Translations under genes and position numbers: made by a program
Notes under the pieces: model-generated
What the model saw: the letters and a program-made list of their open reading frames with translations, nothing else
Databases searched by the model: none
What the model was told of the DNA's origin: nothing
Assembly (NCBI GenBank): GCA_023653115.1
Contig: JAMNXO010000002.1
Span: forward strand, 186,001-250,000
Origin: Erythrobacter sp.
GTDB lineage: Bacteria; Pseudomonadota; Alphaproteobacteria; Sphingomonadales; Sphingomonadaceae
Direction of reading: 5' to 3'
Length of the DNA stretch: 64,000 nucleotides
Shown: positions 1 through 64,000 of the stretch, in pieces
Layout: every line of letters starts with the position of its first letter
Numbering within the stretch: position 1 is the first letter of the stretch

Positions 1-1173
1 CCGCGCGTTGGCGGCCCAGTCGTGGCGGGTGCGGACATGGGTCTGGGCGCGGTCTTTCATCGCCTCCCAGCCAGCGCGCGCGCCGAACAGCTGACCAAGC
101 GCGGCGGCGCAGGCGACCGGATCATCGGGCGCGAACAGCGTGCCGGTGTCGCCGTGGGTGATCAGCTCGCGGTGCCCGCCGACGCTGGAGGCCGCGACCA
201 GCTTGCGCTGCGCCATCGCCTCGAGCGGCTTCAGCGGTGTGACCAGATCGGTCAGGCGCTGGGCCTTGCGGGGACAGGCCAGCACATCGATCAGCGAATA
301 ATAGCGCTCCACGTCCGTGTGCGGCACGCGCCCGGTGAAGATCACCGCCTCCGGCTCGGGCAGGGCGGCGGCGGCGGCGCGCCAGGCGGCGTCCATCGGC
401 CCTGCGCCCACCAGCAGCAGCCGCGCCTCCGGGTGGGTGCGCCGCAGGATCGGCATGGCGGCGATCAGATCATCGACGCCCTCGTAATCATAGAAGCTGC
501 CGATATAGCCGATCACCGGCACATCGGGCGCAAGACCAAGCGCGCTCGCCAGCGCCGCGTCGCGCACCACCGGTTCGCCGAACAGCGACAGATCGACCCC
601 GTTGGGCATGATCGCGATCCGCTCGGGCGCGATCCCGCGCGTGATCAGATCGTCGCGCAGCCCGTGGCAAATGGTGAACACCGCATCGGCCTGCCGCACC
701 ACCCGCGTCTCGAGCGCGCGGGTGAGGCGGTATTTGAGGCTGCCTTGCGTGCCGGTGAGATTGCCCACTGCGGCATCTTCCCAGAAGGCGCGGATCTCGT
801 AGACGAACGGTACGCCGAGCGCGCGCGCTGCTCGCTGCGCTGCCGCACCGCACAAGGCAGGCGAATGGGCATGGATGATGTCGGGCCGCCAGTCCTGCGC
901 CAGCGCGTGGATCGCCGTGTCGAGCGCGGCGATCTCGGCCAGTTCGCGCAGCGGCGGCGGGCCTGACGGCGTGCCGGGGGTGCGGTGGAAGGTCAGCCCG
1001 TCGGCTTTCTCGGGCGAGGGACCATCCGGCGCTTCCAGATTGTGGCGCTGGCCGGTGATGCCGCGCACCTCCAGCCCGAGGCTCTCCTGCGCCTTGAGGA
1101 TCGCGCGGGTGCGGCAGGTGTAACCGCTGTGGAGCGGCAGCGAGTGATCAAGAACATGGAGCACACGGGTCAT
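1..1173 (-). CDS. Exosortase A-associated glycosyltransferase (family 4), 3' end outside window
   Basis: Leftward reading frame of 391 codons that stays open to base 1, so the C-terminus is missing. The ATG at 1171-1173 begins MTRVLHVLDHSLPLHSG, the characteristic N-terminus of the PEP-CTERM/exosortase A-associated glycosyltransferase family (TIGR04063 type). A GT-B fold is supported by the C-terminal donor-binding segment with PLKPLEAMA and by the interdomain region IGYIGSFYDYEG. It probably transfers a sugar from a nucleotide-sugar donor during exopolysaccharide assembly at the cytoplasmic face of the inner membrane. The divergent neighbours at 1262-2875 include an O-glycosylation ligase of the same system, which supports the assignment. 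Family-level confidence is high; acceptor and sugar are unknown. Confidence 0.85.
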   Translation of the reverse strand, partial: MTRVLHVLDHSLPLHSGYTCRTRAILKAQESLGLEVRGITGQRHNLEAPDGPSPEKADGLTFHRTPGTPSGPPPLRELAEIAALDTAIHALAQDWRPDIIHAHSPALCGAAAQRAARALGVPFVYEIRAFWEDAAVGNLTGTQGSLKYRLTRALETRVVRQADAVFTICHGLRDDLITRGIAPERIAIMPNGVDLSLFGEPVVRDAALASALGLAPDVPVIGYIGSFYDYEGVDDLIAAMPILRRTHPEARLLLVGAGPMDAAWRAAAAALPEPEAVIFTGRVPHTDVERYYSLIDVLACPRKAQRLTDLVTPLKPLEAMAQRKLVAASSVGGHRELITHGDTGTLFAPDDPVACAAALGQLFGARAGWEAMKDRAQTHVRTRHDWAANAR

Positions 1174-1261
1174 CCGCGCAGACCTAGCGCAGGCGTGCTT
1201 AACGCGCCGTCAACTGCCCGGGGGTAAAGCTGTCCATCCGCGCCGCTGTGGAGCCGTTTTG

Positions 1262-1492
1262 ATGATCGACTATTTCGCGCTTGCCCTTGGCCATGGCCTG
1301 ATGGCCATTGCGCTGCTGCGGCTGGTGCTGCGCGACGATCTTGACGGCGATCCGCTGCTGGCGCGCCTGAAGGCCGATACGGCGGCCAACCGCAGTGCAA
1401 CAAGCAGCGCTGGCCGCAGCGCCGCCCGCAGGGCGCGCGAGGCACGCGGTGAGGAGACAGGGCAAGCCGACGACGGGGCACCGGGGCGATAA
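1262..1492 (+). CDS. Small single-pass membrane peptide coupled to the O-glycosylation ligase
   Basis: A 76-residue product with one hydrophobic segment at about residues 4-21 (FALALGHGLMAIALLRLVL), followed by a polar, Arg/Ala-rich tail. A TTG directly precedes the ATG; I chose the ATG at 1262 because a GGAG lies about 8 nt upstream of it. Its TAA stop ends at 1492 and the next gene's ATG starts at 1493, so translation is probably coupled. I do not recognise the family. Its position between an exosortase A glycosyltransferase and ligase suggests an accessory membrane role in the same polysaccharide system, which is inference. Confidence 0.6.
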   Translation: MIDYFALALGHGLMAIALLRLVLRDDLDGDPLLARLKADTAANRSATSSAGRSAARRAREARGEETGQADDGAPGR

Positions 1493-2875
1493 ATGATCGA
1501 CCTCGTCCTTCTTGCCTTTATCTTTTACGTCCTGCTGCTGGGGCTCAAGCGCCCGTTTCTGTGGGTACTGCTCTATGTCTATATCGACATCCTTGCGCCC
1601 CAGCGGATCGGCTATTCGCTGATTTCCACCATGCCGGTCTCGCTCATCGCCTTTGCCGCGGCTTTCGGCGGCTGGCTGGTGCTCGATCGCAAGGAAGGCG
1701 CGCGCTTCACCGTGCGGCAGGGACTGATGCTGGCGCTGCTGGCCTATTGCTGGTGGACAACCGGCAATGCAGATTTCCCCGCCGAGGCCGCGACCAAGTG
1801 GGACTGGGTGTGGAAGGCGCTATTGTTCGCGATCTTCCTGCCCTTCACGCTCTCCACCCGCGCGCGGATCGAGGCGCTGGGGCTGATGCTGGTGCTGGCG
1901 ATTGCCACCATTGTCATCGGCACCGGCATGAAGACCGTGCTGGGCGGCGGCGGCTATCAGAACCTCAAGTTCTTCGTGAACGACAACAGCGGGGTTTATG
2001 AAAGCTCGACGCTGGCGACGGTGGCGATCGGCCTGATTCCGCTGATCTGGTGGTTCACCCGCCATGGCACGGTGTTCCGCCCGCACTGGCTGGTGACGGC
2101 TTTTGCCGCGGCGCTGACCTTTGCCTGCCTGATGGTGCCGATCGGCACGGAGGCGCGCACCGGGCTGTTGTGCATTGCCGCGCTTGGCGTGCTGCTGCTG
2201 CGCTACACCAACAAGCGGCTGATGTTCATCGCGGCGGCCGGCGCGCTCGGCCTCGTCGCGCTCCCGTTCCTGCCGCAAAGCTATTATGATCGCATGGCGA
2301 CGCTCGCTGCACCGGGCGGCGACGAAAGCGCCTCGACCCGCGTGGCGGTGTGGGAATGGACGCTCGATTACGTTGCCGAAAAGCCGCTGGGCGGCGGGTT
2401 CGATGCCTATCGCTCGAACCGCTTTGCCTATGTCATGCCGGTCAAAGAGGTCGACGGGAACACCACCACTGTCACCTACCGCGAAGTGGTGGACGAGGGC
2501 CGCGCGTTTCATTCCTCGGTCTTCGAACTGCTGGGCGAACAGGGCTGGCCGGGACTGATGATCTGGCTCGCGCTGCACGGGCTCGGCCTGTGGCAGATGG
2601 AGCGCATCTATCGCCGCTGGAAGGGCGCTGCTGCCGAAGAGGAGGCATGGATCGCGCCGTTTGCGGCCGCCTTGCAGATGGGCGCGCTGGTCTATCTGGT
2701 CGGCGCATTGTTCCAGGGGATCGGCTATCAGCCGGTGATGCTGATGCTGGTCGGCTTGCAGATCGGGCTCGCCAGTTACTGTGCGCGGATCGATTCGGCG
2801 CGCGCGGGGCATGAACGCAGCATCAAGCGCCGCACTGCGATCGACAGCAAGCTCTCCGGTGCCGTAGCGGCATAG
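1493..2875 (+). CDS. Putative O-glycosylation ligase, exosortase A system-associated (Wzy/WaaL-like)
   Basis: A 460-aa polytopic inner-membrane protein with about ten to twelve hydrophobic segments. The N-terminus (LKRPFLWVLLYVYIDILAPQ) and the overall plan match the exosortase A-associated O-ligase family (TIGR03097/DUF5935 type). Such ligases and polymerases join undecaprenyl-linked glycans to an acceptor on the periplasmic side. The large loop between the later membrane segments (around residues 290-350, with EASTRV-like and GRAFHSSVFELLGEQG sequence) corresponds to the periplasmic loop of Wzy/WaaL proteins, with the conserved His in AFHSS. It lies directly downstream of the 76-aa membrane peptide with no intergenic gap. 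Whether it polymerises EPS or modifies proteins cannot be told from sequence. Confidence 0.8.
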   Translation: MIDLVLLAFIFYVLLLGLKRPFLWVLLYVYIDILAPQRIGYSLISTMPVSLIAFAAAFGGWLVLDRKEGARFTVRQGLMLALLAYCWWTTGNADFPAEAATKWDWVWKALLFAIFLPFTLSTRARIEALGLMLVLAIATIVIGTGMKTVLGGGGYQNLKFFVNDNSGVYESSTLATVAIGLIPLIWWFTRHGTVFRPHWLVTAFAAALTFACLMVPIGTEARTGLLCIAALGVLLLRYTNKRLMFIAAAGALGLVALPFLPQSYYDRMATLAAPGGDESASTRVAVWEWTLDYVAEKPLGGGFDAYRSNRFAYVMPVKEVDGNTTTVTYREVVDEGRAFHSSVFELLGEQGWPGLMIWLALHGLGLWQMERIYRRWKGAAAEEEAWIAPFAAALQMGALVYLVGALFQGIGYQPVMLMLVGLQIGLASYCARIDSARAGHERSIKRRTAIDSKLSGAVAA

Positions 2876-2976
2876 TTCTGCGAGTTGCACTGCCCCCCTT
2901 GTTGCGCCATGAAGCCCCCCGATACGGGCGCGGCGGGCACGGGATTCCGCCGACGCTGAAAAGCAGGAGGAAGCCG

Positions 2977-3426
2977 ATGACCCCCCATGAAATAGCCGCC
3001 AAGGTCGGAGACCATTTCGCCACCAGCGAATGGGTCGAGATGAGCCAGGAGCGCATCAACCAGTTCGCCGATGCGACCGGTGATCACCAGTTCATCCACA
3101 TCAACGAAGAAGCCGCCAAGATGACCCCGTTCGGCGGGACCATCGCGCATGGTTTCCTCACGCTCTCGATGATCCCCTACCTCAGCGCCAACAGCGATAT
3201 GCCGCGCGTTGACGGGATCAAGATGGCGGTCAACTACGGCGGCAACAAGACCCGCTTCATCGCCCCCGTCCGCTCGGGCAAGCGCATCCGCGGCGTCTGG
3301 AAGCTGCTCGAAATGGCCGAGAAGCGCCCCGGCCAGTGGCAGCAGACGGTCGAGATCACCATCGAGATCGAAGGCGAGGACAAGCCCGCCCTGATCTGCG
3401 AGTGGATGACGCTCTACTTCGTGTGA
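2977..3426 (+). CDS. MaoC-like (R)-specific enoyl-CoA hydratase, NodN type
   Basis: The 149-aa protein forms a single hot-dog domain. The hydratase-2 motif is visible as GDHQFIHI with Asp36 and His41 in the catalytic positions, followed by GGTIAHGFLTLSM, which forms the substrate-tunnel segment. It should hydrate trans-2-enoyl-CoA to (R)-3-hydroxyacyl-CoA in the cytoplasm. The start at 2977 is set by an AGGAGG ribosome-binding site at 2965-2970; the frame is open further upstream but without such a site. A thiolase gene follows 98 nt downstream on the same strand, so a joint role in acyl-CoA turnover or PHA precursor supply is likely but unproven. Confidence 0.85.
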   Translation: MTPHEIAAKVGDHFATSEWVEMSQERINQFADATGDHQFIHINEEAAKMTPFGGTIAHGFLTLSMIPYLSANSDMPRVDGIKMAVNYGGNKTRFIAPVRSGKRIRGVWKLLEMAEKRPGQWQQTVEITIEIEGEDKPALICEWMTLYFV

Positions 3427-3524
3427 TTTTCCGCGCGGCTGGCCCTGCCCGCCCCGCGAACCGATGTGACCGGGCCCTCGCTTCGTGCGGGGGCTCACCC
3501 CCCTGAAGCAAGGATACCCCTCCC

Positions 3525-4706
3525 ATGGCACGTGACGCCGTAATCGTTTCCACCGCCCGCACGCCGATCGGGCGCGCTTACAAGGGCGCCTTCAACGCCA
3601 CCCCCGGTGCCACGCTTGGCGCGCTGAGCCTTGCCCCCGCGATTGAACGCGCCGGGATCGAAGCGGGCGCGATCGACGATGTGGTGTGGGGCGCTGTGCT
3701 GACCCAGGGCACGCAGGCCGGCAACATCGGCCGTCAGGTCGCGCTGCGCGCCGGTTGCCCGGTGACGGTGTCGGCCCAGACTATCGACCGCCAGTGCTCG
3801 TCGGGCCTGATGGCGATTGCCACCGCGGCCAAGCAGATCATCGTCGACAACATGGATATCGTGGTCGGCGGCGGGCAGGATTCGATCTCGATGGTGCAGA
3901 CCCCCGAGATGCGCGTCGCCCCCGATCGCTCGCTGATCGCGATGCACAAGGATGTCTACATGCCGATGCTCGGCACCGCCGAGACGGTCGCCAAGCGTTA
4001 TGGCATCAGCCGCGAGCGCCAAGACGAATACGCCTTCCAGTCGCAGATGCGCACGGCTGCGGCGCAGGCGGCGGGCTATCTCGACGCCGAAATCGTCCCC
4101 GTCACCACCACCATGGCGGTGAAGGACAAGGACACGGGCGAGACCAGCATGGTCGAATTCACCCTCACCAAGGACGAAGGCAACCGCCCCTCGACCACGC
4201 TCGAAGGCTTGCAGAGCCTCCAGCCGGTGATGGGGCCGGGGATGTGCATCACCGCCGGCAACGCCTCGCAGCTGTCGGACGGTTCTTCGGCTGCGGTGCT
4301 GATGGAAGCCAAGCTCGCCGAGCAAAAGGGCCTCCAGCCGCTGGGCCGCTATGTCGGCATGGCGGTTGCCGGCACCGAGCCTGACGAAATGGGCATCGGC
4401 CCGGTCTTCGCCATCCCCAAGCTCCTGAAGCAGACCGGCCTCAAGATGGACGACATCGGGCTGTGGGAGCTGAACGAAGCCTTCGCGGTGCAGGTGCTCT
4501 ACTGCCGCGACACGCTTGGCATCGATAACGACATCCTCAACGTCAACGGCGGCTCGATCTCGATCGGCCACCCCTACGGCATGACCGGCGCGCGCTGCAC
4601 CGGCCACGCGCTGATCGAAGGCAAGCGCCGCGGGGCGAAGTATGTCGTCGTCACCATGTGCATTGGTGGCGGCATGGGCGCTGCGGGGCTGTTCGAGGTC
4701 TTCTGA
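3525..4706 (+). CDS. Acetyl-CoA C-acyltransferase (thiolase)
   Basis: A 393-aa thiolase of normal length. The acyl-accepting cysteine is Cys91 in [10 protein letters not shown]; the catalytic histidine is in [10 protein letters not shown] and the second cysteine in [10 protein letters not shown] near the C-terminus. The enzyme either cleaves 3-ketoacyl-CoA with CoA or condenses two acetyl-CoA molecules. The ATG at 3525 follows an AAGGA-like site. The gene is followed by an intrinsic terminator at 4733-4767. Degradative (FadA-like) and biosynthetic (PhaA-like) thiolases cannot be separated here by motif alone. The upstream MaoC gene and the nearby PHA depolymerase make either use plausible. 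Confidence 0.9.
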
Positions 4707-4732
4707 GTTTAGCTTCATTTCTCGCAAAAGAT

Positions 4733-4767
4733 GCGGCGCGGGAGGCAACTTCCGCGCCGTTTTCTTT
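4733..4767 (+). terminator. Intrinsic terminator after the thiolase gene
   Basis: GGCGCGG (4735-4741) pairs perfectly with CCGCGCC (4752-4758), extended by one further C-G and by G-T pairs, and is followed directly by a T-rich tract (4760-4767). It lies 26 nt after the thiolase stop codon. Confidence 0.8.
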
Positions 4768-4836
4768 GGGCCGATTGGTGGCTTTGGCGCGGCAGAGTCA
4801 TTAGGCTGCGCTGCGGATCAAGGGAGAGGTCAGCCT

Positions 4837-5244
4837 ATGGATCGGTTGTTTACGCTTGTCGCATCACGCACGGCCTTTGCGGCGGGGCAGCCTGCGGCCT
4901 TCATGGTGGCAGTTTCCATCATTGCGGTCTGGGGCTTTACCGGGCCGCTGTTCGGCTGGTCGGACACCTGGCAGCTGGTGGTCAACACCGGCACCACCAT
5001 CGCCACCTTCCTGATGGTGTTCCTGATCCAGAACTCGCAGAACCGCGATGCCGCCGCGATGCAGGCCAAGCTTGACGAGCTGATCCGCGCGGTCGCCCAT
5101 GCCCGCAACGAATTCGTCGGCATCGAGCATCTGACCGATCACGAGATCGAGGATATCCGCGCCGCGCTCGAACAGTCGGTGAGCGCGGATGACGAAGGCC
5201 ACTGGCGCCAGACCAGCATCCGCCATCTGCTCAAGCGCCGCTAG
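4837..5244 (+). CDS. Low-affinity iron permease family protein
   Basis: The 135-aa product resembles the short bacterial members of the Fet4-like low-affinity iron permease family (PF04120). Two hydrophobic segments occupy about residues 19-37 and 47-66, the second reading TIATFLMVFLIQNSQNRD, a hallmark of the family. An acidic amphipathic C-terminal region (about residues 75-125) follows. The start at 4837 is supported by the AGGGAGAGGT site upstream. The gene is preceded by a terminator and so probably has its own promoter. Transport activity has not been shown for most short bacterial members, so the name describes family membership only. Confidence 0.8.
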   Translation: MDRLFTLVASRTAFAAGQPAAFMVAVSIIAVWGFTGPLFGWSDTWQLVVNTGTTIATFLMVFLIQNSQNRDAAAMQAKLDELIRAVAHARNEFVGIEHLTDHEIEDIRAALEQSVSADDEGHWRQTSIRHLLKRR

Positions 5245-5265
5245 GCCGGGGCAGGAACGCCGCGC

Positions 5266-5874
5266 TTGGACATTCTCGGCTTTGCCCTTGCTGTCTTGCT
5301 GATCGAGCTGACGCCCGGGCCGAACATGGCGTGGCTTTCAGGGCTGGCCGCCACCGATGGCCGGCGCGCGGGGTTTTCGGCGGTGGCGGGCGTGGCGCTG
5401 GGGCTGCTGGTCAATGGCGTGCTCGCCGCGCTCGGGCTGGCGACGCTGCTCACCGCGATGCCGCAACTGGCCAGCGTGCTGCGCTGGGCCGGGGCGCTGA
5501 TGATGGTGTTCCTCGCGTTCGAGGCGTGGCGCGGGTCCACACGCCCGGCGCGCGTCGTGTCCGGACAGAGCATCAACCGGCGCGCGTTTGTCACCGGCCT
5601 GCTGATCAACCTGCTCAATCCCAAGGCCTATATCTTCTTTGTGGTGGTGGTCCCGCAGTTTCTGAACGGTGCACTGCTGAGCCTCGGCAATGCGCTGCTG
5701 CTGGCGCTGGTCAGCACCGCGATTGCCACGCTGATCCACCTCGCGCTGGTGCTGGCCGGAGCCCGCGCGCATGATTGGCTGTCCGATCCGCGGCGCACCT
5801 TGTGGGCGCGGCGGGGGTTCGCGCTTGTCATGCTGCTGGTCGCCGGTTCTTTCCTGCTCGCCGATCTCGGGTAG
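5266..5874 (+). CDS. LysE family amino-acid exporter (RhtB type)
   Basis: The 202-aa protein has about six hydrophobic segments and the N-terminal family signature ELTPGPNMAWL at residues 14-24. LysE/RhtB proteins export amino acids or related metabolites across the inner membrane. The second family landmark, GLLINLLNPKAYIFF, is present at about residues 109-123. The start is a TTG at 5266 with GCAGGA upstream; an in-frame TAG at 5242-5244 excludes a longer start. The gene lies 21 nt after the iron permease family gene. The substrate cannot be inferred from sequence. Confidence 0.85.
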   Translation: MDILGFALAVLLIELTPGPNMAWLSGLAATDGRRAGFSAVAGVALGLLVNGVLAALGLATLLTAMPQLASVLRWAGALMMVFLAFEAWRGSTRPARVVSGQSINRRAFVTGLLINLLNPKAYIFFVVVVPQFLNGALLSLGNALLLALVSTAIATLIHLALVLAGARAHDWLSDPRRTLWARRGFALVMLLVAGSFLLADLG

Positions 5875-5977
5875 CCGCGGGCGCCCCCTCTCGACGATCT
5901 GCGCATAATGGCGTATTTTCCCGTCTGGGGACGCAATCCAGAGGCTTGAGGCACATCACACGTCAGGGGACGATCCG

Positions 5978-6841
5978 GTGAAACAATCGCTCATCAATCT
6001 GCTGCCGCCTGCGACGCTCGCGGCGGTCGTGGCGTTCTGGGGCCTTGCGCCTGCGGCCTGGGTGGATGGGCCGTGGACCATCATCATCGTCGGTCTTTCG
6101 ACCCTCGCCTTTGTGCAGCTAATGGAACTGGTGTTCGAACGGCACGAGGGCTGGCGCATCAACGGGCGCGAATTGGCGACCGATGTCTTCTATGTCGCCT
6201 TCGGTTACGGGGTGATCGGGTTTGCCAGCGATGCGCTGATCAATTCGCCGCTGCGCGAGGTGAAGGAGGCTTGGGGCATCGCCACCCCGTGGCTCGCCGC
6301 CAGTCCGTTCATCGTGCAGGTGCTGGCGGTGATGTTCACCTTCGAATTGGGCCAGTACTGGATGCACCGCGCGATGCATAACTGGACGCCGCTGTGGCTG
6401 ACCCATGCGCCGCATCATCACATCACGCAGCTCAATGCGATGAAGGGCTTCATCGGCAATCCGATCGAGCTGTTCCTGATCAGCATCGGGGTGACCGCGC
6501 TGCTCGATGTCGATTTGAACGCGCTGTTTGCCGCGATCACTGCCGGCGGTGTGATCGCCACCTATGCCCACGCCAATGTCCGCGCCGATCCGCCGATCTG
6601 GTACGGCTATTTCTTCACCACCATCCGCAACCACAGCCTGCACCACACCGCGCTCAGCTACGAGGACACGCGCTGCAACTACGGCAATTCGGTGATCTTC
6701 TGGGACCGGGTGTTCGGCACCTACCGCGATGGCGAATCCGAAGTGGTTGGTCAGGACGATCGCAAGCGCCTGTCGATCAAGGAGCAATGGCTGTTCCCGC
6801 TGCGCCCGTGGCTGGAGCGCAAGCAAAGCGCGGAAAGCTGA
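5978..6841 (+). CDS. Sterol desaturase / fatty-acid hydroxylase superfamily di-iron membrane enzyme
   Basis: The 287-aa membrane protein has three histidine clusters that bind the di-iron centre: HRAMH at 130-134, HAPHHH at 143-148 and HSLHH at 219-223. Hydrophobic segments surround them, at about 12-50, 70-90, 110-128 and 160-195. Superfamily members hydroxylate or desaturate lipids, sterols or carotenoids in the inner membrane using O2 and an electron donor. The start is a GTG at 5978 preceded by a purine-rich GGGGAC. No lipid-pathway partner is adjacent, so the substrate is open; it is not diagnostic of a carotenoid hydroxylase (CrtZ), which is shorter. Confidence 0.85.
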   Translation: MKQSLINLLPPATLAAVVAFWGLAPAAWVDGPWTIIIVGLSTLAFVQLMELVFERHEGWRINGRELATDVFYVAFGYGVIGFASDALINSPLREVKEAWGIATPWLAASPFIVQVLAVMFTFELGQYWMHRAMHNWTPLWLTHAPHHHITQLNAMKGFIGNPIELFLISIGVTALLDVDLNALFAAITAGGVIATYAHANVRADPPIWYGYFFTTIRNHSLHHTALSYEDTRCNYGNSVIFWDRVFGTYRDGESEVVGQDDRKRLSIKEQWLFPLRPWLERKQSAES

Positions 6842-6890
6842 GCCGGCCGCTGGCATTGCCGCCGCCGCGTTTCGGGGGCACAAGCGGCCC

Positions 6891-7490
6891 ATGGGCGTAA
6901 TCGAGATCATCGGCATTGCGGGCAGCGTCAGCCTGCTATCGGGCTGGCGGCTCTATCTGTGCATCCTTGCCACCGGCATCGCGATGCGGCTGGAGCTGTT
7001 GCCCCTGCCCGAACATCTCGCCAGCCTTGCCGTGCTCGGCAACCCGTGGGTGATGGGGATCGCGGCTGTCGGTGCGCTTGCCGAATTCTTTGCCGACAAG
7101 GTGATGTGGCTCGATAGCCTGTGGGATGCGGTGCACACCTTCGTGCGGCCCATCGGCGGGGCGCTGTTCGCGCTCGCGATCATCGATCCGGCCGATCCTG
7201 CAACCCAGGTGATCGCCTTCCTGCTCGGCGGCGGGGCCAGCTTCCTTGCGCATGGCGGCAAGGCCAGCGCGCGGGCGGTGGTCAACACCTCGCCCGAACC
7301 GGTGAGCAACATCCTCGTCTCGAGCGCGGAGGATGTGGCGACGGTGGGGTTATTGTGGCTGGTCTACGAATATCCGCTTGCCGCCGGCGCGGTCGCCGCG
7401 GTGCTGCTGGTGATCGTGATCGCGCTGCTGTGGACGGCGCAGAAGATCATCAAGCGGGTGTTCTTCCGCAGACCCAAATCGCAGGGCTGA
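6891..7490 (+). CDS. DUF4126 domain-containing membrane protein
   Basis: The 199-aa protein is made mostly of hydrophobic segments with glycine-rich turns and matches the DUF4126 family in layout: an N-terminal SLLSGWRLYLCILATG segment, a central EFFADKVMWLDSLWD motif (about residues 63-77), then HGGKASARAVVNTSPEP, conserved in this family. The function of DUF4126 is unknown. The ATG at 6891 lies 49 nt after the desaturase stop; the frame is open further upstream into the desaturase gene, but that part has no membrane-protein character. The C-terminus is basic (KIIKRVFFRRPKSQG), consistent with a cytoplasmic tail. Confidence 0.8.
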   Translation: MGVIEIIGIAGSVSLLSGWRLYLCILATGIAMRLELLPLPEHLASLAVLGNPWVMGIAAVGALAEFFADKVMWLDSLWDAVHTFVRPIGGALFALAIIDPADPATQVIAFLLGGGASFLAHGGKASARAVVNTSPEPVSNILVSSAEDVATVGLLWLVYEYPLAAGAVAAVLLVIVIALLWTAQKIIKRVFFRRPKSQG

Positions 7491-7528
7491 TGCCGCCTGA
7501 CAGCGCGCCGACCGGCACGCTGCCTCAA

Positions 7529-8764
7529 TCAAGAATGCGCGGCAATCCACTCTTCCACCACCGGCGCGACCTTGGTGCGCCAGCGGCTGCCGTTGAAGAT
7601 GCCGTAATGGCCCGCGCCTTCGGCCATGTAGTAGCGCTTCATGGCTTCGGGCAGGTTCGGGGTCAGCTTCAGCGCGGCCTTGGTCTGGCCGAGCCCTGAA
7701 ATATCGTCCCGCTCGCCTTCGATCGCCAGCAGGGCGGTGTCAGTGATCTGGGTGATGTCGACCAGCTCGCCCTTGTGGCGGAACTCGCCCTTGGGGATCG
7801 AGTGCTTCTGGAACACCTCTTCCACCGTTTGCAGGTAGAATTCGGCGGTCATGTCGCAGACCGAGCGGTATTCGTCGTAGAAGGTCTTGGTCGCCTGCGC
7901 GCTCGCATCATCACCCACGGTGAGGTGTTTGAACATCTCGTAGTGGCTCATCATGTGGCTCGACAGGTTCATGCTCATGAAGGCGTTGAGCTGCATGAAG
8001 CCGGGATAGACGCGGCGGCCGGCACCGGGATATTTCATCGGCACGGTGGCGATCACGCTCTGGCGGAACCATTCGATCGGACGCTGCATCGCCATGTTGT
8101 TGACCACGGTGGGGCATTCGCGGGTGTCGATCGGCCCGCCCATCATGGTCAGCGTGGCGGGGGTCGCGGGGGACTTGTGCAGGTTCAGAAGCGCGACGGC
8201 TGCAAAGGCGGGGACGCTCGGCTGGCACACCGCCATCATGTGGATGCGCTGGCCGCCAGCCTCCGCGTGAATGTGCCCGGCGAATTCGATCAGGTAGTCG
8301 ATATATTCGTCCAGATCGAAGTCGCCTGCGCTGGCGGGCACCATCTTGGCATCGGCCCAGTCAGTGATGAACACGTCCGCCGATTCCAGCATCCGCTCTA
8401 CCGTGCCGCGCAGCAGGGTGGCGTAATGCCCGCTCATCGGGGCGACGATCAGCAGGCGCGGGCGGTTGGCGGGCGTGCCTTCCACGGTGAAGTGCAGCAG
8501 ATCGCCGAACGGGCCCTTGAGTGCGACACTCTCGGTCACCGCATGGGGCTTGCCGTCGATTTCCACCTCGGTGATGCCGAAGTCGGGCTTGCCGTAATGC
8601 GCGGTGGCATGGGCAAAGACGTCCAGCGCGCTCGCCGCCATCGGGCCCATGCCCATGTAACCGAAGGGATTGGCGGGATTGGACAGCAGGCCCGAACTGA
8701 TCGAAGCGAGCGCACTGGCGCTGTTCATCCAGCTGCGCTGCAGCTCGTAAGCGTGATAGAGCAT
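7529..8764 (-). CDS. phaZ: Intracellular polyhydroxyalkanoate depolymerase
   Basis: The 411-aa product matches the intracellular PHB depolymerase family (TIGR01849 type). A cysteine, Cys180 in MAVCQPSVPA, occupies the nucleophile position, as in the intracellular PhaZ group where Cys replaces the usual serine. There is no signal peptide, so it acts on PHA granules in the cytoplasm, releasing hydroxyacyl units. I place the start at the ATG at 8762-8764; a TTG immediately upstream is in frame but less likely. A TGAGG lies before it. A perfect palindrome at 8843-8859, about 79 nt upstream, is a candidate operator for the PHA regulator PhaR. Confidence 0.88.
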   Translation of the reverse strand: MLYHAYELQRSWMNSASALASISSGLLSNPANPFGYMGMGPMAASALDVFAHATAHYGKPDFGITEVEIDGKPHAVTESVALKGPFGDLLHFTVEGTPANRPRLLIVAPMSGHYATLLRGTVERMLESADVFITDWADAKMVPASAGDFDLDEYIDYLIEFAGHIHAEAGGQRIHMMAVCQPSVPAFAAVALLNLHKSPATPATLTMMGGPIDTRECPTVVNNMAMQRPIEWFRQSVIATVPMKYPGAGRRVYPGFMQLNAFMSMNLSSHMMSHYEMFKHLTVGDDASAQATKTFYDEYRSVCDMTAEFYLQTVEEVFQKHSIPKGEFRHKGELVDITQITDTALLAIEGERDDISGLGQTKAALKLTPNLPEAMKRYYMAEGAGHYGIFNGSRWRTKVAPVVEEWIAAHS

Positions 8765-8842
8765 CAATTAACCTCAAGCGACGAACGATCCGGCACCTCA
8801 TCCCAAGGGCACCTTGCCCAGTCAGATGCGCCTTTGCCGGGC

Positions 8843-8859
8843 ATTGTGCAATGCACAAT
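8843..8859. promoter_or_regulatory. Palindromic operator candidate upstream of phaZ (PhaR-like)
   Basis: ATTGTGCA (8843-8850), one A, then its exact reverse complement TGCACAAT (8852-8859). PhaR regulators of PHA metabolism in proteobacteria are known to bind TGC-rich palindromes near phasin and PHA genes. The site lies about 79 nt upstream of phaZ and 83 nt upstream of the divergent ABC transporter gene. Assignment to PhaR is inference; no phaR gene is in the window. Confidence 0.5.
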
Positions 8860-8942
8860 ATTGCGGGCTTCCCCCGCGCGGCTGGGGTCTGTTGCTTTTT
8901 GCACGTGAAATTCGCAGGCTTCGTGGCTAGAGCGGCGGCACG

Positions 8943-10817
8943 ATGCATGGCGAGACCTCCCAAGACGCACACACGGCGCAACCGGCCGGCGAAGGCCCCG
9001 AACCGGTTTACACGCCGTTGGAAACGCTCGCCCCGGGCGCTGACGAGGCCGAGCCTGCGCCCAAGTCGCGCAACCTTGCGCCCCTGCGGATGGTGTTTGG
9101 CGCGGCGGTGCAATATCCGCGCGAGATCGGTTTTGCGCTGCTTGCACTGCTGATTACCTCGGCCGCGACGCTGGCGATCCCTTACCGCTTCAAGGTGATC
9201 ATCGACGAGGCTTTCGGCGGTTCGACCACGCCTGACGATATTGCCCACGCCTTCCAGTATCTGCTGATGATCGTCGTGATCCTCGGCATCGGCACCGCAT
9301 TGCGGTTCTACTTCGTCAGCTGGCTGGGCGAACGGGTGGTCGCCGATATCCGTCTGAAAGTGCAGCAGAACCTCCTGCGGCTTTCGCCCGGTTTCTACGA
9401 GGTCAACAGCCCCAAGGAAATCTCCAGCCGGATGACGAGCGACACCGCAATCATCGAGAATGTGGTCGGCACCACGGTCTCGGTCGCCTTGCGCAACTCG
9501 CTGACAGCGATCGGCGGCATCGGGCTGCTGATCTACCTTGCCCCCTCGCTGACGCTGGGCCTGCTGATCGGCATTCCGATCGTGATCGCCCCGATTGTGT
9601 TCTTCGGACGCAAGATCCGCGCGGTCTCGCGCTCCAGCCAGGATCGCATCGCCGATGTCGGCGCATATGTCACCGAAGTGCTCTCGGCGATGAAGATCGT
9701 GCAGAGCTTCGGGCAGGAAAAGCGCGAGGGTGAGCGGTTCGCCAGCGTGGTCGAGGAGACCTTCGCCACCGCCCGCAAGCGCATCATCCTGCGCGCGGCC
9801 ATGACGTCTGTGGTGATCCTGCTGGTGTTCGGCGCGATCACGCTGGCGATGTGGCGCGGCGCGCTGGCGGTGAACGAAGGCACGATCACGCCGGGCGACA
9901 TGGGCTTTTTCGTGTTCACCGGCATCCTTGTCGCCGGCGCGCTGGGTTCGCTCACCGAAGTTTACGGCGACCTGCTGCGCGGTGCAGGCGCGGCGAGCCG
10001 GCTGGCCGAACTGCTTGAGGCCAAGCCTGACATTGCCCCGCCTGCGCGGCCCGAACGCCTGCCCGAGCCGGCGCGCGGCAGCCTCAGCTTCCGCAATGTC
10101 ACCTTCCGCTATCCTGCCCGTCCCGAAACGGCGGCCTTGCGCGACTTCACGCTCGAGATCGAGCCGGGCGAGACCATTGCCATTGTCGGCCCTTCGGGGG
10201 CGGGCAAATCGACCATCTTCCAGCTGGTCGAACGCTTCTACGATCCGCAGGGCGGGACCATCCGCCTTGACGGCGTGCCGCTGACCAGCGCCGATCCGGG
10301 CGAGGTGCGTTCGCGCATCGCGCTGGTGCCGCAGGACGGGGTGCTGTTCAGCGCCAATGCCCGCGACAATCTGCGCTATGGCAAGTGGGACGCGACCGAC
10401 GCGGACATCTGGGACGCGGCCCGCGCCGCCAATGCCGAAACCTTCCTGCGCGCGCTCCCCAATGGTCTCGATACCTATCTGGGCGAGGGCGGGACGCAAT
10501 TGTCGGGCGGCCAGCAACAGCGCGTTGCTATTGCCCGTGCGCTGCTGCGCGATGCGCCGATCCTGCTGCTCGATGAGGCCACCAGCGCGCTGGATGCCGA
10601 AAGCGAGCAGCTTGTCCAGCAGGCGCTCGAGGGCCTGATGCAAAACCGCACCACGCTCGTGATCGCCCACCGCCTCGCCACGGTGCGCGCGGCGGACCGG
10701 ATTGTGGTGCTGGACGAAGGCCGGATCGTCGAACAGGGCACGCATGATGCGCTGAGCAAGGCGGGCGGGCTCTATGCGCGTCTCGCCAAGCTGCAATTCG
10801 CCGACACTGCTGCGTAG
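8943..10817 (+). CDS. ABC transporter, fused permease and ATPase (MsbA/ABCB type exporter)
   Basis: The 624-aa half-transporter would work as a dimer. After a polar N-terminal extension of about 50 residues it has an ABC transmembrane domain with six hydrophobic segments (about 65-350), then a nucleotide-binding domain. Walker A GPSGAGKS is at 416-423, the signature LSGGQQQR starts at 520, and Walker B ILLLDEATSALD begins at 540. The fused layout and the sequence suit an exporter of the lipid or multidrug type in the inner membrane. The ATG at 8943 opens 83 nt from the palindrome shared with divergent phaZ. The substrate is unknown; MsbA-like lipid A export is one possibility. Confidence 0.88.
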   Translation: MHGETSQDAHTAQPAGEGPEPVYTPLETLAPGADEAEPAPKSRNLAPLRMVFGAAVQYPREIGFALLALLITSAATLAIPYRFKVIIDEAFGGSTTPDDIAHAFQYLLMIVVILGIGTALRFYFVSWLGERVVADIRLKVQQNLLRLSPGFYEVNSPKEISSRMTSDTAIIENVVGTTVSVALRNSLTAIGGIGLLIYLAPSLTLGLLIGIPIVIAPIVFFGRKIRAVSRSSQDRIADVGAYVTEVLSAMKIVQSFGQEKREGERFASVVEETFATARKRIILRAAMTSVVILLVFGAITLAMWRGALAVNEGTITPGDMGFFVFTGILVAGALGSLTEVYGDLLRGAGAASRLAELLEAKPDIAPPARPERLPEPARGSLSFRNVTFRYPARPETAALRDFTLEIEPGETIAIVGPSGAGKSTIFQLVERFYDPQGGTIRLDGVPLTSADPGEVRSRIALVPQDGVLFSANARDNLRYGKWDATDADIWDAARAANAETFLRALPNGLDTYLGEGGTQLSGGQQQRVAIARALLRDAPILLLDEATSALDAESEQLVQQALEGLMQNRTTLVIAHRLATVRAADRIVVLDEGRIVEQGTHDALSKAGGLYARLAKLQFADTAA

Positions 10818-10845
10818 TTTGTTTGTTTGTTCGCTCGCGCGAACG

Positions 10846-10934
10846 GCAGACCACCCGCCCCGCCTCCCCACCCGGCCACCAATGATACCATTAGGCTATG
10901 GTGGCCGGGTGGGGAGGCGGGGCGGGTGGTCTGC
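10846..10934. repeat. Perfect 36-bp inverted repeat with a 17-nt loop
   Basis: The left arm 10846-10881 is the exact reverse complement of the right arm 10899-10934, with the loop 10882-10898 between them. The arms are very GC-rich and begin GCAGACCACCCGCCCCGCC. The element lies 29 nt after the ABC transporter stop and 135 nt before the M13 peptidase start. No T-tract follows, so it is not a standard intrinsic terminator, though it could stop polymerase or protect an mRNA end. A second small hairpin (GCCACC, GAA, GGTGGC) follows directly. Confidence 0.95.
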
Positions 10935-11069
10935 GCCACCGAAGGTGGCACGCAGACAAGCCTTTTCGACGAAACGCTGGCCTCGCCGGATGAAGGGCAA
11001 CTTTTCGCTCAAAGCAGCGTTAGACCTGTCACCTGCAAAATCTTGCACCAGCATTCGGGGACACCGCAC

Positions 11070-13244
11070 ATGATTCAAAAGACCGCCCTTTTCGGCGCCA
11101 GCCTCGCCGCGCTCGCGCTTTCGGCGCCCGCCTTCGCCAATGATGACGCCCATGCCCACGAGGATGGCATCGAAGTGCTGCTGGCCGAAGGCGAAGCCGC
11201 CGCGCCCGCGCTGCCGACCATGAGCTTTGGCAGCTGGGGCTTCGATCCCGCGCTGATCGCCACCGACATCAAGCCGGGTGACGACTTCAACGCCTATGCC
11301 AACAAGCGCTGGATCGACGCCAATCCGCTGCCGCCCGAATTCAGCCGCATCGGCGCTTTCGTGCTGCTCGGCGAAAAGAGCACCTATGACGTCAAGGCAC
11401 TGATGGACGAGCTGGCGGCCAAGGATCCGGCGAGCCTTTCGGCCGACGAGCAGCGCATCATCACCGCCTACAACACCTATCTCGATACGGCCGCGATCGA
11501 AGCCGCCGGCCTTGCGCCCGCCAAGCCCTATCTTGAGCGGATCGCCGGCGCCAAGACGCTCGATGATCTGGCCATGCTGTGGGCCGAGCCGGGCTTTGCC
11601 AGCCCGGTGGGCGGCGGCGTCGGGGTGGATGCCAAGCAGCCTGACCGGCACATCGCCAATGTCGGCTTTGGCGGCCTCGGCCTGCCCGACCGCGATTACT
11701 ATCTCGACACCACCGAAAAGGGCGCGGCGATCCAGGCCAAGTACAAGTCCTATGTCGCCTTCCTGCTGGGTGAGGCAGGCTATGAAGACCCCGAGGCGCA
11801 GGCGGCAGAAGTCTATGCCTTCGAAGACCGCATCGCCCGCGAAGTGGCGTGGGACCGCGCCGTGCGCCGCAATCGTGACCTGACCTACAACCTGCTCACC
11901 GCCGACGAACTCGCCGCGATTGGCGGCAAGGTGCCGGTGACGGCGATGCTGGCAAAGATCGGGATCGCCAACAGCCCCGGTTTCGTCGTCGGCCTGATGC
12001 CGCCGACGCCGGAGGAAATCGCCGCGCTCAAGCTGGACGAGGCGACTCTCGCCAAGATTGGCACCGGCCTGCCCGGGATGTTCGCGCTGCTGGGCGAGAC
12101 CCCGGTGGAAACGCTCAAGGCGTGGATGGTCAAGGAATTCCTGTCGGGCAACGCGGCGGTTCTGCCCAAGCGGTTTGACGATGCCAGCTTCGAATTCTTC
12201 GGCAAGACCCTGCGCGGCACGCCCGAACAGCGCCCCCGCTGGAAGCGCGCGATCGGCGAATCCGAAGGTCTGCTCGGCGAGCTGATCGGCAAGGCCTATG
12301 TCGCGCGCTACTTCCCGCCGGAAAACAAGGTGGCGATGGACGAGCTGGTTGCCAACCTTCGCACCGCGCTGGGCCAGTCGATTGACGAGATCAGCTGGAT
12401 GGGCGCGGAAACCAAGGCTCAGGCCCACGCCAAGCTGGCGAGCTTCGATCCCAAGATCGGCTACCGCCCCAATCTCGAGACCTATGAAGGCCTCGCGATT
12501 GTCCCCGGCGATGCCATCGCCAACCGCATGGCCGCAGCCAAGTGGGGGCAGGCCGACAATGTCGCCAAGCTGGGCCAGCCGATCGACCGCACCGAATGGG
12601 GTATGCTGCCGCAGACGGTGAATGCCTATTACAACTCGGTGAAGAACGAGATCGTGTTCCCGGCCGGGATCCTGCAGCAGCCGTTCTTTGCGCTGACCAA
12701 CGACATCGCGGTGAATTACGGCGCGATCGGCGGCGTGATCGGCCACGAAATGGGCCATGGCTTCGACGATCAGGGATCGAAGTCCGATGCCAGCGGCGCG
12801 CTGCGCAACTGGTGGACCGATGCCGACCGCGCCGCCTTCGACGGGCTCGGCAATGCGCTGGTGGCGCAATACAACGCCTTCTGCCCGCTCGATGCCGGGG
12901 CAACCTGCGTCAACGGGCGCCTGACGCTGGGCGAGAATATCGGCGACGTTGGCGGGCTTTCGATGGCCTACCGCGCCTACAAGCTCGCCACCAAGGGCAA
13001 GGATGTGCCGGTGATCGACGGGTTGACCGGCGATCAGCGCTTCTTCCTCGCCTGGGCGCAGGTGTGGCGTTCGACCCAGCGCGAGGAGAACTACCGCAAC
13101 CGCCTGCGCACCGACAGCCACAGCCCCGAGGAATACCGGGTCAATGGCGTCGTGCGGAACCTCGACGAATGGTACGAAGCCTTCGGCGTGAAGCCCGGTG
13201 ATGCGATGTACCTGCCGCCGGAAAAGCGCGTGCGCATCTGGTGA
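11070..13244 (+). CDS. M13 family zinc metallopeptidase (neprilysin/PepO-like)
   Basis: The 724-aa protein begins with a Sec signal peptide (residues 1-23, ending SAPAFA before NDDA). The zinc site is complete: His559-Glu560-x-x-His563 in HEMGH, with the third ligand Glu622 in ENIGDVGG, the family's usual 63-residue spacing from the first histidine. The conserved NAYYNSVKNEIVFPAGILQ segment precedes the site. It is an endopeptidase acting in the periplasm or at the cell surface. The ATG at 11070 was chosen because the signal peptide follows immediately; upstream in-frame sequence covers the large hairpin at 10846-10934 and is not coding. Confidence 0.92.
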   Translation: MIQKTALFGASLAALALSAPAFANDDAHAHEDGIEVLLAEGEAAAPALPTMSFGSWGFDPALIATDIKPGDDFNAYANKRWIDANPLPPEFSRIGAFVLLGEKSTYDVKALMDELAAKDPASLSADEQRIITAYNTYLDTAAIEAAGLAPAKPYLERIAGAKTLDDLAMLWAEPGFASPVGGGVGVDAKQPDRHIANVGFGGLGLPDRDYYLDTTEKGAAIQAKYKSYVAFLLGEAGYEDPEAQAAEVYAFEDRIAREVAWDRAVRRNRDLTYNLLTADELAAIGGKVPVTAMLAKIGIANSPGFVVGLMPPTPEEIAALKLDEATLAKIGTGLPGMFALLGETPVETLKAWMVKEFLSGNAAVLPKRFDDASFEFFGKTLRGTPEQRPRWKRAIGESEGLLGELIGKAYVARYFPPENKVAMDELVANLRTALGQSIDEISWMGAETKAQAHAKLASFDPKIGYRPNLETYEGLAIVPGDAIANRMAAAKWGQADNVAKLGQPIDRTEWGMLPQTVNAYYNSVKNEIVFPAGILQQPFFALTNDIAVNYGAIGGVIGHEMGHGFDDQGSKSDASGALRNWWTDADRAAFDGLGNALVAQYNAFCPLDAGATCVNGRLTLGENIGDVGGLSMAYRAYKLATKGKDVPVIDGLTGDQRFFLAWAQVWRSTQREENYRNRLRTDSHSPEEYRVNGVVRNLDEWYEAFGVKPGDAMYLPPEKRVRIW

Positions 13245-13259
13245 GGAATGATTGACATG

Positions 13260-13287
13260 GCCCGCGCTTCCGTGATGGAGCGCGGGC
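13260..13287 (+). other. Hairpin overlapping the ribosome-binding site of uppP
   Basis: GCCCGCGCT (13260-13268) pairs perfectly with AGCGCGGGC (13279-13287); the loop is 10 nt. The right arm includes the last two bases of the GGAG (13277-13280) and ends one base before the uppP ATG at 13289. There is no T-tract. It may limit translation of uppP or help end the M13 peptidase transcript. Confidence 0.6.
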
Positions 13288-13288
13288 T

Positions 13289-14092
13289 ATGAACGAAACG
13301 CTCGCGGCCATCCTGCTCGGCATCCTTGAGGGGCTGACAGAGTTCCTGCCGGTCTCCTCGACCGGGCACCTGATCCTTGCCACCGAACTGCTGGGCTTTG
13401 ACCAGCGCGAGTGGGAGGTGTTCAACATCGCCATCCAGCCGGCCGCGATTTTGGCGATCGTGGTGCTCTATTGGCGCACCTTCCTCGAAGTCGCCAAGGG
13501 CCTGTTCGGGCTGGAGAAGGGCGCGCTGAACTTCGTGCGCAATCTTCTGGTCGCGTTCTTTCCGGCAGTGCTGCTGGGCCTCGCTTTGGGCGATGTGATC
13601 GAGACCATGCTCGGCAATGCGGTGCTGGTGTGCTGGACGCTGATCATCGGCGGCGTGGCGATCCTTGCAATCGAGCGCTGGGCCAATCCGCCTGCAACCG
13701 GACCGGGGGTGGAAGGGGTGTCGTTGCGCACTTCGGTGCTGATCGGGTTGGTGCAATGCCTTGCCATGATCCCGGGCGTCAGCCGTTCGGGCGCGACGAT
13801 CCTCGGGGCGATGGCCTTCGGGGTGGACCGCAAGACGGCTGCCGAATTCAGCTTCTTCCTCGCCGTTCCCACCTTGAGCGGGGCGACCGTCTACCAGCTG
13901 GCGAAGAACGGCGCGGCCCTCACGAGCAACGATCTGCAACTGATCGGGATCGGCTCGCTCGCCGGGTTCGTGGTCGCGCTGGTGGTGGTCAAGCTGTTCG
14001 TCGAAATCGTCACCCGGATCGGGTTTTCGCCCTTTGCCTGGTATCGGATCGTGGTCGGGATCGCCGGGCTGGCGTGGCTCGGCCTGCGATAG
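13289..14092 (+). CDS. uppP: Undecaprenyl-diphosphate phosphatase
   Basis: The 267-aa polytopic membrane protein carries both BacA/UppP signatures: EGLTEFLPVSSTGH at residues 14-27 and a second motif PGVSRSGATI at about 165-174 with the catalytic serine and arginine. It dephosphorylates C55-PP at the inner membrane, recycling the lipid carrier for peptidoglycan and polysaccharide synthesis. Length is normal. The start is within 45 nt of the M13 peptidase stop, with a hairpin covering part of the Shine-Dalgarno region. The loss-of-function phenotype and bacitracin link are known for the family; nothing here suggests a variant role. Confidence 0.95.
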   Translation: MNETLAAILLGILEGLTEFLPVSSTGHLILATELLGFDQREWEVFNIAIQPAAILAIVVLYWRTFLEVAKGLFGLEKGALNFVRNLLVAFFPAVLLGLALGDVIETMLGNAVLVCWTLIIGGVAILAIERWANPPATGPGVEGVSLRTSVLIGLVQCLAMIPGVSRSGATILGAMAFGVDRKTAAEFSFFLAVPTLSGATVYQLAKNGAALTSNDLQLIGIGSLAGFVVALVVVKLFVEIVTRIGFSPFAWYRIVVGIAGLAWLGLR

Positions 14093-14107
14093 AATCGCAA
14101 TTGCTGG

Positions 14108-14130
14108 AACCAGCCGCCGCCGTGCTGGTT
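14108..14130 (+). terminator. Weak terminator-like hairpin after uppP
   Basis: AACCAGC (14108-14114) pairs with GCTGGTT (14124-14130) with a 9-nt loop, 16 nt after the uppP stop. Only a short T-run follows, so termination is uncertain. Confidence 0.3.
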
Positions 14131-14161
14131 TGAGAGTCAGCCGGTCGATAGTCCGGAACTG

Positions 14162-14437
14162 ATGGAGACCGATTTCTCAATGGCGTTACTGGTGCTGATC
14201 GTGTTGGGGGCAACGCTGGGCTGGCTGGCCTCGATCCTCGCGCGCAGCGAAGCGCCGGGTGCGATTCTGCGTCAGATCGCGCTGGGCCTCGCGGTCTCGG
14301 TGGTTGCCGGAGAGCTCGCCAATGACGGCGCGATGATCGGCAGCCTGTCGTTCCTCGGGCTGGGCGTGGCACTGGCAGCCTGCCTCGTTGCGCTGGTGCT
14401 GTATCACGCCGTCGCGCGCAGGAATGCCTCCGCCTAG
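14162..14437 (+). CDS. Small membrane protein, transglycosylase-associated-like (GlsB/YeaQ-like)
   Basis: A 91-aa protein with three hydrophobic segments (about 8-26, 38-54 and 62-83) and glycine-rich turns. Its plan recalls the GlsB/YeaQ/YmgE 'transglycosylase-associated' stress proteins, but the match is weak. The ATG at 14162 is used; an internal ATG at 14180 would remove six polar residues and cannot be excluded. Its TAG stop overlaps by 4 nt with the stop codon of the convergent phenylalanine hydroxylase gene (14434-14437). Function unknown. Confidence 0.6.
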   Translation: METDFSMALLVLIVLGATLGWLASILARSEAPGAILRQIALGLAVSVVAGELANDGAMIGSLSFLGLGVALAACLVALVLYHAVARRNASA

Positions 14438-15375
14438 ACCGGAACCGCCCCGCTGCCGCGCCCGCCGCGCAGGTGATACTCCTGCGTGCCCCGATGCAGC
14501 ACATTGTCGACATCGATCACGGCTGAATTGGCATAGGTGAAGCCTGCGGGCAGGCTGCGATAGAGCCGGTCGAAATCGCGCTCCACCGTCTGGCGATAGA
14601 GATCGGCAAAGCTCTCAATCACGAAATATGTCGGTTGCAGATCGCTGATCACGTAATCGGTGCGCATCACGCGGTCGACATTGAGCATGATGCGGTTGGG
14701 GCTTTCCGCCTCCACCGCAAAGCGCGCCTCGGTCGGGCCGGACAGGATCCCCGCGCCGTAAGCCCGCACGTCCCCGTGGGCTTCCTCGATCAGCCCGAAC
14801 TCGACCGTATACCAGTAAAGCGCCCCCAAGGCCTTGAGCCGGTTATACCGCATCGCCTTCCACCCGGCGCGGCCATATTCCTGCATATAGTCGGCATAGG
14901 TGGGATCGGTGAGCATCGGCACGTGGCCGAACACATCGTGGAACACATCGGGCTCCTCGATGTAATCGAAGGTTGCGCGCGTGCGGATGAAGTTGCCCGC
15001 CGGAAAACGCCGGTTGGCGAGATGCCAGAAGAACACGTGATCGGGGATCAACATCGGCACCGGCACCACGCTCCACCCGGTCAGCGCGCCCAGTTCCTCG
15101 GTCAGCTTGCCGAATTCGGGGATGCCGCCGCGGCCCAGATCAAGCTTTTCGAGCCCGCCCATGAAGGCCGAGCAGGCCCGGCCGGGCAGCACCTCCAGCT
15201 GGCGGGCGAAGAGATCGTCCCACACCGCGTGATCATCAGCAGTGTAGGCGGTCTGCGCCGGCTCGAGCCAATCCTCGCCCACATGCGCGGGCCTCGCCAG
15301 CGGCGCGGTGAAGACATCCGCGGCCATTTCCGGCAAGGTGGCAAAATCGGGCTGAAGGTCTGCGATTGTGGCCAT
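14434..15375 (-). CDS. phhA: Phenylalanine 4-monooxygenase
   Basis: The 313-aa product is a monomeric bacterial aromatic amino acid hydroxylase lacking the regulatory ACT domain of animal enzymes. The iron ligands are visible as the two histidines in FHDVFGHVP and the glutamate in WYTVEFGLIEE. It converts phenylalanine to tyrosine with O2 and a tetrahydropterin. The start is the ATG at 15373-15375; the 55-nt gap to the divergent PPK2 gene leaves room for overlapping promoters. No pterin dehydratase (PhhB) gene is adjacent. The frame is open upstream of the ATG but only as antisense to PPK2. Confidence 0.93.
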   Translation of the reverse strand: MATIADLQPDFATLPEMAADVFTAPLARPAHVGEDWLEPAQTAYTADDHAVWDDLFARQLEVLPGRACSAFMGGLEKLDLGRGGIPEFGKLTEELGALTGWSVVPVPMLIPDHVFFWHLANRRFPAGNFIRTRATFDYIEEPDVFHDVFGHVPMLTDPTYADYMQEYGRAGWKAMRYNRLKALGALYWYTVEFGLIEEAHGDVRAYGAGILSGPTEARFAVEAESPNRIMLNVDRVMRTDYVISDLQPTYFVIESFADLYRQTVERDFDRLYRSLPAGFTYANSAVIDVDNVLHRGTQEYHLRGGRGSGAVPV

Positions 15376-15430
15376 ATCGTTGCAGATGATACTACCTTCG
15401 TGCGACGAGGACAAACGGGGAGACGCGGGA

Positions 15431-16207
15431 ATGGGCATGAAGCGCAAGGAATATGACGAGGCGCTCGCGCCGTTGACGCTGGAACTGGTCAGCATGGCGC
15501 GCTGGGTCAAGGCGACAGGCGCGCGCATTGTGGTGCTGTTCGAGGGCCGCGATACCGCCGGCAAGGGCGGGGCGATCAGCGCCGTGCGCGAGGAGCTCAA
15601 CCCACGCCAATGCCGCACGGTCGCCCTGTCGAAGCCGACCGAGGCGGAACTGACCCAGTGGTATTTCCAGCGCTATGTCCCGCATCTGCCCGCTGCGGGC
15701 GAGATCGTGCTGTTCGACCGGTCCTGGTATAACCGCGCAGGCGTCGAGAAGGTGATGGGCTACGCGTCCGCGGCGCAGGTCGCGGATTTCCTCAAGGCGG
15801 CACCGCTGTTCGAGAAGCTGCTGGTGGATGACGGCATTTTGCTGTTCAAATACTGGCTCGCCGCCGATCAGGAGAAGCAGGAGGAGCGCCTGCGCGAGCG
15901 GCTGGACGATCCGCTCAAACGCTGGAAGCTGTCGCCCATCGACCTCGCCGCGCGCGAGAAATACGACGATTACACCAAGGCGCGCGAGGCGATGCTGAAG
16001 GCGACGCATACCGAGCACGCCCCGTGGACCTTGGTCGATTTCAACGATCAGCGGCGCGGGCGGCTGACGCTGGTGCGCGATCTTTTGAGCCGGATCCCCG
16101 ATACGCACAAGGAGCCGGACGCGATCGATTTCCCTGACCTGGGGCGCAAGCCCGCGAAGGAGCGCTTCAAGGTGCTGAAGCCGATCGCGAACTATTCGGC
16201 AGACTAG
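15431..16207 (+). CDS. ppk2: Polyphosphate kinase 2 (PPK2) family
   Basis: The 258-aa single-domain PPK2 has a P-loop EGRDTAGKGG (38-47), the RSWYNRAG lid-adjacent motif and the lid region with RWKLSPIDL. These enzymes transfer phosphate between polyphosphate and nucleoside di- or monophosphates in the cytoplasm. The subclass (class I, acting on NDP) is suggested by length and motif spacing but not certain. Two starts are possible, ATG at 15431 and ATG at 15437; I report the first. Upstream in-frame ATGs would overlap the phhA promoter region and lack family sequence. The stop overlaps the convergent dehydratase stop by 4 nt. Confidence 0.9.
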   Translation: MGMKRKEYDEALAPLTLELVSMARWVKATGARIVVLFEGRDTAGKGGAISAVREELNPRQCRTVALSKPTEAELTQWYFQRYVPHLPAAGEIVLFDRSWYNRAGVEKVMGYASAAQVADFLKAAPLFEKLLVDDGILLFKYWLAADQEKQEERLRERLDDPLKRWKLSPIDLAAREKYDDYTKAREAMLKATHTEHAPWTLVDFNDQRRGRLTLVRDLLSRIPDTHKEPDAIDFPDLGRKPAKERFKVLKPIANYSAD

Positions 16208-17052
16208 ATCGCTGCGCTTGCGGCGGTGACTTGCCGGCCATCTGCGGCGAAGGCGGCCAGATCATACCCGGCCTCGCCTGTGCGCATCACCAGATGCAGC
16301 GGCTCGCCCGCGATGGCAGGCGATAGCCCGCGGAAGCTGAAGCTGCGCAAGCGGTTCTCGCCGAGCGTCTCGGCAGCCAGTTGCAGCAGCAAGCTGGCCG
16401 TCAGCGGGCCGTGGACAACAAGCCCGCGATAACGCTCGATATCCTGCGCATAAGGCGCGTCATAATGGATGCGGTGGGTGTTGAAGGTGAGCGCCGAATA
16501 ACGGAACAGCAGGCGCGGATCGGGGGTCAGCACGCGGTGGGCGTCCCACCCTGCCGGATCGAACCCAGCTTCGCCCGGCGGCGGCGGGCTGAGCGGCGCA
16601 TCGGGCGCGGCTGCCTCGCGGTAGACCAGCGTCTGCGTCTCGATCACTGCGGGCGTGCGGTTGGCCAGAGTAGTGTGGACCACATCGACGAAGGCGAGCC
16701 GGCCAGAGCCGCCGTCCTTCTCGCTCACCGAGGCGACCCGGCTGGTGCGTTCGATCACCGCGCCGATGGCGATGGGGGCGTGGAAGGCGATCCTGGATGA
16801 GGCCCACATCCGGCGCGGCAGGGGGAAGGGCGGGAGGAAGCTATCGGGGCTCTCGTCGCGCGCGGGATGGCCGTCCTCGCCCAGCGCGGCGGTGGGGGCA
16901 TCGGGCGTGCAGAGCGAGAAGTGGATGCCCTGCGGCATGATCGGCGGGTGGGGGCGAGGCAAATCGAAGGTGGCGAGCCAGCGGTTTGCCAGCCCCTCGT
17001 CGAGCCGGTCGGTGGCGCGGGTCTCGCGCCCGATCCACGCCTCGTAGGTCAC
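16204..17052 (-). CDS. FAS1-like/MaoC hydratase (mesaconyl-C4-CoA hydratase-like)
   Basis: The 282-aa double hot-dog protein resembles the FAS1-like dehydratase group that includes mesaconyl-C4-CoA hydratase and HTD2. The C-terminal half has the SALTFNTHRIHYD motif with the Asn/His of the hydratase fold, followed by GLVVHGPLTASLLLQL. The GTG start at 17050-17052 overlaps the thiolase stop as GTGA, which fixes the start and shows translational coupling. It is the last gene of the leftward acyl-CoA dehydrogenase, CoA-transferase, thiolase, hydratase operon. It should hydrate an unsaturated acyl-CoA. The precise substrate is unknown; a branched or dicarboxylic acyl-CoA is plausible. Confidence 0.8.
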   Translation of the reverse strand: MTYEAWIGRETRATDRLDEGLANRWLATFDLPRPHPPIMPQGIHFSLCTPDAPTAALGEDGHPARDESPDSFLPPFPLPRRMWASSRIAFHAPIAIGAVIERTSRVASVSEKDGGSGRLAFVDVVHTTLANRTPAVIETQTLVYREAAAPDAPLSPPPPGEAGFDPAGWDAHRVLTPDPRLLFRYSALTFNTHRIHYDAPYAQDIERYRGLVVHGPLTASLLLQLAAETLGENRLRSFSFRGLSPAIAGEPLHLVMRTGEAGYDLAAFAADGRQVTAASAAI

Positions 17053-18275
17053 GCCGCGCGCTCGAACACCGCCGCGATGCCCTGACCGCCGCCGATGCAC
17101 ATCGTCTCGAGCCCGTAGCGCACCCCGCGCCGGTGCATTTCATGCGCCATGTCGGCGAGGATACGCCCGCCGGTCGCGCCGATGGGATGGCCAAGGCTGA
17201 TGCCGGAGCCATTGACGTTGAGCATCTCGCGGCGGCTGTCGTCCTCGCTCCAGCCCCAGCCCTTGAGCACGGCGAGCACCTGCGGCGCGAAAGCCTCGTT
17301 GAGTTCGACGAGGCCGATATCGTCCCAGCTATACCCGCGCCGGGCGAACAGGCGCTCTACAGCAGGCACCGGACCGATGCCCATGCGCGACGGATCGCAG
17401 CCCGCCGCGGCCCAGCCGCCGAACCACAGCATCGGGGTGAGGCCGAGTTCTTCCAGCTTGTCCTCCGCCACCACCAGACAGGCGGCGGCAGCATCATTCT
17501 GCTGGCTGGCGTTGCCCGCGGTGACGATCGCTTGCGGATCGCGCTTTCCGTCGATTGCGGCGAGTTTGCCGAGTGTCTCCATCGATGCGTCGGTGCGGTA
17601 GCCTTCATCGTGGTCGAACACCACCGGATCGCCCTTGCGCTGCGGGATAGCAACCGGCACCAATTGCGCGGCGAACTTGCCTTGCGCCCAGGCCTTCGCC
17701 GCATTCTGGTGCGAGCGCACCGCGAATTCATCTGCCGCCTCGCGCGTGATGCCGTAATCCTTGGCGAGGTTCTCGGCGGTCTCGATCATGCCGGTGATCA
17801 CCCCGAAGCGTTCGACCGGCTGGCTCATCACCCGCCCCCGGCTGAGGCGATCATGCAGCACCATATCGCCCATCCGCACGCCGCCGCGCGCGGCCAGCGT
17901 GTAGTGCTCGACATTGGACATCGATTCGACCCCGCCGGCGACCACGACATCGGCCATCCCGGTCTCGACCATCATCGCCGCCGTTGCCACCGCCTGCACG
18001 CCCGATCCGCAGCGGCGATCAAGCTGGAAGCCGGGAACTTCAATCGGCAGGCCTGCCGCAAGCCAGCTCCAGTGGCCGATCGCGGGCGCTTCGCCATTGC
18101 CGTAGCCCTGGCTGAACACCACGTCGTCCACGCGCGCCGGATCAATCCCGCTGCGCTCCATCAGCGCCTTGAGGATCACCGCGCCCAATTGGCCCGCGTT
18201 GAGCCCCGAAAGCCCGCCGAGGAACTTGCCCACCGGCGTGCGCAAGGGGGTGCAGATAGCGGCGCGTCTGGTCAT
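17049..18275 (-). CDS. Acetyl-CoA C-acyltransferase (thiolase), CoA operon
   Basis: The 408-aa thiolase has its acyl-enzyme cysteine Cys89 in LDRRCGSGVQA, the histidine motif GHPIGATGGR and the C-terminal CIGGGQGIA. It overlaps its neighbours on both sides by 4 nt (ATGA with the CoA-transferase stop at 18272-18275, GTGA with the hydratase start), so the three genes are translated as a unit. It should thiolytically cleave a 3-ketoacyl-CoA formed by the operon's other enzymes. It differs in sequence from the thiolase at 3525-4706 and is not a recent duplicate of it. Confidence 0.9.
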   Translation of the reverse strand: MTRRAAICTPLRTPVGKFLGGLSGLNAGQLGAVILKALMERSGIDPARVDDVVFSQGYGNGEAPAIGHWSWLAAGLPIEVPGFQLDRRCGSGVQAVATAAMMVETGMADVVVAGGVESMSNVEHYTLAARGGVRMGDMVLHDRLSRGRVMSQPVERFGVITGMIETAENLAKDYGITREAADEFAVRSHQNAAKAWAQGKFAAQLVPVAIPQRKGDPVVFDHDEGYRTDASMETLGKLAAIDGKRDPQAIVTAGNASQQNDAAAACLVVAEDKLEELGLTPMLWFGGWAAAGCDPSRMGIGPVPAVERLFARRGYSWDDIGLVELNEAFAPQVLAVLKGWGWSEDDSRREMLNVNGSGISLGHPIGATGGRILADMAHEMHRRGVRYGLETMCIGGGQGIAAVFERAA

Positions 18276-19516
18276 GTCCTGTCCCTGTTTCGATTAGCGT
18301 CACTCAATGCCACGGTGCCCGCATCGACCAACCGGCCGATTTCGCCTGACGACAGGCCGAGCCGCTCCGCGAGCACTTCCTCGGAATGTTCACCCAGAAA
18401 AGGCGCAGGCCGGGGATCGCCCGCTTCGCGCCCCGGCAGGTTGGCAAAGCTGCGGGTGGCGGGATAGGCGAAGCCCGAAGGGTTGGCAGGCGAGGGGCCG
18501 AACAGTGGATTATCCGCCACCAGCACCGGATCATTGGCGGCCTCGTGCGCGGTGCGATAGCGTTCGAAGGTGCAGCCCTCGGCGGCCATGCGCGCGGCGA
18601 GGGTGTCGTAATCGAGCGTATCGGCCGCCTGCTGGAACAGCGCAAACAGGCGGGCGCGGTGCCGGAAGCGGGGGGTGTCCCCATCGGCAAAGCGCACGCC
18701 GAGTTCGGCTTCCAGAGCGGCCATGCCCTCGCCCACCCCGAAGGCTTTGACCAGCCCGCTCCACTGCTTGGGCGTGAGCGCGGCGACCATGAAGCGCGCG
18801 CCGTCACGGCTGCGGAAATCGCGCCCGAACGCGCCCCAGATCGCATTGCCGAGCCGCTCGCGGTCTGCCCCGCGATAGAGCATCTCCGCCATCGTCCCCG
18901 AGTTGGCGAGCGTGCCGATGGCGACATCGCCCAGCGGCACGCGCACCTCGCTGCCCTCGCCCGTGCGGCCCCGGTGATGGAGCGCGGCGAGCATCGCAAA
19001 GGCGCTGTAGGCTCCTGTGATGAAGTCCCATGCGGGCAGCACCTGATTGACCGGCGGCGCTGTCGCCGGGTCCCAATCCTCCGGCCCGCACATCAGCGGA
19101 TAGCCGGCCGCCGCGTTGACGGTGAAGTCCATCGCCTGGCGCCCATCGTGCCAGCCCATGATCCGCAAGGAGATCATGTCCGCGCGCTTGGCCGCCATGG
19201 CGGCATGGCTGAGAAAGCTTGCCTCGGGCAGGTTGGTGATGAGCTGGCCCGTTTTTGCCGCGAGCTCGGCGCACAATTCGCGCCCCTCTCCCGATTGCAG
19301 ATCGAGCGCGACCGATTTCTTGGCGCGGTTGAGGTTCTCCCACGAGAGCGAGCGGCCCTCGGCGTTGAGCATATAGCGGTTGTAATCGAGCCCGCCCGCC
19401 TTGTGATCGACGCGGATGACCTCCGCCCCCATCTGCGCGCAATACAGCCCGGCAGTGGGCGAGGCGACGAAGCTGGAAACTTCGATGATGCTCAGGTCAT
19501 TAAGGAGGTTGTACAT
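18272..19516 (-). CDS. Class III (CaiB/BaiF) CoA-transferase
   Basis: The 414-aa product is a family III CoA-transferase. The N-terminus DLSIIEVSSFVASPTAGLYC and the segment following it (GAEVIRVDHKAGG) match the family's nucleotide-fold start, and the aspartate acyl-carrier is expected in the central region near GAYSAFAMLAALHHRGRTGEG. It moves CoA from a donor thioester to a free acid, activating the substrate. The ATG at 19514-19516 lies 35 nt downstream (leftward) of a structured repeat element at 19551-19656 that separates it from the upstream acyl-CoA dehydrogenase. In this operon it is the likely substrate-activating step. Confidence 0.88.
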   Translation of the reverse strand: MYNLLNDLSIIEVSSFVASPTAGLYCAQMGAEVIRVDHKAGGLDYNRYMLNAEGRSLSWENLNRAKKSVALDLQSGEGRELCAELAAKTGQLITNLPEASFLSHAAMAAKRADMISLRIMGWHDGRQAMDFTVNAAAGYPLMCGPEDWDPATAPPVNQVLPAWDFITGAYSAFAMLAALHHRGRTGEGSEVRVPLGDVAIGTLANSGTMAEMLYRGADRERLGNAIWGAFGRDFRSRDGARFMVAALTPKQWSGLVKAFGVGEGMAALEAELGVRFADGDTPRFRHRARLFALFQQAADTLDYDTLAARMAAEGCTFERYRTAHEAANDPVLVADNPLFGPSPANPSGFAYPATRSFANLPGREAGDPRPAPFLGEHSEEVLAERLGLSSGEIGRLVDAGTVALSDANRNRDRT

Positions 19517-19550
19517 CTGATCGGAAACCTATCGTGCTTGCCGCTGGGAA

Positions 19551-19656
19551 CGGCTCGTTTGCGAGCCGCAAGGGCGCCAGAGTGCTCCGGCGCCCGCCCG
19601 CAGCGATGCGACCTTCAGGTCGCATGAGCGAGGATTTCGCACGCCGAAGGGCGTGC
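19551..19656 (-). repeat. Four-hairpin intergenic element, copy A
   Basis: Read on the - strand: hairpin I 19656-19639 (7-bp stem GCACGCC), linker GAAATCCTCGCTC, hairpin II 19625-19606 (8-bp ATGCGACC), linker of GCTGCGGGC type, hairpin III 19595-19572 (7-bp GGGCGCC), CTTG-type linker, hairpin IV 19568-19551 (7-bp CGGCTCG, loop 4). It starts 6 nt after the acyl-CoA dehydrogenase stop and ends 34 nt before the CoA-transferase start, so it lies inside an operon. The linkers recur in copies B, C and D while the stems differ. Confidence 0.85.
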
Positions 19657-19662
19657 GGAAAA

Positions 19663-20862
19663 TCAAGAATCCCTCCATTCGCGCAGCATGTGCTTGGCGA
19701 TCTGGAGCTGGAGGATCTGCGTGGTGCCTTCGTAAATGCGGTAGATGCGCGCATCGCGGAAGAAGCGTTCGGCGTCGTATTCGGCCAGATACCCGGCTCC
19801 GCCATAGATCTGCACCACGCGGTCAACCACGCGGCCGCACATCTCGCTGGCGAACACCTTGAAGGCGGCGGCTTTGACGAGGATGTTCTCGCCGGCATCG
19901 GCCCGCGCGGTGACATCGCGCATCATGCTTTCGGCCGCGTAGATCTCGATCTCGCTATCCGCGAGCATTTGCTGGATCAGCTGGAAATTGGCGATCGGCT
20001 CGCCAAACGCCTTGCGTTCATTGGCGTAGCGCAGCGCGGAATCGAGCGCACGGCGGGCATATCCGGTCGCCGCCGCGCCGACCGAGATGCGGCCATTGTC
20101 GAGGCTCTTCATCGCGAACACGAAGCCCTTGCCGGTTTCCCCGCCGAGCAGCGCATCACCTGGCACGCGCACATCATCGAGCATGATATCCGAGATATGC
20201 GAGCCGCTTTGGCCCATCTTCTTGTCCGGGCTGCCGGTTGAAACGCCCGGCGCGTTCATCGGCACGAGGAAGGCGGAAACGTGGGCGTTCTTGGGCAGCG
20301 CTTCCTTGCTGGTGCGGGCCATGATCAGCGCGACATCGGCGTGGGGGGCGTTGGTGATGTAGCGCTTGGTGCCGTTAAGGATCCAGCCATTGCCGTCGGG
20401 ATCAGGCACGGCGGTGGTCTGAAGTCCGGCCGAATCGCTCCCCGAGCCCGGCTCGGTCAGGCCGAAACAGGCGATCTTGCCTTCTGCGAGCTTGGGGAAC
20501 CACTCGGCGCGCTGGGCCTCGGTGGCGCCGTTCTTGAGCGCGCTGGCAAACATCCCGACATTGATCGAGAAGATCGAGCGATAGGCGGGCGCGGCGTAGC
20601 TCATGATGTTCACCACGCGGGCATATTGCGTCATGTTGAGCCCCGCGCCGCCATATTCCTGCGGCACCGAAAGGCCGAACAGCCCCATGTCGCGCATCTC
20701 GGCGAGGATTTCGGCCGGCACGCGGTCCTCGGCGATCACCTGCGGTTCGGCCGGGATCAGACGCTCGCGCACATAGCGCTGGAGCTGCTCGGCGAACTGC
20801 TCGAAAATGTCCTCGTCCATGCCCGGGTTGCGGGCGGGGGCAATCGCGGATGCGGCATTCAT
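19663..20862 (-). CDS. Acyl-CoA dehydrogenase
   Basis: The 399-aa FAD enzyme has the usual acyl-CoA dehydrogenase layout: all-alpha N-terminal domain, beta domain with CFGLTEPGSGSDSAG and YITNAPHADV, then the C-terminal helical domain with GRISVGAAATGYARRALD and IYEGTTQILQLQIAKHML. It oxidises an acyl-CoA to trans-2-enoyl-CoA, passing electrons to ETF. The ATG at 20860-20862 is preceded by AAGGA. It is the first gene of the leftward CoA operon. The glutamate in IYEGT-type sequence suits the isovaleryl/short-branched group, but base placement needs a structure-based alignment. Confidence 0.9.
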   Translation of the reverse strand: MNAASAIAPARNPGMDEDIFEQFAEQLQRYVRERLIPAEPQVIAEDRVPAEILAEMRDMGLFGLSVPQEYGGAGLNMTQYARVVNIMSYAAPAYRSIFSINVGMFASALKNGATEAQRAEWFPKLAEGKIACFGLTEPGSGSDSAGLQTTAVPDPDGNGWILNGTKRYITNAPHADVALIMARTSKEALPKNAHVSAFLVPMNAPGVSTGSPDKKMGQSGSHISDIMLDDVRVPGDALLGGETGKGFVFAMKSLDNGRISVGAAATGYARRALDSALRYANERKAFGEPIANFQLIQQMLADSEIEIYAAESMMRDVTARADAGENILVKAAAFKVFASEMCGRVVDRVVQIYGGAGYLAEYDAERFFRDARIYRIYEGTTQILQLQIAKHMLREWRDS

Positions 20863-20933
20863 GGTGGTCGTGGTCCTTGGCGGGCGGCTCTGCACGGTGG
20901 GCAGAGCGCGGGTCTTCACGGGGTCGGGCGCGG

Positions 20934-21167
20934 TTACTGGCGAGCCGGGCGCGCACTGTCGCCTGTCATTTCGGCAGAGGCCGCGCTGCTCGGGGGGGCT
21001 TCAGGAGGCAGCGCTTCGGGCGGCAGCTGGCGCTCGTCGAGCATCTCTGCCGCCTCCTCGAGCGCCTTGGCCTCGCCCGCGCTCACCCCGCCCGGCGCAT
21101 CGGCCCCGCCGCTATCGCAAGCAGCAAGGAGCGCGGCGAGCGCGGCAAGCAGCGGCAGGCGCGGCAC
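20934..21167 (-). CDS. Small Pro/Ala/Glu-rich lipoprotein
   Basis: A 77-aa product with a lipoprotein signal peptide: ALAALLAACDSG places the modified cysteine at about residue 17. The mature part is short, acidic and low in complexity (EALPPEAPPSS). The start is a GTG at 21165-21167, 11 nt after the stop of the neighbouring lipoprotein gene at 21179. No family recognised. Similar secretion signals and composition suggest it and its neighbour work, or arose, together. Confidence 0.6.
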   Translation of the reverse strand: MPRLPLLAALAALLAACDSGGADAPGGVSAGEAKALEEAAEMLDERQLPPEALPPEAPPSSAASAEMTGDSARPARQ

Positions 21168-21178
21168 GGGTGCTGCGC

Positions 21179-21466
21179 CTATTCGCTCGGCGGTTCGGCA
21201 GCGGCGGCCGCTTCTTCAGCGACATCGGCAGCGGCATCGGCGGCCTCTTCGGCGGTTGCTTCGGCAGCCGCTTCGGTTTCCGGCGCATCGGTGGCGGTGG
21301 CGTCAGGATCGGCGGCGGGGGCTTCGTTGACCGCGGCCAGCGCCTGATCGGCGGGCATTTCGACCGTATCGGCGCTCGCTTCGGTCGAGGCGTCATCGGC
21401 GCTGCCGCAGGCGGCCAGCAGCAGCATGGCAGGCACAAGCGCGGCGATCGCGGGGCGGGTGTTCAT
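21179..21466 (-). CDS. Small acidic Ala/Glu-rich lipoprotein
   Basis: A 95-aa protein with lipobox LLLAACGS (cysteine at about residue 20) and a mature region made almost only of Ala, Glu, Asp, Thr and Pro, so probably disordered. The ATG at 21464-21466 has a good AGGAGAGACC site upstream. It is first of two lipoprotein genes read leftward. The function is not recognisable. The low-complexity sequence makes homology searches unreliable. Confidence 0.65.
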   Translation of the reverse strand: MNTRPAIAALVPAMLLLAACGSADDASTEASADTVEMPADQALAAVNEAPAADPDATATDAPETEAAAEATAEEAADAAADVAEEAAAAAEPPSE

Positions 21467-21606
21467 GGTGGTCTCTCCTGTCGGGCCGCGGCATTGTCCG
21501 CCAGCCTTGCGCCGAAGGGTTTAGCCAAGCCTTGGCCCATACGCCAAGCGGCAATTGGGCACGGCGCCAAATGGTGCCTTAACGATTGCGTGCTAACCCG
21601 CTTCCC

Positions 21607-22548
21607 ATGACCCGAAGGTTTGCCATCCTCGCCGCCATTGCCCTGCCCGCCGCCGCCGTGCTGGCGCAGGGCACAGCGCCCAAAGCCTTCACCGTGGTGG
21701 AAAGCGGAGCGAGCTTTGCCAGCCTGCAGGACGCGGTGAACGCGGTCGGCAACACCCGCGCCACGATCCGCATTGCGCCCGGCACCTATCGCCAATGCGC
21801 GGTGCAGCAGGCCGGCGTGATCATCTACGAAGCCGCCGAGCCCGGCAGCGTCACGCTCGCGGGGAGAGCCTGCGAGGGCAAGGCGGCGCTGGTTCTGCGC
21901 GGCACCGGCGCGGAGATCCGCGGGCTCACCTTCACCGGCATCACCGTGCCCGACGGCAATGGCGCAGGCATCCGGCTGGAGCAGGGCGCGCTCAACGTCG
22001 CCCACACCCGGTTCGAAAACAGCCAGCAGGGCATCCTGACCGCTGATGACCCTGCCAGCCGTATCTATATCACCCGCTCGACCTTCAGCGGGCTTGGCAC
22101 CTGCGAGAACTCGGCGGGCTGCGCCCATTCGCTCTATGTCGGCAATTACGGCGCGCTCACCGTGCGCGAGAGCCGGTTCGAGCGCGGCAATGGCGGCCAT
22201 TACCTGAAGGCCCGCGCGGCCGAGGCGGTGATCGAAGGCAACAGCTTCGACGATGCGAACGGGCGCACCACCAATTACATGATCGACCTGCCCGCAGGCA
22301 GCCGCGGCCGGATTGCGAACAACTGGTTCGTGCAGGGGCGCGACAAGGAGAATTACTCGGCCTTCATCGCGCTCGGTGCCGAGGAAGTGCTGCACGCGTC
22401 GGACGGGCTGGAAGTGGCCAACAACGAAGCCCGCTTCGTCCCCGGCCTGTCGCGCACCAGCGTGTTCCTGGCCGACTGGACTGGCTCGAAGATCATCATG
22501 CAGGGCAACAAGCTGGCCGCCGGGCTGAAGCAGTACGAGGTGCGCTAA
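21607..22548 (+). CDS. Secreted right-handed parallel beta-helix protein
   Basis: The 313-aa protein has a Sec signal peptide (residues 1-20, ending AAAVLAQG) and then repeated beta-helix turns: GAEIRGLTFTG, GALNVAHTRFEN, SRIYITRSTFSG, GALTVRESRFERG, AEAVIEGNSFDD and RGRIANNWFVQG, each ending in a short strand of the pectate-lyase-like type. A cysteine pair lies in the central loop (TCENSAGCAH). Such proteins often bind or cleave polysaccharides in the periplasm or outside the cell. Catalytic residues of known lyases are not evident, so no enzyme name is justified. The stop overlaps the convergent ribA stop. Confidence 0.75.
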   Translation: MTRRFAILAAIALPAAAVLAQGTAPKAFTVVESGASFASLQDAVNAVGNTRATIRIAPGTYRQCAVQQAGVIIYEAAEPGSVTLAGRACEGKAALVLRGTGAEIRGLTFTGITVPDGNGAGIRLEQGALNVAHTRFENSQQGILTADDPASRIYITRSTFSGLGTCENSAGCAHSLYVGNYGALTVRESRFERGNGGHYLKARAAEAVIEGNSFDDANGRTTNYMIDLPAGSRGRIANNWFVQGRDKENYSAFIALGAEEVLHASDGLEVANNEARFVPGLSRTSVFLADWTGSKIIMQGNKLAAGLKQYEVR

Positions 22549-23573
22549 ACCAGCAAATGCCCCGAGCGGTCGCGCTTGGTCGCGAGATAGCGGGCGTTGT
22601 GCGGGTTTTCGGGGAGCTGGTGGGGCACCCGTTCGCTGACCGTGATGCCCGCCGCCGATAGCGCTGCGACCTTGGCCGGGTTGTTGGTCAGCAGGCGGAT
22701 TTGCCCTGCGCCCAGCAGTTCGAGCATCCGCGCCGCCACCGGAAAATCGCGGGCCTCGTCAGGCAGGCCCAAGCGCTGGTTGGCCTCGACCGTATCGAAC
22801 CCCTGATCCTGCAAGCGATAGGCGCGCAGCTTGTTGACGAGGCCGATCCCGCGCCCCTCCTGCCGCATATAGAGCAATACGCCCCAGCCGCCGGACTCGG
22901 CCGCCTCGTGCGCCATGGCGTGGAGCGCGGCGTCCAGTTGCGGGCCGCAATCGCATTTGAGGCTGCCGAGGATGTCCCCCGTCAGACACTCGGAATGGAG
23001 CCGGACGAGCGGTTGGCGGTCGCCCGATTGGGTGCCGATGATCAGCGCCACGTGCTCGCGCAGGTCAGCCGACGAGCGGAAGGCGACAATCTCCGCGTCC
23101 TCTGCGGCGGAAACCGGCAGGCGCGCGCGGGTGATGATGCGCAAGGCGCCCGCGTCAGCATAGGCAGCCAGATCGTTTGCCGCGACCGGCACCGCCTCGC
23201 CCGCCCCTTCGGGATCGACCAGAAACGCGGGCAGGATCCCGGCAATTCGCGCCAGTTCCAAGGCCGCTGCTGCGGTCTCGGCCCAATCGAGGCCCATCGC
23301 CTTGAACGGGCCTTTCAGCGGATTGCCGAGATCGAGCGCCGGATCGGCAATCGGCAGGGCATCGCGCAAGTTGAAATCCTCGCCGCCCGCGATCAGCACC
23401 GGGGCGTGCGGCACGGCAGCCTCGCGCTGGTTGGCAAGCTTCAGGGTGGCGGCGCGCGCGGCGGAAATCAGCATCCGCTGGGCGGTGGCCCCCTGTGCAA
23501 TTGCGGTCTCGACGGGAAGCAACACCGGCCCACCATCAAACGCCAGCGGCCAGCCGTGGCGCAATGCGTCCAC
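22545..23573 (-). CDS. ribA: GTP cyclohydrolase II
   Basis: The C-terminal roughly 200 residues are a GTP cyclohydrolase II domain: the zinc cysteines lie in HSECLTGDILGSLKCDCG and the catalytic arginine region is MRQEGRGIGL. It makes the first committed riboflavin intermediate from GTP. The N-terminal roughly 130 residues resemble a degenerate 3,4-dihydroxy-2-butanone-4-phosphate synthase domain, as is common in alphaproteobacterial RibA. The start is uncertain: the GTG at 23571-23573 gives 342 aa beginning at VDALRHGWPLAFDGG, 38 nt after the xthA stop. The frame is open further upstream only inside xthA. Confidence 0.85.
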   Translation of the reverse strand: MDALRHGWPLAFDGGPVLLPVETAIAQGATAQRMLISAARAATLKLANQREAAVPHAPVLIAGGEDFNLRDALPIADPALDLGNPLKGPFKAMGLDWAETAAAALELARIAGILPAFLVDPEGAGEAVPVAANDLAAYADAGALRIITRARLPVSAAEDAEIVAFRSSADLREHVALIIGTQSGDRQPLVRLHSECLTGDILGSLKCDCGPQLDAALHAMAHEAAESGGWGVLLYMRQEGRGIGLVNKLRAYRLQDQGFDTVEANQRLGLPDEARDFPVAARMLELLGAGQIRLLTNNPAKVAALSAAGITVSERVPHQLPENPHNARYLATKRDRSGHLLV

Positions 23574-23611
23574 CGCCTGCGCGGCGCGGCGTGCGGGGGA
23601 TGGCGCGCCGC

Positions 23612-24400
23612 TCAGAGATCGAACTCCGTGATCAGCGGCACGTGATCGGACGGCTGCTCCCACGCCCGCGCGCCTTCGAGCACGCGGTGCGCGGTCGCCT
23701 GCTTCGCCAGCGCAGGCGAGGCCCACATATGATCGAGCCGGCGGCCCTTGTCGTTCTCCTGCCAGGCCGGATTGCGATAGCTCCACCAGGAGTAATAGCG
23801 CGCCGGGTGCGGGATATGCTGCCGCCCGAGATCGACCCATTCGTGCGCCTGTTGGAACTGGCCCAGCGTCTCGACCTCGATCGGCGTATGGCTGACGACC
23901 TTGAGCAGCTGCTTGTGGCTCCACACGTCGCTTTCCAGCGGGGCGATGTTGAAATCACCAACGATCAGCGTGGGCTTGTCGAGCGTCTCGGCCCACTGCG
24001 TCATCCGCGCGAGGAAATCGAGCTTCTGCCCGAATTTGGGGTTCACTTCGCGATCCGGCACGTCGCCGCCTGCGGGGACATAGACGTTCTCGACCACCAT
24101 ATCCTTGCCCAGCACCTCGACCCCGATGTGCCGCGCCTCGCCATTGTTCTGCCAATCATGGCGCGCGACTTCGCGGATCGGCACGCGGCTGACCGTGGCG
24201 ACCCCGTGATAGCCCTTCTGCCCGCTCACCGCCTGATGGGTGTAGCCCAGCGCCGCCAGCGCCTCGGCCGGGAACAGGTGGCTCTCGCACTTGATCTCCT
24301 GCAGGCACAGGATGTCGGGCGCGGCCTCGGTGAGCAGCTTTTCGATCAGGCCCACGCGCAGGCGGGCCGAGTTGATGTTCCAGGTGGCGACAGAGATCAT
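23612..24400 (-). CDS. xthA: Exodeoxyribonuclease III
   Basis: The 262-aa enzyme has the EEP nuclease motifs: WNINSARLR at the N-terminus, LQEIKCE with the metal-binding glutamate, GDFNIAPLESDVW, and the C-terminal RLDHMWAS and SDHVPLITEF with the catalytic Asp-His pair. It cleaves apurinic sites and removes 3' blocking groups in base excision repair. Length is normal. It precedes ribA in the leftward direction and is divergent from the alkaline phosphatase gene, sharing a 135-nt intergenic region that holds a Pho-box candidate and a short dispersed repeat. Confidence 0.93.
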   Translation of the reverse strand: MISVATWNINSARLRVGLIEKLLTEAAPDILCLQEIKCESHLFPAEALAALGYTHQAVSGQKGYHGVATVSRVPIREVARHDWQNNGEARHIGVEVLGKDMVVENVYVPAGGDVPDREVNPKFGQKLDFLARMTQWAETLDKPTLIVGDFNIAPLESDVWSHKQLLKVVSHTPIEVETLGQFQQAHEWVDLGRQHIPHPARYYSWWSYRNPAWQENDKGRRLDHMWASPALAKQATAHRVLEGARAWEQPSDHVPLITEFDL

Positions 24401-24435
24401 GGGGGCGGACTTAGGGGGGTGCGGGCCGAAAATCT

Positions 24436-24462
24436 ACCGTCCTCAAGTAGCGGAGCGGCAGG
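24436..24462 (+). repeat. Short dispersed repeat (CCTCAAGTAGCG type), copy 1
   Basis: A 27-nt sequence with core CCTCAAGTAGCGGAGCGG that recurs at 51477-51503 (same orientation) and 40281-40307 (inverted), about 23 of 27 bases being identical in each comparison. It lies between xthA and the alkaline phosphatase gene. Confidence 0.6.
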
Positions 24463-24474
24463 GCAGCAAAGACG

Positions 24475-24492
24475 CTTTCACTTTATTGTCGC
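24475..24492 (+). promoter_or_regulatory. Pho-box-like direct repeat upstream of alkaline phosphatase
   Basis: CTTTCAC (24475-24481), four bases, TTGTCGC (24486-24492): the 7-4-7 spacing of a PhoB half-site pair, with two and three mismatches to CTGTCAT. It ends 43 nt before the ATG. It is weak alone but supported by the better box at the same distance before pstS. Confidence 0.35.
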
Positions 24493-24535
24493 ATGGCCGC
24501 GCGATAGGGCGGGGCAACCTCACCGGAGCCCTACC

Positions 24536-25918
24536 ATGACCCGCACCCTCTTTGCCGCCCTCCTGCTCACCAGCGCCGCCATGCCTGCTCTGGCCGAGGA
24601 CGCGCCTGCTGAACCGAAGGCCAAGAACGTCATCCTGTTCATCGGCGACGGCATGGGCATCTCCACCATCACCGCGGCACGCATCTACGAAGCGCAGAAG
24701 CGCGGCGAGACGGGCGAGGAGAACCAGCTCAGCTTCGAGAAATTCCCGAACGTGGCGCTGGTCAAAACCTACAACACCAATGCGCAGGTGCCCGATAGCG
24801 CCGGCACCGCGACTGCGATGCATTCGGGTGTGAAGACCCGCATCGGGGTGCTCGGCATCGGGCCGGACGCGGAAAAGGGCGTGTGCAAGGGTGCGCTGGC
24901 GAATCCGCTGCCGCTGCTGGGCGAGGAAGTGAAGCAGCGCGGGCTGGCATTGGGGATCGTTACCACCACACGGATCACGCACGCCACCCCCGCCAGTGTC
25001 TATTCGCGCTCGGCTGACCGCGACTGGGAGGCGGACACCAACATCCCCGCCGATCAGCAGCATGGCTGCAAGGATATCGCGTTGCAGCTAGCGGAAAGCC
25101 GGTTCGACCTCGCGCTCGGCGGCGGCACGGCGATGTTCTACGGCAAGAACGGCGGTGGCCGCCGCGCCGATGCGGCGGCGGACTTGCCTGCCGCATGGGC
25201 CGCGAAGAACGGCGGCGTGGTGGTGAAGGATGCCGCTGCGCTGTGGGCCGCGCCGATGGACAAGCCGGTGCTCGGGCTGTTCAACCCCAGCCACATGAAC
25301 TTCATGGCGGAGCGCAAGTCCGATTCCGCCGAACCGACGCTGACCGACATGACCGCGGTTGCGATCGCGCGGCTGAAGGCCGATCCTGATGGCTTTTACC
25401 TGATGGTTGAAGGCGGGCGGATCGATCACGCGCACCATGCGGGGCAGGCCGGTTTCGCGCTGGAGGAAGCAGCCGAGTTTGCGCGCGCGGTGCAATATGC
25501 GGTCGATAACACCGATCCCGCCGAGACGCTGATTTTGGTCACCGCCGATCACAGCCACGTGTTCACCATCGCTGGCTATCCGCAGCGCGGGAACGACATT
25601 CTCGGGCTGGTGGTGCCACCGGCGGGGCGCGGCGAGGATGGCGGCGATGGCAGCACCCCGGCGCTCGCGGCCGACGGCAAGCCCTACACCACGCTCGGCT
25701 ATGCCAATGGCCCGGGCGCGGTGAGCGGCGAGCGGCCCCTGCCGCAGACCGGCATCGCCGCGCGCCAGCAGTCGCTGGTGCCCACAGGCGCCGAAACCCA
25801 TGGCGGCGAAGATGTCGCCCTGTTCGCGACCGGCCCCGGCGCGGATCGTGCGCGCGGGGTGATCGAGCAGAACCTGATCTACAACATCATCCGCAAGGCG
25901 CTGGGTTGGGAAGAGTAG
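24536..25918 (+). CDS. phoA: Alkaline phosphatase (PhoA family)
   Basis: The 460-aa protein has a signal peptide (residues 1-20, MPALA then EDAP) and the alkaline phosphatase core: the metal-binding Asp38 in LFIGDGMG, nucleophile Ser88 in QVPDSAGTATA, the histidine/aspartate metal ligands in EGGRIDHAHHAG and VTADHSHVF, and a late histidine in AETHGGEDV. It hydrolyses phosphate monoesters in the periplasm to release phosphate. The ATG at 24536 follows CACCGGAG. The gene is probably induced by phosphate starvation through the Pho-box-like site upstream. It is not in an operon. Confidence 0.92.
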   Translation: MTRTLFAALLLTSAAMPALAEDAPAEPKAKNVILFIGDGMGISTITAARIYEAQKRGETGEENQLSFEKFPNVALVKTYNTNAQVPDSAGTATAMHSGVKTRIGVLGIGPDAEKGVCKGALANPLPLLGEEVKQRGLALGIVTTTRITHATPASVYSRSADRDWEADTNIPADQQHGCKDIALQLAESRFDLALGGGTAMFYGKNGGGRRADAAADLPAAWAAKNGGVVVKDAAALWAAPMDKPVLGLFNPSHMNFMAERKSDSAEPTLTDMTAVAIARLKADPDGFYLMVEGGRIDHAHHAGQAGFALEEAAEFARAVQYAVDNTDPAETLILVTADHSHVFTIAGYPQRGNDILGLVVPPAGRGEDGGDGSTPALAADGKPYTTLGYANGPGAVSGERPLPQTGIAARQQSLVPTGAETHGGEDVALFATGPGADRARGVIEQNLIYNIIRKALGWEE

Positions 25919-25953
25919 GAGACGCCGCGCACGTTTGCGGGATGACGCTGAAA

Positions 25954-26046
25954 CGGTCGCGCAGCGACCGCAAGGCCGAATGGCCGCCCGCAGCGACGCG
26001 ACCGATAGGCCGCGTGAGCGAGGATTTCGCAGCCCGGAGGGGCTGC
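25954..26046 (-). repeat. Four-hairpin intergenic element, copy B
   Basis: Same plan as copy A. On the - strand: hairpin I 26046-26029 (GCAGCCC, loop CTCC), linker GAAATCCTCGCTC identical to copies A and C, hairpin II 26015-25996 (ACGCGGCC with GGTCGCGT, one G-U pair), linker GCTGCGGGC, hairpin III 25985-25974 (GGCC, 4 bp), CTTG, hairpin IV 25970-25954 (CGGTCGC, loop of 3). It lies between the convergent alkaline phosphatase and lolA genes, beyond the lolA-side terminator. Confidence 0.85.
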
Positions 26047-26059
26047 GGAACACAAAAAC

Positions 26060-26108
26060 TCCCCCAAAACACAAAAACCCTCGACCCGGGGGCGGTGGGT
26101 CGAGGGTT
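26060..26108 (-). terminator. Strong intrinsic terminator for leftward transcription (lolA side)
   Basis: A perfect 12-bp stem, 26076-26087 with 26097-26108, loop 9 nt. On the - strand the stem is followed by a long T-rich tract (26075-26060). It lies 175 nt past the lolA stop, so lolA mRNA has a long 3' region or a separate small transcript ends here. Confidence 0.85.
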
Positions 26109-26283
26109 CCATTGAGCGTTCGTCACGCTTGTGCAAGGCGGGCTTCTTGCGAAGGGTGGGCAACAGGGGGGAAAACGCCCTTCGACCTGCCTTGTTGACG
26201 ATAATTAGCCCGCTCTGCCTTTCACCTGCATGAACAGCGCGCGAATTCTGTCGTGTCCTTACAACCACTCGCCGTAGAGGCGT
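26109..26283. other. Intergenic stretch between lolA and its terminator
   Basis: With copy B and the terminator this completes a 365-nt space without a convincing protein gene. Short open frames here lack a ribosome-binding site and family sequence. An AT-rich TAATTA box on the - strand (near 26205) could serve as a -10 element for a small RNA ending at 26060-26108, but no clear -35 element is visible. Confidence 0.4.
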
Positions 26284-26967
26284 TTATCCCGGGCGACGGG
26301 CCGAGCGGCGCGGGTCTTTGAAGGTGAAGGTGCTGTCGGCCACCGTCACGCCGTAGCGCTGATTCGACAGCTGAACGCGGGTGCGGTGATTCTGCGCATC
26401 GAGCGCGACCCAATGGGTCAGCTGCCAGCCGCCCGGCGCCGAGGGCTTGCGCACGAAAATCAGGTTGATCATCCCGAACTCGGGCTTCTTGGGGTCGCGC
26501 ACTTCAACGCTGATGACATCGGGGTTGCCCGTCGCGATCAGCTTGCCAAAGCGCTTCACATCGCGCTCGGGATCGAACAGCGCGCCCAGCGGCGAGTTGC
26601 TGATCGGCCAGCGTTCGACCTGGTTGACCTCGTAATCGACCACGAACAGCGACTTGCCATTGGAGATCACGAGGAAGTCCGAATTCTTGCCATAATCGAA
26701 GCGGATCTTGCCCGGGCGCTTCAGCGTCATCACCCCGGCTGCGACATTGCCGGCGCGGTCGGTCTGGGTGAAATCGGCGCGCATGGTCGAGATCGCGCGC
26801 AGGGCGCCCACCACGGCATCGAGCTGGCTGGCCGATTGCGCGGCAAGCGGGGCGGGGGCGAAGGCGGGGGCCAGCACAGGGGGCAGCGCCGGGGCAAGGC
26901 CAAGCGCAAGCGCTACGGCGCCAAGGCCGAGCAGCAAGGTGCGAGCGGAAACGGGATTTTTGATCAT
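26284..26967 (-). CDS. lolA: Outer-membrane lipoprotein carrier protein
   Basis: The 227-aa product has a long hydrophobic signal region (about residues 8-45, ending LAAQSASQ) and a LolA domain with the landmarks MRADFTQTDRAG, LKRPGKIRFDYG and NGKSLFVVDYEVNQ. LolA ferries lipoproteins across the periplasm from LolCDE to LolB. The ATG at 26965-26967 is my choice; the ribosome-binding site is weak and a GTG 18 nt upstream is possible. It is expected to be essential. FtsK, often near lolA in related genomes, is here 20 kb away. Confidence 0.85.
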   Translation of the reverse strand: MIKNPVSARTLLLGLGAVALALGLAPALPPVLAPAFAPAPLAAQSASQLDAVVGALRAISTMRADFTQTDRAGNVAAGVMTLKRPGKIRFDYGKNSDFLVISNGKSLFVVDYEVNQVERWPISNSPLGALFDPERDVKRFGKLIATGNPDVISVEVRDPKKPEFGMINLIFVRKPSAPGGWQLTHWVALDAQNHRTRVQLSNQRYGVTVADSTFTFKDPRRSARRPG

Positions 26968-27049
26968 GCCGATGCGGTTAGTCACGCCGGCTTGAACTGT
27001 CGATGAATTATCGCGCCCCGCCAGCGGCAGGGCGCGCGGTAAGCCCATC

Positions 27050-27217
27050 TTACTTGATCTTGGCTTCCTTGAATTCAACGTGCTTGCGCGCCACGGGATC
27101 ATACTTCCGGAAGCTCATCTTCTCGGTGATGTTGCGCGGGTTCTTCTTGGTCACGTAGAAGAAGCCGGTGCCTTCGCTCGAGACGAGGCGGATCTTCACG
27201 GTGGTGGGCTTCGCCAT
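27050..27217 (-). CDS. rpmG: 50S ribosomal protein L33
   Basis: A 55-aa product that starts [20 protein letters not shown], the standard alphaproteobacterial L33 sequence, and ends VEFKEAKIK. It has no zinc-binding cysteines, so it is the C-minus paralog form. The ATG at 27215-27217 has AGGAAA upstream. It is a component of the large ribosomal subunit. It lies 82 nt upstream of lolA on the same strand. Confidence 0.95.
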
Positions 27218-27356
27218 GGCGGTTTCCTGTCAAACGATTGGCCCGCAAGACTAGCTGGCGCGGGCGTCAAAAAAGCAAACGCGGTGCAACCGGAAGGCCC
27301 GGCACACCGCACACGGCCGCGCCATTCGCCGATTCACGGGGAAAAGTCAAGGCGGG

Positions 27357-27797
27357 TTACCAGTCCGACGCCTTGGGCTTGCCGCGATTGGCCTTGACCG
27401 TGCCCCGCACCTTTTTGACCTTCAGCCGCTCGGTCTTGCCGACGCGGTTGAGGCGGGTTTTCGCTCTGCGCTTGAGTTCGGTCTGGGCCTCCTCCAGCAG
27501 CGCTGTCAGCTTGACGCGGGCATCCTGCCGGTTGGCCTCCTGCGTGCGGTGCAGTTTGGACGTGATGATGAGATCGCCATTGCCCGCCAGCTTTGCGCCC
27601 GCCAGCGCCCGCAGCCGCGCATAGACCGGCGGGGGGAGGCGCAGCGCGTAGATATTGACGCGCAGTTCGACTTCGGTGGCGACCTTGTTGGCGTTCTGCC
27701 CGCCCGGCCCTGAGCCTGCGAGGAAGCTCTCGCTCGCCAGCCTCAGTGCGCGGCTTGCCAGCGGCTCTGGCGTGTCCTGGTGTTCGGGCTCATCCAT
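27357..27797 (-). CDS. arfB: Alternative ribosome-rescue peptidyl-tRNA hydrolase
   Basis: The 146-aa protein has the release-factor GGQ motif at residues 32-34 in GSGPGGQNANK and a basic C-terminal tail (RLKVKKVRGTVKANRGKPK) that in ArfB/YaeJ enters the empty mRNA channel of stalled ribosomes. It hydrolyses peptidyl-tRNA without a stop codon. Its ATG overlaps the end of the upstream pseudouridine synthase gene by 8 nt, so the two are co-translated. Length and features are normal for the family. Confidence 0.92.
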   Translation of the reverse strand: MDEPEHQDTPEPLASRALRLASESFLAGSGPGGQNANKVATEVELRVNIYALRLPPPVYARLRALAGAKLAGNGDLIITSKLHRTQEANRQDARVKLTALLEEAQTELKRRAKTRLNRVGKTERLKVKKVRGTVKANRGKPKASDW

Positions 27798-28452
27798 CCT
27801 TCGCCCCCAGGGCGAGGAAATCGGCGGGCAAGGCGGCGCGCGCTTCGATCGCGGGCTTGCCGGGGCGGGTGACGGTCAGGCTCTCGGCATGGAGCATCGT
27901 GCGCTTGGCGCCCGGCGCATGGCCCGCGCCATAAACCGGATCGCCCAGCAACGGCGCGCCCAGACCTGCCAGCGCATGAACGCGCAGCTGGTGGGTGCGC
28001 CCGGTTTCGGGCCGGAAGCGGATCAGGCTGTGCGGGCCGAGTTCCTGCACCAATTCCCAGTGCGAAACGGCAGCCTTACCCTTCTTCGCCGGGATCATCC
28101 GCCAGCCTTTCTCGGCCGAGCTGATCTTGGAGAGGGCAAGCTCGATCGTCCCCGATTCGCCCGGCGGATGTCCGGCCAGAACGGCGAGATAGGTCTTGCC
28201 CACCAGCCGGTCCTCGAATGCCTTGTTGAACCGCGCCAGCGCCTTGGGATTGCGCGCCAGCAGCAGGCAGCCCGAGGTGTCGGTATCGAGCCGGTGCACC
28301 GCCACCGGCGGGCGCTGGAAGCCGAGCTTCAGTCGCTCCAGGTGATCTTCCAGACAAATCCCGCCCTTACGCGGACGGTCAACCGAGACCCCCGAGGGCT
28401 TGTCGATCACCAGCGCTTCGCCGTCTTCGTAAATGATTTTGATATCAGCCAT
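27790..28452 (-). CDS. RluA-family pseudouridine synthase
   Basis: The 220-aa protein has the catalytic motif HRLDTDTSGCLLLA with the nucleophilic aspartate and the RLA-type motifs LVIDKPSGVSVDRP and TGRTHQLRVHALAG. No S4 domain precedes it, so it belongs to the short RluA/TruC-like group. It isomerises uridine to pseudouridine in rRNA or tRNA. It is followed by arfB with an 8-nt overlap, linking two translation-related genes. Its exact RNA target is unknown. Confidence 0.9.
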   Translation of the reverse strand: MADIKIIYEDGEALVIDKPSGVSVDRPRKGGICLEDHLERLKLGFQRPPVAVHRLDTDTSGCLLLARNPKALARFNKAFEDRLVGKTYLAVLAGHPPGESGTIELALSKISSAEKGWRMIPAKKGKAAVSHWELVQELGPHSLIRFRPETGRTHQLRVHALAGLGAPLLGDPVYGAGHAPGAKRTMLHAESLTVTRPGKPAIEARAALPADFLALGAKDG

Positions 28453-28509
28453 GCGCCCCGATACCTGCTCGGCCCTGGCTTGTCTAAGCCTGTCCTGAGC
28501 AAGGCCGGT

Positions 28510-30336
28510 TCAGGTCAGCACCGCCCGCATCAGTCCGCGCAAGGCGTTGCCGATCCAGAAGCCGCCGGCCAGATCATCGAGGGTCAGCTCCGCCTCGCGC
28601 GCGCGCCCTTCGGCGATCAGGTGATCACGCAGCACGCCCGGCAGCAGGCCGAGATGGGCAGGCGGGGTAAGCAGCACGCCATCCGGCCCATCGGTGAACA
28701 CGCTGGTGAAGCTGCCTTCGGTCACCAGACCGTCAGCGCGCACCAACAGGGCCTCGCTTGCGCCATAGCTGCGCGCGGCGGCGAGCGCCTCGTCGTAAAA
28801 CCCGCGATCGGAAGTCTTGTGCGCCAGTCGCCAGTCGCTGGGATCAACCGGGCTCGCCAGCGCGGCAACCTTGACCGGCTCGCCCAGAGCTGCGGGCAAC
28901 GGCCCGGTTTCCAGCGCACTTGCGCCGCTGCGCGACACTAGCAGCCGCACGCGGGCAGGCGCATCGAGTTCAAAGCAGAGCGCCTGGATCTGGTTGCGCA
29001 AGGCGTGGCGATCAAACGCAAAGCCGAGGCTTTCCGCGCTCGCCTTCATGCGCGCCAGATGGCCTTCGAGCAGGGCAATGCCGCTTTCGGGCGCGAACCG
29101 CATGGTCTCGATCAGATCGCATTGCGGCGCGGTGAGACCCGGCATGGCGCGGCGCAGGAAGCCGGCCTTGACCTCGCATTCGCGCTTTTCGGACAGCGGA
29201 TCGCTATCGGCCACAATCGCCGAACCGATGCCGAGCACGGCGCTGCCCTGGCTGTTCTCGATCGGGGTCAGGCGGAGCGTGCGGATCGCCACATTGAAGG
29301 CGGCGTTTCCGTCCTCATCGATCCGGCCGATCGCCCCGCAATAAGGCCCGCGTGCATCGCGCTCCACCTCGGCCAGCAGTTCCATCGCCCGGATCTTGGG
29401 CGCGCCGGTGATCGAGCCGCAAGGGAACAGCGCGCGCACCAGATCCATCGCGCCCTTGCCGGGGCTGAGCCGCGCCCGCACGGTCGAGACCATCTGGTGC
29501 ACCGTGGGGTAGCTTTCGACCGCGAAGGGCGCATCCACCACCACGCTGCCCGCCTCGGCCACACGCGCCAGATCATTGCGCATCAGATCGACGATCATCA
29601 GGTTTTCGGCGCGATCCTTGGGTGAGGATGCCAGATCATCTGCCCATGCACGGTCAACCGCCGGATCGGCGGAACGCGGCCGCGTGCCCTTCATCGGCTT
29701 GACCTTGGCCTCATGGCCATTCAGCGCCACAAACAGCTCGGGCGAGAAGCTCAGGAGCCAGTGCGAGCCGTCGAAGATCAGCCCGCCATAACCGGCGCGC
29801 GCCCCGTCGCGCAGGGCGGCATACAGCCCCACCGGATCGCCGCGATAGGAACCTGCCAGCGTATAGGTGAGGTTCGCCTGATAGATGTCGCCTGCATGGA
29901 TCGCCTCGCGCAGCCGCTCGAACGCGGCAGCATAGCCGCCGGGCGAAAGCTGCGGCTCCATCGGCCCCAAGGTGCCGGGGCCTTGCGCGCGGCTCGCCAG
30001 CCAGCCGGGGACATTGCGTGCCGCAATCCGCACCGGCGCATCGAACAGCCCGAGCCACACCAGCGGCCCCGCCGCGCCAGACCGCGCCGCCGCCTGCGCC
30101 GCCAGCTTCGGTTCGAGCGCGAGGCCCGCTTCGTAAGCAATATAACCCGCCAGCGATCCGCCCTGCGCCGCCTGCGCCTGCTCCGCAGCGGCGAGCGCGG
30201 CCTCAACCTCATCCGGACGGTGCGCCACGAACAGCGCGCGCGGGGCTTCGTACAGCAGCGCATCGGCCGCCGCTTCTCCGGCGCGGGCATCATCCAGCAG
30301 CACGAATGGCGGTGGCAGGCTCATGGCGCGATCCAT
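28510..30336 (-). CDS. pabB: Aminodeoxychorismate synthase component I fused to aminodeoxychorismate lyase
   Basis: The roughly 608-aa fusion has an N-terminal PabB domain (about 1-400) with chorismate-binding motifs GDIYQANLTYTL, KPMKGTRPR, AENLMIVDLMRND and FPCGSITGAPK, and a C-terminal PabC-like PLP domain (about 410-608) with LIETMRFAPESG, TSDRGFYDEAL (the catalytic lysine in HKTSDRGF) and EGSFTSVF. Together they make 4-aminobenzoate for folate. Starts at 30336 and 30324 are both possible, with no clear ribosome-binding site; I report the first. The gene is divergent from the HerA-like ATPase gene. Confidence 0.9.
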   Translation of the reverse strand: MDRAMSLPPPFVLLDDARAGEAAADALLYEAPRALFVAHRPDEVEAALAAAEQAQAAQGGSLAGYIAYEAGLALEPKLAAQAAARSGAAGPLVWLGLFDAPVRIAARNVPGWLASRAQGPGTLGPMEPQLSPGGYAAAFERLREAIHAGDIYQANLTYTLAGSYRGDPVGLYAALRDGARAGYGGLIFDGSHWLLSFSPELFVALNGHEAKVKPMKGTRPRSADPAVDRAWADDLASSPKDRAENLMIVDLMRNDLARVAEAGSVVVDAPFAVESYPTVHQMVSTVRARLSPGKGAMDLVRALFPCGSITGAPKIRAMELLAEVERDARGPYCGAIGRIDEDGNAAFNVAIRTLRLTPIENSQGSAVLGIGSAIVADSDPLSEKRECEVKAGFLRRAMPGLTAPQCDLIETMRFAPESGIALLEGHLARMKASAESLGFAFDRHALRNQIQALCFELDAPARVRLLVSRSGASALETGPLPAALGEPVKVAALASPVDPSDWRLAHKTSDRGFYDEALAAARSYGASEALLVRADGLVTEGSFTSVFTDGPDGVLLTPPAHLGLLPGVLRDHLIAEGRAREAELTLDDLAGGFWIGNALRGLMRAVLT

Positions 30337-30424
30337 AGCCCAATTGACGCCGCTGTCGAGAACTTGACCGCCGCGCCTGCCCCCTTCACACCGGCAAAAA
30401 GGCTGAAGGATTAAGGGGCAGGCT

Positions 30425-32023
30425 ATGACGGACACTGGGACTGACACGGCGAGCGATATCTATCTCGGCCTCGGCACTGATGGTTCGCGGCAGGCCTTGG
30501 CGCTCAGCCGCTCGAACCGGCACGGGCTGATCGCGGGCGCAACCGGCACCGGCAAGACCGTCACCTTGCAGGGCATCGCCGAGAGTTTCTCTGCCGCCGG
30601 CGTGCCGGTGTTCGTGGCCGACGTGAAGGGCGATCTGTCGGGCATCGCCATGCCGGGTTCGCCCACCTTCAAGCACGCCGACAAGCTGGAAAGCCGCGCC
30701 AAGGAGCTCGGCATCACCGACTATGCCTATGCCGACAATCCGGTGATCTTCTGGGATCTTTACGGCGAGCAGGGCCACCCGATCCGCACCACGGTGTCGG
30801 AGATGGGGCCACTGCTGCTGTCGCGCCTGCTCGATCTGAACGAGACGCAGGAAGGCGTGCTGCAGATCATCTTCCGCTATGCCGACGAGAACGGCTTGCT
30901 GCTGCTCGATTTTGCCGACTTGCAGGCCTTTCTGGCCTGGGCGAACGAGAATTCGTCTGAATTGTCCGGCAAATACGGCAATGTCACCAAGCCCTCGGTC
31001 GGATCGATCCAGCGGCAATTGCTGAGCTTCGAGGCGCAGGGGGCGGACAATTTCTTTGGCGAGCCGGCGCTGGAGATCGACGATTTCCTCAAGGTGGACG
31101 AACAGGGCCGCGGGTTCGTCAACGTGCTCGCCGCCGACAAGCTGATGCGCAGCCCCAAGCTCTACGCCACCTTCCTGCTGTGGCTGCTGGCCGAACTGTT
31201 TGAATCGCTGCCCGAGGTGGGCGATCCCGAAAAGCCCAAGCTGGTGTTCTTCTTCGACGAGGCGCACCTGCTGTTCGACGATGCGCCCAAGGCCTTGCAG
31301 GACACGATCGAGCAGGTGGTGCGCCTGATCCGATCGAAGGGCGTGGGGGTGTTCTTCGTCACCCAGAACCCGATCGACATCCCCGAGGAAGTCGCCGGCC
31401 AGCTGGGCAACCGCGTGCAGCACGCGCTGCGGGCCTTCACCCCGCGCGATCAGCGCGCGATCAAGGCGGCGGCCGAGACCTTCCGCATCAATCCCAAGCT
31501 CGATGTCGAAACCGCGATCACCGAGCTGAAAGTGGGCGAGGCGCTGGTCTCGACGCTCGACGAGGACGGCGCGCCGACCATTGTCGAGCGCACACTGATT
31601 AAGCCGCCGCGTTCGCGCCTCGGCCCGGTGAGCCCCAAGGAGCGCGCTATCATCCAGTCGATCAGCCCGATCGAGGGCAAGTATGACACCCGCGCTGATC
31701 GCGAAAGCGCCGCCGAAGTGCTCGCCGCCAAGGCTGCCGATGCTGCGGCCACCGCCGAACAGGTCGAGGCCGAAGGCGAGGAAGCCGTTCGCGGTCAGGC
31801 GCGCAAAAGCCCGAGCCTGTGGGGCAAGGCCGTATCGCGCGGGGCGCAGGTTGCGCTGGGCGGCGCGGCTGGCGTTGCGGCCTCCAAGATTCTCGGCAAG
31901 AAAAGCCGCGCCAATCCGGTTGCCTCGGGCGTCACCTCGGCGGTGGGATCGATCGCGACCGATCTTGCCGGCCCGATTGTCGGGCGGTTTGTGCGCAACC
32001 TAATCGGCGGGCTGATGCGCTGA
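30425..32023 (+). CDS. HerA-like helicase domain protein (DUF853 family)
   Basis: The 532-aa P-loop ATPase has Walker A GATGTGKT at residues 38-45 and a Walker B with [13 protein letters not shown]. The sequence matches the DUF853/YjgR group of HerA/FtsK-like ATPases. The C-terminal 130 residues are Ala/Gly-rich and may pack against a membrane ([30 protein letters not shown]). The cellular role of YjgR is unknown; DNA or protein translocation is inferred from fold. It is followed at once by the parS palindrome. Confidence 0.88.
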
Positions 32024-32036
32024 GGCCACCACGCGG

Positions 32037-32066
32037 CCCGTAATGTTTCACGTGAAACATTACGGG
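32037..32066. promoter_or_regulatory. parS centromere site (ParB binding) within a 30-bp perfect palindrome
   Basis: The 16-mer TGTTTCACGTGAAACA at 32044-32059 is the canonical bacterial parS sequence, as used by alphaproteobacterial ParB. It is embedded in a longer perfect palindrome (32037-32066) that starts CCCGTAA and ends TTACGGG. ParB loads here to organise segregation of the origin region. It lies 14 nt after the HerA-like gene. No other full match is present in the window. Confidence 0.93.
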
Positions 32067-32125
32067 AACACGGTGCCACAACGCGGCGCGAGGTGACCGG
32101 GGCTCGGCGCTAACCCGCCACGATC

Positions 32126-32158
32126 ATGCAATGACCCTGCAATGACCACGCAATGATG
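32126..32158 (+). repeat. Three tandem 11-bp direct repeats beside parS
   Basis: Three consecutive units, ATGCAATGACC, CTGCAATGACC and ACGCAATGATG, share GCAATGA with an 11-bp period, close to one helical turn. They lie 60 nt from the parS palindrome and just before the end of the VOC gene. Confidence 0.6.
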
Positions 32159-32170
32159 CGGCGATGCGGC

Positions 32171-32551
32171 TCAATCCTTGGCGACCATGCAGAAGGCGTT
32201 CAATTTGTTGCCGTCCGGATCGCGGAAATAGCCGGCATAAAAGCCATCATCGCCGCGCGGGCCGGGCGCGCCTTCGCAGGTGCCACCCTGTGCGATCGCA
32301 GTGGCATAGACCGCATCGACCACTTGCGGGCTTTCCACCTGCAACGCGACCATCACCCCGTTGCCGACCGTCGCAGGCTGACCATCGAACGGCACTGTCG
32401 CTGCAATTCCCGCTGCGCCGCCCCATTCGCCCCAGGCGATGAAAGCCTCGGTATCCATCATCCGCCCGACGCCGAAATGCGCCGCCAGCGCGTCATAGAA
32501 CGCCGCCGCGCGCGGCAGATCATTGGTGCCTACAGTGACATAGCCGATCAT
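32171..32551 (-). CDS. VOC-family (glyoxalase/dioxygenase-fold) protein
   Basis: The 126-aa single-domain protein begins MIGYVTVGTNDLPRAAAFYD and ends in YFRDPDGNKLNAF, the two halves of a vicinal oxygen chelate fold. The last motif holds the likely metal-binding region, although the usual glutamate is replaced by Lys/Asn-type sequence (DGNKLN), so metal binding is uncertain. The ATG at 32549-32551 follows GGAGG. Function may be a small-molecule binding or lactoylglutathione-type activity; substrate unknown. Confidence 0.85.
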   Translation of the reverse strand: MIGYVTVGTNDLPRAAAFYDALAAHFGVGRMMDTEAFIAWGEWGGAAGIAATVPFDGQPATVGNGVMVALQVESPQVVDAVYATAIAQGGTCEGAPGPRGDDGFYAGYFRDPDGNKLNAFCMVAKD

Positions 32552-32637
32552 TGATAATCCTCCCATGCGGCGCGACTCGCCCCGCGACTCGCTGATGTGG
32601 GAACATTACCGGAACATTTGCGCTCCAACAAGCGCGC

Positions 32638-34446
32638 TCAAAGCGGCGCTGTCTCGCGCTCCAGCCATGCCAGATCATCGCCCGCCAGCTGCGGCGCGAG
32701 CAGGCTGCGCACCTTGGCGTGGTAGGCGTCCACCCACGCGATCTCGTCCGCCGTCAGCAGGCTCTTTTCGATCAGCTTGCGGTCTAGCGGCACAAAGGTG
32801 AGCGTCTCGAACCCGAGATAGCGCCCTTCCGCGCCCGCAATCTGCCGCTCCTCGACCAGCACCAGGTTCTCGATCCGGATGCCGAAAGCGCCCTGCTTGT
32901 AATAGCCCGGCTCGTTGGAAAGGATCATGCCGGCGAACAGCTCCTGCCCCGTCCCGGCCTGCCCGCCGCTCGGCTTGGCAATGCGCTGCGGGCCTTCGTG
33001 CACGCCGAGGAAGCTGCCGACCCCGTGGCCGGTGCCGTGAGCGTAATCGACGCCCGCCTCCCACAGATATTGCCGCGCCAGCACATCAAGCTGGCCGCCC
33101 GCCGTGCCTTGCGGGAACACCGCGCGGTCGATCTGGATGTGGCCCTTCAGGACGCGGGTGTTGCGATCGCGCATTTCCGCCGAAGGCTCGCCCGGGCCAA
33201 CCCACACGGTGCGGGTGATGTCGGTCGTGCCGCCCGGATATTGCCCGCCGGAGTCCACCAGATAGATCGACGAGGGCGGGACCTTGATATTGCTGTCCTC
33301 GTCCACCTTGTAATGCGGCAGCGCGGCGTGGCCGGCGGCGGCAGAGATGGTGTCGAAGCTGAGATCACGCAGGCCGGGGTCTTCCTCGCGGAAGGCTTGC
33401 AGGCGGGCGGCGGCGGCAAGTTCGTCCACCCCGCCCTTGGGCCCTTCGATCTCCAGCCAGCGCAGGAATTTGCTCACCGCCGCGCCATCGCGGGCCTGCG
33501 CATCGCGGTGGCCCTGCTGTTCCACCGGGTTCTTGACCGCCTTGGCAAGGATCGTCGGATCCTGCTTGAAGGTGAAAGTCGCTCCGCCGCTGCGCAGCGC
33601 CTGCGCGATGCCGACCACCGCGAAATCGGGATCGAGCGCGATGGTCTTGCCCTTGAGCTCGCCCGTCAGCGCGCCCTCGAAGGCTGCCCGCTCGCGGATC
33701 GTCACCGCATTGCCCAGGTGGCGGGTGAGTTCCGGCGTCACCTTTTCAGGCGCGATGAACAGCTCGGCGCTGCCGTCCTTATGCGCGATCACATAGGACA
33801 GCGCGACGGGGGTGTGCGCCACGTCGCTGCCCCGGATGTTGAGCAGCCATGCAATCGAATCGAGCGCCGGGATCACCAGGGCGTCATGGCCTTCCTTGGC
33901 GAGCCAATCGGCCACGGCGGCGCGCTTGTCGGCCGAGGAGCGCCCGGCCAGAGCGTCGTCATGGATGATCGCGGCGGCGGGCGAAGGCGCGGGCTGATCG
34001 GCCCACACCGCGTCCAGCGGGTTGCTTTGGGCCGGCACCAGCGTGATGCCCTTGGGGTTCACCTGCTTTTCCAGCGCCTCGACCCAGGCCCAGGTGTGGA
34101 GCCAGGGATCATAGGCGATCTTGGCGCCCGCTTCGCACACGTCGGCGAGCCAGCCCGCAAGGCTGTCAGCTGGCACGCTCTTGTAATCGAACAGGGTGCC
34201 ATCGACCTGCTCGCGCACCTGCACGGTATAGCGCCCGTCGACGAAGATCGCGGCATGGTCGAGCGTGACGGCGGCAAATCCGGCCGAGCCGCCAAAGCCG
34301 GTCAGCCAGCGCAGGCGCTGCGCATAATCGCCGACATATTCGCTCATATGTTCATCGCTGATCGGGATGATGAAGCCGCCCAGCCCGCGGCGCTTCAATT
34401 CCTCGCGCAGGGCGGCAAGGCGGGCTTCATGGGTTTGCATCAGCAT
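32638..34446 (-). CDS. Aminopeptidase P family (Xaa-Pro aminopeptidase)
   Basis: The 602-aa long-form aminopeptidase P has two creatinase N-like domains followed by a pita-bread catalytic domain. The metal ligands are in VDSGGQYPGGTTDITR (two Asp), GTGHGVGSF (His), LSNEPGYY (Glu) and RIENLVLVEE (Glu). It removes N-terminal residues before proline in the cytoplasm; there is no signal peptide. The start at 34444-34446 (MLMQTHEARLA) has AAGGA upstream. Upstream in-frame ATGs add residues without family sequence. Confidence 0.9.
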   Translation of the reverse strand: MLMQTHEARLAALREELKRRGLGGFIIPISDEHMSEYVGDYAQRLRWLTGFGGSAGFAAVTLDHAAIFVDGRYTVQVREQVDGTLFDYKSVPADSLAGWLADVCEAGAKIAYDPWLHTWAWVEALEKQVNPKGITLVPAQSNPLDAVWADQPAPSPAAAIIHDDALAGRSSADKRAAVADWLAKEGHDALVIPALDSIAWLLNIRGSDVAHTPVALSYVIAHKDGSAELFIAPEKVTPELTRHLGNAVTIRERAAFEGALTGELKGKTIALDPDFAVVGIAQALRSGGATFTFKQDPTILAKAVKNPVEQQGHRDAQARDGAAVSKFLRWLEIEGPKGGVDELAAAARLQAFREEDPGLRDLSFDTISAAAGHAALPHYKVDEDSNIKVPPSSIYLVDSGGQYPGGTTDITRTVWVGPGEPSAEMRDRNTRVLKGHIQIDRAVFPQGTAGGQLDVLARQYLWEAGVDYAHGTGHGVGSFLGVHEGPQRIAKPSGGQAGTGQELFAGMILSNEPGYYKQGAFGIRIENLVLVEERQIAGAEGRYLGFETLTFVPLDRKLIEKSLLTADEIAWVDAYHAKVRSLLAPQLAGDDLAWLERETAPL

Positions 34447-34566
34447 TGGCGAGATCCTTGGATAGCGGTGCGGGCTCTTGCCGCGCATTATTGCCCTGTT
34501 ACAACCGCCAACATAGGCCCAAACGCCTCGCCTTTCCACCCAGGCCGATGATGGGACACGCGATCA

Positions 34567-36789
34567 ATGATGCTCCGGATCAGCGCGCTTGCTCTTGCCA
34601 CAGCACTTGCCGCCACCACCTTGGCCCCTGCCGCACTTCAGGCGAAGAACAATGAGGAACCTGCCCGCGTGACCACCCCCGCCAAGCCTGCCCCGACCGA
34701 CATCAAGCCTCCCGTCGCCGCCAAGCGTCCGCACAGCTACACGCACCACGGGATCACCATCGAAGACCCCTATGACTGGCTCTACGACAAGTCCTATCCG
34801 GTGGTGGATGACGAGGAGGTGCTGGCCCATGTGAAGGCCGAGAACGCCTATTTCGAAGCGCATATGGCAGCCCAGGCGCCCTTCACCGAAGCGCTGTTCA
34901 CCGAGATGCGCGCGCGCATCAAGGAAGACGACAGCACGGTGCCGCAGAAGGACGGCGACTACATCTACTGGAGCGAATTCGAGGAAGGCGCGCAGTATCG
35001 CAAGCATTGGCGCAAGCCCGCAGCGGGCGGCCCGGATGAACTGCTGATCGACGAGAACAAGCTGGCCGAGGGCCTCGAATATTTCCGCCTCGGCGCGGCC
35101 TCGATCAGCCAGAACGGGCGCTATCTCGCCTATTCGACCGACACCAATGGTTCGGAACGCTACACCGCGCGGATCAAGGATTTGGCGACCGGTGAGCACC
35201 TGCCCGACGAGCTCACCAATCTGCGCGGCGATCTGGTGTGGGTCGCGAATGATACGGCGCTGGTCTATGGCCCCTCGACCGAGGAATGGCGCACGCTCGA
35301 AGCCAAGCTGCACGTGATCGGCACCCCCGTGGAAAGCGACGTGACGCTCTACAAGGAGGAAGACCAGAGCTTCGGCGTCGGCACCGGACTGACCGCGCAG
35401 GAAGACTGGCTGATCATCGCCACCGGCGACAACGAGACCAGCGAAGTGCGCCTCGTCCCCGCGGCCAACCCCACGGCCACACCGATCCTCGTGAAGGCGC
35501 GGCAGAAGGGCGTGGAATACAGCGTCGATGTGCGCGACGGCGAATTGTGGGTGTGGACCAACGACGATCACATCAACTTCCGCCTCGCCAAGGCGAAGCT
35601 GGAAACCCCGGGCGACTGGCAGACAGTGATCGGCGGGGCGGATGATTTCTATCTGACCGGCTTCGACCTGTTCAAGGACTTCTTCGTCATCGAAGGCCGC
35701 GAGAACGGGCTCGATCAGATCGAACTGCGTTACTACGACGATCCGGGCCGCACGACCCCGATCCGGTTCCCCGAGGCCAGCTACACCGCGGGCCTTTCGA
35801 ACAACCCCGAATATGACATGACCAAGCTGCGCCTGTCGTACCAGAGCATGGTCACGCCGAGCACGGTGTTCGATTATGATGTGAAGACCGGCGGGCTTGA
35901 AACGCTCAAGACGCAGGAAATCCCGAGCGGTTATGATGCCAGCCTCTACGTCACCGAGCGGGTGAGCATCCCCGCGCGCGACGGGACGATGGTGCCGGTC
36001 AGCATCGTGATGCGCAAGGACCGCGCCGAGATCCTCAAACAGGCCGGCATCGAAGGGCCGGGGCCGCTGCATCTCTATGCTTACGGCGCCTATGGCTATG
36101 CGATCCCGCCGGGCTTCTCGACCTCGCGGCTTTCTCTGGTGGACCGCGGGTTCGCCTATGCCATCGCGCATATTCGCGGCGGCGATGATCTCGGGCGGCG
36201 CTGGTATCTGCAAGGCAAGCTGTTCGAACGCACCAACACCTTCAACGATTTCGTCGATGCGGGCCGGGGCCTGATCGCCAAGGGCTACACCGCCGAAGGC
36301 ATGGTCACCGCCAGCGGCGGCTCGGCCGGCGGTGAGCTGATGGGGGCGATCATCAATCAGGATCCGGGGCAATATGGCGCGATTGTCGCCCATGTGCCCT
36401 TCGTCGATGTGCTCGGCACGATGCTCAACGAAAAGCTGCCGCTGACACCCGGCGAATGGCAGGAATGGGGCAATCCGATCACCGACAAGGCGGCGTTTGC
36501 CTATATCCTGTCCTATTCGCCCTATGATCAGGTGGTGGCCAAGGATTACCCGCCGATGCTGGTAACCGCCGGCCTCAACGATCCGCGCGTGACCTATTGG
36601 GAGCCGGCCAAGTGGGTCGCCAAGCTGCGCGAAGTGAAGACCGACGACAACCTGCTGCTGATGAAGACCAACATGGGCGCAGGCCACGGCGGGCAATCGG
36701 GCCGCTGGAACAGCCTCAAGGAAACCGCGGAGGAGTTTGCCTTCATCCTGTGGCAGATGGGGATGGCGCCGAAACCGGAGGCGAAGTGA
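34567..36789 (+). CDS. Prolyl oligopeptidase family S9 peptidase (oligopeptidase B-like), secreted
   Basis: The 740-aa protein has a signal peptide (about 1-26, LAPAALQAK), an N-terminal seven-bladed propeller and a C-terminal alpha/beta-hydrolase domain. The nucleophile is in TASGGSAGGEL (GGSAGG), the Asp in TAGLNDPRV and the His in GAGHGGQSG. Features such as YDWLYD and AYGAYG fit oligopeptidase B/PtrB. It should cleave short peptides in the periplasm. Two ATGs (34567 and 34570) open the frame. Its TGA overlaps the next gene's GTG start as GTGA, showing coupling. Confidence 0.9.
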   Translation: MMLRISALALATALAATTLAPAALQAKNNEEPARVTTPAKPAPTDIKPPVAAKRPHSYTHHGITIEDPYDWLYDKSYPVVDDEEVLAHVKAENAYFEAHMAAQAPFTEALFTEMRARIKEDDSTVPQKDGDYIYWSEFEEGAQYRKHWRKPAAGGPDELLIDENKLAEGLEYFRLGAASISQNGRYLAYSTDTNGSERYTARIKDLATGEHLPDELTNLRGDLVWVANDTALVYGPSTEEWRTLEAKLHVIGTPVESDVTLYKEEDQSFGVGTGLTAQEDWLIIATGDNETSEVRLVPAANPTATPILVKARQKGVEYSVDVRDGELWVWTNDDHINFRLAKAKLETPGDWQTVIGGADDFYLTGFDLFKDFFVIEGRENGLDQIELRYYDDPGRTTPIRFPEASYTAGLSNNPEYDMTKLRLSYQSMVTPSTVFDYDVKTGGLETLKTQEIPSGYDASLYVTERVSIPARDGTMVPVSIVMRKDRAEILKQAGIEGPGPLHLYAYGAYGYAIPPGFSTSRLSLVDRGFAYAIAHIRGGDDLGRRWYLQGKLFERTNTFNDFVDAGRGLIAKGYTAEGMVTASGGSAGGELMGAIINQDPGQYGAIVAHVPFVDVLGTMLNEKLPLTPGEWQEWGNPITDKAAFAYILSYSPYDQVVAKDYPPMLVTAGLNDPRVTYWEPAKWVAKLREVKTDDNLLLMKTNMGAGHGGQSGRWNSLKETAEEFAFILWQMGMAPKPEAK

Positions 36790-37184
36790 GCGAGCCGAAC
36801 CGCTTCACCCGCACCTACATTGCCGCGCCCGAGCACATCGACGAGCTCGGCCACGTCAACAACACCGTGTGGGTGCAGTGGATTCAGGACATGGCCACCG
36901 CCCACTGGGACGCGGTCGCGCGGGCAGAGGATCGCGCGGCGTTCTTCTGGGTCGTGGTGCGGCACGAGATCGACTATCGCGGCAATGTCTCCGAGGGCGA
37001 GAGCGTGCAGGCCGAGACATGGATCGAAGGCCCCGCCCAGGGCGCAAAATCGCTCCGCCGGGTGGAGTTTACCGATGCTACCGGCAAGCGCCTCGTCAGC
37101 GCGGCGACCACATGGGCGATGCTGGATCGCGCCACCGGACGGCTGGCGCGCGTGCGGCCCGAAATTCTGGAGCCGTTCTTGTAA
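36786..37184 (+). CDS. Hot-dog acyl-CoA thioesterase (4HBT family)
   Basis: The 132-aa hot-dog protein begins with a GTG at 36786 that overlaps the upstream peptidase stop. The family pattern is visible: HIDELGHVNNTVWVQWIQD with the catalytic-loop Asp/His region replaced by ELGHVNN of YbgC/FadM type, then VVVRHEIDYRG. It should hydrolyse acyl-CoA thioesters, substrate unknown. Coupling to a peptidase gene is probably incidental. Confidence 0.82.
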   Translation: MSEPNRFTRTYIAAPEHIDELGHVNNTVWVQWIQDMATAHWDAVARAEDRAAFFWVVVRHEIDYRGNVSEGESVQAETWIEGPAQGAKSLRRVEFTDATGKRLVSAATTWAMLDRATGRLARVRPEILEPFL

Positions 37185-37229
37185 GGGTTCGGACCACCCG
37201 CCCCGCGCGCGAGCGCGACCGCCAGCAAA

Positions 37230-38975
37230 CTAAGCTGCCTTGCTCTCGCGCCGCCGTCCGCGCCCGACAGGCGGTTCGCTGAACACCGTCAGGCGTTCAT
37301 ACGCGAGCCGGTTGCGCCCGCTTGCCTTGGCTTCATACATCAGCGCATCGGCGCGCGCGTAGAACTCGGCGAATTGCATCGCGTGGCGGCTGGCGTGCGA
37401 CATCGCGATCACCCCCATGCTGGCGGTCACCGGCAGCTCCAGCCCCGGCACATCCTGCGCGATCCGGATCGGGATCGCCTGCCGCAAGGCTTCTGCGCGT
37501 TCGAGCGAGTGCTCGCCGCGCAGCAACACCACGAATTCCTCGCCGCCCAATCGCACCGCGATGGAATCGCGGTCACCGACCGCGCGGATCGCATTGGCGC
37601 AGGCGATCAGCGCGGCATCGCCGATCTGGTGGCCGTGGAGATCGTTGATGGCCTTGAACCGGTCGAGATCGACCAGCGCGAAGGTATCGAAGCCCTGCAC
37701 CAGCAGCTCGTCAAACCGCGCCTCGATCGCGCGGCGGTTCATCAGCCCGGTGAGCGAATCGCGGGTGGAGATCTGCTCCAGCATCCGCGCCTCGGTCAGC
37801 GCGGCATCGCGCTCGTTGCGGATGGCGAGGAAACGGTCGGCAATCGCGAGGCTGATCAGCACCACTTCGATCCCGGTCGCCACGAACATCATCAGATCGA
37901 GGCTCGCCGGACCGGCATAGAGCCCGACCCCGCGCCCCAGCCGCTCGATCGAGGTGAGAATCAGCGGGAACCACGCCGCCGCCACGAATTTGGCCGAGCG
38001 GCTGCCGCGCAGGATCGCGTGCACCAGCGCAACGCTGACAATGATCGCAGCCGGCGTGATGGTAAGGAAATAGCCGGTGTCGTCAAACGCCTGGGTGGCG
38101 TGGAACTGGAAGGCGAAGAACCCCGGCACCACAATGGTCCAGCAGCCCGCCCAGAAGGTGAACCGCCGCATCGCGCGCGACAACGCGCCGCGTTCAAGAA
38201 ACTCGCTCAGGAACAATAGCGCCGATCCGCATCCGATCGCCCAGCACAAGGGCGCCATGATCGCCAGAAACGCCACCGGCAGGCTCGCGATTACCGCGAT
38301 CACGCCGCCGGCAAACAGCACATAGCCCATCATCGCGACCACCATCACCGCGTGGAACACCACGAAGCGTTCCCGCAGGACGAGGTAGAAACTGACATCG
38401 AACAACAGCGGCAGCACCAGCATCCCCAGCACCAGCGCCAGCAGCATCATCTCCTCGAGCGAGCGTGAGGCATCCTCGGGATAGACCGCCAACCCCGCTT
38501 CTGTCAGCAGCGGGATCGAATGGGGGCGCTCGATCCGCACCAGCACGGCTTCGGTCGAAGGGGTGATCGCGGGCAGCGGCAGGCGAAACACCGGGCCGGC
38601 AGCAAAGGCGCGCCCGTCGCTTTCCGAGAAACTCAGCCCGCGCAGGGCGCCGTCCGTATCGAGCGCATAGATGGTGATCGTCTGGTGCCGCGCGGTGCGG
38701 GTGAAGAAGTGCTTCGGCACGGCCCCTTCGTGCCAGTTGCCGGCATCGAACCGCAGCCAGGCAACCGGCGCATCGGCTTTCCAGCCGGCCCCGGTGCAGT
38801 TCCAGGCGCGCGGTGCGATCATGGCTTCGACCGTGCGATCCACATCCGAGCTCGCATGGCAGCGCGAGGTGACAACCGCGCCCTCCCGATGCTCGGCGGA
38901 AGCAGGCGCAGACAGCCCCAGCGCCATCAGCGCAGCAACGATCCAGAGCCAGAGTGAGAGCCGCAAGCGAGCCAT
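37230..38975 (-). CDS. Membrane-anchored diguanylate cyclase (7TMR-DISM plus GGDEF)
   Basis: The 581-aa protein has a signal sequence (1-27), a periplasmic 7TMR-DISM extracellular-type domain (about 30-165), seven hydrophobic segments (about 176-385), a short coiled linker and a GGDEF domain (about 400-560). The active-site sequence is GGEEF at 477-481, an active variant; the RxxD inhibitory site is absent from the expected position just upstream (RDSI at 469-472). It should make cyclic di-GMP in response to a periplasmic signal, probably carbohydrate-like. It is convergent with the thioesterase gene and divergent from pstS. Confidence 0.9.
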   Translation of the reverse strand: MARLRLSLWLWIVAALMALGLSAPASAEHREGAVVTSRCHASSDVDRTVEAMIAPRAWNCTGAGWKADAPVAWLRFDAGNWHEGAVPKHFFTRTARHQTITIYALDTDGALRGLSFSESDGRAFAAGPVFRLPLPAITPSTEAVLVRIERPHSIPLLTEAGLAVYPEDASRSLEEMMLLALVLGMLVLPLLFDVSFYLVLRERFVVFHAVMVVAMMGYVLFAGGVIAVIASLPVAFLAIMAPLCWAIGCGSALLFLSEFLERGALSRAMRRFTFWAGCWTIVVPGFFAFQFHATQAFDDTGYFLTITPAAIIVSVALVHAILRGSRSAKFVAAAWFPLILTSIERLGRGVGLYAGPASLDLMMFVATGIEVVLISLAIADRFLAIRNERDAALTEARMLEQISTRDSLTGLMNRRAIEARFDELLVQGFDTFALVDLDRFKAINDLHGHQIGDAALIACANAIRAVGDRDSIAVRLGGEEFVVLLRGEHSLERAEALRQAIPIRIAQDVPGLELPVTASMGVIAMSHASRHAMQFAEFYARADALMYEAKASGRNRLAYERLTVFSEPPVGRGRRRESKAA

Positions 38976-39125
38976 GACAAGGGCGTTACCACCAAAGCCC
39001 TTACTTTGCTGTTAAGCCAACCATCTCCATTTCGGAGGAATTATTGCAATATCTCGTTGGGTTGCGGCAAGCGCAACAATCCCGGGCGCGTGCCGCTGGC
39101 GGCCCCGCTGTCGCAAGCGGCGCAT

Positions 39126-39143
39126 CTGTCTTGCTGTTGTCAC
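39126..39143 (+). promoter_or_regulatory. Pho box upstream of pstS
   Basis: CTGTCTT (39126-39132), four bases, TTGTCAC (39137-39143): one and two mismatches to the PhoB half-site CTGTCAT, with the standard 11-bp repeat period. It ends 49 nt before the pstS ATG. PhoB activation under phosphate limitation is the expected control. Confidence 0.6.
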
Positions 39144-39192
39144 GCGCGGCAATTAGCGCGCCTGATCGGACGCAATATTTTCAGGACCCGCC

Positions 39193-40266
39193 ATGCCCAT
39201 CTCCCTGTCTGCGATCTCCCGTTCCGGCACCCGCACTGGCACTGTGCTGGCGCTTGCCGCGCTCGCCCTGACAGCCTGTGATGCGGGCGGCGGCGGGTCG
39301 CGCAGCTCGGTCCATGCGGTGGGCTCCTCGACGGTCTATCCCTTTGCCAAGCTGGTGGCGGAAAGCTTTGCCCGGTCGAACACCGATATGCGCTCGCCGC
39401 TGATCGAATCCACCGGCACCGGCAATGGCATCCAGCTGTTCTGCAAGGGTCTTGGCAGCAATACGCCGGATATGGTCAACGCCTCGCGGCGGATGAAGGA
39501 ATCCGAATTCGCAGGCTGCAAGGCCAACAAGGTCGACGAGATCATCGAGCTGCAGGTCGGGCTGGACGGCATCGCCTTTGCCTCGGCCTCAGGCGGGATC
39601 ATGCTCAACCTGTCGCCCGAAACGGTCTACAAGGCGCTTGCGGCCAACCCCTATGGCAAGCCGCAGACCGCCAAGACCTGGAAGGATGTCGATCCGGCGC
39701 TGCCGGCCGAGCCGATCCTCGTCTACGGCCCGCCCAGCACCTCGGGCACACGCGATGCGCTGAAGGAGCTGGTGCTCGAAGTCGGCTGCGGTGCGGACCC
39801 GGCGATGAAGGCGCTCAAGGAAAGTGACGAGAACCGCTACGCCCAGGTCTGCACCGAGGTGCGCGATGACGGCGCCTATATCGATCAGGGTGAGCAGGAC
39901 AATCTCATCGTCCAGAAGATCGAGGGCAATCCGCGCGCGGTCGGCATCTTCGGCTTCTCCTATCTCGAGGAAAACGCCGACAAGGTGCAGGGCCTGCCGA
40001 TGAACGGCGTCGATCCCACCTACGACAACATCGCCAGCTTCGCCTATCCCGGCGCGCGTCCGCTGTATGTTTATGTAAAGAAAGAACATATGCGCGCGAT
40101 CCCGGGGCTGGGGGCGTTCCTTGCCGAGTGGGTCAAGAGCTGGGGCAAGGATGGCCCGCTCGCCCGCGTCGGGATGGTGGCGATGCCGCAAGAGGCGATG
40201 GACGCCAACGCCCGCAAGGTGCGCGAAGGTATCGTCCTCACAGCGGCGGACCTCGCCGCCAAGTAA
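39193..40266 (+). CDS. pstS: Phosphate ABC transporter substrate-binding lipoprotein (PstS family)
   Basis: The 357-aa protein has a lipoprotein signal (LALTACDAG, Cys at about residue 29) and the PstS layout with the phosphate-binding loops GSSTVYPFAKLV and ESTGTGNGIQLFC, and SGTRDALKELV later. It binds phosphate in the periplasm. No pstC, pstA or pstB gene lies beside it, so either these are elsewhere or this is a stand-alone binding protein or sensor. A Pho box lies upstream. Confidence 0.85.
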   Translation: MPISLSAISRSGTRTGTVLALAALALTACDAGGGGSRSSVHAVGSSTVYPFAKLVAESFARSNTDMRSPLIESTGTGNGIQLFCKGLGSNTPDMVNASRRMKESEFAGCKANKVDEIIELQVGLDGIAFASASGGIMLNLSPETVYKALAANPYGKPQTAKTWKDVDPALPAEPILVYGPPSTSGTRDALKELVLEVGCGADPAMKALKESDENRYAQVCTEVRDDGAYIDQGEQDNLIVQKIEGNPRAVGIFGFSYLEENADKVQGLPMNGVDPTYDNIASFAYPGARPLYVYVKKEHMRAIPGLGAFLAEWVKSWGKDGPLARVGMVAMPQEAMDANARKVREGIVLTAADLAAK

Positions 40267-40280
40267 GCGGTCCTTGTCGT

Positions 40281-40307
40281 CCTATCGCTGCGCTGCTTGA
40301 GGACGGT
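40281..40307 (-). repeat. Short dispersed repeat (CCTCAAGTAGCG type), copy 2, inverted
   Basis: The reverse complement shares about 23 of 27 bases with the copy at 24436-24462, including ACCGTCCTCAAG. It lies 14 nt after the pstS stop, in the gap before the DUF2157 gene. Confidence 0.55.
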
Positions 40308-40350
40308 GAGACGATTGCAGCGGGCGCGATGAAGGGCTAGCCTTGCCTCT

Positions 40351-41502
40351 ATGAGCGCCCGCAAGATCGCCACATGGCACGAAGCCGGCCTGATCGACGC
40401 GGCGACGCGTGATCGGCTGCTGGCTTACGAAACGCAGCACGCCCGCCCGCTGGCGCTGTGGGCGGTGTTCGGCATCGGCGCACTGGCGATCGGGCTGGGG
40501 CTGGTGTCGGTCATCGCCGCGAACTGGGAGGAGATCCCCGGCCTGCTGCGGCTCGGCGTCCACCTTGCGCTGATCGCAGGCGCGCTCGCCGCGCTGTTCC
40601 TGCGCGAAGACCGGCTGGCCGAGACATCGCCCTGGGCGGTCGAGGCGCTGGTGTTTGTCACCGCTGCCTTGGGCCTCACCTTCTTTGGCCATCTGGGGCA
40701 GGTTTATCAGACCTCATCGCCGCTGTGGCAGCCGCTGGCTGTGTGGCTGGCGCTGTTTGCGCAGCAGCTGCTGCTGTCGGGGCGCAGCTGGCCCAGTGCG
40801 CTGGCGCTGCTGGGCGGAGCGGTGTGGTGCGCGTGGGACTATGCGTCGGCCCATACCGGGTTTCGCACATCGCCCGCGCCGGCCACCGGGTGGTTGCTTT
40901 GGCTGGGTGTGGTGACGGCCCTGCCGGTGGCCTTTGCGCCCTTGGCCGCAGCGATGCGGGCGCGCAGCCAGCGTCCCGATTTCTGGCGGCGGCTCGAACA
41001 GCTGGCGCTGGCCTACGCGGTGGCGGCGGCATCTTTTGCCTGCGCGCTCGCCAGTGCGGACGGCTTCGGCCATTCCGGACCGGGGGAACATTGGGCGCGG
41101 ATGCTGGCCAGCGGCGCAGTGGCGCTGCTTGCCGGACTGGGCGTCATGGCGGCCCGGCCCGGCACATCGGGACGGATGGCGGGCGCGATTATCGCAGGCG
41201 CTGGTGCGGCGGTGCCGCTGGCCTATCTCGTCAATGACGCGGTGGTCGTTGCCGCGGCGTTGTTCATGGCGCTGTGGATCGGGATCGCCGCCGCCGCGCT
41301 TGCAGCCCATTGGCGCGGGGTGTTCCAGATGAGCGTCGGCGTGATTGCGCTGCGCCTCATCATCCTCAGTTTCGAGCTGGCGAGCGATCTGCTGCTGTCG
41401 GGCTTCGGCCTGATCCTTTCGGGATTGATGATCCTTGGTGTGGCATGGCTTGCAGTGCGGGTGTCGAAACGCTTCGCCCCGGCCGAGGAGCGCGCAGCAT
41501 GA
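40351..41502 (+). CDS. DUF2157 domain-containing polytopic membrane protein
   Basis: The 383-aa protein has a short cytoplasmic N-terminus (KIATWHEAGLIDAATRDRLLAYE, the DUF2157 start) and about ten hydrophobic segments. A conserved GHLGQVYQTSSPLW loop lies between segments three and four. DUF2157 proteins are uncharacterised. Its stop overlaps the next gene's ATG (ATGA at 41499-41502), and the next product is of the GDYXXLXY family; the two families commonly occur together and probably form one complex. Confidence 0.82.
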   Translation: MSARKIATWHEAGLIDAATRDRLLAYETQHARPLALWAVFGIGALAIGLGLVSVIAANWEEIPGLLRLGVHLALIAGALAALFLREDRLAETSPWAVEALVFVTAALGLTFFGHLGQVYQTSSPLWQPLAVWLALFAQQLLLSGRSWPSALALLGGAVWCAWDYASAHTGFRTSPAPATGWLLWLGVVTALPVAFAPLAAAMRARSQRPDFWRRLEQLALAYAVAAASFACALASADGFGHSGPGEHWARMLASGAVALLAGLGVMAARPGTSGRMAGAIIAGAGAAVPLAYLVNDAVVVAAALFMALWIGIAAAALAAHWRGVFQMSVGVIALRLIILSFELASDLLLSGFGLILSGLMILGVAWLAVRVSKRFAPAEERAA

Positions 41503-42068
41503 ACCGCCTTGTGCGCCTTGCCGCCTTGGCACTGCCGCTGGCCGGGCTTGCCGGCCTGTGGTTTCTGAGCGACCGCACCTTCCAGCAGGGCACCGAATGG
41601 GAGGTGCCGATCGACGGCTTTGACCCGCGCGATTTCCTGCGCGGCCATTACGTCGAGTTCACCTATGACTGGCCCGGCATCGAGGAATTCCGCGATGTCC
41701 CGCCGCATATGCTGTGCCTTGAAGGCACCGCGCCGCAGCTGACGCGGGTGACCGCCTTTGCCGATGCCGCCGCTGCAGCGCCTTGCGCCCATCCGGTGCG
41801 CGCCGATGCGAGCGGGGTCTATGGCTGGGAAGGGCTCGCGCGCGGGCGGCTCTATCTCGATCAGGACCGCGCGATGGCGATGCAGCAGGAATTGCGCGAT
41901 GCCGATCAGCGCGGGATCGTGACGATCCGCCAGCGCGAGGACGGCAGCTTCGCGGCCATAGCGATCCGGTTCCGCCCGCTTACCGCCGATGAACGCGCGA
42001 TCCGCGATGCGCCGAACGTCGAGGCGCTGATGCCGCCGCCGCCGCCAATCATGGCGCCTGTAAACTAG
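41499..42068 (+). CDS. GDYXXLXY domain-containing membrane-anchored protein
   Basis: The 189-aa product has one N-terminal hydrophobic segment (about 6-24) and then a small beta domain. The motif for which the family is named appears as RGHYVEFTY, where the usual GDY is GHY. Preceding it is PIDGFDPRDFL, typical of the family. The C-terminus is proline-rich (MPPPPPIMAPVN). It is translationally coupled to the DUF2157 gene. The function is unknown. The stop overlaps the convergent ATP-grasp gene's stop. Confidence 0.8.
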   Translation: MNRLVRLAALALPLAGLAGLWFLSDRTFQQGTEWEVPIDGFDPRDFLRGHYVEFTYDWPGIEEFRDVPPHMLCLEGTAPQLTRVTAFADAAAAAPCAHPVRADASGVYGWEGLARGRLYLDQDRAMAMQQELRDADQRGIVTIRQREDGSFAAIAIRFRPLTADERAIRDAPNVEALMPPPPPIMAPVN

Positions 42069-43009
42069 CGGAAATCCTCACCTGTTGCGGCAATCCGGGC
42101 CTTGAGGCCGGCCTGGCAGATGTTCTGGATCTCGATCCCCGGGTGGGCATTGACCTCGATCACCAGCGGGCCATCGTTCACGTCAAGCACGATGTCGGCC
42201 CCGCAATAGCCGAGACCCACGGCGGGCCCGCAGCGCGAGGCGAGTTCCAGCACGCGCTGCCAGCCGGGAATCTCGAACCCGATGAGTTCGACCCCGGTAT
42301 CGGGGTGGTGCGTGATCGGCGTGCCCTTCACCACTGCGCGGGTGATCTTGCCGCTTTCCATGTCGATCCCCGCCCCGATCGCGCGCTGGTGGAGGTTGGC
42401 CTTGCCGTCACTCTCGATCGTGGGCAAGCGCACCATCGCCATCAGCGGGGTGTAATGCAGGCTGATGACGCGCAGATCGGGCAGGCCTTCGGGCACGATC
42501 CGCGACAGCGCCGGATCAGCAATGATCAGCGGTTCGATCAGCGCGGCGTCTTCGGCAGCGGAATCGCCCGAAAAGCCGCCATCGACGACTTTCTGGATGT
42601 GGTGCATCACCAAGTCTTCGGGCAGCGGGGTGCCCGATCCCTTGAACCATGTGTTGCCCTCGCGCCGCACCGCCAGCAGGATGCCGTCGCCCTGCGATCC
42701 GCGCGCGGGCTTGATCGCCCAGGCATCGGGCATATCCCGGCTCGGCTTGAATTCTGCCAGCTTCTGGTGGCTGTCGATCACCGCCACGGTGCCGGTGCAG
42801 CTGATCCCCGCCGCCTCCAGCGCGACCTTGGCGGCGACCTTGTCGCGCGCGCGTTCGATCGCGCTGCGGGGGTTGTATTTCTGGATCAGCGCATTGCGCA
42901 TATTGATCCCGAGAATCTCGTCGATCCCGTCCAGCGCGGGCGGACGCAGCTTGCTCAGCGCGTCGTAATTGGCGGGCTTTCTGCGAAAGCGTCCGAACAT
43001 CTCAAACAT
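42065..43009 (-). CDS. Alpha-L-glutamate ligase-like ATP-grasp protein (RimK-related)
   Basis: The 314-aa ATP-grasp protein matches the RimK-related ligase-like family (TIGR02291 type). Visible are the nucleotide-binding segment WAIKPARGSQGDGI, the central hydrophobic beta strand region and the metal-binding end IEVNAHPGIEIQN. It should form an amide bond between an amino acid such as glutamate and an acceptor using ATP. The ATG at 43007-43009 overlaps the upstream 7TM gene by 8 nt. The family is known to pair with a 7TM/transglutaminase membrane protein, as here; its substrate is unproven. Confidence 0.85.
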   Translation of the reverse strand: MFEMFGRFRRKPANYDALSKLRPPALDGIDEILGINMRNALIQKYNPRSAIERARDKVAAKVALEAAGISCTGTVAVIDSHQKLAEFKPSRDMPDAWAIKPARGSQGDGILLAVRREGNTWFKGSGTPLPEDLVMHHIQKVVDGGFSGDSAAEDAALIEPLIIADPALSRIVPEGLPDLRVISLHYTPLMAMVRLPTIESDGKANLHQRAIGAGIDMESGKITRAVVKGTPITHHPDTGVELIGFEIPGWQRVLELASRCGPAVGLGYCGADIVLDVNDGPLVIEVNAHPGIEIQNICQAGLKARIAATGEDFR

Positions 43010-44054
43010 CCTCGGCCGAACGGATAATCCAGGCATTGTGCTTGAGCGGCCTGCCCGAAACGTCAAAACGAGGCTCGAACTGAGCCTCCTTGTTGGGGAT
43101 GATCGGCTGCGGCACACGGCGGCGGCGGCCGGGTTGGAGATCAGCGGGCGAATTGATCACCCACATTCCGCTGAGCGGCGGCGGCCCGGTTTCGCGCTGC
43201 TCCTCGAAGGTCTCCGGTTCCAGATCGAGCTCGTATTGATCGGGGTTGGCCAATTGCCGTGCCTTGCGGCGCCGTTCGAGCCAGATCGGCGCAAAGCGGT
43301 GGATTTCCGACAGGCGCAGACCGCGATAGCGGCCGAGAATGGCGATAGCGACGGCGGTGAAGGCCGGCATCAGCAGCGGCGACCATTCGATCAACGCCAG
43401 CGCGAAGTCCGACACCATCACAAATTCGATCACCACCGCCAGAATGAAGGTGTTGAGCGCCATCTTCGCGGCCGGCTTGGCGCCGTCCTTGCCCCATTGC
43501 TTCCACCACCGTTCAACGCACAGCGCGCAGACAATCACGGGGAAGGCATCGACCTGCAGCTTGATGTCGAAGATCAGCTGAAGGCCCACCAGCACCAGCA
43601 CGATCAGCGAGATCAGCACCCCCAGAAAGCCGACGCGGGTCATCCGCAGTTTGAGCAGGCTGGGGGTGACGATCATCCCGACCAGCACCGAGGAACACAG
43701 TACGATCGGCCCCATCACCGGCCCGATTTGCAGGAAGGCGACCGCGATCAGCATCGGGGTGAACAGGCCGAACGCCTTCAATCCGACAAAGCTGCGCGCC
43801 AGCACCACCAGGAATGCGCCCAGCGGCAGCACCATCAGCAGGTTCGACGGCTTGAGCCCCCAGATCGCCTGCGATGTCGCCACCCCTTCGAGCGAGGAGG
43901 GCAATACGAAGAAGCTTTCGGTATTGGAAACGCCAAGCGCCACCAGCACCGCCAGCACAAGGCCGACGGTGATACCGACATAGAAGGGGCGGCGGACCTG
44001 AGGGGTCGCGCGTGCCCAGACCTGTCTGAACTGGAAGGTCAGTTCAGAACGCAT
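43002..44054 (-). CDS. 7TM membrane protein of the inactive-transglutaminase/ATP-grasp system
   Basis: The 350-aa protein has about seven hydrophobic segments (from about 25 to 245) followed by a cytoplasmic polar C-terminal tail (about 100 residues) rich in Arg and Pro. It corresponds to the 7TM half of proteins annotated as inactive transglutaminase fused to seven helices; the transglutaminase half is absent here. The order barrel, 7TM, ATP-grasp with 11-nt and 8-nt overlaps shows a coupled operon. It may present a periplasmic or membrane acceptor to the ligase, which is inference. Confidence 0.78.
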   Translation of the reverse strand: MRSELTFQFRQVWARATPQVRRPFYVGITVGLVLAVLVALGVSNTESFFVLPSSLEGVATSQAIWGLKPSNLLMVLPLGAFLVVLARSFVGLKAFGLFTPMLIAVAFLQIGPVMGPIVLCSSVLVGMIVTPSLLKLRMTRVGFLGVLISLIVLVLVGLQLIFDIKLQVDAFPVIVCALCVERWWKQWGKDGAKPAAKMALNTFILAVVIEFVMVSDFALALIEWSPLLMPAFTAVAIAILGRYRGLRLSEIHRFAPIWLERRRKARQLANPDQYELDLEPETFEEQRETGPPPLSGMWVINSPADLQPGRRRRVPQPIIPNKEAQFEPRFDVSGRPLKHNAWIIRSAEDV

Positions 44055-44958
44055 ACCCGACCGAAAGCGTCAGCCGGTAACCTTCGCGTTCGCGGACGGG
44101 TTCATTGCTGCCGGAGAAAATATACTTGGCTTCCGCCTCGACCCGCCATTTGCCGGGCCACCACAGCACTTCGACTTCAGGCACCACCAAATTATCCCGG
44201 CGGCGATCGCCGTTGACGGTCAGGCGGCCATCGAATTCGGTGCGGATTGCCTCGAGCGCCGGGCGCACGCGCAGATCGGGCGCGACCGGACGGGTATAGG
44301 CGACGCCTGCCGACTGGCGTTCATAGCCGCGGCGCGGATCATCCGAGGTAATGGATTCCGCCCGCAGATCGAAGGCGAGGAAGTGGTTCGGGCCAAAGCG
44401 GCGGCGATATTGCGCATCGACACGCGCGCCTTCCCCCTTGGTTTCTGCGAGCAGGCCGTTGTCATATTGGCGTTCCCGCCATGTGCCCTGCACCCGCAGG
44501 CGGTGATCGCGTGCCGGCTCCCATGTCAGCCGGGCCGCGCCCTGCCATTCGTCGGTATCGCTGGATTCGACCGAGACGAAGTCGTCGTAATGGCGGGCCT
44601 GCAACTGCAGCTCCCAGCCCTTGGCGATATCGGCCTCGGCGGTGGCGGTGAAGCGATCGCGGGCAATATCATCGCGCCCGTCGCCAAGCCGGAACACCTC
44701 GATCCGGTCCGCCTCGACACGCAGCCGCAGCCCCTTTTTCTCAAGCGCCACGCCGACTTGCCCACGCACCGAAATCGCCTCGCCATCGACGACGAGATCA
44801 TCATCGCGGGTGGTGGTCTGGGCGCTGACGGTCTGCACCTCGATGCGGGCATCCGGGTTCAGCTGCCAGCCTCCGTCCTGTGCCAGCGCAGGGCTGGCAG
44901 CGATCACGCCAAGTGCGCAGGCCAGCAGGCGATTGGTGACGCGAAGCAGGTATTTCAT
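44044..44958 (-). CDS. Outer-membrane beta-barrel protein, first gene of the ATP-grasp operon
   Basis: The 304-aa product has a signal peptide (1-26, ASPALAQ) and a mature region of alternating amphipathic strands that ends in LTLSVGYAF, with the C-terminal phenylalanine recognised by the BAM complex. No family name is clear. It overlaps the 7TM gene by 11 nt. A role in exporting or anchoring the product of the ligase system is possible but unproved. Confidence 0.7.
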   Translation of the reverse strand: MKYLLRVTNRLLACALGVIAASPALAQDGGWQLNPDARIEVQTVSAQTTTRDDDLVVDGEAISVRGQVGVALEKKGLRLRVEADRIEVFRLGDGRDDIARDRFTATAEADIAKGWELQLQARHYDDFVSVESSDTDEWQGAARLTWEPARDHRLRVQGTWRERQYDNGLLAETKGEGARVDAQYRRRFGPNHFLAFDLRAESITSDDPRRGYERQSAGVAYTRPVAPDLRVRPALEAIRTEFDGRLTVNGDRRRDNLVVPEVEVLWWPGKWRVEAEAKYIFSGSNEPVREREGYRLTLSVGYAF

Positions 44959-45057
44959 CGGTTAAGCCCCCGTAATTCTGAGAACGAATACGGGAGGGGG
45001 TGTTTAGAAATTGCTAACCACGCCTCTCAACCATGGGGCGGGCGCGGTGCGGGCACC

Positions 45058-45094
45058 AAAAAGGGGCGGAAAGCCGCTGCCGGCCCTCCGCCCC
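45058..45094 (-). terminator. Intrinsic terminator of the first TonB receptor gene
   Basis: On the - strand GGGGCGGA (45094-45087) pairs with TCCGCCCC (45070-45063) around a 16-nt loop, followed by TTTTT (45062-45058). It lies 32 nt after the receptor's stop codon. Confidence 0.88.
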
Positions 45095-45126
45095 CTGTCA
45101 GGCGATCAGGTGTCGTGAAACGCGGA

Positions 45127-47499
45127 TCAGAAGCGCGCGGACACCTCGACGCCGTAGAAGCGCGGCTCGGCCGGGATGAAGGTGGGGATGGTGAAGGCCC
45201 CGCCGGTGTTGCCCGCATCGAGCAGGTAGTCTTCGTCCAGCGCGTTGCGGATGAAACCGGCGATCTCGTAGCGATCATCGCCGAAGCTGAGGCCCGCGCG
45301 GGCATTGACCAGCGTCACCGCACCTTGCGAGGTCACCGGATTGTTCGGCACTTCGAAGAAGATACGGCCGCGATGCGTGATCGTCGGCGTGGCGAAGAAA
45401 CGCATCCCGTTGCCGAACTCGTAATCGACCGTGAAGCCGCCCGCGGCCTGCACTTCAGGCTGCAGACGGAAGCGCGCGCCCGAGAACTGAGGCGAGAAGG
45501 CCCCGTTCTCGTCGATCCCGCCGTCGATATAGCCGACATTGGCGAAGACGTTGAGCCAGTCGGTCACGTCCACCGCCACTTCGGCCTCGACCCCGAGGTT
45601 GCTGGCCTTGCCCGCGCTCGCGGTGACGAAGGCGCCGGTCGGGTTGCCATTGGCATCGAGCTGCGCGACCGAGACCTGGAAGTCGTTATAGACCTGGTAG
45701 TAGACCCCGAGCGAGGCCGAGACGCCGCCGCTGGCGAGCTTCACCCCGCCTTCGTAGTTCCACACGGTTTCTTCCGCGATGTTGGTCACGTTGGGCAGCA
45801 CGTCGGTGCCGCTGCGGCGGGCGGCCACCTGCACAACCGGCGAACGGCGGCCACGCGACACGGTGGCGAAGACGTTGACGTCATCGCTGATGCGATACAG
45901 CGCGTTGAAGCGCGGCAGCACGGCATCGAAACGCTCGTCGGCGCTGAAAGTGCGCCCGCGGGTGTCGATCTGTCCGGGGATCAACGGCGCACGGCTGATC
46001 ACCGAGTTCGGCACGTTCGCGAAGAAGGCGGATTCGCGGTATTCGTGGATGAAGCGCACGCCGGCGGTCAGCTCGAGCGCGTCGGTCGGCAGCCAGGTGA
46101 CATCGGCGAACACCGAATAGGCCTCGTTGTGGCCCTGGTTTTCGAACACCGAAGCGTAAGGGATCGCCTGGAAGGCGCCGCCCGTAACGATCGCGGTGAC
46201 GCCGCTGGCCGGCACCGTGCCATTCGGCGCAACGCAGGGGATGCCCGGGATCAGCGGCGCGCCGAACAGGCTGGAAAGGCACTGAAGGAAGGTGCCTTCT
46301 TCGCTGGCGAAGGGCACGTTCTGGCGGCCGTCCTCGATGAAGACGTTCCAGCCCGCGCTGGCCCGCAGGCTGTCACCGGCATAGCTGAAGCGCCCTTCGT
46401 GGCTGACCTGCCAGCCATCGGCGATTTCAGCGAATTCGAGGAACGGCGCGGCCGTGCCATCGGCATCGAACACTTCGCGGCTGTCGAATTCGCGGTAGCC
46501 GTTGACGGTGGTGAAGGTCCATTCGTCGGCGAACTGGTATTCGGCAGTGATGTTGAAGTCATAGACCTCGCGGTTGAGGCCCAGCTGATCGTCGCCCAGC
46601 GCCGCGGCGCCGGCCGGGTTGCCGCCGAGGTTGGCGTCTTCAAAGGCGTTGGCCGCACCGCCCGGCGCGCCGAGGAAGGCGGGGAAGCGGCCCGAGATGA
46701 ACGGGGTGCCGCCATTGCGCTGCTGATCGTAGGTGGCGATCAGATCGAGCTTGAAATCGGCGGTCGGGGTATAGCGCAGCGAGGCGCGCACGCCGAGCTG
46801 GTCCTGCGCGTAGAGATCCTCGTCCTGATTGGGGCTGAGGTTGCGGACATAGCCGTCACGCGTGCGCCATTCGCCGGCGATGCGCGCGGCGATCACATCC
46901 GAGCCCATGTTGAGGAAGCCGCCAACGAGGGTCTGGTTGAAATTGCCGTAACCGCCGCGGATCTCGCCCGAGAAGCCTTCACGCGGACGGGCCGAGACGA
47001 GGCTGATCGCGCCGACCGCGCTGGCCGTGCCGAACAGGGTCGCCTGCGGGCCCTTGATCACTTCGACGCGCTCCAGATCGTAGATCGCCTGATACGAGCC
47101 GCGCGAACGCGAGATGTCGACGCCGTTGTAATAGAGCGTGACGCGCGGGCCCTGCTGGGCCGAGCCGCTGTCCGAGGTGATCCCGCGGATCACGATGCCC
47201 GGGTTGTTGGCGCTCTGCTCCTGGATCAGCAGGCCGGGGACATAGTTGGAAAGCTCGTCGAGATCGGTGACGCCGAGGTCACGGATGCGCTCGCCCGAGG
47301 TGGCGCTGATGGTGATCGGCACGTCCTGCAGGCGCTGTTCCACCTTCTGCGCAGTGACGATGATCTGGTTGCCCGAGGCGCGTTCGTCCATGTCAGGCGC
47401 CTGAGCGGCCTCGTCCTGCGCGAAGGCGGCCTGCGGTGCGGCGGCGAGAATGGTGGCGAGCGCGATCAGCGACACGCGTTGAGCGGGGGTGCGGAGCAT
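45127..47499 (-). CDS. TonB-dependent outer-membrane receptor 1
   Basis: The 790-aa protein has a signal peptide (1-27, APQAAFAQ), a plug domain (about 45-170) with IIVTAQKVEQRLQDVPITIS and RVEVIKGPQATLFGTASAVG, and a 22-strand barrel ending in FYGVEVSARF with terminal Phe. It imports a siderophore, vitamin, sugar or other ligand across the outer membrane with TonB energy. The ATG at 47497-47499 follows CAGGGAAG. An extracellular loop has a Cys pair (CLSSLFG... PCV). The ligand cannot be read from sequence; no substrate-specific genes are adjacent. Confidence 0.9.
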   Translation of the reverse strand: MLRTPAQRVSLIALATILAAAPQAAFAQDEAAQAPDMDERASGNQIIVTAQKVEQRLQDVPITISATSGERIRDLGVTDLDELSNYVPGLLIQEQSANNPGIVIRGITSDSGSAQQGPRVTLYYNGVDISRSRGSYQAIYDLERVEVIKGPQATLFGTASAVGAISLVSARPREGFSGEIRGGYGNFNQTLVGGFLNMGSDVIAARIAGEWRTRDGYVRNLSPNQDEDLYAQDQLGVRASLRYTPTADFKLDLIATYDQQRNGGTPFISGRFPAFLGAPGGAANAFEDANLGGNPAGAAALGDDQLGLNREVYDFNITAEYQFADEWTFTTVNGYREFDSREVFDADGTAAPFLEFAEIADGWQVSHEGRFSYAGDSLRASAGWNVFIEDGRQNVPFASEEGTFLQCLSSLFGAPLIPGIPCVAPNGTVPASGVTAIVTGGAFQAIPYASVFENQGHNEAYSVFADVTWLPTDALELTAGVRFIHEYRESAFFANVPNSVISRAPLIPGQIDTRGRTFSADERFDAVLPRFNALYRISDDVNVFATVSRGRRSPVVQVAARRSGTDVLPNVTNIAEETVWNYEGGVKLASGGVSASLGVYYQVYNDFQVSVAQLDANGNPTGAFVTASAGKASNLGVEAEVAVDVTDWLNVFANVGYIDGGIDENGAFSPQFSGARFRLQPEVQAAGGFTVDYEFGNGMRFFATPTITHRGRIFFEVPNNPVTSQGAVTLVNARAGLSFGDDRYEIAGFIRNALDEDYLLDAGNTGGAFTIPTFIPAEPRFYGVEVSARF

Positions 47500-47637
47500 G
47501 TTTTGGCTTCCCTGTTGATGGAGAGAGGCCCTGCCCGTGGCACCCATGCATGACAGCGCGGCGACGTCTGCGTGAAGCCGCCGTTACAGGGAATTTACAC
47601 TTTAAAGGCGTTGCCCAAATGCATCTTTCTTGAAAAC

Positions 47638-50061
47638 CTAAAGCGGGTTTCCGTCCCTGTCCCGATAGATCTCTCTGCGGCCGACGTGGTTGGACGGGCC
47701 GACGAGGCCATCTTCCTCCATCCGTTCGATCCATTTGGCCGCGGTGTTGTAGCCCACGCCCATCTGGCGCTGGAGCCAGCTTCCGCTCGCCTTCTGGTTC
47801 TCGATCACGATCTGGCAGGCCTGCCGGTATTTGCGCTCCTCCGGATTGTCGGAGGCGGTGAAATCGTCCTCGAAGCCGAAACCGCCATCCTCGGGTTCTT
47901 CGGTGACGGCATCGACATATTCGGGCGCGCCTTGCGAGCGCCAGAAATCGGCCACGGCCTCGACCTCTTCATCGCTGACAAACGGGCCGTGGACGCGCAC
48001 CATCGCACCGGTGTTGGGCTTGTAGAGCATATCGCCCTTGCCCAGCAGCTGTTCGGCGCCCTGTTCGCCCAGGATCGTGCGGCTGTCGATCCGGCTGGTC
48101 ACCTTGAAGCTGATGCGGGTCGGCAGGTTGGCCTTGATCACGCCGGTGATGACGTCGACCGAGGGGCGCTGGGTGGCCATGATGAGGTGGATACCCGCCG
48201 CACGGCTTTTCTGGCTGAGGCGCTGGATCAGCACTTCGATTTCCTTGCCGATGGTGACCATGAGGTCAGCCAGCTCGTCGACGATCAGCACGATCTGCGG
48301 CAGCGGCTGGTAATCGAGCTGTTCTTCCTCGAACAATTGCTCGCCGGTTTCGGGATCGAACCCGGTCTGCACCCGGCGGCCCAGCGGCTTGCCCTTGGCG
48401 ATCGCGGCGGAGACTTTCTCGTTGAACGAATGGATATTGCGCGAGGAGATCGCGCTCATCATCCGGTAGCGCCGCTCCATTTCCTCGACCGCCCATTTCA
48501 GCGCACGCACCGACTTGTGCGGCTCGGTCACCACTGGCGAGAGCAGATGCGGGATGTCGTCATAGGTCTTGAGTTCGAGCACCTTGGGATCGATCAGGAT
48601 CAGGCGCAGCTCGGCGGGCGTGAAGCGGTAGAGCAGCGAGAGCAGGATGACGTTGAGGCCCACCGACTTGCCCGATCCGGTGGTGCCCGCCACCAGCAAG
48701 TGCGGCATGGCGGCGAGATCGGCGATCACCGGCTCGCCCGCGATATCCTTGCCGAGAATGATCGGCAGGCGGCCCTTGGCATCGGCAAAATCGGCGCAGG
48801 CGGCGAGCTCTTTCAGCATCACCACCTGGCGATCCTGATTGGGCAATTCGATGCCCATCACGGTGCGCCCCGGAATCGGCGAGACGCGCGCGGAGATCGC
48901 GCTCATGTTGCGGGCGATGTCTTCGGCGAGGCCGATCACGCGGCTGGCCTTGATGCCGGGCGCAGGTTCGAGCTCGTACATCGTCACCACCGGGCCGGTG
49001 CGCACCGCGGTGATCTCGCCCTTCACATTGAAATCGTCGAGCACGTTTTCGAGCAGGCGGGCGTTGCGTTCGAGCGCGACCTTGTCGAGTTTGGGCGCCT
49101 TGTCGACCGGCGGTTCGGCGAGCAGTTCGAGGCTCGGTAGCTTGAAGGCAGCGAACATATCGCCCTGCGCGGTCTTGGCCGGCTGGGCGCGCTTGGGCGG
49201 GGCGGACGGATCGCTGATTTCGGGCGCGCGGCGCGGGCGTTCATCGATCACAGCAGGCGCGGCATCGCCCTTCATCGCACGGCGCGGACGCACGGCGGGG
49301 GCATCGTCATCTTCCTCGCCGGCAAAGGCGAGCGCGGGGGCCGCCTTGCGACCGGGCAGCGGCAGCCAGCGCAGCAAGCCGGCGAGCGAGCCGCCGCCGA
49401 GGAATTCGGGCAGGCTCATCAGCACCCGCCAGTCGATTGCAAAGATGCGGGTCAGCAGGCCGACCCCGGTGGCCAGACAGGCGAGCGCGGCGGCCAGGAT
49501 CACCCAGCCCTGCGCCTCGGCGCCGAAGCGCGCAGCCACCGCCTCGATCGCGCCTGCGCCGAGCAGGCCGGCAAGGCCGCCTGCCTGCGCCGGCAGGGTG
49601 CCGCCCGGCCCCTCGAACGCGAGCGCGAGCACGCTGGAAAGCAGGGTGATGGCGATCAGCAGCAGACCGGTGGGCAGCCACCACGGCGTGGTTTCGGGCG
49701 CATCGCCATTTTCGACATCGCGCCACAGCTTGCGCGCCGAGACATAGAGCAGCGGCAGCAGCAGCGCGCCGGGCAGGCCGAACATCAGCAGCACCCGGTC
49801 TGCCAGCCATGCCCCGCCAGCGCCCATCCAGTTGGCGACCTCGTCAGGCGCGGCGGCGGTGGAGGGGCTGGGATCGGTCTGGGTGTAGCTTACCAGCGCC
49901 AGCGCGAGCACAATCGTCGCGCCCAGCAGCGCGCCAGCGCCCACCATCTGCACCAGCCGCCGCAGCGAACGACGCAGGCCCGCGCGCCACTCGGCGTCCG
50001 TCTTGCTGACGGCGGTCTTGCGGGCAGACGTGTTTCGGGGCGTAACGGCGCGGCTGGCCAT
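47638..50061 (-). CDS. ftsK: DNA translocase FtsK
   Basis: The 807-aa protein has four hydrophobic segments (about 35-240), a Pro/Ala-rich linker, then the motor with Walker A AGTTGSGKSVGLN, Walker B IVLIVDELADLM and the C-terminal gamma winged-helix domain (QRQMGVGYNTAAKWIERME). It pumps DNA at the division septum and helps resolve chromosome dimers. The linker is short compared with Escherichia coli FtsK, as usual in alphaproteobacteria. ATG at 50059-50061. The gap to the upstream leftward gene contains element copy C. Confidence 0.93.
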   Translation of the reverse strand: MASRAVTPRNTSARKTAVSKTDAEWRAGLRRSLRRLVQMVGAGALLGATIVLALALVSYTQTDPSPSTAAAPDEVANWMGAGGAWLADRVLLMFGLPGALLLPLLYVSARKLWRDVENGDAPETTPWWLPTGLLLIAITLLSSVLALAFEGPGGTLPAQAGGLAGLLGAGAIEAVAARFGAEAQGWVILAAALACLATGVGLLTRIFAIDWRVLMSLPEFLGGGSLAGLLRWLPLPGRKAAPALAFAGEEDDDAPAVRPRRAMKGDAAPAVIDERPRRAPEISDPSAPPKRAQPAKTAQGDMFAAFKLPSLELLAEPPVDKAPKLDKVALERNARLLENVLDDFNVKGEITAVRTGPVVTMYELEPAPGIKASRVIGLAEDIARNMSAISARVSPIPGRTVMGIELPNQDRQVVMLKELAACADFADAKGRLPIILGKDIAGEPVIADLAAMPHLLVAGTTGSGKSVGLNVILLSLLYRFTPAELRLILIDPKVLELKTYDDIPHLLSPVVTEPHKSVRALKWAVEEMERRYRMMSAISSRNIHSFNEKVSAAIAKGKPLGRRVQTGFDPETGEQLFEEEQLDYQPLPQIVLIVDELADLMVTIGKEIEVLIQRLSQKSRAAGIHLIMATQRPSVDVITGVIKANLPTRISFKVTSRIDSRTILGEQGAEQLLGKGDMLYKPNTGAMVRVHGPFVSDEEVEAVADFWRSQGAPEYVDAVTEEPEDGGFGFEDDFTASDNPEERKYRQACQIVIENQKASGSWLQRQMGVGYNTAAKWIERMEEDGLVGPSNHVGRREIYRDRDGNPL

Positions 50062-50154
50062 GGCGGATCTCCTGAGCGGAACACATCATGAATCCTAGCG
50101 CGACTCCGGTCAAGCGAAGTGCGACGGGGCGTTGGTTTCGCGGATGGCATTGAT

Positions 50155-50245
50155 CGGCCCGCAGGGCCGCAAGCCCGAACGGGCGCCCGCAGCGACGCGA
50201 CCTTCAGGTCGCATGAGCGAGGATTTCGCACGCCGGATGGCGTGC
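50155..50245 (-). repeat. Four-hairpin intergenic element, copy C
   Basis: On the - strand: hairpin I 50245-50228 (GCACGCC, loop ATCC), linker GAAATCCTCGCTC, hairpin II 50214-50195 (ATGCGACC with GGTCGCGT, one G-U pair), linker GCTGCGGGC, hairpin III 50184-50173 (GCCC with GGGC), linker CTTG, hairpin IV 50169-50155 (CGGCCC, loop 3). It begins 10 nt after the stop of the ThiE-like gene and lies 93 nt upstream of ftsK. Confidence 0.85.
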
Positions 50246-50255
50246 GGGACAAGAT

Positions 50256-50792
50256 TCAACTCAACCCGTCGATCGCCGCCCAATGCTGCCAGCATAGCGC
50301 GCGCGCGCATTCTGCCGTCATGCCGCCCAAAGCGATCACCGGCAGGCGAGATTGGCGCGCGAGCAGCCGGAACCGCACCGGGCCGAGCACTTTGGCGCCG
50401 GGATGCGAGTTGGTCGGGAACACCGGCGAAAGCAGCGCCGCGTCGGCTCCCAGCCTTGCGGCGAGGCCCAGTTCGGCCAGATCATGCGCGGTTGCCAGCT
50501 GCAGCAGCCTGGCGCGGCGCGGCGTGAGGCTGCGCGGGCTGCCATAGATCCCGTCCGCCCCCCATTCGCGCGCGGTCAGAGCGGAATCGGCGAGGATCAC
50601 GACATGGCCGCGTGCCTTGGCTAGGCGGCGCAGCTGGCGGAAGCGGGCGAAGCGTTCGGGATCGGGCAGGTGGTAATGGCGGTAGATGAATCCCGATCCG
50701 CGCGGCAATTGCGCCAGCGCAAGCGCCAGCCCGGCGTCATTGCGGGCATCGCTGATGAGCCACAGGGCGGGGAGGGGATTGGCGCGCGTCAC
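50256..50792 (-). CDS. Thiamine-phosphate-synthase/TenI-like TIM-barrel protein
   Basis: The 178-aa product has the ThiE/TenI plan: LPALWLISDARNDAG at the start, HVVILADSALTAREWGADGIYG, GADAALLSPVFPTNSHPGA and the phosphate-site loop VIALGGMTAECAR at the end. It is shorter than ThiE proper (about 205 aa), and a thiamine phosphate synthase role is uncertain; TenI-type isomerase is the alternative. The start is unclear: the GTG at 50790-50792 is preferred because family sequence begins there, but an ATG at 50814-50816 would overlap the divergent yggS start codon. Confidence 0.7.
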   Translation of the reverse strand: MTRANPLPALWLISDARNDAGLALALAQLPRGSGFIYRHYHLPDPERFARFRQLRRLAKARGHVVILADSALTAREWGADGIYGSPRSLTPRRARLLQLATAHDLAELGLAARLGADAALLSPVFPTNSHPGAKVLGPVRFRLLARQSRLPVIALGGMTAECARALCWQHWAAIDGLS

Positions 50793-50814
50793 CCACCCGC
50801 TATAGAGCGCGCCC

Positions 50815-51477
50815 ATGGAAAGTGCAGCCACCCGCCTCGCCGAAGTCCGCAGCAACATCGCCCGGGTGTGCAAACCCGCACGGCGCGAGCCTGCCGATGT
50901 CGCTCTGATTGCCGTCAGCAAGACCCAAGACGCCGCTGCCATCCAGCCGCTGATCGATGCCGGTCAGCGCGTGTTCGGCGAGAACCGGGTGCAGGAGGCG
51001 CAGGCCAAGTGGCCGGAATTGCGCGCCGCCCATCCCGATATCGAACTCCACCTGATCGGCCAGCTGCAATCGAACAAGGCGGAAGAGGCGGTGGCGCTGT
51101 TCGACTATATCCACGCGCTCGACCGTCCGAGCCTGCTCACCGCGCTGGCACGCGCGATGGACAAGGCGGGGCGGCGCGTGCCGTGCTTCGTGCAGGTCAA
51201 TATCGGCGACGAGCCGCAAAAGGGCGGCTGCCCGATTGTCGAGCTGCCCGCGTTTCTTGATGCGGTGCGCGCGGCGGATGTGCCGCTGGCCGGGCTGATG
51301 TGCATTCCGCCTGCCGACACCGAAGCAGCACCGTTCTTTGCGCTGCTGGCGAAGCTGGCGGCCGATCACGGGCTCACCGGCCTCAGCATGGGCATGAGCG
51401 GCGATTACGAGACTGCCGTGATGCTGGGCGCGACCCATGTGCGCGTCGGAACCGCGCTGTTCGGCAGCCGCGCATAA
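50815..51477 (+). CDS. yggS: YggS family PLP-binding protein (PLP homeostasis)
   Basis: The 220-aa single-domain PLP protein binds the cofactor through Lys36 in LIAVSKTQD. Other family landmarks are FGENRVQEA, HLIGQLQSNK, GLMCIPP and SMGMSGDYETAVMLGATHVRVG. It is not a catalytic enzyme in known cases but regulates PLP and amino-acid pools. The ATG at 50815 overlaps the possible start of the divergent ThiE-like gene. It is not in an operon on this side. Confidence 0.93.
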   Translation: MESAATRLAEVRSNIARVCKPARREPADVALIAVSKTQDAAAIQPLIDAGQRVFGENRVQEAQAKWPELRAAHPDIELHLIGQLQSNKAEEAVALFDYIHALDRPSLLTALARAMDKAGRRVPCFVQVNIGDEPQKGGCPIVELPAFLDAVRAADVPLAGLMCIPPADTEAAPFFALLAKLAADHGLTGLSMGMSGDYETAVMLGATHVRVGTALFGSRA

Positions 51478-51505
51478 CCCGCCTCAAGTAGCGAAGCGGT
51501 AGGCG
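51477..51505 (+). repeat. Short dispersed repeat (CCTCAAGTAGCG type), copy 3
   Basis: It contains CCTCAAGTAGCGAAGCGG and can fold with CGCCT (51480-51484) paired to AGGCG (51501-51505). It begins at the last base of yggS. Related to 24436-24462 and 40281-40307. Confidence 0.55.
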
Positions 51506-51513
51506 AACAAGAA

Positions 51514-51549
51514 AGGGCGCCCCGTTGCCGGAGCGCCCCTTGTTGTCTT
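51514..51549 (+). terminator. Terminator-like hairpin after yggS
   Basis: GGGCGC (51515-51520) pairs with GCGCCC (51533-51538), followed by a T-rich stretch (CTTGTTGTCTT). One unpaired C in the outer stem makes it imperfect. Confidence 0.55.
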
Positions 51550-51560
51550 ACCGCGAGCAT

Positions 51561-51654
51561 CGGTCGCGTAGCGACCGCAAGGCCAACCGGCCGCCCGCAG
51601 CGGGCGCAGCTTTGCTGCGCGTCTAGCGAGGACGATCGCCCGGAGGGGCGATCG
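51561..51654 (-). repeat. Four-hairpin intergenic element, copy D
   Basis: The most diverged copy. On the - strand: hairpin I 51654-51633 (CGATCGCCC, 9 bp, loop CTCC), linker with TCCTCGCT retained, hairpin II 51620-51604 (GCGCAGC, loop of 3), linker GCTGCGGGC, hairpin III 51592-51581 (GGCC), CTTG, hairpin IV 51577-51561 (CGGTCGC). It starts 12 nt after the stop of the second TonB receptor. Hairpins I and II have entirely different stem sequences from the other copies yet pair fully. Confidence 0.82.
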
Positions 51655-51666
51655 CCACATCAAACA

Positions 51667-54000
51667 TCAAAACTCAAACAGCGCTTCGATGCCGATGTTC
51701 CGGCCGCGCATCAGCGGGCTGAACGTGCCGAGCTGCGGATCCGGCGCAAACGGACGACGCACGCCGGTCGAGTTCGGGCCACCGAACGGCACCTGCGTGT
51801 CGCCACCTTCCTGCACTTCGTCGAGCAGGTTGCGGCCATAGACCGACAGCGACAGGCCATCCACCGGGGTTTCCCAGGTGATGTTGGCTTCGAGGTTCGA
51901 CAGCGCGTTGAGCCAGCCGAGGTTGTCGTCGGTGTAGGCGGCCTCGTCGCGATACTGGTAGTTCACGCGGGTGAGGAACTTGCTGCTGCCGACGTTGAGC
52001 TCGTGGATGAGGCCCATGCCCACCGTGATCGGGGGGACGCGCGGCAGGCTCAGCGCCAGGTCGGTGTCGTTGATGACCCCGTCGCCCGAGATGTCGAACA
52101 GCACCTCGTCATACTGGGCATCGATGATCCCGATATTGGCGGTGAAGGCGAGCGATTCCGACACGCGCATGCGCGCTTCGGCTTCGAAGCCGGTGATCGT
52201 CGCATCGGCGGTGTTGAGGATGTTCTGCACCACGCCCGCGCCCGGATCAGCCAGGTTCACTTCGCGCTGCATATTGCCGACCTTGGTGATGTAGGCAGCC
52301 GCATTGAGCGTGAGGGCACCGTCGGCAGTCTGGAACTTGCCGCCGATCTCGTAATTGTCGACCTTCTCTTCATCGAAGAACAGGTTGCCGGTTGCCGCAA
52401 AGGCGCGGTTGAACACGGCGACGTTGGTGATGCGGAAGTTGTAGCCGCCCGAACGGTAGCCACGGCTCCAGTGACCGTAGATCTGGCTGTCAGCAAATTC
52501 ATACTGCAGGCCGAGCTTGGGCGAGAGGTTGCGGAACCGCACGCGATCGGTGAAGCCGTTGGTTTCGGTCGCCGGGTTGAACGGGGTGGTGCCGGTCGGG
52601 CAGGTGCCCTGCAGCACCGAACAGGCTGCGCGCGGCAGGACATAGGTGACGCCCGCGTCCTTGGTTTCCTGGTTCCAGCGGATGCCCGCGATCACCGAGA
52701 GATTGTCGAACAGTTCGTACTGCGCGTTGGCGAACACGCCGATCACCTCGTGCTCCTGCGAACCGCCGCCGTAGAACACCGGCGGCTGGAGGTTGACCGG
52801 CAGGTCGCGCCGCAGCTCGCGGTTTTCGGTGTAGGCGAGATCCTGCTGGAACCAGAACCCGCCGAAGGTCAGATCGAGCCGGTCGGTCGAGATCGCGTAG
52901 CGCAATTCGTTCGAGAACTGCTCCTGCGCGGTTTCGGTGCTCGAGTGGAACAGGAAACGCGGGGTCGCATCGATGTCGCCGCGGGTGGTGGCGTCATACT
53001 GGCGCCAGCCGAACACGTTGGTGAGCGTGCCTGCGCCGATATCGAGGGTCGCGGTGAGCGAGCCGGTCCAGATTTCGTTGGAATAGCTGCCCGGCTCGTC
53101 GATAGCGAAGTCGAAGCTGTTGCGATCGAAGAACGCGCGGTTCTGGGCCGAGGGACCATCGCCTTCGCTCTCGAAATAGTCGAGCTTGCCGAGCAGGGTG
53201 AGGCCGCCGAGACGGGCTTCGAGCGCGCCGCGCAGGATCTTGGTTTCCGCAGCCCCGTGGTTCGAATTGTCGAACAGGTTGGTGAAGTAGCCTTCGTCCT
53301 TGTTGTAATAGGCGCCGACCTTGAACAGCAGCACGTCTTCGACAATCGGGCCGGAGATCACGCCGCTGACGGTGTAGTTGGGGCCGCCGCGGCCGCCATC
53401 GAGCGCCGGACCGTCAACCGCCGCGCGGAACTTGCCGCGGAAGTCTTCGGTAGGGTTGCCGGTGTTGATCACCACCGCGCCGCCGGTGACGTTGCGGCCG
53501 AACAGCACGCCCTGCGGGCCGCGCAGGATTTCGACGCTGTCGAGGTCGAACAGATCGAACACCACGCCGCCGTTGATGCCGAGATAGACGCCATCAACGA
53601 ACACGCCGACGGTCGGGTCGATCGAGGGGATCGAGGAGTTGATGCCGAGGCCGCGGACGGTGAAGTTGGCAGTGCCGCGGCTGGTGCCGACCTGATCGAG
53701 GCTGACAGTCGGAGCCTGGAACGAAAGGCCCGAGATGTCGCGGATCTTGTAGGCTTCAAGCGTGCCGGCGTTGAACGCGGTCACAGCCAGCGGCACGTCC
53801 TGCACGTTTTCGGCGTCGCGGGTCTTGGTGCCGGTAACGAGGATCTCGTTGATCGCATCGAGCGTGCTGGTGGGTTCTTCCTGCACGGGCGCATCGGAAT
53901 CCTGGGCGAAAGCGGCGACGGGGGTGAGGGTTGCCGTGCCCAGCATAAGGGCAAGCTTGCCGAGCCGGAGGGGGCTCCGCATGGGGGTTGCGGTGTTCAT
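51667..54000 (-). CDS. TonB-dependent outer-membrane receptor 2
   Basis: The 777-aa receptor has a signal peptide (about 1-32, VAAFAQ), plug domain with ILVTGTKTRDAENVQDVPLAVTA-type start and SVEILRGPQGVLFGRNVTGG, and a barrel ending in GIEALFEF. The ATG at 53998-54000 follows AGGGAGAG. Its stop is 12 nt from element copy D. It is only distantly like receptor 1 and belongs to the large sphingomonad group of receptors of unknown ligand. Its promoter must lie in 54001-54126. Confidence 0.9.
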   Translation of the reverse strand: MNTATPMRSPLRLGKLALMLGTATLTPVAAFAQDSDAPVQEEPTSTLDAINEILVTGTKTRDAENVQDVPLAVTAFNAGTLEAYKIRDISGLSFQAPTVSLDQVGTSRGTANFTVRGLGINSSIPSIDPTVGVFVDGVYLGINGGVVFDLFDLDSVEILRGPQGVLFGRNVTGGAVVINTGNPTEDFRGKFRAAVDGPALDGGRGGPNYTVSGVISGPIVEDVLLFKVGAYYNKDEGYFTNLFDNSNHGAAETKILRGALEARLGGLTLLGKLDYFESEGDGPSAQNRAFFDRNSFDFAIDEPGSYSNEIWTGSLTATLDIGAGTLTNVFGWRQYDATTRGDIDATPRFLFHSSTETAQEQFSNELRYAISTDRLDLTFGGFWFQQDLAYTENRELRRDLPVNLQPPVFYGGGSQEHEVIGVFANAQYELFDNLSVIAGIRWNQETKDAGVTYVLPRAACSVLQGTCPTGTTPFNPATETNGFTDRVRFRNLSPKLGLQYEFADSQIYGHWSRGYRSGGYNFRITNVAVFNRAFAATGNLFFDEEKVDNYEIGGKFQTADGALTLNAAAYITKVGNMQREVNLADPGAGVVQNILNTADATITGFEAEARMRVSESLAFTANIGIIDAQYDEVLFDISGDGVINDTDLALSLPRVPPITVGMGLIHELNVGSSKFLTRVNYQYRDEAAYTDDNLGWLNALSNLEANITWETPVDGLSLSVYGRNLLDEVQEGGDTQVPFGGPNSTGVRRPFAPDPQLGTFSPLMRGRNIGIEALFEF

Positions 54001-54126
54001 GTTATAACTCTCCCTGAGTTGAGGGCCGCCCCAATAGCAATGCGTCACACAATTGCAACCTGTGGCGGCCGTGCGCTTGCGCTTGCAGGCGAGCCTGCAA
54101 GCATCTGTATCTCATGTATTTTGCAA

Positions 54127-56886
54127 TTACACCTGTTCGAGCTGCTGCTGGCGGTGATCGCTCGCGGCCTCGAGCAGGCGCGCCTCGATTTCCGCCAGCC
54201 GCTCGGGCGTCTTGATCTTCGCAGCCGTCAGATCGGTGACATAGAAGGTGTCCGCCGCGGCCTCGCCATAGGCGGTGATGTGCGCCGAATGGACGATCAG
54301 GTTGGCCTTGTAGAGCGCGTGCGCCAGCCGGTTGAGCAGCGCGGGCCGATCGCGCGCGGTCACCTCGATCACCGTGAAATTGTTCGAGGCGTCATTATCG
54401 AACCCGACCCGCGGGGCGACATCGAAGGCTTTCGCGCGAGAGTGCGCCAAGGGCCTGGCCGCCAGTTTCGGCACCAGTTCGACCTTGGCGAGCAGCGCGT
54501 CGCGGATGCCCTTGTGGATGCGAGCGATCTGCGCCTCCTCGCGGAACGGCTGGCCGAACTGGTCCTGCACCAGGAAATTGTCGACCGCATAGCCAGAGCG
54601 CGCGGTGTGGATGCGCGCATCGATGATGTTCGCGCCCGCCAGGTGGATGCCGCCGGCCATGCGGTAGAACAGCCCCGGATGGTCGGCCGCGATCACGCTG
54701 ACGCGGGTCGCGCCGCGGGTCTCGTCGGGCTCGCAATGGATCGACAGCTGCTCGCCGGCGGCCTGGGCAGCGTCATATTGCCTGAGGTTGCCTGCGATGA
54801 TGTCCTCGGGCTCGGCGATCCAGTAGGCATCGCCCAGCAGCGCGCCAGCGGTGTCGACCAGCTGCTCCTGATCGCCCAGCGCCCGCGCCACTGCGTCCTT
54901 CTTGGCCGCCACCCGCTGTTTGCGTCCGTGACCCTTGTGGCCCAGCCGCAGCCGTTCCTCGGTGGCATCGTAGAGCTCGCCCAGCAGCTGGCCCTTCCAG
55001 CTGTTCCACGTGCCCGGCCCGACCGCGCGGATATCGACTGCGGTGAGGATCGCGAGATTGCGCAGGCGTTCCAGACTCTGCACTTCGCCGGCAAAATCCT
55101 CGATCGTCTTGGGATCGGTGAGATCGCGCTTCTGCGCGGTGCGGCTCATCAGCAGGTGGTGGAACACCAGCCAGGCGACGAGATCGGTCTCCTTCTCGTC
55201 CAGCCCGAAGCGCGGGCACAGCCGGTGCGCGACATCGGCGCCCAGCACAGAGTGATCGCCCCCGCGTCCCTTGGCGATATCGTGCAGCAGCACCGCAACA
55301 TACAGCGCGCGGCGCGACGCGAGCCGCGGGATCTCGCGGGTGGCGCGCGGATGATCGGCCTTGAGCAGCCCGCGCTCGATCTGGCTGAGCAGGCCGATCG
55401 CACGGATGGTGTGCTCGTCGACCGTGTAGTGGTGATACATATCGAACTGCATCTGCGCGTTGACCCGGCCGAAATCGGGCACGAAGCGGCCGAACACGCC
55501 CGCCTCGTTCATCCAGCGCAGCGCGGTTTCGGGATCCTTGCGGCCCGCCAGCAGATCGAGGAACAGGCCGTTGGCGCGCTTGTCGCGGCGCACTTTCGCA
55601 TCGATCAGGCGTGCATCGCGGCCGACCTGCCGCATGGTTTCGGGGTGGACCTCCAGCCCCTCGGCCTCGGCCAGCTGGAACACCTCGACCAGCCGCACCG
55701 GATCGGCCCGGAACCAGTCGTCGCCCGGCGCACGCAGCCGTCCGCCCTCGACCATATAGCCCTTGAACACGCGAGGACGCTGGGTCCATCCGGCGAAAAA
55801 CCCGCTGCGGGTGCGCTTGCGCGCAAACTCCTCGTCGAGGTGGGCAAGGAACACGCCGGTCAGGCTGCCGACGCGTTTCACCTGCAGGAAGTAGTATTGC
55901 ATGAACCGCTCGACCGCGCTCTTGCCCGGGCGGTCGGCGAAGTGCATCCGCTCGGCCACCCGCCGCTGGAGATCGAAGGTCAGCCGGTCCTCGGCGCGGT
56001 CGGTGATGTTGTGCATATGGCAGCGCACCGCCAGCAGAAACCCTTCGGCGCGGCGGAAGCTGCGATATTCACCTGTTGTCAGCAGGCCCACGTCCACCAG
56101 CTCGGCGGCGTTCTGCACGCGGTGGACATATTTGCCGATCCAGTAGAGCGTCTGGAGATCGCGCAAGCCGCCCTTGCCGTCCTTGACGTTGGGTTCGACC
56201 ACATAGCGGCTATCGCCCATGCGCTTGTGCCGCGCATCGCGTTCGGCGAGCTTCTGCGTGAGGAACTGCCGTTCGCTGCCGCGCACCACCTCGTTCCAGA
56301 ACCGCTGGCGCAATTCCTCGTAAAGCGCCTGATCGCCCCACACCAGCCGCCCTTCGAGCAAGGCGGTGCGGATGGTGAGATCCTCGCGCGCCATGCGCAT
56401 CGTATCGGCGACCGTGCGGCTCGAATGGCCGACCTTCAGGCCCAGATCCCACAGCAGATAGAGCATCGCCTCGATCACCTGCTCGCACCACGGCGAGCGG
56501 CGCATCGGGGTGATGAAGGCGATGTCGATATCCGAATGCGGTGCCATCTCGGCGCGCCCGTAACCGCCCACCGCCAGGATCGCGAGCCGTTCTGCCTGCG
56601 TGCGATTGGGCACTGGGTAGAGATGCGTGGTCACGTGATCATGGATCACCCGCAGCAGCTGATCGGTCAGGAAGGAATAGCCCCCCGTCACGTCATGCCC
56701 GGCAGACGGCGCCTCGGCCAGCCGCCGGGCCAGTTCGGCGCGGCCTTGATCGAGCGCCGCCCGCAGCGACTTGACGATTGCAGCGCGCGCCGCCTCGCCG
56801 CCGCCTGCGTGCAGGCCAGCGACCTCATCGGCCAGAACGCGCCGGTCAATGATCGCCCTCTGGCCGGGAACGCGGCGAGGGCTCAT
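54127..56886 (-). CDS. glnD: [Protein-PII] uridylyltransferase / uridylyl-removing enzyme
   Basis: The 919-aa protein has the nucleotidyltransferase motif GGYGRAEMAPHSDIDI (about 105-120), a helical GlnD domain, an HD domain with LLHDIAKGRGGDHSVLGADV, and two C-terminal ACT domains (about 720-910). It uridylylates PII at low nitrogen and removes UMP at high glutamine. The ATG at 56884-56886 lies 7 nt after the acyl-CoA synthetase stop on the same strand, so the two are probably co-transcribed. Confidence 0.93.
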   Translation of the reverse strand: MSPRRVPGQRAIIDRRVLADEVAGLHAGGGEAARAAIVKSLRAALDQGRAELARRLAEAPSAGHDVTGGYSFLTDQLLRVIHDHVTTHLYPVPNRTQAERLAILAVGGYGRAEMAPHSDIDIAFITPMRRSPWCEQVIEAMLYLLWDLGLKVGHSSRTVADTMRMAREDLTIRTALLEGRLVWGDQALYEELRQRFWNEVVRGSERQFLTQKLAERDARHKRMGDSRYVVEPNVKDGKGGLRDLQTLYWIGKYVHRVQNAAELVDVGLLTTGEYRSFRRAEGFLLAVRCHMHNITDRAEDRLTFDLQRRVAERMHFADRPGKSAVERFMQYYFLQVKRVGSLTGVFLAHLDEEFARKRTRSGFFAGWTQRPRVFKGYMVEGGRLRAPGDDWFRADPVRLVEVFQLAEAEGLEVHPETMRQVGRDARLIDAKVRRDKRANGLFLDLLAGRKDPETALRWMNEAGVFGRFVPDFGRVNAQMQFDMYHHYTVDEHTIRAIGLLSQIERGLLKADHPRATREIPRLASRRALYVAVLLHDIAKGRGGDHSVLGADVAHRLCPRFGLDEKETDLVAWLVFHHLLMSRTAQKRDLTDPKTIEDFAGEVQSLERLRNLAILTAVDIRAVGPGTWNSWKGQLLGELYDATEERLRLGHKGHGRKQRVAAKKDAVARALGDQEQLVDTAGALLGDAYWIAEPEDIIAGNLRQYDAAQAAGEQLSIHCEPDETRGATRVSVIAADHPGLFYRMAGGIHLAGANIIDARIHTARSGYAVDNFLVQDQFGQPFREEAQIARIHKGIRDALLAKVELVPKLAARPLAHSRAKAFDVAPRVGFDNDASNNFTVIEVTARDRPALLNRLAHALYKANLIVHSAHITAYGEAAADTFYVTDLTAAKIKTPERLAEIEARLLEAASDHRQQQLEQV

Positions 56887-56893
56887 CGCCGGC

Positions 56894-58609
56894 TCACGCC
56901 GCGACTGCCTCGCCGGTGTAGCGCGCCTTGACGGTGCGCTTGTCGATCTTTTGCGTGCCGAGCCGGGGCAGAGCCTCCTCGGTGATCCAGATCTGGTGTT
57001 CGAGCGGCACCTTGAACGGCGCGATCCGCTCCAGCAGGAAGGCGCGAAGCTCGGCAGGCGTGATCGCCGGGTGGCCGTCCTTCATGCGGTAGACCGCCGC
57101 CGGCACCTCGCCGAAGCGTTCGCACGGCAAGCCGAACACCGAGCATTCACCCACATCGTCATGCGCGTAGATCGCGTCTTCCACTTCGATGCACGAGATA
57201 TTCTCGCCGCCGCGGATGATGATGTCCTTCTTGCGGTCGACGATGAACAGATAGCCGTCCTCGTCGAGATAGCCGAGATCGCCGGTGCGGAAATAGCCGG
57301 TGTCGGTGAAGGCGGCCTTGGTCGCCTCCTCGTTCTTCCAATAGCCGCGGAAATTGGCGACCGAGCGGATGCAAACCTCGCCCACCTGACCCTGCGCAAG
57401 CACCTTGCCGGCATCATCAAGGATCGCCAGATCGACCAGGGGCTTGGATGCGCGGCCCGTCGAACCGGGCTTGGCGAGGTAGTTCTCGTTGAAATTGCCG
57501 CAGCCCACCGCGTTGGTTTCAGTCAGGCCATAGCCCAGCAGCGGGAACCCGCCGGGGAAGGCTTCCTTGATGCGGGTGACGTGTTCCACCGGACGCGGCG
57601 CACCGCCCGCGGCAAAGCTCTTGCACGCCGACAGATCGTAATTGGCGCGGTCGGGGTGGTTGGCGATTTCATAGCTCATCAGCGGCACGCCGACGAAGTA
57701 GGTAACCTTTTCTTCCGCCATCAGCCGGATCGCGAGGCCGGCGTCCCACTTGGGCATCAGCACCAGCTTGCGTGCGATCGCGAAGCTTTGCAGGAACAGC
57801 GGCACTTCGCCGGTCACGTGGAACAGCGGCACGGCCACCAGCGCGCAGGGCTGCGCCGTCATCGGGCCGTCCACGCTTTCGACATGGACCTTGGCCATCG
57901 CGCTCTGGGCGATGTAGTTCATGACGCCGTTCACCACGCCGCGGTGATCCGACCATGCGCCCTTGGACTTGCCGGTCGAACCGGAGGTGTAGAGGATGGT
58001 GGCGATATCATCGGGGCCGATGCTTGCCAGCAGCGTCATCGCCGCGCTGGTGCCCTGCGGCAGCGCCCAGACATTGGCAAGGCCTTCCGACGGCGCATTG
58101 CCGTGGGTGAACAGCACGATCTTCGCCCCGTGCGCATGGCCGTCAAGCCGCGCGGCGCGGGGCTCGTCAGCGAGCAGCAGCTTGCACTCGGCGAGCTCGA
58201 TTCCGTAGGCCAGCTCCTCGCCCGACGAAAAGCCGTTGAGCAGCGTGGCGCAGCCGCCCGCCATCAGGATGCCCATATAGGCGATCATCCAGTTGGCCGA
58301 ATTGCGCGCGGCGATGCCGATCCGGTCGCCTTTGACGATGCCATGATCGCGCACCAGGCTTTCCGCCACACAGGTCGCCGCGCCGTAAGCCTCGGCAAAG
58401 GTCAGGCGGATGTCGCCATCGACGATGAAGGGCAGATCGCGGTGTTCGTTGCAGAAATGCGCGAAATAATGCGCTAGGCTCGGCGGCGCACCGGCGAAGG
58501 CGGGCATTTCCACCCCGTCGCGCACGAAGGGCACCGTGGCAAAGGGCTGGCCCTCGGCGGTCAGCGCGGTGATGATGGCTTCAAGCGCATTGTCCAGCTG
58601 GGTGGGCAT
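56894..58609 (-). CDS. AMP-binding acyl-CoA synthetase
   Basis: The 571-aa adenylate-forming enzyme has the P-loop-like motif TILYTSGSTGKSKG, GYGLTETNAVGC, and the hinge motif YFRTGDLGYLDEDGYLFIVDRKKD with the C-terminal lysine in LPRLGTQKIDKRTVKAR. It activates a carboxylic acid with ATP and CoA. The ATG at 58607-58609 has AGGAAAGGA upstream. Chain length or substrate cannot be set by motif. glnD follows at 7 nt, an unusual functional pairing. Confidence 0.88.
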   Translation of the reverse strand: MPTQLDNALEAIITALTAEGQPFATVPFVRDGVEMPAFAGAPPSLAHYFAHFCNEHRDLPFIVDGDIRLTFAEAYGAATCVAESLVRDHGIVKGDRIGIAARNSANWMIAYMGILMAGGCATLLNGFSSGEELAYGIELAECKLLLADEPRAARLDGHAHGAKIVLFTHGNAPSEGLANVWALPQGTSAAMTLLASIGPDDIATILYTSGSTGKSKGAWSDHRGVVNGVMNYIAQSAMAKVHVESVDGPMTAQPCALVAVPLFHVTGEVPLFLQSFAIARKLVLMPKWDAGLAIRLMAEEKVTYFVGVPLMSYEIANHPDRANYDLSACKSFAAGGAPRPVEHVTRIKEAFPGGFPLLGYGLTETNAVGCGNFNENYLAKPGSTGRASKPLVDLAILDDAGKVLAQGQVGEVCIRSVANFRGYWKNEEATKAAFTDTGYFRTGDLGYLDEDGYLFIVDRKKDIIIRGGENISCIEVEDAIYAHDDVGECSVFGLPCERFGEVPAAVYRMKDGHPAITPAELRAFLLERIAPFKVPLEHQIWITEEALPRLGTQKIDKRTVKARYTGEAVAA

Positions 58610-58801
58610 GCGGGTCCTTTCCTCTCTCATTATGTGGAAGGCCAGCGCGCCTGTTGCACGTCCGGCCATCCGATCCCGTTATCCGCCAGCGGGTCTTACG
58701 CCCCTTCCCCTGCCCTGCGCGCTGTGCCAGAAGCACCTGCGCAACACGGCCAAATCAGGCCCGCCGATACGGCATATCATTGTCAATAAGAGGTTCGCCC
58801 C

Positions 58802-59698
58802 GTGCTGTCACTACTTGCCGCAAGCGGCGCTGCCGATCCGATCTACTGGGATCAGCTGGGCCTGCGTCCGGGCATCGAACTGGGCTTCTTCACGCTGCGC
58901 TTTTACTCGCTGGCCTATCTGCTCGGCGTGATCTTCGCCTATTGGCATACCTCCAGGATGCTGAAGCAGCCGGGCGCGCCGATGGCGCAGCGCCATGCGG
59001 ATGATCTGTTCTTCTACTGCACGCTCGGCGTGATTCTCGGCGGGCGGCTGGGCTATGCCGCGTTCTACACCGGCGGGGAGACCGGCATCCCCAGCGCCTT
59101 CACCGATTTTTCGGGCGATGGCGTCGTGTCGTGGAAGCTGCTGCGCCTGTGGGACGGCGGCATGGCGTTCCACGGCGGGCTGATCGGCGTGACGGTGGCG
59201 ATGGCTTATGTGGCCTGGCGCGACAAACTCAACTTCATCCGCGTGGTCGATTACGTCGCTGTCGGCGTGCCGATGGGGATGCTGCTCGGGCGGCTGGCGA
59301 ATTTCGTCAATGGCGAGCTGTGGGGCCGCGCCACCGATGTGCCGTGGGCGATGGTGTTCCCCGGTGCCGATGATCTGCCGCGCCACCCCAGCCAGCTGTA
59401 TCAGGCGGGGCTTGAAGGCTTGGCGATGCTGATCATCATGCTGCTGCTGTTCTGGACGACCCGCGCGCGCTATCGCCCCGGCCTGCTGGCGGGCGTATTC
59501 ACGCTCGGCATGGGGGTCGCCCGCTTCGTTAACGAATTTTTCCGCGAGCCTGATCAACAACTGGCTGACTTTGCCGCCCGGACCGGGTTATCAATGGGCC
59601 AATGGCTGACCATACCGCTTATCCTGACTGGGTTGATTGTCGTGCTCTTCGCGCTGCGGAAGAAGCCGCTGGCGAGCGGGGGCGTGCAGCCGGCCTGA
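58802..59698 (+). CDS. lgt: Prolipoprotein diacylglyceryl transferase
   Basis: The 298-aa membrane enzyme has seven hydrophobic segments and the Lgt signatures GGRLGYAAFY, MAFHGGLIGV and GRLANFVNGELWGR with the catalytic arginines. It transfers diacylglyceryl from phosphatidylglycerol to the lipobox cysteine of prolipoproteins. The GTG start at 58802 follows AAGAGG. The MidA-like gene begins 12 nt downstream, as in related genomes. Confidence 0.94.
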   Translation: MLSLLAASGAADPIYWDQLGLRPGIELGFFTLRFYSLAYLLGVIFAYWHTSRMLKQPGAPMAQRHADDLFFYCTLGVILGGRLGYAAFYTGGETGIPSAFTDFSGDGVVSWKLLRLWDGGMAFHGGLIGVTVAMAYVAWRDKLNFIRVVDYVAVGVPMGMLLGRLANFVNGELWGRATDVPWAMVFPGADDLPRHPSQLYQAGLEGLAMLIIMLLLFWTTRARYRPGLLAGVFTLGMGVARFVNEFFREPDQQLADFAARTGLSMGQWLTIPLILTGLIVVLFALRKKPLASGGVQPA

Positions 59699-59709
59699 AT
59701 GAAGCAGGC

Positions 59710-61926
59710 GTGTGGCGCAGTGCGCTCCGCCTGATCGACCCCGAGGACGACCCGCAGGCTGAGGCTGCCGAGGCTGAAGCGGCTGCTGCCGCTGCCGCCA
59801 AGGCTCTCGCAGAAGCACAGGCGCGCGCCGCTGCCGAACGCGCCGCGCGCGAACAGGCGGCTGCCGAGGCCGCTGCCCGCGCCAAGGCTGAGGCCGAAGC
59901 TGCCGAAGCGGCAGAACGCGCCCGCGCCGAAGCCGAGGCCCGCGCCGCCGCCGAAGCCCGCGCCCGTGCCGAAGAAGAGGCCCGGGAACGCGCCAAGGCT
60001 GAAGCACAGGCCAAGGCGGAAGCCGCCGCCCGCGCCAAGGCCGAGGCAGAAGAACGCGCAAGGCTGGTCCGCGAGGAACGTGAACGCGCCAAGGCCGAAG
60101 CTGAAGCCCGCGCCGCTGCCGAACGCGAAGCCCGCCAGAAAGCCGCCGCCGAAGCCCGTGCCCGCCGCGAGGCCGAAGCCGCCGAACGCGCGCGTCTCGC
60201 CGCCGAAGCACAGGCCAAGGCCGAAGCAGAAGCAAAAGCCCGCCGCGAAGCCAAGGAAAAGGCCGAAGCCGAAGAACGCGCCCGGCGCGAAGCCGAAGCC
60301 CGCGCCAAGGCTGAGGAAAAGGCGCGGCAGGAGGCTGAAGCCAAAGCCAAAGCCGAAGCCGCCGCCCGCGCCAAGGCAGAGGCTGAAGCCAAGGCTAAAG
60401 CAGAAGCTGAAGCCAAGGCCAAAGCAGAGGCCGAAGCCAAGGCCAAAGCAGAGGCCGAAGCCAGAGCCAAGGCAGAAGCCGAAGCGAGGGCCAAGGCTGA
60501 AGCCGAGGAACGGGCGCGCCGCGAAGCCGAGGAAAAGGCCCGCATCGAAGCGGAAGCCCGCGCCCGCGCCAAGGCCGAGGAGGAGGCCCGCAAACAGGCC
60601 GAAGCCGAAGCCAAGGCCCGCGCCGCCGCCGAAGCCAAGGCCAAGGCCGAAGCCGAGAAAAAGGCCCGCGCCGAAGCCGCTGCTGCGGCCAAGACTGCCG
60701 CCGAAGAGAAAGCCCGGCTCGAAGCCGAAGCTGCCGCCAAGGCGAAAGCCGAAGCCGAGGAACAGGCGCGTCTCGCGGCCGAGGAACAGGCTCGCCGCGA
60801 CGCTGAAGCCGCCGCCGCCGCCGAAGCAGCCGCCAAGGCCGAAGCGGAGGCCAAGAAAGAGGCCGCCGCCGCCGCCCGCGCGAAAATCGATCTCGGCAAG
60901 AGCTTCCGCCGGCTCATCAAGGAGACCGGGCCGATCAGCCTTGCCCACTACATCGCCGAGAGCAACGCGCGCTATTATGCCAGCCGCGATCCGCTCGGCG
61001 ATCAGGGCGATTTCATCACCGCGCCGGAAGTCAGCCAGATGTTCGGCGAGCTGATCGGGCTGTGGTTTGCCGATCTGTGGGTGCGCATGGGGAGCCGCAA
61101 GCGCATCCACTATGTCGAGCTTGGCCCGGGCCGCGGCACGCTGGCGCGCGATGCGCTGGCCACCGCGGCGCGCTATGACTTCGACCCGCAGATCCACTTC
61201 GTCGAAACCTCGCCGACCTTGCGGCAGATGCAGCGCGAAACCTTCCCCGGTTGCCACCACCACCACGATCTTTCGACCTTGCCCGATGATGCCCCGCTGC
61301 TGATTATGGCCAACGAGTTCTTCGATGCGTTGCCGATCTACCAGCTGGTGCGATCAGCCGACGGGTGGTTTGAACGCATGGTCGGGCTCGACGGCAAGAA
61401 TTTCACCTTCGTGGCGGGCCAGGAGCGGATGGATCACCTCGTTCCGCCCAGCTGGCTCAGGGCCTCGCAAGGCGCCACGATCGAGACCAGCCCGGCGGCG
61501 GTGGCGGTGATGACCGAGATCGCCCAGCGCCTGCGCGATCAGGGCGGGGCGGCGCTGATCATCGATTACGGCCATATGGAGCTGCGCGCGGGCACCAGCT
61601 TGCAGGCCTTGAAAGCGCACCAGAAGGTCGATGTCTTCGCGCACCCCGGCGAGGCCGACATCACCGCCCATGTCGATTTCGAGCTGCTCGCCCATGTCGC
61701 GCGCACTCAGGGTGCCGATGTGATGGGGCTGCAATATCAGGGCGAATGGTTGCGCCAGCTGGGCATCGACACCCGCACCGAAGCGCTGCAGCGGCGCAAC
61801 CCGGCCGAAAAGGACAAGCTCAAGCGTCAGCGTGACCGGCTGGCCGGCGATGGACAGATGGGCACCTTGTTCAAGGTGCTCGGGATTTGTGGACGGCGCT
61901 GGCCGTATGGCGTGGGGTTTGAATGA
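59710..61926 (+). CDS. MidA/NDUFAF7-type methyltransferase with a ~390-residue Ala/Glu/Lys/Arg helical extension
   Basis: Residues about 392-738 form a class I SAM-dependent methyltransferase of the MidA/DUF185 family: FRRLIKETGPISLAHYIAE at its start, SRDPLGDQGDFITAPEVSQM, the SAM motif ELGPGRGTLARD and ANEFFDALPIYQ. Mitochondrial NDUFAF7 methylates an arginine of complex I. The first roughly 390 residues are almost only Ala, Glu, Lys and Arg in short repeats such as AEAKAKAEAEAKAKAEAEAK, predicting a long single helix or coiled coil, like domain II of TolA. The GTG at 59710 is 11 nt after lgt; an ATG at 59602 inside lgt is in frame. DUF2147 follows by an ATGA overlap. Confidence 0.85.
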   Translation: MWRSALRLIDPEDDPQAEAAEAEAAAAAAAKALAEAQARAAAERAAREQAAAEAAARAKAEAEAAEAAERARAEAEARAAAEARARAEEEARERAKAEAQAKAEAAARAKAEAEERARLVREERERAKAEAEARAAAEREARQKAAAEARARREAEAAERARLAAEAQAKAEAEAKARREAKEKAEAEERARREAEARAKAEEKARQEAEAKAKAEAAARAKAEAEAKAKAEAEAKAKAEAEAKAKAEAEARAKAEAEARAKAEAEERARREAEEKARIEAEARARAKAEEEARKQAEAEAKARAAAEAKAKAEAEKKARAEAAAAAKTAAEEKARLEAEAAAKAKAEAEEQARLAAEEQARRDAEAAAAAEAAAKAEAEAKKEAAAAARAKIDLGKSFRRLIKETGPISLAHYIAESNARYYASRDPLGDQGDFITAPEVSQMFGELIGLWFADLWVRMGSRKRIHYVELGPGRGTLARDALATAARYDFDPQIHFVETSPTLRQMQRETFPGCHHHHDLSTLPDDAPLLIMANEFFDALPIYQLVRSADGWFERMVGLDGKNFTFVAGQERMDHLVPPSWLRASQGATIETSPAAVAVMTEIAQRLRDQGGAALIIDYGHMELRAGTSLQALKAHQKVDVFAHPGEADITAHVDFELLAHVARTQGADVMGLQYQGEWLRQLGIDTRTEALQRRNPAEKDKLKRQRDRLAGDGQMGTLFKVLGICGRRWPYGVGFE

Positions 61927-62345
61927 TGACAGGACTGCGATTGCTGGCGCTGGCTACAGGTCTTGCCGCCATGGCTCCGGCACACGCCGCCGAGCCGGTC
62001 ACCGGTCGCTGGGTGACGGCGGAAAAGGACGGCGTGGTGCTGATTGCGCCCTGCGGCAAGGCGCTGTGCGGCACGCTCGACAAGTTCCTCGTCCCCCCGC
62101 CCGGCGGCACCGACCAGCGCGACATCAACAACCCCGATCCTGCGCAGCGCAAGCGGCGGTTGCTCGGCCTGCCGATCCTGTCCGGCTTCACCGCCGAGAA
62201 TAATGCGTGGCGCGGCAAGATCTACGACCCCAAGAGCGGCAAGACCTACCGCTCGATCATCCGCCGCAAGGGGCCGAACGTTCTGGAAGTCAAAGGCTGC
62301 ATCGGCCCGTTCTGCCAGACGCAGGTGTGGAATAAGGTGTCTTGA
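61923..62345 (+). CDS. DUF2147 domain secreted protein
   Basis: The 140-aa product has a signal peptide (1-22, APAHAAEP) and the DUF2147 plan: GRWVTAEKDGVVLIAPCG, GLPILSGF, GKIYDPKSGKTYRS and LEVKGCIGPFCQTQVW. Two cysteine pairs may form disulfides. DUF2147 is of unknown function. Its ATG overlaps the MidA-like stop as ATGA. Confidence 0.85.
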   Translation: MMTGLRLLALATGLAAMAPAHAAEPVTGRWVTAEKDGVVLIAPCGKALCGTLDKFLVPPPGGTDQRDINNPDPAQRKRRLLGLPILSGFTAENNAWRGKIYDPKSGKTYRSIIRRKGPNVLEVKGCIGPFCQTQVWNKVS

Positions 62346-62352
62346 TCCAAAT

Positions 62353-62378
62353 CGTCATCCCGGACTTGATCCGGGATC
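62353..62378 (+). repeat. Palindromic repeat, left copy, flanking the GIY-YIG remnant
   Basis: It contains TCCCGGA, CTTGA, TCCGGGA (an inverted repeat) preceded by CGTCA. Its near-identical inverted partner is at 62566-62590, 24 of 26 bases matching. It encodes the last residues of the GIY-YIG frame. Confidence 0.85.
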
Positions 62379-62546
62379 GGTCGCCATTGGCTCCCAAGTC
62401 GGATTATCGCTCTCGATCAGCGCGATTTTCCACTCACGCTTCCAGTTTTTGAGCTGCTTTTCGCGGGCAATTTCGGCCGTCACACCGATATAGAGCAGCC
62501 CGTCCGGCTTGTTGGTCAGGACATAGACCCAGCCGCCGCGCGCCAT
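62355..62546 (-). pseudogene. GIY-YIG nuclease with internal deletion
   Basis: The 63-residue frame starts MARGGWVYVLTNKPDGLLYI and has the GIY-YIG pattern WVY-LYIG, then passes in frame from GVTAEIA directly to REKQLKNWKREWK. Full-length members (about 90-100 aa) have some 40 residues between these, with the catalytic arginine helix. So the middle is lost and nuclease activity is unlikely. The C-terminus DPGSSPG comes from the palindromic repeat. The ATG overlaps the stop of the OpuB-type gene by one base. Confidence 0.8.
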
Positions 62547-64000
62547 CAGTTCTCCGTTGTGAGCGGTCCCGGATCAAGTCCGGGACGACGCAGAGCCTTG
62601 GAGAGTTGTTCAGCCGCCTGTTTCGGGGTCAGCTTCTGTGCGTCCTCGCGGTCCACGGCGAGGTTCGCTTCGCGCATCGCTTCGACGCTGATTGCGCCCA
62701 TTAGCGGCTCCAGCGCCTTGGCCACCCCGGCATCGCCCGCAATGCGCGGCGAGAGCAGCAGCAGCGCATCATAACTCGGCAGCGCGCCCTTGGGGTCGGC
62801 CAGCACCACCAGCTTGTCCGCCGCGATCCGCCCGTCGGAGGTGTAAGCGCTGATCACGTCGGCCTCGCCCGATTGCAGCGCGTTGTACATGAAGGTCGGC
62901 GCGAAATTGCGGCTCTTGGCAAAGCTGAGGCCATAGGCGTCGCGCACCGCGATCCATTCGGGCCGCTCGAAGAACTCGGGATCGCCGCCAACCGTCAGCT
63001 GCGGGGCCACGGCGACCAGATCGGTGAGCGAGGTCACGCCCAGTTCGCGCGCGCGCTCGCCGCGCATGGCGAAGGCATAGGCGTTCTCGAACCCCAGCCG
63101 CCCCAGTACCTTGACGCCGTTCTCGCGTGCCTCCCATTCCTGTATCGTCCGATACATCGCCTCGCGCCCGGGATTGTCGGTGCGCTTGAGGAAGTTGGCC
63201 CAGATCGTGCCCGTGTAATCGACCGAGATGTCGACGCTGGACGATGCGACCGCGCTGTGCACCACCGCGCTGCCCAGCCCGTCGCGATATTCGACGGCGT
63301 AGCCCGCCGCCTCGAGCCGCGATCCGATCAGTTGCGCGAGGATATATTGCTCGGAGAACTGCTTGGAGGCGATGACGATGCGGCGTTCGTCGCTGCCTGC
63401 GCTCTGCGCCCACAGCGCGGCAAGAATGCCGAGTGCGACCACGGCCATCCCGCCGAAGGTCATCCCGCGCGAGCGTTTGGCCAGCCCGACCTCGATCACC
63501 CAAAGCAGGTTGTCCGCCGCCAGCGCCAGCCCCGCGCTCGCCACGCATCCGGCCAGCACCAGCGCCCAGTTCTGGGTTTGCAGTCCGGCAAAGATCGGAT
63601 CGCCGAGGCTCGGCTGGCCGATGGTGGTCGCGAGCGTTGCCGCGCCAATGGTCCACACCGATGCGGTGCGGATCCCGGCCATGATGAAGGGGGCGGAGAG
63701 CGGCGCCTCGACCAGCGTGAGCTTCTGCCAGCGGGTCATGCCGACACCATCGGCGGCTTCCAGCACGCCGGGATCGAGATTGGCCTGCGCGGTCACTGCG
63801 TTGCGCAGGATCGGCAGCAGCGCATAGAGCGTCAGCGCCATCAGCGCCGGCAGGAAGCCGAGCGTCGGCAGCCCCTCGCCGAACACGCTGCGCAAACTCA
63901 GCAGCAGCGGGAAGAACAGCGCCAGCAAGGCGAGGGCAGGGATGGTCTGGACGAGGCTTGCCAGGCTCAATGCAAGGCGCGAGACAATCGCCGAACGGCT
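62546..64000 (-). CDS. Osmoprotectant (glycine betaine-type) ABC transporter permease/substrate-binding fusion, 5' end outside window
   Basis: The frame is open to base 64000, so the N-terminus is missing (484 codons visible). The N-terminal part is an OpuBB/OpuBD-type permease with the EAA-like loop MTRWQKLTLVEAPLSAPFIM, then from about residue 200 a type II binding protein, SKQFSEQYILAQLIGSRLE, of the OpuBC/ProX fold. Fusions of this kind import compatible solutes such as betaine or choline. The ATPase gene should lie upstream, beyond the right edge. The last residues RRPGLDPGPLTTEN come from the palindromic repeat at 62566-62590. Confidence 0.88.
   Translation of the reverse strand, partial: SRSAIVSRLALSLASLVQTIPALALLALFFPLLLSLRSVFGEGLPTLGFLPALMALTLYALLPILRNAVTAQANLDPGVLEAADGVGMTRWQKLTLVEAPLSAPFIMAGIRTASVWTIGAATLATTIGQPSLGDPIFAGLQTQNWALVLAGCVASAGLALAADNLLWVIEVGLAKRSRGMTFGGMAVVALGILAALWAQSAGSDERRIVIASKQFSEQYILAQLIGSRLEAAGYAVEYRDGLGSAVVHSAVASSSVDISVDYTGTIWANFLKRTDNPGREAMYRTIQEWEARENGVKVLGRLGFENAYAFAMRGERARELGVTSLTDLVAVAPQLTVGGDPEFFERPEWIAVRDAYGLSFAKSRNFAPTFMYNALQSGEADVISAYTSDGRIAADKLVVLADPKGALPSYDALLLLSPRIAGDAGVAKALEPLMGAISVEAMREANLAVDREDAQKLTPKQAAEQLSKALRRPGLDPGPLTTEN
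62566..62590 (-). repeat. Palindromic repeat, right copy (inverted)
   Basis: The inverted partner of 62353-62378, with core TCCCGGATCAAGTCCGGGA. It overlaps the 3' end of the OpuB-type fusion gene and encodes its C-terminal residues, so the repeat was inserted into, or extended, that gene. Confidence 0.85.

Follow-up and report, generated by a model that had tools for sequence, protein, structure and literature searches.

The window analysed here, a stretch of 64 kb from a contig of Erythrobacter sp., contains four copies of a chain of four hairpins that, on the sequence comparisons below, probably represents a new REP/BIME-like family, made up of short, interspersed, non-coding elements whose hairpins are exchanged between copies. 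A first-pass annotation of the window had suggested either a structured RNA or a structured mobile repeat. The mobile repeat is favoured and the structured RNA loses ground, because orthologous sites are found filled, empty or differently filled, because G·U mispairs are about as frequent as A·C mispairs, and because whole hairpins are replaced in otherwise identical DNA.

All four copies listed by that annotation were recovered in place, and they are read here on the minus strand. The type A unit is about 110 bases long and consists, in this orientation, of a T-rich leader with a consensus of about TTTTTGTGTTC, hairpin I, AAATCCTCGCTC, hairpin II, CGCTGCGGGC, hairpin III, TTG and hairpin IV, with stems of 8, 8, 4 and 7 bp and a loop in hairpin II that is often TGAA. 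The linkers previously described as conserved were present as GAAATCCTCGCTC in copies 1 to 3, GTCCTCGCTAG in copy 4, and GCTGCGGGC and CTTG in all four. The window contains 4 instances of the core pattern TCCTCGCT-N8..32-GCTGCGGGC, compared to 0.00 expected from 100 shuffles. R1, a covariance model trained on 15 copies in the same genome (copies 2 and 3 of the window included), detected each of the four (Table 1), and the next best match in the window scored 17.4 bits. The folding energies of the four copies yielded z values of -6.9, -3.5, -3.1 and -3.4 on the minus strand and of -4.5, -4.2, -2.6 and -3.4 on the plus strand relative to dinucleotide shuffles, and at most 1 in 200 shuffles reached an equal energy on either strand. 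A closing stem, CGCTG..CAGCG, around hairpins III-IV seemed plausible from the copies in the own genome but was dropped, since CAGCG is present in 16 of 84 tails versus 12 in a control segment taken from those copies.

Table 1. Copies of the four-hairpin element, their flanking genes and related loci. Positions refer to the window unless a locus is named.
Feature	Position	Strand	Remarks
Copy 1	19538..19670	-	R1 96 bits (match 19538-19659); long hairpin III
CoA-transferase family III gene	18272..19516	-	Downstream of copy 1; Pfam PF02515
Acyl-CoA dehydrogenase gene	19663..20919	-	Upstream of copy 1; Pfam PF00441
Copy 2	25941..26060	-	Best-scoring; R1 122 bits (match 25941-26049)
Copy 2, leader TTTTTGTGTTC	~26060-26050		
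Copy 2, hairpin I	26047-26028		
Copy 2, linker AAATCCTCGCTC	26027-26016		
Copy 2, hairpin II	26015-25996		
Copy 2, linker CGCTGCGGGC	25995-25986		
Copy 2, hairpin III	25985-25974		Followed by TTG
Copy 2, hairpin IV	25970-25954		
Alkaline phosphatase gene	23495..25918	+	Convergent with copy 2; Pfam PF00245
lolA-like gene	26284..27102	-	Its terminator precedes copy 2; Pfam PF03548
Copy 3	50142..50255	-	R1 108 bits (match 50142-50248); between thiE-like gene and ftsK
ftsK gene	47638..50061	-	Downstream of copy 3; Pfam PF01580
thiE-like gene	50256..50942	-	Upstream of copy 3; Pfam PF02581
Copy 4	51548..51666	-	R1 65 bits (match 51548-51655); divergent subtype with stem I GGCGATCGCC and linker GTCCTCGCTAG
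TonB-dependent receptor gene	51667..54048	-	Upstream of copy 4; Pfam PF00593
Type B repeat, examples	L184:2426-2560, L187:2424-2558, L210:940-1074 and others		
Type C repeat	L193, L194, L196, L198		lolA-phoA intergenic
Small ORF at thiE-like/ftsK site	L102, L104, L108, L110, L115, L116, L117, L119, L143, L298		

The genome that holds the window (2.40 Mb in 65 contigs, 86% complete) has 21 exact matches to the core pattern and 0 to the reversed pattern. In the same genome, where 150 out of 4788 candidates were scored, R1 gave 51 matches at E<=0.1. Of these, 44 are below 1e-5, and related repeat types are found among the weaker matches. The element thus has the many short palindromic intergenic copies per genome of REPs and BIMEs in the broad sense. 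Within the genus, represented by 114 genomes, R1 matches were present in all 37 genomes searched, with 4-49 in each, and G019 was matched only at 2.6e-6. Other families yielded a match in 2 of 24 genomes (61 genomes searched in all), and across the family 121 of 249 genomes had a match at E<=0.001 when 15 candidates were scored per genome. The covariance-model search of related genomes that the first-pass annotation had asked for therefore turned up many further copies. Its authoring model did not recognise a known family, and neither did Rfam, which gave 0 matches at gathering score in the window and 14 other loci. The titles and opening lines of abstracts that were searched contained no description of the four-hairpin element. 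Copy 2 had no match in collections of plasmid and phage records. The core pattern is contained in 25 IMG/VR viral contigs (L257-L281).

We examined the pairing in an alignment, A4, of 84 distinct rows in which identical copies are counted once and which, being fitted to R1, leans towards the structure. In this alignment 95.6% of 2189 cells are paired, and 26 of 27 pairs show changes in both arms. The covariation score of 0.462 compares with 0.128 +/- 0.007 for shuffled alignments (0 of 500 as high) and at most 0.053 with the arms slid. In a test anchored on the linkers, 249 of 280 cells in 35 distinct hairpin II segments were Watson-Crick pairs, compared to 209 +/- 4.5 in 1000 shuffles, the largest of which reached 226. 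Since the A4 covariation and the linker-anchored test agree, the pairing of the hairpins is real, and so is the joint change of both arms that had been noted from the four copies.

Turnover of the element was followed at orthologous gene junctions. For the copy 1 and lolA sites, the 114 genomes of the genus were searched, and the 30 best-matching places were made into loci and read. At the copy 1 junction, 17 of the 30 loci have type A, 6 have other inserts of 139-151 nt and 7 have only 2-11 nt; in relatives with the 2-nt form, the CoA-transferase gene overlaps the upstream acyl-CoA dehydrogenase gene. Most filled alleles place a stop codon inside a leader such as TTCTTGA, which is absent from the short alleles; this includes the window, where the leader of copy 1, TTCTTGATTTTC, contains the TGA of the upstream gene. 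On a flanking-gene tree with 7 of 27 inner branches well supported, the states of the site (A, other or short) changed at least 11 times, and well-supported sister pairs differ in state, as do L230 (A) and L255 (short) or L245 (A) and L246 (other). Because this tree is weakly resolved, some of the changes may represent allele exchange between species or deletion. The insert in L235 is bounded by GAATG on both sides, with other genomes having it on one side, as fragments or on neither, which is no more than suggestive of a 5-bp target duplication. The inserts of other kinds, each of about 140 nt, were seen in L253, L256, L252, L239, L244 and L246, and those in L253 and L256 have the leader TTCTTGAT in common with type A.

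A repeat of type A, B or C occupies the lolA site in 29 of the 30 loci, and one has none. By eye, 10 of these are type A (two of them, L201 and L203, called on model score alone), 10 type B, 8 type C alone and 1 type C with an A-like unit. Type B, reversed in two loci and short in one, combines a different 5' half with hairpins III-IV of type A; it runs from TTTTTGTTTGCGCCCTCAAGCGCCGGGCGC through a hairpin, GCTTGGC and a hairpin with an ATAA loop to the shared hairpins, and inspection by eye indicates a possible pseudoknot in its 5' part (pairing GCGCCC/GGGCGC and CAAGC/GCTTG). Type C, about 150 nt in length, has near-inverted ends, GTCCCGGCGGTTTA and TAAACCACCGGGAC, and occurs at the same lolA-phoA site as A and B, and type B was seen beside type C remnants in L185 and L190. 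In L221 (C27 of the window's own genome, near 242400), a repeat dimer, CGTCATTGCGAGCG..., is located between two type B elements; we take it to be a CGTC-type REP dimer.

Among 35 printed loci of the TonB site, 6 have a sense match between the stop codon and the native terminator and 1 has a reversed match, L101 being partly masked. Erythrobacter tepidarius DSM 10594 (L128) is one of the relatives with a copy at this site. Copy 4 likewise lies between the stop codon of the receptor gene and the terminator GGGGCGCTCCGG. The thiE-ftsK site is filled in L106 and L124 among 33 printed loci. At the position that copy 3 takes in the window, several relatives have a small ORF of about 60-70 codons upstream of ftsK, which presumably resembles a stand-alone FtsK gamma domain.

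These site comparisons allow a more specific picture, which we hold tentatively and consider possible rather than probable: a mobile class that would insert at the junction of a stop codon and the next gene, bring its own stop codon in the T-rich leader and maybe duplicate about 5 bp of the target. Its 3' half, hairpins III-IV, would be common to other 5' modules, and it would compete with unrelated repeats for slots at gene ends, so that the ends of bacterial genes would behave like exchangeable cassettes.

Gene context was assigned to the 84 distinct copies with a simple codon-score gene caller, which left 3 copies without an upstream gene call; since the set includes several orthologous copies from the lolA and TonB sites, figures for the window's own genome, based on the best 30 of 51 R1 matches, are given alongside. 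The upstream gene is in sense in 68 of 81 copies and antisense in 13 (binomial 4e-10, orthologous copies included); the corresponding numbers for the own genome alone are 23 and 6 of 29. Counting the 11-nt leader, the 5' end is located at -12 to +10 nt of the stop codon in 43 of the 68 sense copies (15 of 23 in the own genome) and in 2 of the 13 antisense copies, while for 21 of the 68 the distance exceeds 40 nt and reaches as much as 845 nt. Only 9 of 53 3' ends are equally near the stop codon of a facing gene. In 25 of the 84 copies a stop codon ends 5-12 nt within the leader, and 82 are not covered by any called ORF, where flanking ORFs may enter the element by up to 40 nt. The element thus shares the gene 3' end location of REPs in the broad sense, with the exception of the thiE-like site. 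A search with the ThiE-like protein of the window retrieved 80 loci from Erythrobacter, Porphyrobacter, Altererythrobacter, Qipengyuania and others, with 16 R1 matches; 9 of these are right behind the gene, 4 in sense and 5 reversed, the reversed ones scoring 24-54 bits.

The sense orientation and the position at stop codons also fit an RNA function. According to this alternative, the element is a functional 3'-UTR RNA with a fold under selection, whose four hairpins delay mRNA decay, hold up ribosomes at termination or separate the expression of adjacent genes. It would be in line with the high proportion of paired cells and with the elements between stop codon and terminator at the TonB site, and E. 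coli REPs located 15 nt or less from a stop codon are reported to stall ribosomes, in the parts of PMC12306157 compared here, which cite Liang 2015. Selection for RNA on one strand would be expected to leave more G·U than A·C on that strand, but the mispairs in A4 comprise 57 G·U and 62 A·C, unlike what is expected for RNA on one strand. The terminators at the ends of TonB genes in relatives differ in this respect, with 21 G·U and 0 A·C in 189 cells from 21 distinct terminators, which are related by descent and do not make 21 independent cases. This control was confined to the 3' end of the TonB gene, with bases unconstrained and the register set by Watson-Crick pairs (36 sequences, with no terminator found in 7), and its contrast to the element has a Fisher probability of 1.3e-6 over cells that are not independent. 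The lolA terminators, with 4 distinct arm pairs, have 1 G·U and 0 A·C.

Two other controls were run. A terminator pattern applied to whole loci gave 24 G·U versus 0 A·C in 23 distinct hairpins and is not relied on, because several of its pairs could not accept A·C and its use extended beyond the TonB gene. A crude set of 73 terminator-like hairpins had 52 G·U and 46 A·C, like random hairpins (2614 G·U versus 2680 A·C), which speaks against the contrast; we attribute the missing asymmetry to chance hairpins, and the contrast thus rests on one set of related terminators. Frequent G·T pairing has been taken as a sign of transcription for REPs, in the text of PMC3733652 compared here, and this sign is not seen in the four-hairpin element. 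A functional 3'-UTR RNA is also at odds with the many relatives in which the same sites are without the element or have other inserts in its place, and with its location at lolA, where copy 2 lies just beyond the terminator of the gene; we consider such a function unlikely. Under the reading as a REP-like mobile repeat, transcription is probable for copies that have a stop codon on one side and a terminator on the other, and such copies, by analogy with the E. coli REPs near stop codons described in the same parts of PMC12306157, may incidentally affect translation or mRNA decay.

A comparison of two close relatives, G365 and G378, whose aligned segments along a 154-kb contig share about 96-99% identity, is the one case in which a hairpin replacement was dissected. 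At one site their flanks are identical at 224 of 224 and 199 of 200 positions, and hairpin III differs, as do hairpin IV and the tail of the partner element. The tract in G365 matches at 32 of 33 bases that genome's own copy 1154 nt away, from which it was apparently copied, and in G378 it occurs at the second site only. Over the whole tail of 107-108 nt, the first site of G365 agrees about equally well with the first site of G378 (89/107) and with the second copy in G365 (88/108), which limits the replacement to a short tract. At the lolA site of the two genomes, type A in one stands against type C in the other, with type C followed by an apparent hairpin IV of an A unit. An insert of about 120 nt in G365 that is missing in G378 (L289:920-1160 versus L297), with the arms GTTCGTGCTGAGCTTGTCGAAGCAC and CCTTCGACAAGCTCAGGGCGAACGG, is another palindromic repeat.

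At the copy 1 site, the 17 orthologous copies have a covariation score of 0.228 versus 0.091 when shuffled (0 of 500 as high), with 9 pairs changed on both sides versus 6.1 (5 of 500) and 13 further pair types versus 12.6 (286 of 500). On the tree of this site, the type of stem I changed at least 7 times and that of stem II at least 4 times, often in the same rows. We conclude from these patterns that copies can trade complete hairpins and that the fixed linkers are likely to be the homology for it, where they would serve ectopic recombination or gene conversion that swaps the hairpins. The joint change of the two arms is then due, at least partly, to this exchange and not to stepwise compensation alone; stepwise compensation or arm-copying repair may contribute as well. 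Template-switch (quasipalindrome) repair, in which one arm is copied onto the other without recombination between copies, would by itself produce strand-symmetric mispairs as well as the many G-C/C-G alternatives with few intermediates that are found in the stems. It leaves unexplained that the replaced tract in G365 matches another copy and reaches beyond the stem, and that, at an orthologous site, changes in the type of stem I tend to coincide with those of stem II, and we regard it as a rather improbable account of the element.

The REP-like reading has against it that no mobilising enzyme was found in a search for the Y1 family. A search of the element's own genome (86% complete) for the Y1 transposase domain (PF01797; RAYT and IS200/605) gave no match, and the domain is present in 7 of 100 genomes of the genus, where the element is absent from all 10 loci examined among 14 Y1 matches. 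The possibility that the repeats are, or once were, mobilised by a RAYT in the manner of GTAG REPs would be consistent with their being intergenic palindromes with opposite-orientation pairs in the own genome, where the 3' ends of several paired copies face each other, and with places at gene 3' ends like those reported for REPs in the consulted parts of PMC3733652. Considering the scarcity of Y1 genes, their loci without the element and a consensus without GTAG, this possibility is very unlikely. The new sites would instead be filled by a trans-acting enzyme other than a Y1/RAYT transposase; a target duplication of about 5 bp, if there is one, would point to an enzyme of the cut-and-join kind and not to a Y1 enzyme acting on single strands. 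A rule by which each opposite-orientation copy belongs to one of two convergent genes is supported by gene calls at C33:70981/71086 and compatible with C30:46328, but it fails for C20:21555 and C30:64084 and was rejected.

Alpha-Proteobacterial CGTC REPs are reported without a transposase, and places at gene 3' ends, the supply of stop codons (by the ends of GTAG REPs) and dimers are reported for one or other REP group, in the parts of PMC3733652 compared here. Like the CGTC REPs in these descriptions, the element is small, palindromic and intergenic, lies near 3' ends, forms dimers, varies in its stems from unit to unit and has no dedicated transposase that we could find; hairpin II resembles CGTC-1 in its 8-bp stem, 4-nt loop and a first pair that is usually A-T. 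Unlike them, each unit has a T-rich leader and a set order of four distinct hairpins joined by constant linkers. CGTC REPs are defined by a CGTC, TGTC or CCTC tag, a stem of 8-9 bp with A-T at the first and second positions and a CCA tail, whereas stem II of the element has a GCTC tag, A-T as the first pair in 72 of 80 cases, T-A as the second in 8 of 79, and a CGC tail.

With GTAG REPs and BIMEs that are mobilised by RAYTs, the element shares a mosaic, hairpin-based and intergenic organisation with inverted pairs, but its linker and leader consensus is without the GTAG tag, and RAYTs were not found in its own genome and are few in the genus. MITEs and the RU elements of enterobacteria are, in the partial descriptions compared, also mobile intergenic sequences of 100-170 bp without transposase genes, but no terminal inverted repeat was seen in type A and the target duplication is suggestive and from one genome. 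A fixed four-hairpin unit with an exchangeable 5' module is absent from the REP descriptions in the compared parts of PMC3733652 and PMC12306157. That the element is itself an intrinsic terminator, as stable hairpins downstream of genes might suggest, is extremely improbable, as no T-run directly follows any hairpin in the printed copies, where a T-run instead precedes hairpin I, and separate terminators are present at the lolA and TonB sites.

The element therefore looks like an undescribed relative of REP repeats and not like a regulatory RNA, and it draws attention to how REP-like repeats may be mobilised in genomes where a search for RAYTs is negative. Strong base-pair covariation would here have arisen, at least partly, through the exchange of whole hairpins between dispersed copies, without the marks of selection on RNA from one strand, and such exchange would be a trap for the discovery of RNAs by covariation. 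The stop-codon sites that are filled or empty throughout the genus, including overlapping gene pairs that the element has separated, would make the effect of a gene-end repeat directly measurable.
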